From a virus, in the IMG/VR virus record IMGVR_UViG_3300017768_000084, positions 1-23,714 of that record: DNA of 23,714 nucleotides, one strand, 5' to 3'. The translations under genes were made by a program, and so were the position numbers. The notes under the pieces were generated by a model. It was not told the origin of the DNA, did not search any database, and was given only the letters and a program-made list of their open reading frames with translations. This document shows positions 1 through 23,714 of the stretch, piece by piece. Each line of letters opens with the position of its first letter. Position 1 is the stretch's first letter.

Positions 1-636
1 AAAGAATTTGAGCCTGGAACGTTTAAGTATCTAAATAATGGGGAAAGTATTACTGTCCCTGACATCGATTCGCCGGACCAGCAGTTCGACATGTTTGTAA
101 AAAACAAGGTGCGACGTTTTGCGTCAGGCTTTGGCTGTTCGTATGAGACGCTGTCTCGCGACTTTAGCGACACAAACTACAGCAGCTCAAGGCTTAGCTT
201 GCTTGAGGATCGTGAGCATTGGCGTGTTGTACAGAAGTATCTGATCGATAATTTTCACATGCGGGTCTATCGCGAGTGGCTGAACTTAGCTGCGTTGAGC
301 GGTGAGTTGAATTTGCCTGATTTTGAGACAAGAAGCGATCGATATGACAATCCAAGGTGGATGCCGCGTGGCTGGAGCTGGGTTGATCCATTGAAAGAGG
401 TAAAGGCCTACCGCGAGGCGGAACAAGCTGGGTACATGACGAAGGCGCAGATTATTGCGTATTCAGGCGGTGACTATGACGACAACGTGTCTGAGCTTGC
501 GCGTGAACAGCAGCTTGCAGCTGATGCTGGCATCAAGCTAGATAAGGACTTAGATCTGACGGATGAGGATATGCAGCTGTCCTTGCTTGAATCAGAGGAG
601 CCAACACCCACTCGCCGTAAGCGGAGTAAGAAGTAA
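1..636 (+). CDS. Portal protein, lambda gpB-like (5' truncated)
   Basis: The reading frame is open from the first base, so the true start lies upstream and 211 residues of the C-terminal part are visible. The portal is the dodecameric ring at one capsid vertex through which DNA is packaged and ejected. Visible family hallmarks are an EPGTFKYLNNGE segment, then a short FASGFGCSYETLSRDFSDTN stretch followed by YSSSRLSLLE, and later RGWSWVDPLKEVKAYREAEQAGYMT, all in the order seen in lambda gpB-type portals. The protein ends in a basic tail (TRRKRSKK). Its stop codon overlaps the start of the next gene by one base (TAATG), indicating translational coupling with the protease-capsid gene. An ATG at 91 would lie inside the conserved region, so it is not the real start. 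Family assignment is from remembered pattern and is strong. Confidence 0.93.
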   Translation, partial: KEFEPGTFKYLNNGESITVPDIDSPDQQFDMFVKNKVRRFASGFGCSYETLSRDFSDTNYSSSRLSLLEDREHWRVVQKYLIDNFHMRVYREWLNLAALSGELNLPDFETRSDRYDNPRWMPRGWSWVDPLKEVKAYREAEQAGYMTKAQIIAYSGGDYDDNVSELAREQQLAADAGIKLDKDLDLTDEDMQLSLLESEEPTPTRRKRSKK

Positions 637-3137
637 TGGCAAACGTAAACGGAGTCGAAATTGATCTGATGCCTAATGAAGGCATGAGAAAAGAGGCTCA
701 GCGTTACCGGGACTGGAAAGCTGATGGTGAGGGTGGCGGCACAGATGTCGCACGGACTCGTGCCAGCCAGATTCTGAGTGGCAATGAGCTGTCAGCAGAC
801 ACGGTGATTACGATGTCGGCGTGGTTTGCCCGGCATGAGGTAGATAAGCAGGGCAAGGGGTTTAGCCCTGGAGAGGAGGGTTATCCAAGTAATGGTCGCG
901 TGGCTTGGGCTGCATGGGGCGGAGATCCGGGCAAGTCTTGGTCTGATGCTCGGGCAAAACGAATTAAAGCTGCAGAGGATCGTTCCATGTCAATCGACCA
1001 TAATGACGAAGAAGTATTGAGTTCAGACATGGAGCCTGAAGTTCAACGTGCTGCGCCTGATGCGCTGAAAGTTGGAGATTATGTCTCTTGGAACAGCTCT
1101 GGAGGCAGAGCTAGGGGGCTGATCGAGAAGGTTGTTCGTGATGGCACGATCGACGTACCTGATTCGTCATTTACCATCAATGGCACGCCTGATGACCCTG
1201 CAGCACTGATCTGCGTTTATCGCGATGGTGAAAAGACTGACACCCGTGTTGGGCATCGGTTTAGCACGTTGACCAAGATCGAGCCGATCCGTTCGCTTGT
1301 TGGCGAGCGCATGAAGAGGACTGAGGCGACTGAGATCAGGACGATCGATGACCGCACCTTTGAGTTTCCGTTCAGCTCTGAGTATCCGGTGAGTCGGTAT
1401 TTCGGTACAGAGGTGCTGAGTCACGATGATGACGCTCCTAACTTCATGCGTCTCAACGATGGTGCGCCTTTCTTGTTCAACCACAATCCAGACAAGGTGC
1501 TGGGGGTTGTCGAGCGTGCATGGCACGACAAGAAGAAGAAGCGTGGCTACGCAAAAATCCGCTTTTCGCGGTCTGAATTCGCTAAGCAGTACTTAGATGA
1601 CGTTAAAGATGGCATTTTGCGCGGTATCTCGTTTGGTTATTCAATCGACGAAGTAGAGGAAAGAGGTGAAGGAGTGGTTGCCACTAAGTGGAGCCCGCAT
1701 GAATTGTCATTAGTGTCCATTCCTGCTGACCCTACAATTGGGATTGGACGATCACTTTTATCAAAGGAGCCATCGATGCCTGAAGCCTCACAAGCTGAAG
1801 ACACTACTATTGATAACGAAGCTCCTGTTGAAAAGCAGGAAGTTCGTTCAGCGGTTCTGACCGCATCTACAAACGCTCCTCTGATGGAAGATCAAACTCC
1901 AAACCTGGAGGTGATTCGGTCGGAAGCCAGCGCCGATGGCGCAAAGGCTGAAAGGGACCGCATCGCCAAAATCACTGCATACGGTGACAAGTACCGTATG
2001 CCAGACCTGGCACAAGAACTTGTTCGGGGTGAAAAAAGCCTTGACGAGGCTCGTGCTGCTTTCCTAGAAAAAATCAGCTCTAACCAAGTGGAACAACCTA
2101 TTCGCTCCACCGATGTCACCGCCAACGATGTCGGCCTGTCCCAGAAAGAAGTCAAGCGCTTCAGCTTCGTGCGTGCGCTGAACTATCTGGCAAGTCCTGG
2201 CGATGCGACTGCACGTCGTGGAGCTGAATTTGAGATTGAGGTTGGCCTCGAAGCTGCTAAGCAGTATGAGCGCTCCTCAAACGGCATTGTTGTTCCCAAC
2301 GAAGTTCTTCGCCGTGACTTGACCGTTGGCGTTGCTGCTGATGGCGGCAACCTTGTTGACGATGTGCTGCTGGCTGGAAGCTTCATCGAGATTCTGCGTA
2401 ACAAGCTGGCGCTTGCTAACGCAGGGATGACAACGCTGACTGGCATCAACGGAAACATCTCAATTCCTCGCCAAAATTCGGCGGCCACGGCTTATTGGGT
2501 TGGCGAAAATTCTTCACCGACCGAAAGCCAGCAGGCTGTTGATCAGGTGAACCTTTCACCAAAAACTTGCGGTGCATTTGTTGACTACAGCCGTCGTCTT
2601 CTGCTGCAGTCGAGCATCGATGTTGAGTCGATGGTTCGTAATGACATCGCAGCCCAGATTGCCCTTGAGCTTGATCGCGTCGGCATCAATGGCTCTGGTT
2701 CTTCTAACCAGCCACAAGGCATCATCAACACCAGCGGAATCGGCAGCCAGTCTTTGACTGGATTCGGAACCTTTGCTGAGTACATCGGCATGGAAACTGA
2801 TGTTGCTGTTGCCAACGCTGATGCTGGCAACCTGCGTTACATCATTAACGCTTCTGCTCGTGGCGCTCTGAAGAGCACTGAGAAGGCTTCTAACACCGCT
2901 CAGTTTGTCTACGAGAATGACGAGATCAACGGTTATCCCGTGACGGTCTCGAATCAGTTGGGCAACAACGACGCCCTGTTTGGCGACTTCTCCATGTTGA
3001 TCATGGCGATGTGGTCCGGCCTGGATCTGACTGTTGATCCTTACGCTGGTGCAACCGCTGGCACCGTTCGCATCATCGCCCTGCAGGACGTTGATTTTGC
3101 GGTCAAGCAGCCTGGCGCGTTCTGCTTCGCAACCTGA
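636..3137 (+). CDS. Prohead protease-major capsid protein fusion, HK97 family
   Basis: This 833-residue polyprotein combines head maturation and shell functions. Residues about 17-110 form a small domain (RASQILSGNELSADT, FARHEVDKQGKGF) often seen in phage head proteins. Residues about 144-216 (VGDYVSWNSSGGRARG, NGTPDDPA) resemble the Hva1/DUF2945 Tudor-like fold. Residues about 228-372 are an HK97 prohead protease: candidate catalytic His283 in FNHNP and Ser332 in RGISFGYS, plus the ELSLVSIPADP motif. Residues 381-500 are a charged, partly helical region like the HK97 delta/scaffold domain. Residues about 500-833 are an HK97 gp5-type capsid protein (PRQNSAATAYWVGE, INGSGSSNQPQGI, DYSRRLLLQSS). 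In HK97 the protease and capsid are separate genes. Here no stop or frameshift separates them. The start overlaps the portal stop. An internal Shine-Dalgarno/ATG at 1763-1778 may also give free capsid protein. Domain calls are from memory of the families. Confidence 0.92.
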   Translation: MANVNGVEIDLMPNEGMRKEAQRYRDWKADGEGGGTDVARTRASQILSGNELSADTVITMSAWFARHEVDKQGKGFSPGEEGYPSNGRVAWAAWGGDPGKSWSDARAKRIKAAEDRSMSIDHNDEEVLSSDMEPEVQRAAPDALKVGDYVSWNSSGGRARGLIEKVVRDGTIDVPDSSFTINGTPDDPAALICVYRDGEKTDTRVGHRFSTLTKIEPIRSLVGERMKRTEATEIRTIDDRTFEFPFSSEYPVSRYFGTEVLSHDDDAPNFMRLNDGAPFLFNHNPDKVLGVVERAWHDKKKKRGYAKIRFSRSEFAKQYLDDVKDGILRGISFGYSIDEVEERGEGVVATKWSPHELSLVSIPADPTIGIGRSLLSKEPSMPEASQAEDTTIDNEAPVEKQEVRSAVLTASTNAPLMEDQTPNLEVIRSEASADGAKAERDRIAKITAYGDKYRMPDLAQELVRGEKSLDEARAAFLEKISSNQVEQPIRSTDVTANDVGLSQKEVKRFSFVRALNYLASPGDATARRGAEFEIEVGLEAAKQYERSSNGIVVPNEVLRRDLTVGVAADGGNLVDDVLLAGSFIEILRNKLALANAGMTTLTGINGNISIPRQNSAATAYWVGENSSPTESQQAVDQVNLSPKTCGAFVDYSRRLLLQSSIDVESMVRNDIAAQIALELDRVGINGSGSSNQPQGIINTSGIGSQSLTGFGTFAEYIGMETDVAVANADAGNLRYIINASARGALKSTEKASNTAQFVYENDEINGYPVTVSNQLGNNDALFGDFSMLIMAMWSGLDLTVDPYAGATAGTVRIIALQDVDFAVKQPGAFCFAT
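974..989 (+). promoter_or_regulatory. Possible internal ribosome binding site before Met118 of the protease-capsid fusion
   Basis: AGAGGA (974-979) stands 7 bases before an in-frame ATG at 987. Initiation here would remove the first N-terminal accessory domain and yield a 716-residue product. The ATG lies in a linker between domains, which fits. The Shine-Dalgarno match could still be chance in a purine-rich coding stretch, so this is weaker than the site at 1763. Confidence 0.3.
1763..1778 (+). promoter_or_regulatory. Internal ribosome binding site and ATG for stand-alone capsid protein
   Basis: AAAGGAG (1763-1769), then a 6-base spacer and an ATG at 1776, in frame with the fusion gene. The ATG encodes Met381, exactly between the protease domain and the delta/capsid region. 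Translation from it would give a 453-residue product, a size that fits an HK97-type capsid protein with its N-terminal delta domain. Lambda C/Nu3 is the known precedent for an in-frame internal start in a head protease gene. That this site is used is an inference. Confidence 0.65.
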
Positions 3138-3322
3138 TGAAGGTTGAGATCCTAAGGGCAGTGATGATTTCCGGTGAGCCTGCGAAAGCAGGCTCCATTT
3201 TGGAGATCGATGACAGTGATGCAATGACCCTGATTGGTCTTCGCAAAGCTGTTAAGTACAAAGAGGAAGAGGCCCCCTCTTGTCCCCCTAAAAAACCAAC
3301 TACTAAGAGGACCAAGCCATGA
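3137..3322 (+). CDS. Small conserved phage head-region protein
   Basis: A 61-residue protein that directly follows the capsid gene, sharing one base with its stop (TGATG). Its N-terminal half has the pattern 'GEPAKAGSILEIDDSDAMTL' followed by 'IGLRKAVKY', which resembles short phage proteins commonly found beside capsid genes, with a KAG-hydrophobic-acidic turn and an LIGxxKA helix. The C-terminus is a Lys/Pro/Thr-rich tail (PKKPTTKRTKP) that is probably disordered. No catalytic motif or membrane segment is visible. The gene overlaps the next start as ATGA. Its function is unknown; a minor head or connector-region role is suggested only by position. Confidence 0.75.
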   Translation: MKVEILRAVMISGEPAKAGSILEIDDSDAMTLIGLRKAVKYKEEEAPSCPPKKPTTKRTKP

Positions 3323-3696
3323 GCGTTGGAAACACCAGACGGACATTAACTGTCTTGTCTTTTGCTCCAAATGATGTTGTCACTGCAACTGGCAACAAGA
3401 CAGGCGTTGACCTTCTTGATTATGAGGGTGACATCACCTTGATCTTGGATGCTGAGGCTGGTGGTTCTGGCATCACCTACGCAGTCAAGGTCCAAGATTC
3501 TGCTGACAACAGCACTTTTGCGGATGTGACTGACGCTGCCTTTACTACTACGACGGCTAACACCGCGTTAGTAGAGACTCTTATCGTCAACAGCGATGAG
3601 ATTAAGCGCTATGCGCGTGTTGTTATCACGGTTGCTGGTGGCAGTGGTGCGGGCGCAGTTAGCGTCACTGGTTTAGGACGCAAGAAGTACAACTGA
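3319..3696 (+). CDS. Putative capsid decoration or minor head protein
   Basis: A 125-residue, beta-rich protein of low charge with Thr/Val/Gly-rich strands (VKVQDSADNSTFADVTD, RYARVVITVAGGSG) and a C-terminal GRKKYN. The pattern resembles small phage structural proteins encoded just after the major capsid gene, often decoration or head-stabilising proteins. A strong Shine-Dalgarno (AAGAGGA, 3305-3311) lies 7 bases before the ATG, inside the 3' end of the preceding gene, and the start overlaps that gene's stop as ATGA. It is the last gene before a strong intrinsic terminator, so it probably shares the high expression of the capsid gene. The structural role is inferred from composition and position, not from a recognised motif. 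Confidence 0.8.
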   Translation: MSVGNTRRTLTVLSFAPNDVVTATGNKTGVDLLDYEGDITLILDAEAGGSGITYAVKVQDSADNSTFADVTDAAFTTTTANTALVETLIVNSDEIKRYARVVITVAGGSGAGAVSVTGLGRKKYN

Positions 3697-3708
3697 TCAC
3701 TGATCTGT

Positions 3709-3733
3709 GCCCCCGGACATCCGGGGGCTTTTT
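3709..3733 (+). terminator. Intrinsic terminator after the capsid genes
   Basis: GCCCCCGG (3709-3716), a 4-base loop ACAT, CCGGGGGC (3721-3728), then TTTTT (3729-3733). The stem is a perfect 8-bp GC-only helix. It sits between the decoration-like gene and the head-tail joining gene, and its T-run ends only 3 bases before the next ATG. Confidence 0.88.
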
Positions 3734-3736
3734 ACT

Positions 3737-4027
3737 ATGGCAATTTCTTTTGAAGAAGACCTTGATGCTTTTTTCGACACGCCTGGCTTTACGGTGTCTG
3801 TGGCTTCTAGCGCCGCCAGCGGAGTTGGATACTTGGATTCTCCAAGTGAGATTATTGCAGACGGAGTAATATTGACTACTGATTATAGCGTGGTTGTCAA
3901 AACTTCAACTTTCTCCACAATAAAGAATGGAGATGCAATGAATGTTGATGGTATTGATTACACGGTAAGGGAGCCAATGCTGCTCGACGACGGTAAGCTG
4001 ATGCGCATAATGCTAATGAAGGACTAA
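3737..4027 (+). CDS. Head-tail joining protein, lambda gpFII-like
   Basis: A 96-residue protein starting MAISFEEDLDAFFDTPGF, a typical opening for phage head-tail joining (connector) proteins in which an acidic helix with a 'DAFF' core precedes a small beta barrel. Towards the C-terminus, IKNGDAMNVDGIDYTVREP matches the recurrent 'v.GD.l.vdG..Y.V.....D' pattern of that family. It would bind beneath the portal ring and form the interface to which the tail docks. I chose ATG 3737 because the upstream GTG at 3707 would place the terminator hairpin inside the coding region. The only purine-rich upstream block is the GGGGG of the terminator's right arm, so initiation may be sensitive to that hairpin. 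Assignment rests on pattern and gene order. Confidence 0.8.
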   Translation: MAISFEEDLDAFFDTPGFTVSVASSAASGVGYLDSPSEIIADGVILTTDYSVVVKTSTFSTIKNGDAMNVDGIDYTVREPMLLDDGKLMRIMLMKD

Positions 4028-4171
4028 GTGGACAAGCGTTCTTTCGACAACTGGCATCGTTTGAAAGAAAGTTTGGAGAGAGAGGGCAAGACAGACTCGT
4101 TCTACTACAAGCGTGCGTGTTACATCGTCCAGAATGGTCGTGATCCTGGATTGAAGATGCCAAGGCCATGA
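4028..4171 (+). CDS. Small hypothetical protein, 47 residues
   Basis: A short ORF with a GTG start immediately abutting the preceding stop (TAA then GTG). An AAGGA (4019-4023) lies 4 bases upstream, and the stop overlaps the next ATG as ATGA, so it fits the coupled architecture of the module exactly. The protein is charged and probably helical (FDNWHRLKESLEREGKTDSF, then YYKRACYIVQNGRDP). The 'GKTDSFYYKRA' stretch resembles tiny proteins found at this place in other marine phage tail modules. No domain or function is recognised. The abutting start and overlapping stop support it as a real gene. Confidence 0.68.
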   Translation: MDKRSFDNWHRLKESLEREGKTDSFYYKRACYIVQNGRDPGLKMPRP

Positions 4172-4593
4172 CGACAAAAAGGGAAAACATCCTGGCTGCG
4201 ATCAAGACAGCACTTGCCAATACCACTGGTGTCGGCACTCGGATTTATCGCAGCCGCGTTGAGCCATTGGCTAGAGCCGAGTCGCCAGCGATTGTGGTTG
4301 AGCCACTGTCTGACACGCCAGTTCAGGCCACGAGTTTGCCAACGCTGGACTGGACCTTGCGCGTAAGAATCAGCGTCATCGAGAGGGCTACGGTGCCTGA
4401 TCAGGCTGCTGATGACACAATTGAAAGCCTGCATTCCAAGATGATGGCTGACTTGACCTTGGGTGGCTATGCGATTGATGTGCAGCCGGCTCAGACAAGT
4501 TTTCAGCTGCTTGAGGCCGATCAGCCTGCTGGCGTGATTTTCTGCGAGTATGAAATCAAGTACCGAACTGAGGTCAATGATCTGACGCAGTAA
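4168..4593 (+). CDS. Putative tail terminator / tail completion protein
   Basis: A 141-residue protein lying between the head-tail joining gene and the tail tube gene, where lambda-like phages carry the tail terminator (gpU) and completion (gpZ) genes. Visible patterns are an N-terminal helix (RENILAAIKTALANTTGV), then RIYRSRVEPLARAESPAIVV, a beta strand LDWTLRVRISVIER, a helix IESLHSKMMADLTLGGYAID and a terminal strand CEYEIKYRTEVNDLT. This alpha/beta order is common in phage tail terminator-like proteins, which cap the finished tube before it joins the head. The start overlaps the previous stop by 4 bases. The exact family is not certain; a tail completion role is also possible. Confidence 0.75.
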   Translation: MTTKRENILAAIKTALANTTGVGTRIYRSRVEPLARAESPAIVVEPLSDTPVQATSLPTLDWTLRVRISVIERATVPDQAADDTIESLHSKMMADLTLGGYAIDVQPAQTSFQLLEADQPAGVIFCEYEIKYRTEVNDLTQ

Positions 4594-4622
4594 CCTGAAC
4601 CTAAGCAGTCTCTGGAATTAAC

Positions 4623-4796
4623 ATGGCAGATGAACACCGTGGTGAAGGCGGGAGCTACCTGCTGGACCCGGAAACGGGCGAGCGTACTTTAATCAAGCGC
4701 ACGCTTCCACCAACACCATCACAGGAAACAACCGATGGCCCTGCTACTGCGGAAACGCCTGATCCTGCTGGAGACGGAGTCGACTTACGGGACTGA
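4623..4796 (+). CDS. Small hypothetical protein overlapping the tail tube gene
   Basis: A 57-residue ORF starting MADEHRGEGGSYLLDPETGE and continuing RTLIKRTLPPTPSQ. The 'GGSYLLDPETGERTLIKRT' pattern resembles small conserved proteins encoded before the tail tube gene in other phages. Its last 62 bases overlap the tube gene in another frame, and the C-terminal half (Pro/Thr/Asp-rich) is probably disordered, as expected for a region constrained by an overlapping frame. It fills the otherwise empty gap between the terminator-like protein gene and the tube gene. There is no good Shine-Dalgarno. Function is unknown. Confidence 0.6.
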   Translation: MADEHRGEGGSYLLDPETGERTLIKRTLPPTPSQETTDGPATAETPDPAGDGVDLRD

Positions 4797-5670
4797 TCCA
4801 ACTCCAACTGGAGTAGACGCTGTCCTCGTAAGGGACCTAAATATCACGCCTCAGCAGAGTGATGCAGTCAGTCGTGATCTGATCCGTCCATACCTTGGCG
4901 CGTCTGAGCAACTGCTAGCAAACACTCGTGTTGAATGCACGTTTAGCGTTGAGCTGGCTGGTTCTGGTGCGGCTGGCACAGCGCCTAGATATGGCAAGGC
5001 CCTTAAGGCCTGTGGTCTTAGTGAAACTGTTGTTAGCAGCACTTCAGTCACTTATGCGCCAGTCAGCTCTTCTTTTGATAGCGTCACCATTCACTACAAC
5101 ATCGATGGTGTGCGTCACAAGGTGACTGGCGCTCGTGGGACATTTACTCTGAATGCCTCCGTTTCAGAGATTCCAACGATCGACTTCACGTTTACTGGAA
5201 TCTATAACGCACCTGATGACTCTGCTTTGCCGTCAATCACTTACGGTGATCAGGCTAATCCGTTGATCTTCAAAAACGGCAATAGCACTAGCTTTCAGCT
5301 ACTGTCTTATGCCGGTGCCTTGTCTAGCGTTAGCGTCGACATGGGCAATGAGATCATTTATCGGGAGTTGATCGGCGGCACTAAGGAAAGCCTGTTGACC
5401 GACCGTAGCGTCAATGGGTCTGTGACTTTAGAAGCTGTGCTGATGGCAACAAAAGACTATTTCGCTGCAGCCTTGGTTGACACAAGCCTTGGGAACCTTC
5501 AGTTCACGCATGGCACTGCCGCTGGAAACATCGTGCAGTTCACATCTACTCGTGTAGATATTGGTGATGTCTCCTATGAGGATCAAGATGGCATTGCGAT
5601 GTTGGCGATTCCTTACACCTGTGTGCCAAGCACTAGTGGTAATGATGAGATGTCATTGATTTACACCTGA
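4735..5670 (+). CDS. Major tail tube protein
   Basis: A 311-residue protein opening with 'LLETESTYGTDPTPTGVDAV' and then 'LVRDLNITPQQSDAVSRDLI', a distinctive start of siphovirus tail tube proteins (Phage_tube_2-like). The rest is beta-rich with low charge: repeated strands such as VECTFSVELAGSG, ARGTFTLNASVSEIPTIDFT and NGSVTLEAVLMAT, consistent with a tube fold that stacks as hexameric rings around the tape measure. AGGA (4723-4726) lies 8 bases before the ATG. Upstream it overlaps a small ORF by 62 bases. It is followed directly by a strong terminator, in keeping with a product needed in large copy number. A C-terminal extra domain is possible given the length compared with gpV-type cores, but is not separately recognised. 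Confidence 0.9.
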   Translation: MALLLRKRLILLETESTYGTDPTPTGVDAVLVRDLNITPQQSDAVSRDLIRPYLGASEQLLANTRVECTFSVELAGSGAAGTAPRYGKALKACGLSETVVSSTSVTYAPVSSSFDSVTIHYNIDGVRHKVTGARGTFTLNASVSEIPTIDFTFTGIYNAPDDSALPSITYGDQANPLIFKNGNSTSFQLLSYAGALSSVSVDMGNEIIYRELIGGTKESLLTDRSVNGSVTLEAVLMATKDYFAAALVDTSLGNLQFTHGTAAGNIVQFTSTRVDIGDVSYEDQDGIAMLAIPYTCVPSTSGNDEMSLIYT

Positions 5671-5682
5671 TTGACGGCACGA

Positions 5683-5709
5683 GGGAGCCTTTGCAGGCTC
5701 CCTTTTTTT
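5683..5709 (+). terminator. Intrinsic terminator after the tail tube gene
   Basis: GGGAGCC (5683-5689), loop TTTGCA, GGCTCCC (5696-5702), then seven T (5703-5709). It is a perfect 7-bp stem with a strong U-tract, 12 bases after the tube gene stop. Confidence 0.9.
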
Positions 5710-5712
5710 GTG

Positions 5713-5729
5713 TAAGCTGAACCAGCTTA
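5713..5729 (+). repeat. Perfect inverted repeat before the tail chaperone gene
   Basis: TAAGCTG (5713-5719), AAC, CAGCTTA (5723-5729): 7-bp arms with a 3-base centre. It begins 3 bases after the terminator T-run and ends 12 bases before the GTG start. No T-run follows, so it is not a terminator. It could be a mRNA 5' hairpin after processing or an operator-like site; function is unknown. Confidence 0.6.
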
Positions 5730-5741
5730 TGCATTTATTTC

Positions 5742-6068
5742 GTGGCTTTTGTTCGTAAAAAGGTTTCTACCGTTAAATGGCCTGTAAAAGTTGAAGAGCC
5801 AGCAGACGGCGGCACCTTTGACACCTCAACGTTTACTGCAGTGTTCAAGCGCTTGCCTCGCTCAAAATTTGAGAAGCTAGCTGATCGCGGTGAACTGGAC
5901 CTTCTTCAGGCAATCATGGTGGGCTGGGAGGAAATCCAGGATGAAACTGGTAAGGCCGTGACTTTTACGCAAGCAGCACTGAAAGAGTTTGCTGATGACC
6001 CTTACTGGATTCGCGGTGTTTTGAATGCTTATACAGAAACTTACAAAGGGGGTGAGCTGGGAAACTAG
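5742..6068 (+). CDS. Tail assembly chaperone, lambda gpG-like (0 frame)
   Basis: A 108-residue protein between the tube and tape measure genes, the usual position of the G/GT tail assembly chaperones, which coat the tape measure during tube assembly and are absent from the finished tail. The N-terminus (FVRKKVSTVKWPVKVEEPAD) followed by a 'FTAVFKRLPRSKFEKL' strand and helix is typical of this family. GTG at 5742 is the only plausible start: an in-frame stop lies at 5718-5720 and no ATG intervenes. No Shine-Dalgarno is visible. The last sense codons are GGA AAC, directly before TAG, and form part of a canonical -1 slippery heptamer, so a fraction of ribosomes should extend it into the following frame (225-residue product). 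Confidence 0.88.
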   Translation: MAFVRKKVSTVKWPVKVEEPADGGTFDTSTFTAVFKRLPRSKFEKLADRGELDLLQAIMVGWEEIQDETGKAVTFTQAALKEFADDPYWIRGVLNAYTETYKGGELGN

Positions 6069-6095
6069 AGGCTGTCGCCGAGTACTGGGCGACAG
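6059..6095 (+). promoter_or_regulatory. Programmed -1 ribosomal frameshift signal
   Basis: The slippery heptamer G_GGA_AAC lies at 6059-6065 with codon phasing exactly as needed, and the 0-frame stop TAG follows at 6066. After a 6-base spacer comes a perfect 8-bp stem: CTGTCGCC (6072-6079), 8-base loop, GGCGACAG (6088-6095). The -1 frame is open only from 6056, so slippage must occur in the 10-base window 6056-6065, which the heptamer fills. A weak pseudoknot is possible because GTAC in the loop (6082-6085) could pair with GTAC at 6099-6102. Confidence 0.93.
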
Positions 6096-6418
6096 GGGGT
6101 ACAAAAATTGAAGATAGTAGTGACCTTGATGCGGCTGCGTTTGGCTTGAAGCCGCATGTTAAGAAACAAGTCGAAGAAGAGCACTGTGAGGTGTGGGAAG
6201 AGAATTGGGAGGCATTGATGATGTTCCTGCGGGTGCAAACGCAATGGCAAGTATCAATGGCTGGGTATATCGGATTGAAATACGAGGTACTGCTAGGTTC
6301 CGGTGGCTTGTTTGACCTTTACAATGTGGAAGATCGTCGCGACATGCTCGAACGCCTTCAAGTCTTGGAGGCGGCGGCTCTGACCCACCTGCGGAAGTCC
6401 TCTAATGGCAAAGCTTGA
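6065..6418 (+). CDS. Tail assembly chaperone frameshift extension, lambda gpT-like
   Basis: This is the -1 frame that follows the slippery site and adds 117 residues to the upstream chaperone. The extension contains 'CEVWEENWEALMMFLRVQTQ' followed by 'WQVSMAGYIGLKY', which matches the DUF1799-type pattern (VWPENW..v.lFl...TQW....gG..GLdY) found downstream of tail chaperones in other phages. In lambda, the T part of gpGT recruits tube subunits to the tape-measure-bound G part. No ATG or Shine-Dalgarno lies near the beginning of the frame; a TTG at 6146 would cut off about 27 residues and is not needed. The stop overlaps the tape measure ATG (6405) by 14 bases. The fusion product is expected to be minor relative to the 108-residue form. 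Confidence 0.88.
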   Translation, partial: LEAVAEYWATGGTKIEDSSDLDAAAFGLKPHVKKQVEEEHCEVWEENWEALMMFLRVQTQWQVSMAGYIGLKYEVLLGSGGLFDLYNVEDRRDMLERLQVLEAAALTHLRKSSNGKA

Positions 6419-9400
6419 GCCGATTGTCATAAACCTTGAGCTTAAAGATGCGCAAGGCACTCAGAGCTTAGTCAATAAACTAAAGTCGTCTTTTACTGGC
6501 CTCGCAAAAGAGCTTTCAGGTGATACATCTAGTGCGATAAAAGCGATTAAGGCTGAGCTGGACAAGGCAGGGAAACAAACCAGGACTAGCACAAGCGCAA
6601 TAAAAGCACAAATAACTGCTTTAAAAGGGTTGCAAGGAGAGGCGCAGATTGGAGGAAAGGTTTATAAAGAGTTAGCAACGGAAATATCAGGGCTTGAGAG
6701 AAAGCTGAAGCTATTTGTTGAAACTTCTTCTGCGTCTAACGAGGCTAGAAAGCGTGAGATTAGGACTCGCATAAATAACTTGCGAAAGATTAAGCAAGAG
6801 AAGGAAGCAATTGAAGCAAAAAATCAAGCCGTAAGAGATGAAATCGCTATACAAAAATCAATAGCAAGGCAGCAAAGAAAACGGCCGACGGTTCCAACGG
6901 GAGCTTCGTCATCAATAACGGAAATTAGCGGCCTTTACCAGGGCATTCGTGAAATTAGCATGTCGCGTTTTAATAAAGATATTGACATGATGGGTAATAG
7001 CTACCAGCAGGTGGCTCAAGACATTCGTGCTGCTACACGAGCTTCTAATAACAGCATAAATAGCCTGCAAGCACAGGCTGCTAGCTGGAAGCGTATAAGA
7101 AATAATCTTGATCCAGCAAGCGCTGCATATCGCGAGGCGACTAGAGAGATTGACGCAGTTAACCGCAAGCTTGATAAAGCGCAAGGCAGGCCGCGCGGTG
7201 GCTATGGGCAAGGTGCCAGAGCCACGCAGATAGCTGGTGCTGTTATTTCAGGCGGTATTTTTGGCGGCCCTGAGGGCGCGTTAGGTGGTCTTGGCGGTGC
7301 AGCATTAGGTGGTGTTAGTGGTGCATTTGCTGGTGCAGCGATTGGTGCGCAGGTTGGTGGATTCCGCCAAGCGCTTGGGGGCACGGCTGAGTATGCAAGT
7401 CAAATTGAAAAATTAAAAATTGCGCTGCGTGGCGTAACAAAAGACCAAGAAGATTTTACTTCTGCTATTGAAACCGCAACTAACGCAACACGTACTTTAA
7501 ATATTCCTCAGGAGCAAGCAATTAGAGGTATTACAAGGTTAACTGCTGCAGTTGTTGGCTCTAATGGTCCTGTTGCAGATGCAGAGATTACTTTCCGCAA
7601 TGTTGCTGCAGCAGTTAAAGCGACTGGAGGCAACGCGCAAGATATTCAAGGTGCAATAACGGCCATGGTGCAGACGTTCTCGAAGGGAAAAGTTAGTGCA
7701 GAAGAAATTTCTAATCAGCTCGCGGAACGGCTTCCAGGTGCCGTAACAACGTTTGCTAGAGCAAACAATATGACGACAGTTGAGCTGCAGAAAGCATTTA
7801 AAGCAGGCACTGTTGGCTTGAACGAGTTGATGGAATTTGTCCGTGAGCTTGGACGCATGTACGGCGGCACCGCAAGCGATATAGCAAATTCAACAGCTGA
7901 TGCAGGCGCTCGCTTGACGGTAGCAATTGATGAAATGAGACTTCAAGTTGGCGAGGCATTGCTTGAAACAGGTTCTAACTTTCAAGATGCATTTAGTGAG
8001 TTTATTAGTGATATTACTCCTGCTGTTGTTGACGCAACTAAAAAGCTTGTTGATGTCTTGACAGTCCTTGGAAAAAATATTGACAAGATTCTCGCTGTGC
8101 TTGCTGGCGCAGTTAGTGGCGGAGCAATTGCAGGGGTTGTCACTGGAATACTTGCATTGAAAAAAGCAATTATTAATGCCGGCGGAGCAGTTAAATTACT
8201 TACTTTAGCAATGTCAAGCAATCCTTTGTTCTTAGGGATAGCTGCTGGAGCGCTGGTTGTAGGCGGCATATATGCAATCACGGAAGCGTTAAAAGATCAA
8301 ACAAATGAAGTCGATCGGTTGAATGAAAAGCTGCTTACTAATGCACGCCTGCCAGCTGCTGGTTCTAAGCAGGCTGTAGCGGAGTATCGCGCTGCGCGTG
8401 ATCGCCGTCAGACGTTGATGAATGAACGTAGGCAGCTTATGAAAAAGATCCCAGAGGCTGGAGTAGCTGGCGCTCCTGGAGAAGGTAGAAGTGCTGCAAA
8501 AGCAAGAGAAGACATTCAAAATGACATAAACGAAGTTGCAAGACTTGGTCGTGAAATTGATCGTCTAACAAAAAGAATGGAGACGCGAAAGCCTCTCGTC
8601 GCAACACAAACAGAAAAAGATCGCTTGGCTGGAAAACATGACTATGGGCTTACTAAGCCAGAGGGGGGAGGCGCCGACAAGACCTTTGCTAGTGCTCTTA
8701 AGCAAGCTCAAGGGCTTGAGCTGCGCACAGCAAAAACTTTAGAGCTTGCAAGGGCTCAAGGCGAAATTGGTAGAGTGTTGGCGCAGCAAGCAAATGCGCG
8801 TAAAACATTAGAAGCACAAATTGGAGCTATTCTTAAAAAGAATAGTGATCAAAAGGTCATAGACGCGACTACTGCGGCAGAATCAAACCTAAAAGAAGCA
8901 CAGCGCTTGCAGCTTAATCAACAGATAGAGGCGATTATTGAACGATCACAAGAGCCGTTGCAGTCAGTCATTGACGGCATAAATCAAAAGTTGAAAAGCG
9001 AACGTGAATATGCTGCGTTAATAAAGACTGGAGTGAACCCTGAGATAGCACAGCAAGTTGTGCAGATCAACAGAGTTTATGATGCCTCACTAAAAAATCT
9101 AGAGCTAAAGATTCAAGAGCTTGAACTCTTGAAGTCTGAAGGTCTTTTAAGAGGAGAAGCGGTTAAACTGCTAGACAGATTAATTCAACAGCGCAAAGAA
9201 CTAAGAGGCAAAAAAGAAGAAGCCACGACGCTGGCTTTGGGGATGCCAGCCAAGGAAAACACTAAGCTCAAGGACTTTATTAAGCAGTCAAAAGATCAGC
9301 TGAAAGATCTGCAACAAGTCGCTGTAAACGTTTCACAGGGCATTGGCAATGCTGTCGGTAATTCATTAGCAAGCGGTATTGAGGGCCTTGTAGCTGGCAC

Positions 9401-9974
9401 TGCTAAGGCAAAAGAAGTATTTGCAAATTTCTTGAAAGATGTTGGCAGGGTCTTGATTCAAGAAGGCGCCAAGATGATCGCCACCTATATCGCGATTGGT
9501 GTTGCGAAGGCATTTGCTGGCCTTCTTGGTGGTGGTGGTGGCAGTAAACCTGATATTCACGGAGCGAATGTAACTGAGGTGCTTAGTGCTGGCGATTTAT
9601 ACAGCCCAAGCAGTAGTGTGTTTGCAAGCCCAATGGCAAACGGTGGCCCAGCTCAAGCTGGTCGTCCTTATGTGGTTGGCGAGCGCGGTCCTGAGTTGTT
9701 TGTGCCGGGTGCAACCGGCCGGATTGACACCAATCGCGACTTGTCTCAGATGATGGGTCGTTCACCTGTTGCTTCTTCTAGCCCGTCAATGAATTTTACG
9801 TTTGAAACAACTACCATTGGTGAAACTGAGTTTGTAAGCCGTGAGCAGCTTGAGGATGCCATGTCGATGACACGGCGACAGGCTGCTGCTGATGGTGCAA
9901 AGCGAGGAATGGGCATGACACTAGATAAGATACAAAATAGTCCACGTACTCGTTCTCGTATTGGTATCCGCTGA
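6405..9974 (+). CDS. Tail tape measure protein
   Basis: At 1189 residues this protein sets tail length and occupies the tube lumen. Residues 1-190 are coiled-coil-rich and Lys/Glu/Gln-rich. Residues about 276-322 are a Gly/Ala-rich glycine-zipper stretch (GGPEGALGGLGGAALGG). Residues about 325-515 are the conserved tape-measure domain (IEKLKIALRGVTKDQEDFT, LAERLPGAVTTFARANNMT, GLNELMEFVRELG). Hydrophobic helices lie near 560-587 and 600-630 (SSNPLFLGIAAGALVVGGIY), fit to enter the host membrane at DNA ejection. Residues about 745-985 are again helical. The C-terminus has a hydrophobic patch near 1022-1042 and the hallmark PYVVGERGPELFVPG at 1088-1102. No muralytic domain was recognised. At the customary 0.15 nm per residue the tail would be roughly 180 nm, a scaling estimate only. 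The start overlaps the chaperone extension. Confidence 0.95.
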   Translation: MAKLEPIVINLELKDAQGTQSLVNKLKSSFTGLAKELSGDTSSAIKAIKAELDKAGKQTRTSTSAIKAQITALKGLQGEAQIGGKVYKELATEISGLERKLKLFVETSSASNEARKREIRTRINNLRKIKQEKEAIEAKNQAVRDEIAIQKSIARQQRKRPTVPTGASSSITEISGLYQGIREISMSRFNKDIDMMGNSYQQVAQDIRAATRASNNSINSLQAQAASWKRIRNNLDPASAAYREATREIDAVNRKLDKAQGRPRGGYGQGARATQIAGAVISGGIFGGPEGALGGLGGAALGGVSGAFAGAAIGAQVGGFRQALGGTAEYASQIEKLKIALRGVTKDQEDFTSAIETATNATRTLNIPQEQAIRGITRLTAAVVGSNGPVADAEITFRNVAAAVKATGGNAQDIQGAITAMVQTFSKGKVSAEEISNQLAERLPGAVTTFARANNMTTVELQKAFKAGTVGLNELMEFVRELGRMYGGTASDIANSTADAGARLTVAIDEMRLQVGEALLETGSNFQDAFSEFISDITPAVVDATKKLVDVLTVLGKNIDKILAVLAGAVSGGAIAGVVTGILALKKAIINAGGAVKLLTLAMSSNPLFLGIAAGALVVGGIYAITEALKDQTNEVDRLNEKLLTNARLPAAGSKQAVAEYRAARDRRQTLMNERRQLMKKIPEAGVAGAPGEGRSAAKAREDIQNDINEVARLGREIDRLTKRMETRKPLVATQTEKDRLAGKHDYGLTKPEGGGADKTFASALKQAQGLELRTAKTLELARAQGEIGRVLAQQANARKTLEAQIGAILKKNSDQKVIDATTAAESNLKEAQRLQLNQQIEAIIERSQEPLQSVIDGINQKLKSEREYAALIKTGVNPEIAQQVVQINRVYDASLKNLELKIQELELLKSEGLLRGEAVKLLDRLIQQRKELRGKKEEATTLALGMPAKENTKLKDFIKQSKDQLKDLQQVAVNVSQGIGNAVGNSLASGIEGLVAGTAKAKEVFANFLKDVGRVLIQEGAKMIATYIAIGVAKAFAGLLGGGGGSKPDIHGANVTEVLSAGDLYSPSSSVFASPMANGGPAQAGRPYVVGERGPELFVPGATGRIDTNRDLSQMMGRSPVASSSPSMNFTFETTTIGETEFVSREQLEDAMSMTRRQAAADGAKRGMGMTLDKIQNSPRTRSRIGIR

Positions 9975-10438
9975 TGTCTGAACAGTTTCCAAATATTGTG
10001 CCATCGTCAAGAAAATTTACGATGGGCGACTATCCAAGCGTGACTTATCGGTCTCTGTCTGGAACTATCTTTAAACGCAGTTTTGGCAATAAGCAGACTG
10101 GATACAGCCTTGATCTTGTGTTTAAAAATATAGGGGACGATTCTCAGCTTAAAAATGATTCTGGTACGCTGCAAACTTTAATGAGGCACTACAATGCCGT
10201 TGATGGCACTCTTGAGTCTTTTAGCTTGCCCAGAAAAGTTTTTTCAGGAATGATGAAGCTTGACCCTTCAATCGATAGCAGCACGATTGCAAGCAACAAA
10301 GACAATTTAATAAAAGAAATTATTCCTCGCTCTGGCACTGACATTCGGTGGAGGTACGCTGCACCGCCGCAGGTAACAAGCGTTAAATTTGGCATTAGCA
10401 CTGTCACAATTAAGCTGACAGGGGAGTTGCAGGCATGA
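9974..10438 (+). CDS. Minor tail protein (lambda gpM position)
   Basis: A 154-residue protein directly after the tape measure, sharing one base with its stop (TGATG). The pattern 'FPNIVPSSRKFTMGDYPSVT' followed by 'YRSLSGTIFKRSFGNKQTG' and a C-terminal 'YAAPPQVTSVKFGISTVTIK' is one I associate with minor tail proteins placed after the tape measure in marine phages; lambda gpM occupies the same position. Such proteins take part in closing the tail tube at the tip-proximal end. It is beta-rich with no cysteine, signal or membrane segment. Gene order supports the tip complex role; sequence relation to gpM itself is uncertain. Confidence 0.8.
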   Translation: MSEQFPNIVPSSRKFTMGDYPSVTYRSLSGTIFKRSFGNKQTGYSLDLVFKNIGDDSQLKNDSGTLQTLMRHYNAVDGTLESFSLPRKVFSGMMKLDPSIDSSTIASNKDNLIKEIIPRSGTDIRWRYAAPPQVTSVKFGISTVTIKLTGELQA

Positions 10439-10911
10439 GCGTCAATGAGTTGCGCGTTTGTCAGTTCTTTGATCTAACTGTTCAAACGCGTGTTGAGCCC
10501 TACAGATTTCAGAACTACTTTGTAGGCACTACAAATTCCGACCTTGGCGTGACTTATAAGTTTGCGCCTTTTCAAGTGCAAGGCAGTGTTTCCAGCTTAG
10601 GTGGTGATAACGATCAAATACAGGTTTTATTCCCTGCAATCGAATATGCTTTGAAACTTGTAGCGCAAGGCGATGGCAACAGAAAGAGCACACTCAACCT
10701 GAAGACGAGGTTTGTGACGCCTGAAGGAAGGCTTTCTTCTGGAGGCCCAGAAGAGAATTATATCGGTCTTGGTGCCACTTTCAATGCAGACACGATTGAA
10801 CTTCGCTTCAGCTCATCGCTAGACGCTGCATTTTCAGGATTCCCGTCAAGGCAGTTGACTGAAGACAATGTTGGCGTGCTGCCACTTGACTCGTTTATCT
10901 CGCTCCGATGA
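10435..10911 (+). CDS. Minor tail protein (lambda gpL position)
   Basis: A 158-residue protein overlapping the previous stop as ATGA. It has an N-terminal 'FFDLTVQTRVEPYRFQNYFV' region and a C-terminal 'TIELRFSSSLDAAFSGFPSR' followed by QLTEDNVGVLPL, a pattern I associate with a protein that follows the gpM-like gene in this kind of tail module. It lies where lambda has gpL, but gpL carries four cysteines that bind an Fe-S cluster and this protein has only one cysteine (near residue 9), so if related it has lost that centre. It probably belongs to the tail tip complex. The precise family is uncertain. Confidence 0.78.
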   Translation: MSVNELRVCQFFDLTVQTRVEPYRFQNYFVGTTNSDLGVTYKFAPFQVQGSVSSLGGDNDQIQVLFPAIEYALKLVAQGDGNRKSTLNLKTRFVTPEGRLSSGGPEENYIGLGATFNADTIELRFSSSLDAAFSGFPSRQLTEDNVGVLPLDSFISLR

Positions 10912-11282
10912 ACGATCTGATCGGGTTGAAGTATTGCTGGGGTGCTCGTCCATTAGACGGCAGTGGAAAGACTGACTGCTTTCAGTTGGTTTGCGAAATA
11001 CGAAGCAGGTTGGGGCTGTCTGATTACACAGAAAGCTTTGCGTGGGCCTACTGGCTTTACAGCCCTGAGACATTGAAGCCAACCCATGTAGCTCGATGGT
11101 TACTGAAGAGTGGAAAACGAATTAAGATGCCAACAGATGGTGCTGTGGCTTTGATTGCGCGTTCCAAAAGGCCGGCACTTGGTAGTGTGGTTGATGACCG
11201 TTTGATTTTCATTGCACCTGGCGAGTCTGTTGTCAGCTTGCCGCTTGGTCGAGTCAAGGCGTATTACTTCTGGGTTGATTGA
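10908..11282 (+). CDS. NlpC/P60-like tail protein (lambda gpK position), probably missing the catalytic His
   Basis: A 124-residue protein with an NlpC/P60-like N-terminus: LIGLKYCWGARPLDGSGKTD followed by CFQLVCEIRSRLGL, where Cys24 aligns with the catalytic Cys helix. In such enzymes a His follows in the next strand (typically HVGIY.G). Here the equivalent place reads LGSVVDDRLIFIAPG and the only His in the protein is His60, in a different region. A working peptidoglycan hydrolase is therefore doubtful and a structural role in the tip is more likely. Lambda gpK is larger, with an additional JAB/MPN domain that is absent here. The gene overlaps the previous stop (ATGA) and its TGA shares a base with the next ATG. 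The His argument rests on alignment by eye. Confidence 0.8.
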   Translation: MNDLIGLKYCWGARPLDGSGKTDCFQLVCEIRSRLGLSDYTESFAWAYWLYSPETLKPTHVARWLLKSGKRIKMPTDGAVALIARSKRPALGSVVDDRLIFIAPGESVVSLPLGRVKAYYFWVD

Positions 11283-14200
11283 TGGATCGCAAGCTTCTTC
11301 CTTATGAATATCAACTGATCGAGGCGCTTGGCGTCACGAAGGAAGAGTATCTGCGGTTTATTGCGATCCAGCGCACATATGCGGATAGCAAGGTTGGCAC
11401 GATTTTTGATATACGTTGCGACCCTGCCACCCAAGCAGGAGTTGCACTTGCCCTAACAATTATTGGCACGCTGTTCCAAGTAGGCGCTGCGTTACTGGCG
11501 CCAAAGCCGCAGCTACCGGATCAAGATGGCCAACAGCGTCAGCCAAGGAACAAGCGTTTAGCGCCACGGTTTGGCTTCAACTCTTCACTTGAGCTTGCAA
11601 GCTATGGCGATCCGGTCAGCCTTGTCTATACCAACACTTCTATGAATGGAGCTGGCGGTGTTCGCGTCAATGGGTCTTTGGTTTGGTCTGCGGTTGAAAC
11701 GCTTGGCGGCAACCATTTTGCACAACTACTTGTAGTTCTTGGCGCCGGCAACATTCGTCAGATCGATGCTGATAGGACTGCATTGGGTCAACTGCCTTTG
11801 AGCAGTTATCAAAAAGCTCGCAGATTTTTGTTTTTTAACAACACTTCCTCTGGCCTTTTAACTTATGGAGATAGCACTGAGGGTTTTAACAATATTAAAG
11901 AATCGCATCCTGTCTTGCAGAACAGGTCGGTTGGCACAGAAAAAGCTATCAATCTAATCAACAGCCAAGGCAATATGATTAATGGATATAGTCAAACATT
12001 TTCCCCGTCATCGTTTTCCAGGTTCGGAGCGTATGATCCAATTCCCATTAATGTTCAGGTCATTTCAAGAAACAGTAAAGGCATAGAAAAAGCTGCAAAC
12101 GGGACAGACGATAAGATATTGATTGGCAATTCAGACACTGGAGGGTATGGAAACATAGCTGCTGCTGACAATACTTTTAATCTTAAAATTCCTAATATCT
12201 CTTTGCAAGAAACTGAGCCTCACGAGGTTCTAGCGGATGAAATAAAGCAAACGGCTGCGGACTCTTTGGATATGTCTGCCTCTTACATGCTTGGTACGGC
12301 TAAATACAGGTTGAAAAGTGTCAATGGCAATCCACTTGATATTTCAGAATCAGGAGTTACTGCAACATTTGAGTGCATCGAGTCCGGCAAAAGACCAACA
12401 ACTGAATACTCGTTAACAAAGCCTTACTCTTTTGCAGAGTTTACTGATTCAGTTAGAGATAACATTAATGATGTTATAGAAGATTTGTCTGATGAAAATT
12501 CAGGCAAGAACAGTATCAGCAAGAGTATAAAGCTTTCACTTAGCAAAACACTTGCCAACGCGCTTCAAGATCAGTTTGGCAGTGACGCTATCAAAACAGT
12601 TGATTTTGGAGACGAGGCAATTGAGCTTGATTGGACTCAAAGAATAATTAATCACAAGGATACAGAGCTTCTTGTTTCTTTAAATGAAATACAAAGAGCC
12701 GGAACGCTAACCGCCGACAATTTAAAGACAGCCTTCGATGCCGACAAGAGTGCATCTGGCTTCAACGCGCTAAAAATTTACACTAATGTCAACAAGACTA
12801 AAAATAACTTTTTAGATAAAAATGGTGAGGTGTCTAAGCTGGTTCGCCAAGGCTCAATAGGTCATACCATTCGACAGGGAAGAAATGTACGAAAACTGGA
12901 AATGGAAACAAGTCTTACAAAGGATGCTATACATAAAATCAAAAGACGCATAAATAAAGCGATTGTACAGATTAACAATGGTGATTTTGACAACATCGTA
13001 GATGTCGCTCAAGGATCACCCGCAAAGGACATGACATGGGAACAGTATGTTACTGGAGATGTAGACGATGAAGAGAAAGTTCTTCGTCAAGGCAGGTATA
13101 AAGAAGGAACCAAAACATATCAAGATTTTTCTGATAAAATCCAAACATTAGAAGATAAGTTGGAGGACTTGATAACTGGCGCAAAGCCAGGCGAGGCTAA
13201 GGTTATTGAATTGAACAGCAGAAAAAATGATGGAGATAATGATAACGTTTTTAGTACAGGCAGGCGTGATAGGGGCAAGAATATTGTGCTCACAATGAGA
13301 GGCTCTAAAAAGTTAGGGCAGTTTTTAGAAAATGGAGGTCATATTAGCGATTGGAATTACGCTGGCGTTAATGCAAGAAGCAAAACAGAGACACAAAGAG
13401 AAACAGCAAAAGCTCTAAGAGATACAGCAGATGTTTCGCCTGCAGGCACAGAAAAACGCCTGTCTAACGTACAGCGCAAGATTACAAACCAAAAACGCAA
13501 GCAAGAAAATTTTCTAAAAAGAGGCTTAGCATATATCAGGGAGTGGCATATTGATCGCCTTGAAAACGGCCGCAAAGAAGGCGAAAAAAGAAACCCTAAT
13601 CAACCTATGCTTTTTAGCGGGCCAGGCTCGGAAGCTGGAGTAAAAAAGCTCAACAGGAAGTATCCTTTCTCCCTTGCAGAAGCAGATATCTTTTTGGATC
13701 ATATGAGAGAAAACTCAACAGAAGACCTAGATGGAGGCTTGGTCATTGATAATGCCTTAGATGCGCTTGAGGCGGAAAAAAGAGAAACTGTTGAACAGCT
13801 TAATTATTTGATTAGCAATTGGGAGCGACTTGCTAAAGACATTGACCCAAAAACATCAGACAACAACTTCTTTACAAAATGCTTGTCGAAGATTGAGGTT
13901 GGATTGTACAGCACTGTATCTAGCTGCGATTTTGTTGGGTTCAGCTTGAAGACAGCAGTTTTCAGAAAAATTTCAGGTCGCCAAGGAAAATATGGCAGCG
14001 ACAAAGTAAAAGAAGTCAAGGGCTCTGAGATTAAAAAGCCTCATACTGATTCAGATAATGGCATTAAACATCGGATTGCTTTTTTCAAGGTTGGCTGTCG
14101 CCCTGTCTCAACAGTCTCTGATGTTGCATTTGAATATGCTCCAGTGATCTTTGCGATAAGAAGAGCCACTTCTGCCGCCCAATACGCGCATTTAACATTT

Positions 14201-15796
14201 AAGGCCAATAGCACGGCTAAGTACGAATTTAAGTTTGAGCCAGTTGTTGACTTTGCCGCAGAAATAGCTGACAGTGGTCAAACACACATTGGTTACATAG
14301 AAAATGAGATGGAGGGCACTCCCTCTAAGCCTTTGACCACTCCGGCAACGGTAAGCGCAGGTTTCTTTTTCTGGCACGGCAGGGAGTACAGGACAACTCC
14401 CAACGGGCTTGCTAAGGGCCTTAGGGAGACCAGGCCGCTACTGACTAATGAATGGGACATGTTCTCCGCAAGAGGAGACACAAGGATTGATTTCAGCTTT
14501 GAAAATGGTCCTGAATTTGAAATTGTAAGCGTAACTGAGCAGCAGAAGGAAGCCAATAACAAAAAATTCAATGATCTTTATGGGGATTTAAGTATGATGG
14601 GAGTTCATCTTTATGCAGGCAGAAACGTTCAAGACATAAGATCAGTCAGCGCTTTTGTTACGAAAGGCAAGAACTGTCACCAAATCAATGATAACGGGAC
14701 TATAACTGTAAATCAAAATAGCTCTTCATATGCACCTGACATTTTTCTAGATACCATCCTTGATCAAAAAAATGGTGTAGCTAGATATTTGCCTACAAGT
14801 CCAGCTGATGCCGAAAGTTTATTGAATGCCAAGCAGTTTTGTAAAAACAACGGCCTTGATGGCGGTACTACATTATTTATGGATGGAGTTATTGCTGAAG
14901 CAAGTTCATGGAGAGAATTTTGGATTGAAAATGCTCCATTCAGCCTGCTGGAACTCGCTCGTAAAAATGGAAAAGACACTTTGGTCCCCGCTCTGCCTGT
15001 CAATAAAGATGGAAGGGCTGCAAATAGAGATGGTACTCCTGTTGAGCTAAAAATTAACGCCTTATTTACCCCAGCTAATATATTAGAAGGATCTTACAAG
15101 GAAGAGTTCCTTGATTATGGAGTTGGCACTCAGGATTTAGCTGTAACTGTTTTGTACCGCGAAACTGGTGAAAACTCTATCTTCAGCTCAACGCGGGCAG
15201 TTAATGTTAAGTTGAGCGACGCGCTTGATGAAGTAGATATTGTGAGACAAACCGTAGACGCTAGTCAATTTGTAACTCAGCGCAGTCAAGCTATTTTGAT
15301 TGGCAAGTTGCTTTGTAATCAACGGCGTCATATCAGGAGAGGCATTGAGTTTCAAACCTTTCCTTCTGAAGCAGCAATTGAGCCTGGATCATTTATTTAC
15401 GTCGACATTGGTCTAGAAGAGTGGGACAAATACACGACCGGCAGCGTCCTGGCTAATTCTGTGCTGAATTTCCCGTTGAATGTTGAGCCAAAAAATGACA
15501 CCTACACCATTTTGTTGTACAAGTCTGAGACTGGCCAAACTGCTACGGAAAGCAAGGCTGTCACAACAAGCAATGGCGTTACCACTGCAGTTGGTCTTGA
15601 CAGCAAGTATGAGGGCTATGTTTTCGTCATGGGCAAGGCAAAGCCAAGCAAGCGCGTGTTTCGCGTTACCGAAGTTGCTTTAGAAGAGGGTGGAGAGGTT
15701 AGCGTGAAAGCCATCGAATACCCCTGTAGCGAGGCCAATGGCGTGTTGACTGCGCTTATCGCGGACTTCCGTGACACACATTTTACGATAAGCTAG
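11282..15796 (+). CDS. Tail tip / host specificity protein, gpJ-like with a gpI-like N-terminus
   Basis: A 1504-residue central tip protein. I chose ATG 11282, which overlaps the previous TGA, over the TTG one codon upstream. A hydrophobic segment at 52-72 (AGVALALTIIGTLFQVGAAL) followed by APKPQLPDQDGQ and an YGDPVSLVYTN stretch resembles the C-terminal part of lambda gpI, which has no separate gene here. Residues about 385-840 are a long, highly charged, Lys/Asp/Asn-rich, helix-prone region. From about 860 the conserved part returns (FFTKCLSKIEVGLYSTVSSC, KISGRQGKYG, WHGREYRTTPNG), then gpJ-like elements: YGDLSMMGVHLYAGRNV near 1105 and RRHIRRGIEFQTFPSEAAI with EPGSFIYVDIG near 1350. The protein would close the tail tube, carry the fibres and touch the host receptor. 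The C-terminal assignment is firm, the I-like one moderate. Confidence 0.87.
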   Translation: MDRKLLPYEYQLIEALGVTKEEYLRFIAIQRTYADSKVGTIFDIRCDPATQAGVALALTIIGTLFQVGAALLAPKPQLPDQDGQQRQPRNKRLAPRFGFNSSLELASYGDPVSLVYTNTSMNGAGGVRVNGSLVWSAVETLGGNHFAQLLVVLGAGNIRQIDADRTALGQLPLSSYQKARRFLFFNNTSSGLLTYGDSTEGFNNIKESHPVLQNRSVGTEKAINLINSQGNMINGYSQTFSPSSFSRFGAYDPIPINVQVISRNSKGIEKAANGTDDKILIGNSDTGGYGNIAAADNTFNLKIPNISLQETEPHEVLADEIKQTAADSLDMSASYMLGTAKYRLKSVNGNPLDISESGVTATFECIESGKRPTTEYSLTKPYSFAEFTDSVRDNINDVIEDLSDENSGKNSISKSIKLSLSKTLANALQDQFGSDAIKTVDFGDEAIELDWTQRIINHKDTELLVSLNEIQRAGTLTADNLKTAFDADKSASGFNALKIYTNVNKTKNNFLDKNGEVSKLVRQGSIGHTIRQGRNVRKLEMETSLTKDAIHKIKRRINKAIVQINNGDFDNIVDVAQGSPAKDMTWEQYVTGDVDDEEKVLRQGRYKEGTKTYQDFSDKIQTLEDKLEDLITGAKPGEAKVIELNSRKNDGDNDNVFSTGRRDRGKNIVLTMRGSKKLGQFLENGGHISDWNYAGVNARSKTETQRETAKALRDTADVSPAGTEKRLSNVQRKITNQKRKQENFLKRGLAYIREWHIDRLENGRKEGEKRNPNQPMLFSGPGSEAGVKKLNRKYPFSLAEADIFLDHMRENSTEDLDGGLVIDNALDALEAEKRETVEQLNYLISNWERLAKDIDPKTSDNNFFTKCLSKIEVGLYSTVSSCDFVGFSLKTAVFRKISGRQGKYGSDKVKEVKGSEIKKPHTDSDNGIKHRIAFFKVGCRPVSTVSDVAFEYAPVIFAIRRATSAAQYAHLTFKANSTAKYEFKFEPVVDFAAEIADSGQTHIGYIENEMEGTPSKPLTTPATVSAGFFFWHGREYRTTPNGLAKGLRETRPLLTNEWDMFSARGDTRIDFSFENGPEFEIVSVTEQQKEANNKKFNDLYGDLSMMGVHLYAGRNVQDIRSVSAFVTKGKNCHQINDNGTITVNQNSSSYAPDIFLDTILDQKNGVARYLPTSPADAESLLNAKQFCKNNGLDGGTTLFMDGVIAEASSWREFWIENAPFSLLELARKNGKDTLVPALPVNKDGRAANRDGTPVELKINALFTPANILEGSYKEEFLDYGVGTQDLAVTVLYRETGENSIFSSTRAVNVKLSDALDEVDIVRQTVDASQFVTQRSQAILIGKLLCNQRRHIRRGIEFQTFPSEAAIEPGSFIYVDIGLEEWDKYTTGSVLANSVLNFPLNVEPKNDTYTILLYKSETGQTATESKAVTTSNGVTTAVGLDSKYEGYVFVMGKAKPSKRVFRVTEVALEEGGEVSVKAIEYPCSEANGVLTALIADFRDTHFTIS

Positions 15797-15828
15797 AATT
15801 TGAGCAACGTAGCTAGCTCCTTCAGACC

Positions 15829-16290
15829 ATGTCAGGCACTTTTTATACGGGCAGGACAGGCAAGCTAAGGATTGCAAGCAGAATTATGGCAAAAATTCGG
15901 GACTGGTCTATCGAAACAACTGTTGAGTTAATTTCTACAAACACGATTGATAGCAGGTTCAATTCGTTCGTGCCAGGCGTGGCTGGTGCAACCGGAAGCG
16001 CGACTGTGATGTACTACAGGGACACTGCCAATACTGACAAGCAAGACTTCACGCATTTTATAAGCAACATTATGACAACAAGCGATAGCGGAGTGACCAC
16101 CAGTGATCTTATTGACCTTGAGCTTAGAGTTGACAATACCCCCACTACCGGCAATACGGACATTATTAAATGCAAAGGCTACATAACATCTATGGGGATA
16201 CAAGTGTCGACTGGTGAAGTTACTACTATACCTATTTCATTCACCGTAAGCGAGACTAGCGGCAAGCTATTTACAGAGGTCCCTAGCTAG
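15829..16290 (+). CDS. Tube-like tail protein
   Basis: A 153-residue beta-rich protein. Strand patterns 'MAKIRDWSIETTVELISTNT', FNSFVPGVAGATGSATVMYY and 'GIQVSTGEVTTIPISFTVSE' look like a small phage tail tube fold: a strand-rich barrel with a 'TG...T.pi.F.v' closing strand. It stands alone after the tip gene, where a second tube-like protein would be unusual for lambda, and its neighbour contains a related motif. No Shine-Dalgarno is visible before ATG 15829; the 32-base gap upstream holds nothing else I can identify. It may form an extra ring or connector at the tail tip or fibre base. The tube-like reading is from pattern only. Confidence 0.75.
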   Translation: MSGTFYTGRTGKLRIASRIMAKIRDWSIETTVELISTNTIDSRFNSFVPGVAGATGSATVMYYRDTANTDKQDFTHFISNIMTTSDSGVTTSDLIDLELRVDNTPTTGNTDIIKCKGYITSMGIQVSTGEVTTIPISFTVSETSGKLFTEVPS

Positions 16291-16295
16291 GTCTA

Positions 16296-17177
16296 ATGAC
16301 TTTTTACCTCGGTAATTACGGCAACATACGTTTGCGCCGAGGCACTGATCCGGTCCTTGGGTCAATTTCTTCTGTAATTGAGATAGACGACGTAAGCACT
16401 GTCTTAAATCGTGTTGGTTTTGAAAGTGGCTATGAAAACCTGTTAACAGGTGACAGGGTTGACCTGACAACTGCAGACAGCAGGGGTTTGGCTTTTATAC
16501 CTGCCAGTAACTGGTCTGTCAATCAAATACAAGATACATTTAGCTGCTTTATTCATGTCAATGAAGTTGGAGGCTTGAGGCTGTACCCAACCTTTGAGGA
16601 TGCAATCAATAACACTCGATCTAATGAAATCGCCCTCCAGCTATTCACTGGGGCCGCTTTGAATATAAAGGCAACAATTAGGGACATTAAATTCAACTTG
16701 CTTGGCATGGTTTCGCAGTTTGAATTTAATGCAAGCAGGGATGCAATCGAGGTTACTACTTTGTCTGATAAATACAAAAAGCAGTATGACGCCGGACTTC
16801 TTAGCGGCAGCGGCAGGATCGAGTGCGCGTTTAACTACGCCTCGACAGGCATTGAAGAAGCTCCACTGCTTTTGCTGCAAATTATCCAGCGCCTTGATAT
16901 TGGCAGTGCGTTTGACCTAGCGCTTTACCTGACCGACAAGGCTGTTGACCCTAGCCTGCAAAACTTGTTCTATCTATTGACTGCTGTACCGACTAACACT
17001 GGAATCTCACTGCGTTCTGGCGAAATCATCACTTGCACTATTGACTTCGTCACAACAGGAGAGACTCGCTTGATCTTTGGCGTTCCATCGGATTATCTGC
17101 TCAAACAAGACGATGACCGCATCAGGACTGAAGACACCGCAACTATCGACTTTCTTCTTAAGGAGGTTACCGATTAA
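16296..17177 (+). CDS. Tail structural protein with a C-terminal tube-like domain
   Basis: A 293-residue protein. The N-terminal half (YLGNYGNIRLRRGTDPVLGS, FESGYENLLTGDRVDLTTAD, VNEVGGLRLYPTFEDAI) and the C-terminal half (MVSQFEFNASRDAIEVTTLS followed by DKYKKQYDAGLLSGSGRIEC, then TCTIDFVTTGETRLIFG) are familiar from virion structural proteins next to fibre genes in marine cyanophages. The C-terminal half has the same order of elements as the preceding gene: an 'xW/xR..IE.TTLS' strand, a 'GxxGSGxxxCxxxY' strand and a closing 'TIDFVTTG' strand, so the two are probably distant paralogues. The gene starts 5 bases after the previous stop. A role in joining fibres to the tail tip is an inference from position. 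Confidence 0.77.
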   Translation: MTFYLGNYGNIRLRRGTDPVLGSISSVIEIDDVSTVLNRVGFESGYENLLTGDRVDLTTADSRGLAFIPASNWSVNQIQDTFSCFIHVNEVGGLRLYPTFEDAINNTRSNEIALQLFTGAALNIKATIRDIKFNLLGMVSQFEFNASRDAIEVTTLSDKYKKQYDAGLLSGSGRIECAFNYASTGIEEAPLLLLQIIQRLDIGSAFDLALYLTDKAVDPSLQNLFYLLTAVPTNTGISLRSGEIITCTIDFVTTGETRLIFGVPSDYLLKQDDDRIRTEDTATIDFLLKEVTD

Positions 17178-17201
17178 ACTGAGGCCACATGTCTGTGTCG
17201 C

Positions 17202-17216
17202 AGGAGCCGAGCCTTG
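17202..17216 (+). promoter_or_regulatory. Shine-Dalgarno that sets a TTG start for the first tail fibre
   Basis: AGGAG (17202-17206) lies 7 bases before TTG 17214. No ATG or GTG occurs in this frame between the upstream stop (17175-17177) and 17214, and the protein then begins with the typical MADQRISELN, so TTG is the real start. A 10-codon ORF from ATG 17189 (MSVSQEPSLG) passes through the site and ends at 17221. Confidence 0.85.
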
Positions 17217-20200
17217 GCTGATCAACGCATATCAGAGCTAAATGAGCTGAGCAAGGCTGGTGTTGCGGCTGTTGACGTACTGGCAATCGTCGACATCAGC
17301 GGCAATGAAACAAAAAAGGTCACTGTCACAAGCCTGATTGAAAGTGGCTTTGACATTACGTCTGGCTCTTACGTCATCGCTGATGGCATCATTGACTTAT
17401 CAAAACTTAATCAAAGTAGTACCACCAAGCTAGGCACTGCGTCTTTAGCCGATGACGCTGTCACCTATGCCAAGATCCAGAACGTAACAACAACTGATCG
17501 ACTGCTAGGCAGAAGCACTGCAGGTGCTGGCGTTGTCGAAGAGATTGTTTGTACTGCTGCTGGTCGCGCTCTTCTTGACGATGCAAATGCAGCTGCTCAG
17601 CGAACGACGCTTGGGATTGACACCAATGATGCAGTCACGTTTGGCACAGTCACAGCCAATCTGAGCAGTACAAGTGCAACCATTACTGGCGGCACGATCA
17701 CTGGCATCACTGATCTGGCAGTCGCTGATGGCGGCACTGGCAGCAGTACAGCCGCTGGGGCTAGGACGAATCTAGGTCTTGCCATCGGCACAAATGTTCA
17801 AGCCTTTGATCAAGGGCTCCAGAGCATCTCGGCCCTGACGACCGCTGCAAACCAAAGTATTTACTTAACGGCAGCTGATACCTACGCCTCTTATAGCCTT
17901 ACAGCTGCAGGACGTGCGTTACTTGATGACGCGGACGCTGCAGCGCAACGTACAACGCTTGGATTAGGCAGCATTGCTGTCTTAAACACTGTCACTTCCT
18001 CGACAGTCACAAGCCTTTTGGCTAGCGGCGCGATTCAAGCTACGCAGCTGGCTTCTGATTCCGTCACGACAGCAAAGGTCACCAATGCAAATATTACATA
18101 CGCAAAAATCCAAAATGTAAGCGCAACTGACAAGATTCTTGGCCGTTCAACAGCAGGCGCTGGATCAGTTGAGGAAATCACATGCACTGCTGCTGGTCGA
18201 GCGCTTTTAGATGACGCTAATGCCGCTGCTCAACGGACGACCTTAGGTCTTGGCAGTATTGCAGTCTTAAATACTGTTACCTCATCTACTGTTACAAGTT
18301 TGCTGGCTAATGGTGCTGTGCTAGCAGCTCAGCTGGCGTCTAATTCCGTAACGACAGCAAAGCTATTAAATTCAAATGTTACTTATGCAAAAATTCAAAA
18401 TGTAAGTGCTACTGATAAAATTCTTGGCCGTGCCTCTACCGGCGCTGGTGTTGTTGAAGAGATATCTTGCACAGCTGCAGGGCGAGCACTTCTAGATGAT
18501 GCTGATGCTGCAGCTCAGCGCACAACACTGGGCTTGGGGACATTAGCAACTCAAAGCGGCACATTCAGTGGTACGCATTCCGGCACATCGTCTGGCACTA
18601 ACACTGGCGATCAAACGATCACTCTTACAGGCGCTGTTACTGGCACTGGGACTGGAACGTTTGCAACGACGCTAGCTAGCGGCATTGTCACCTCAGCAAA
18701 TATTGCGGCTGACGCTGTTACTTACGCGCAACTGCAAGACACCACCACAACAGACGTTGTTCTGGGTCGGAGCACAGCGGGTGGAGGAACAATTGAGCAA
18801 ATTGCTTGCACGGCCGCAGGTCGAGACCTAATTGCTGATGCAACAACTGCTGATCAAAGAACAACTCTTGGCCTTGGCCCTCTTTCCATTGCTACTGGTA
18901 CTTGGACCAATGGCTCATCTTTTGCTGGCACTAGCTCAGGAACAAATACAGGCGATCAAACTATTACACTTACCGGCGCTGTCACAGGCAGTGGTACAGG
19001 CTCTTTTGCAACTACTCTTGCCTCAGACATCGTTGCTGCTGGAAACATTCAGGCAAGCGCTGTCACTACAGCCAAAATCAATGACAATGCCGTAACTGAT
19101 GCGAAGTTAGCCGATCAATCTACTTGTGTTGTTTCCAATGCCGCTCCTACAGGCACTGGAGCGTTTGCAGGTCAAGCATGGTTTAACACAGGAACCAGCT
19201 TGGCATATAGATATACGGGCAATGCTTGGGTACAGGAATCTGGCATTCAATCTATTACGATTACTGACTCAACACCATTGTCAGTTGTTGTAAACAATCC
19301 TGACGCATTTACCGCAAATCTTACTTTAACGCTTGATACGCAAACTGCAAATACAGTATTTGTAGGACCTGCTTCTGGGTCTGATGCGGCACCGACATTT
19401 AGGGCATTGTTGCCTGCAGATTTACCTGACGCAACTTCTAGTGCCAAGGGCATTATTCAGCCTGGCACTGGGCTTGCGATTAGCAGCGGCACTCTCAATC
19501 ACAGCAATACTGTCACAGCTGCAACGACAAGTGGCATTACATTTGACGCTCAGGGTCATATCACATCAACAACTGCTTTAGTACCTGCAGATATCCCAGA
19601 CCTTGACGCGGCAAAAGTCACTACTGGTACTTTGCCTACTGCTCGGATTGCTGATGATGCTGTCACAGGATCAAAGCTTGCAAATTATTCGATTGCAAAG
19701 ATTGGAGAAACATTTCCTACTCCTGATTTTGTCGGACAGCTGTTCTTTAACCCCGTCAGCAAGAACTTCTTCATGCATGACGGAAACGTTTTCCAAAGTA
19801 TTGGTATTTCGGCTGGTGCGATTGAACTGGCAGGTACATATGACGCAAGCACGAATCAGGTTGCATCTGTTACTGACGCAGGTTCTGCAATTGGCTTGAC
19901 AGTTGGCGATCCACTAGCCGCTGCAAGTTCTTCTAACTCTAACTATTACTTGGTGGTTAGCATTGGCGGAACAGGCACAAGCCCCGCGCCAACCGTCACA
20001 CTTGCTCCGCCTGATTTGCTTCTGTCAAATGGCGATAACTGGCTAGAGATCGACGTATCAACCAACTTCTCTACTCAAACAGCCAATAACATCACATTTA
20101 GTCCTGCGGGATTAATTGCATCTACAAACGTTCAAGGTGCTATTGAGGAATTAAGCAACGAGACGGGCAACGCTGACAGGTTGAGCAGCGGTACTGTTGA

Positions 20201-20759
20201 TGTTGATCATGGCGGCACAAATATTGCCAGCTATACAAAAGGTGACTTACTCGCTGCTTCTGCCGCTACAACTCTTACCAAGCTAGGTGTTGGCACAAAC
20301 GGTTTCATTCTTAGCGCTAACAGCAGCACAACAACTGGCCTTGAGTGGATTGCAAATCAAGTCGGTACTGTCACTAGCGTCTCGGTTACTGCACCGCTTG
20401 GTGTTACAAATGGTACGACGACACCTGCACTGACGGTTAGCACTGGCAGCACAAGTGCTGTTGGTGTTCTGCAGCTGACTGATGGTGTCGCGTCATCGAG
20501 TACGGCAACTGCTGCAACACCAAATGGCGTTAAGACCGCTTATGACTTGGCTGCTCTGGCAATGCCAAAAGCTGGTGGAGTGTTTACAGGTCAGGTGTTG
20601 ATTGGTAACACCGGTAGCCTTGTGTTCGAGGGTCCAACGAGCGATGCATTTGAAACGTTCTTGTCTGTTCAAGACCCAACTCAAGATCGAGCAATTGCGT
20701 TGCCAGACTTGTCAGGCACTGTGGCATTGACCTCGCAGCTGGATGACGGTAGCTACTAG
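17214..20759 (+). CDS. Tail fibre protein with tandem repeats
   Basis: A 1181-residue fibre. The N-terminus MADQRISELNELSKAGVAAV, with DVLAIVDISGNETKKVT, is the virion-anchoring start typical of marine cyanophage fibres. The shaft is repetitive: five copies of the motif 'AAGRALLDDAxAAAQRTTLG', four of 'TDxxLGRSTAGAGxVEEI', and two of 'SGTNTGDQTITLTGAVTG' 115 codons apart, including two adjacent 95-residue units at 247-436. Further on come GQAWFNTGTSLAYRYTGNAW, PTPDFVGQLFFNPVSKNFFM and VGTVTSVSVTAPLGVTNGTT modules, and the end is ALPDLSGTVALTSQLDDGSY. Composition is rich in Ala, Thr, Ser and Gly with almost no Cys, as expected for a trimeric beta-structured shaft. It would bind the host surface. 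It starts at TTG with a strong Shine-Dalgarno. Confidence 0.9.
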   Translation: MADQRISELNELSKAGVAAVDVLAIVDISGNETKKVTVTSLIESGFDITSGSYVIADGIIDLSKLNQSSTTKLGTASLADDAVTYAKIQNVTTTDRLLGRSTAGAGVVEEIVCTAAGRALLDDANAAAQRTTLGIDTNDAVTFGTVTANLSSTSATITGGTITGITDLAVADGGTGSSTAAGARTNLGLAIGTNVQAFDQGLQSISALTTAANQSIYLTAADTYASYSLTAAGRALLDDADAAAQRTTLGLGSIAVLNTVTSSTVTSLLASGAIQATQLASDSVTTAKVTNANITYAKIQNVSATDKILGRSTAGAGSVEEITCTAAGRALLDDANAAAQRTTLGLGSIAVLNTVTSSTVTSLLANGAVLAAQLASNSVTTAKLLNSNVTYAKIQNVSATDKILGRASTGAGVVEEISCTAAGRALLDDADAAAQRTTLGLGTLATQSGTFSGTHSGTSSGTNTGDQTITLTGAVTGTGTGTFATTLASGIVTSANIAADAVTYAQLQDTTTTDVVLGRSTAGGGTIEQIACTAAGRDLIADATTADQRTTLGLGPLSIATGTWTNGSSFAGTSSGTNTGDQTITLTGAVTGSGTGSFATTLASDIVAAGNIQASAVTTAKINDNAVTDAKLADQSTCVVSNAAPTGTGAFAGQAWFNTGTSLAYRYTGNAWVQESGIQSITITDSTPLSVVVNNPDAFTANLTLTLDTQTANTVFVGPASGSDAAPTFRALLPADLPDATSSAKGIIQPGTGLAISSGTLNHSNTVTAATTSGITFDAQGHITSTTALVPADIPDLDAAKVTTGTLPTARIADDAVTGSKLANYSIAKIGETFPTPDFVGQLFFNPVSKNFFMHDGNVFQSIGISAGAIELAGTYDASTNQVASVTDAGSAIGLTVGDPLAAASSSNSNYYLVVSIGGTGTSPAPTVTLAPPDLLLSNGDNWLEIDVSTNFSTQTANNITFSPAGLIASTNVQGAIEELSNETGNADRLSSGTVDVDHGGTNIASYTKGDLLAASAATTLTKLGVGTNGFILSANSSTTTGLEWIANQVGTVTSVSVTAPLGVTNGTTTPALTVSTGSTSAVGVLQLTDGVASSSTATAATPNGVKTAYDLAALAMPKAGGVFTGQVLIGNTGSLVFEGPTSDAFETFLSVQDPTQDRAIALPDLSGTVALTSQLDDGSY
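17952..18521 (+). repeat. Two adjacent 285-bp repeats in the first fibre gene
   Basis: Unit 1 is 17952-18236 and unit 2 is 18237-18521, each 95 codons starting at TTLGLGSIAVLNTVTSSTVT and ending AAAQR. The two are highly similar as protein, but most third codon positions differ, so the DNA identity is much lower. Related partial units lie upstream (about 17460-17610 and 17880-17951) and downstream (about 18717-18870). Confidence 0.85.
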
Positions 20760-20787
20760 GTTTTGTAAGATGGCAAGGTAACTTCCG

Positions 20788-20800
20788 GCCCCTTTGGGGC
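20788..20800 (+). promoter_or_regulatory. Hairpin over the likely ribosome binding region of the second fibre gene
   Basis: GCCCC, loop TTT, GGGGC (20788-20800). There is no T-run after it, so it is not an intrinsic terminator. The GGGG arm ends 8 bases before ATG 20808 and could act as the Shine-Dalgarno, which the hairpin would mask. An AAGG abuts the ATG too closely to work well. Confidence 0.45.
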
Positions 20801-20807
20801 GTTAAGG

Positions 20808-23714
20808 ATGGCCATCCAGAATCTTCGTAGCTCACAGGCGCATCGCCGTGCAATCCCGTCGCTGCTTAGTGCAGGGCAGATTTGCATCAACACAAACGAA
20901 GCTTCTCCAGGGCTGTTCTTCAAGGATTCAAACGGAGACCTAGTCAAGGTTGGCCCAGTTCATATTGGTACGTCTGCGCCTAACTCATCGCCTGACAGCC
21001 TAGGCGCTGGATCACTGGTGACTGGAACTGTTTATCAAATTCTGACCTTAGGAACCAGTGATTTTACGGCTGTTGGCGCAAGTGCCAATACAGTTGGCAC
21101 GATTTTTACTGCTACTGGCACTACGACTGGTACTGGTACTGTCAGCACAGGTGTGCAGGGTAATGAGAAAGGTGAACAGTGGCTTGATACGACTAGTGGA
21201 TATGACCTGAAGATTTACGACGGCAGTGCATGGCGCAGTCAAGCTGGTGAGTTCGTGAACGTCACTGGCGACAACATGACTGGTGCGCTTGGTGTTGTTG
21301 CAGGCACTGCATCTGCACCTGGCGTATTTTTTAGCGGCGATACAAATACAGGATTGCTAGCACCTGCAGCAGATTCTGTTGCGATTACGACCGGTGGTAC
21401 GCAGCGGATGCGCATCGAAAGTTCTGGCTATGCCAAGTTTAACTCAGGATTTGTATTTGTTCAGAGCAGTGCAAGCGGATCAAGCGACTCTGACGGTTTA
21501 GCTTTAATTTCTGATACAAATGCAGATGCTTATGTGTGGAATTACGAGAACACAACTCTGCGTTTCGGTACTAACGCCACCGAGCGGATGCGCATCGACT
21601 CCAGCGGCAGGCTCTTAGTTAACACGACAACTGAAGGTCATTCGGATGCTGACAATCTAACTATTGCTGATAGTTCAAAAGCTGGCATCACCATTAGGAA
21701 TACAATTACAACCGGTGATGGCGCTATTTTCTTTAGTGATGCAACGTCTGGTACTGCAGAATATGCCGGATATATTGAATATGGTCACAGTACTAATCAC
21801 CTAAGATTTGCAACTGCTTCGGTCGAGCAGATGCGAATCGACAGCTCTGGAAATGTTGGGATTGGAAATTCAGCTCCCGCCTATAAGCTTTCAGTTTTAA
21901 CTACAGGAACTTCTGACACATCTTTGCATCTGGCAACTACTGGTGGCGCATCTGACAATGGAGATGCAACTAACTCAATTAGATTTACTGGCGGTAATAA
22001 CACAAAATGGGCAAACGCTAAATACGAAGCTTTTACTCATATTTTTAATGCAAATGGCGCAGAGCAACTACGCATCGACTCCAGCGGCCGCCTCTTAGTT
22101 GGTACGTCTTCTGCCTCCAAGAACGCTGACCGCCTTACTGGCAACAAGATTGCATCAGTAGGCGTTGGTTCCGGTGTATACCCATCTCATGTGATTACTG
22201 GCTATACCAGCGGCAATAACGATGCCGGTCCCCTTATTGACTTACAAAAAAGCAGGGGATCAAGTGACGGTTCAATGACTGTTGTGGCTAGCAGTGATCG
22301 ACTAGGAACCCTTAATTTTCTCGGTAGTGATGGTACTAACTTTATTCGTGCTGCCGACATTACTGCTTATGTAGACGGCACCCCTGGCACCAACGACATG
22401 CCAGGCCGCCTTGTTCTGGCAACTACTGCCGATGGGGCGAGTTCTCCGACGGAGCGGATGCGCATCGACAGCGCGGGAAATGTTGGGATTGGCTCGTCGA
22501 ATCCTACATCTCTTGGGAGTGGCTTTACAGAAGTAATGATCTCAGGAAATACTGAAGGTGCCGGGTTGCAGCTTCAAGATACTGATGGGAATGTAAAAGC
22601 TGGACTCTTTACTTCAGATAACAGCAATACTGCCACACTCAGAACAATTACCAATCATCCGTTGACATTTAGGACAAACAATACCGAAGCGATGCGCATC
22701 GACGGCACGGGGCGCGTTGGGTTCGGCGTAACGACAATGGCTGGAGGCTCTTCAAGCGTAACAATTATAAGAAATAGTGCTTTACGTTGGGCAGACAGCG
22801 ATGGAACGCAAAGAGCAGATATTTATGGTGATTCAAACAGTAATCTTGTTTTTAGAAATGGTACGGGTTCTACCGAGCGGATGCGAATCGACAGCTCGGG
22901 AAATGTTGGGATTGGAACTTCGTCGCCAAATAGTTACACGAACTACAACACATTGACGCTTAATGGAACAAGCGGCGGTGCTATTGATTTTGAAACAAGT
23001 GGAACCAAGGTTGGAACTGTATATAGCAGTGCATCGCTATTATATATTCAAGCTTCTGCGTCTAAATCACTAGCTTTGTCGTCAAACGACACCGAGCGGA
23101 TGCGAATCGACAGCTCGGGCAGGGTGTTAGTTGGTTCGTCTGTAGCTCAGGCTCACGCCAACATGGACGATCTTCAATTAGGTGATGGATCTGGAAATAG
23201 AGGTCTGACAATCTCAAGCGGTACAAGTGGTTTTGGCACTTTAGCTTTTGGCGACAGTAGTGACGGTTCAGGTAATGATAGATATTCAGGATCAATTGAA
23301 TATTATCATGGTGATAATAGTATGCGATTCTATGCAAACATAGGCGAGCGCATGAGGATTACGTCCGGTGGAAATGTTTTAATTGGTCAAACTAACGGAT
23401 CTTTTGGAACCGTAGGAACTATTTTTACCGCTGGCGGCCAATCTTATCATACTGTTTCGGGCGACACTGTTTTATTCCTAAACAGACACACCAACGACGG
23501 AGAAATTGTTCGGATTGCTCAAGGCGATGTTACAGAAGGAAATATTTCAGTTTCCGGCTCCACTGTTTCATACAACGGTGGTCACCTTGCTCGCTGGTCA
23601 CAACTTGCAGCTGGGGCAGAACGCACTGAAATTCTTCGTGGTTCTGTCCTAAGCAACCTAGACGAGATGTGTGAATGGGGCGATGAAGATAACGAACAGC
23701 TCAACCGTATGCAG
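20808..23714 (+). CDS. Tail fibre protein with RMRIDSSG repeats (3' truncated by the window)
   Basis: The frame is open from ATG 20808 to the last base: 969 codons without a stop, checked by codon-by-codon translation. The N-terminus MAIQNLRSSQAHRRAIPSLL, with INTNEASPGLFFKDSNGDLV and EQWLDTTSGYDLKIYDG, is the characteristic anchor of marine cyanophage fibres, interrupted by a Thr/Gly-rich segment (TVYQILTLGTSDFTAVGASA). From about residue 201 nine 'xERMRIDSSGxxxxG' motifs follow, at residues 201, 261, 342, 421, 551, 629, 692, 765 and 849, separated by unlike 60-130-residue segments. From about 883 a conserved C-terminal domain begins (LFLNRHTNDGEIVRIAQGDV, YNGGHLARWSQLAAG, GSVLSNLDEMCEWG), which in related proteins precedes the end and may act as a folding or self-processing domain. 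It likely forms the receptor-binding fibre or side fibre. Confidence 0.9.
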   Translation, partial: MAIQNLRSSQAHRRAIPSLLSAGQICINTNEASPGLFFKDSNGDLVKVGPVHIGTSAPNSSPDSLGAGSLVTGTVYQILTLGTSDFTAVGASANTVGTIFTATGTTTGTGTVSTGVQGNEKGEQWLDTTSGYDLKIYDGSAWRSQAGEFVNVTGDNMTGALGVVAGTASAPGVFFSGDTNTGLLAPAADSVAITTGGTQRMRIESSGYAKFNSGFVFVQSSASGSSDSDGLALISDTNADAYVWNYENTTLRFGTNATERMRIDSSGRLLVNTTTEGHSDADNLTIADSSKAGITIRNTITTGDGAIFFSDATSGTAEYAGYIEYGHSTNHLRFATASVEQMRIDSSGNVGIGNSAPAYKLSVLTTGTSDTSLHLATTGGASDNGDATNSIRFTGGNNTKWANAKYEAFTHIFNANGAEQLRIDSSGRLLVGTSSASKNADRLTGNKIASVGVGSGVYPSHVITGYTSGNNDAGPLIDLQKSRGSSDGSMTVVASSDRLGTLNFLGSDGTNFIRAADITAYVDGTPGTNDMPGRLVLATTADGASSPTERMRIDSAGNVGIGSSNPTSLGSGFTEVMISGNTEGAGLQLQDTDGNVKAGLFTSDNSNTATLRTITNHPLTFRTNNTEAMRIDGTGRVGFGVTTMAGGSSSVTIIRNSALRWADSDGTQRADIYGDSNSNLVFRNGTGSTERMRIDSSGNVGIGTSSPNSYTNYNTLTLNGTSGGAIDFETSGTKVGTVYSSASLLYIQASASKSLALSSNDTERMRIDSSGRVLVGSSVAQAHANMDDLQLGDGSGNRGLTISSGTSGFGTLAFGDSSDGSGNDRYSGSIEYYHGDNSMRFYANIGERMRITSGGNVLIGQTNGSFGTVGTIFTAGGQSYHTVSGDTVLFLNRHTNDGEIVRIAQGDVTEGNISVSGSTVSYNGGHLARWSQLAAGAERTEILRGSVLSNLDEMCEWGDEDNEQLNRMQ
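21402..23378 (+). repeat. Nine short dispersed repeats encoding xRMRIDSSG
   Basis: The Met (or Leu) codons of the nine copies start at 21408, 21588, 21831, 22068, 22458, 22692, 22881, 23100 and 23352, all in frame. The DNA itself is strongly conserved (core GAGCGGATGCGNATCGAC), and the copies at about 22873 and 23091 are identical over more than 25 bases. Between copies the sequence is unrelated or only weakly related. Confidence 0.9.

Follow-up and report, generated by a model that had tools for sequence, protein, structure and literature searches.

The head protease gene C of bacteriophage lambda contains a second in-frame start, Nu3, from which the C-terminal part of the gene is produced alone and in excess. 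In lambda this nested product is a scaffold and the capsid protein gpE is encoded by a separate gene, whereas the nested product at the locus studied here would be a delta-capsid protein. The C-terminal part of the herpesvirus maturation-protease gene UL26 is likewise expressed separately and in excess, as UL26.5; however, UL26.5 is made from a separate transcript and its product is a scaffold, not the delta-capsid proposed here. Fusion of a protease to the capsid protein itself is already known. The tripartite capsid gene of Salmonella Gifsy-2 carries protease, scaffold and capsid in a single frame. The same holds for gp5 of Pseudomonas phage MD8 (PMC8508860), for Paracoccus prophages (PMC6536676) and for the Rhodobacter RcC cluster (PMC8601537). 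The MD8 and Paracoccus prophage fusions have ClpP-like proteases, whereas the protease studied here is of the S78 type, and the passages found on these three fusions mention no internal start.

Dinoroseobacter phage vB_DshS-R4C, whose virion contains 415 capsid copies (PMC10276861), belongs to the same family as the gene studied here; the word protease is absent from that structure paper. The R4C fusion comprises 629 amino acids, and the solved virion chain (PDB 8gta) corresponds exactly to residues 362-629. Because the virion form has lost both protease and delta, mature particles cannot distinguish a cleaved fusion from a cleaved free delta-capsid. The R4C gene differs from the present one in lacking the extra N-terminal domains and in having a much stronger internal Shine-Dalgarno (SD) sequence, GGAGG-N7-ATG at residue 189. 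The PHROG 617 head proteins of Jilinvirus and similar E. coli, Salmonella and Vibrio phages also combine an S78-type protease with a capsid part of the same family. These genes encode about 630-705 amino acids without the N-terminal and TUDOR-like domains and come from phages of proteobacterial hosts; a junction SD-ATG was present in most of those tested. No description of an internal capsid start in such fusions was found in the open-access literature, in agreement with the remark of an earlier note on this DNA that the use of the C/Nu3 principle for capsid supply in an HK97-type fusion was not known to be described.

In the window (the whole stretch of viral DNA analysed, 23,714 nucleotides of an IMG/VR virus record), the open reading frame at 636-3137 on the + strand encodes an 833-residue protein in which protease and capsid follow one another uninterrupted. 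Its ATG at 636 overlaps the stop codon of the portal gene (TAA, 634-636). The protein begins with a PHROG 2859-like N-terminal domain that is helical in the AlphaFold model (residues 1-120; 636-995), which is followed by an Hva1_TUDOR-like domain that is beta-rich in the model (residues 147-192; 1074-1211; Pfam E 1.4e-7) and by the prohead protease domain (residues 241-360; 1356-1715). A disordered inter-domain linker (residues 368-429; 1737-1922; AlphaFold pLDDT <50) leads to delta/scaffold-like helices (residues 424-543 of the model; 1905-2264) and to the HK97-fold capsid domain (residues 570-832; 2343-3131). Pfam placed Peptidase_S78 at residues 277-366 and Phage_capsid (PF05065) at residues 570-832, with an E value of 3.4e-43 that assigns the C-terminal part to the HK97 fold; PDB 8gta matched residues 570-825 (E 6e-47). 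The PHROG 617 major head protein spanned residues 237-832 (E 1.4e-152) and hence both parts of the fusion. The predicted prohead protease is intact in its catalytic residues, H283, S332 and E356 being invariant among 30 aligned members. The reading of the earlier note that an HK97-type protease and its capsid are encoded in one gene without a stop between them was thus borne out by the Pfam and PHROG matches. Of the relatives in IMG/VR, all 332 in which coverage of both regions was scored have protease and capsid in one frame. The Hva1_TUDOR-like and PHROG 2859-like domains precede the protease in the window gene, and proteobacterial members are without both. In a deltaproteobacterial relative (L101), protease and capsid are separate adjacent genes (1351-2808 and 2893-4083).

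Within the disordered linker, an SD-like AAAGGAG (1763-1769, + strand) is separated by 6 nt from an in-frame ATG (1776-1778, Met381), from which a 453-residue delta-capsid would be made. The coordinates, spacer and product length given for this site in the earlier note were confirmed, and an in-frame internal start with a ribosome-binding site, as in lambda C/Nu3, is therefore present in the sequence. The duplex energy with the 16S rRNA tail at ATG 1776 was -7.9 kcal/mol, the highest strength among the 38 internal ATG, GTG and TTG codons of the gene, and an SD of this strength was found at only 9 of the 419 ATGs in the window. When codons were shuffled synonymously, which kept the protein sequence and used the gene's own codons, a linker ATG site of equal strength arose in 13.5% of the shuffles (about one in seven; p=0.135). 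Since so many shuffles matched it, the SD-ATG at 1776 is by itself only mildly improbable and constitutes weak evidence. No exact copies of the window's junction were found in IMG/VR.

The earlier note had also proposed an alignment of homologues as a check on whether the SD and Met381 are conserved. All 48 genes of the window's own clade (at least 80% amino acid identity to the window gene) were fused. The ATG at codon 381 was kept in 39/48 and replaced in 9/48 (GCG twice, GCA, TCG, ACG, ATT, CTG twice and TTG), and GGAG or AGGA preceded codon 381 in 8/48 and was absent from 40/48, fewer than codon usage predicts. Parsimony on the clade tree required at least five state changes each for the ATG and for the motif. 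In synonymous shuffles, an SD at Met381 was expected in 6.2 of 14 genes and observed in 2, which is below chance, as at ordinary Met codons. Because the ATG was lost in nine genes and the SD was rarer than codon usage predicts, the SD-ATG at 1776 was not under detectable selection, and this exact site appears not to be conserved beyond the need of the protein in its own lineage. For position 1776, these 48 genes thus gave the outcome that the earlier note had named as a refutation, homologues that retain the fusion but not the internal SD/ATG, but the mechanism itself found support in other lineages, at the same protease/delta boundary.

Scans of IMG/VR yielded several hundred relatives, with 270 unique genes that 90% identity clustering reduced to 89 representatives. 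Among the roseophages of the CRP-811 clade (44 non-redundant genes), a junction ATG and GG at -10/-9 were each found in 44/44. The linker of this clade is hypervariable and indel-rich, differing in length and sequence between phages. These linkers nevertheless end in a purine SD (AAGGAG, GAGGAA, ATGGAG or AAGGAA) followed by ATG-[TA]C-, while the residues encoded at the SD vary (K/E/M, E/V/D, T/A/N/K). With a mean of -8.1, the junction SD was the strongest among 22 conserved Met columns. It was observed in 44 genes against 25.9±3.1 expected from synonymous shuffles, although z-like values from such counts overstate independence because the counted sequences are related. The other conserved Met codons of the clade were depleted of SD sequences (47 versus 96.4±7.3 expected). 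A similar excess was found at the junction Met of 27 more distant members (21 versus 9.5±1.9 expected), namely R4C, VP882, RcRhea, Persinger, PPpW-3, PT1, ECO1230-10, Arya, KA2-1, Mica, FoX1, E. coli Jilinviruses, prophages and IMG/VR loci. No excess was seen at the remaining 403 internal ATGs of those 27 genes (58 versus 59.8). The peptides that begin at the junction Met of the distant members, MNEKILRDA, MTEKTLRDA, MEKILRDA, MLEKTLRDA and MNIKVLRDA, look like protein N-termini. An internal SD-ATG is thus conserved beyond the need of the protein in other lineages of the family, which strongly supports the mechanism there. A dismissal of the SD-ATG as chance, which the first homologue set had favoured, was overturned by this family-level excess. 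No strong junction SD-ATG was found in the Synechococcus phages S-CBS1, S-CBS3 and S-LBS1.

The CRP-811 protein (L082) has a second internal Met at residue 130, between the N-terminal domain and the protease. It was preceded by an SD in 34/35 genes of the clade (14.6 expected), and a third nested product may be made from it. In CRP-823 (L090), the N-terminal domain (480-1196) lies in another frame than the protease-capsid part (1156-3408), and L234 is arranged likewise; in CRP-823, annotated as two overlapping coding sequences, the gene is thus naturally divided close to the second internal start.

Were the fusion the only product, ribosomes would read its two halves with equal frequency. Codon bias was higher in the capsid part than in the protease part in 85/89 representatives, and so was the share of C-ending NNY codons in 79/89. 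The rise in codon bias was also observed at variable residues and is therefore not accounted for by selection for accuracy at conserved positions. In the window's clade, the C-ending NNY fraction was 0.43 in the N-terminal part, 0.47-0.54 in the protease and 0.64-0.81 after codon 381, in 9/9 representatives; across clades it was 0.37-0.57, 0.40-0.61 and, after codon 417, 0.61-0.77. The maximum-likelihood codon step of the window's clade was located at codon 380, and that of the CRP clade at codon 451, against a start at 453. In the mixed supergroup the change point fell at codon 441, and codons 382-416 were not clearly capsid-like. For the window gene alone the step was significant and was best placed at codon 256, so a single-gene change point was rejected as a locator of codon 381. 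In each of four clades examined, synonymous variation was at or near its minimum around the junction. In the window's clade, the strongest synonymous constraint of the gene (observed/expected about 0.1-0.2) covered codons 382-421 (1779-1898), directly after Met381. These codon data are indirect and phylogenetically correlated; the higher bias of the capsid part, seen in all clades tested, would provide indirect support for a nested product made in excess.

The explanation to which we incline, with somewhat better than even confidence, is that the gene of the protease-delta-capsid fusion has, close to the border of protease and delta, a second site of ribosome entry for protease-free delta-capsid. 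The full-length 833-residue fusion would be translated from 636, and the second entry would yield delta-capsid without protease. Fusion subunits would bring the protease into the procapsid, the rest of the shell being built from free delta-capsid subunits, and the protease would then cut away both itself and delta, so that the capsid domain, from about residue 570, remains. Few fusions and many free capsids, as in the earlier note, would be made in this way; we infer the use of the start, the ratio of the products and the operation of the device in this phage from sequence patterns. The family in general probably makes free delta-capsid by internal initiation. A wider version, for which the chances appear evenly balanced, is that the protease-capsid fusions of the family are nested cistrons with one internal in-frame start, or two in the CRP-811 clade (at residues 130 and 404 in the protein of CRP-811). 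The amounts made would increase from N-domain+protease+capsid through protease+capsid to the capsid-only product, in parallel with codon bias, and the protease:capsid ratio in the procapsid would be determined by ribosomes.

For the phage of the window, an internal start is plausible, either at 1776 or at 1884, the codon of the invariant Met417. Most weight is given to 1776, which is the most likely start in this lineage; 1884 carries less, and the absence of any internal start about one third. In the last case, whatever other lineages do, the SD-ATG would be a by-product of the Ser-Lys-Glu-Pro-Ser-Met codons of an acidic linker, with self-cleavage of the 833-residue fusion as the source of all capsid. 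The gain and loss of ATG381 and SD among close relatives, the SD frequency below synonymous expectation together with the shuffle result for the window gene, and the Synechococcus phages of the family without a strong junction SD-ATG are consistent with this. However, ATG381 is kept in most of the clade, and the clade shows both the rise in codon bias and the drop in synonymous variation at the junction. In addition, by a rough packing estimate with an approximate procapsid size, 415 copies of about 570 residues would nearly fill the interior of a T=7 procapsid.

It is rather unlikely that the window's supergroup starts at Met417 (1884-1886, + strand) without an SD and that Met381 is incidental; a 417-residue product would possibly be made from this ATG. 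Met417 lies in an unstructured context, and is present in 48/48 genes of the window's clade; 39/39 supergroup representatives have a Met 6-7 codons ahead of the LEVIRS motif. By position, Met417 appears to correspond to the internal start of the CRP-811 clade, and the RNA structure minimum of the junction region falls at codon 415 (-5.3, the mean over the gene being -10.1). A few positions before the Met417 counterpart, the L003/L011 subclade has ATG in 21/52 and GTG in 31/52, with no other codon, in the context AAACAC[TA][AG]TGACTGA, a Met/Val exchange that preserves a start codon; this exclusive choice also favours a start in the region. On the other hand, Met417 lacks an SD and has a pyrimidine-rich upstream sequence, the codon change point of the window's clade favours 380, the L011 clade's own gene start has a strong SD, so that an SD-less internal start would be weaker, and the protein itself could require the Met. 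Met381 and Met417 are both located in the disordered linker, upstream of the first delta helix, so that a start at either one would give a complete delta-capsid.

It is improbable that the constraint on the nucleotides following Met381, among them the invariant GGAGGTGATC(C), reflects not initiation but a pause in translation during which the protease could fold ahead of capsid synthesis. The element concerned is GGAGGTGAT (1907-1915, + strand), a complement of the 16S rRNA 3' tail that is near-invariant in the supergroup and has no start codon at SD spacing; CTGGAGGTGATCCGGTCC occupied the same place in 37/39 supergroup representatives. The 11-nt complement of the 16S rRNA 3' end, GGAGGTGATCC, was found in 33/39 versus 2.6 expected from codon usage, about 50 codons past the end of the protease domain in the AlphaFold model, which speaks for a pause. 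However, the CRP and gammaproteobacterial lineages are without the string, the rise in codon bias would be left unexplained, and SD-induced ribosome pausing is disputed. A conserved RNA structure was rejected, since RNAalifold around 1907-1915 gave short stems in which two-sided covariation was not found. Highly improbable is the supply of extra capsid by a capsid-only mRNA, through an internal promoter or processing, instead of ribosome entry on the full mRNA. Such an mRNA would likewise yield a rise in codon bias and nucleotide-level constraint at the junction, but no sigma70-like promoter was found at 400-3800 in a consensus search, which does not cover phage-specific promoters, and the fixed-spacing SD-ATG of other clades would be unexplained unless both mechanisms operated.

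Fusion of a protease to every capsid subunit creates a problem of stoichiometry and space in procapsid assembly, which a conserved nested start, if true, would solve. Public annotations of these major head proteins would then miss the main capsid translation product, and the lambda C/Nu3 principle would reach from scaffold to capsid. The same arrangement is present in phages of laboratory E. coli. Downstream of the fused gene, a strong intrinsic terminator (8 G-C pairs and a T run) was noted at 3709-3728, after the gene at 3319-3696, and the true start of the open reading frame at 3707-4027 is probably later, near 3737.
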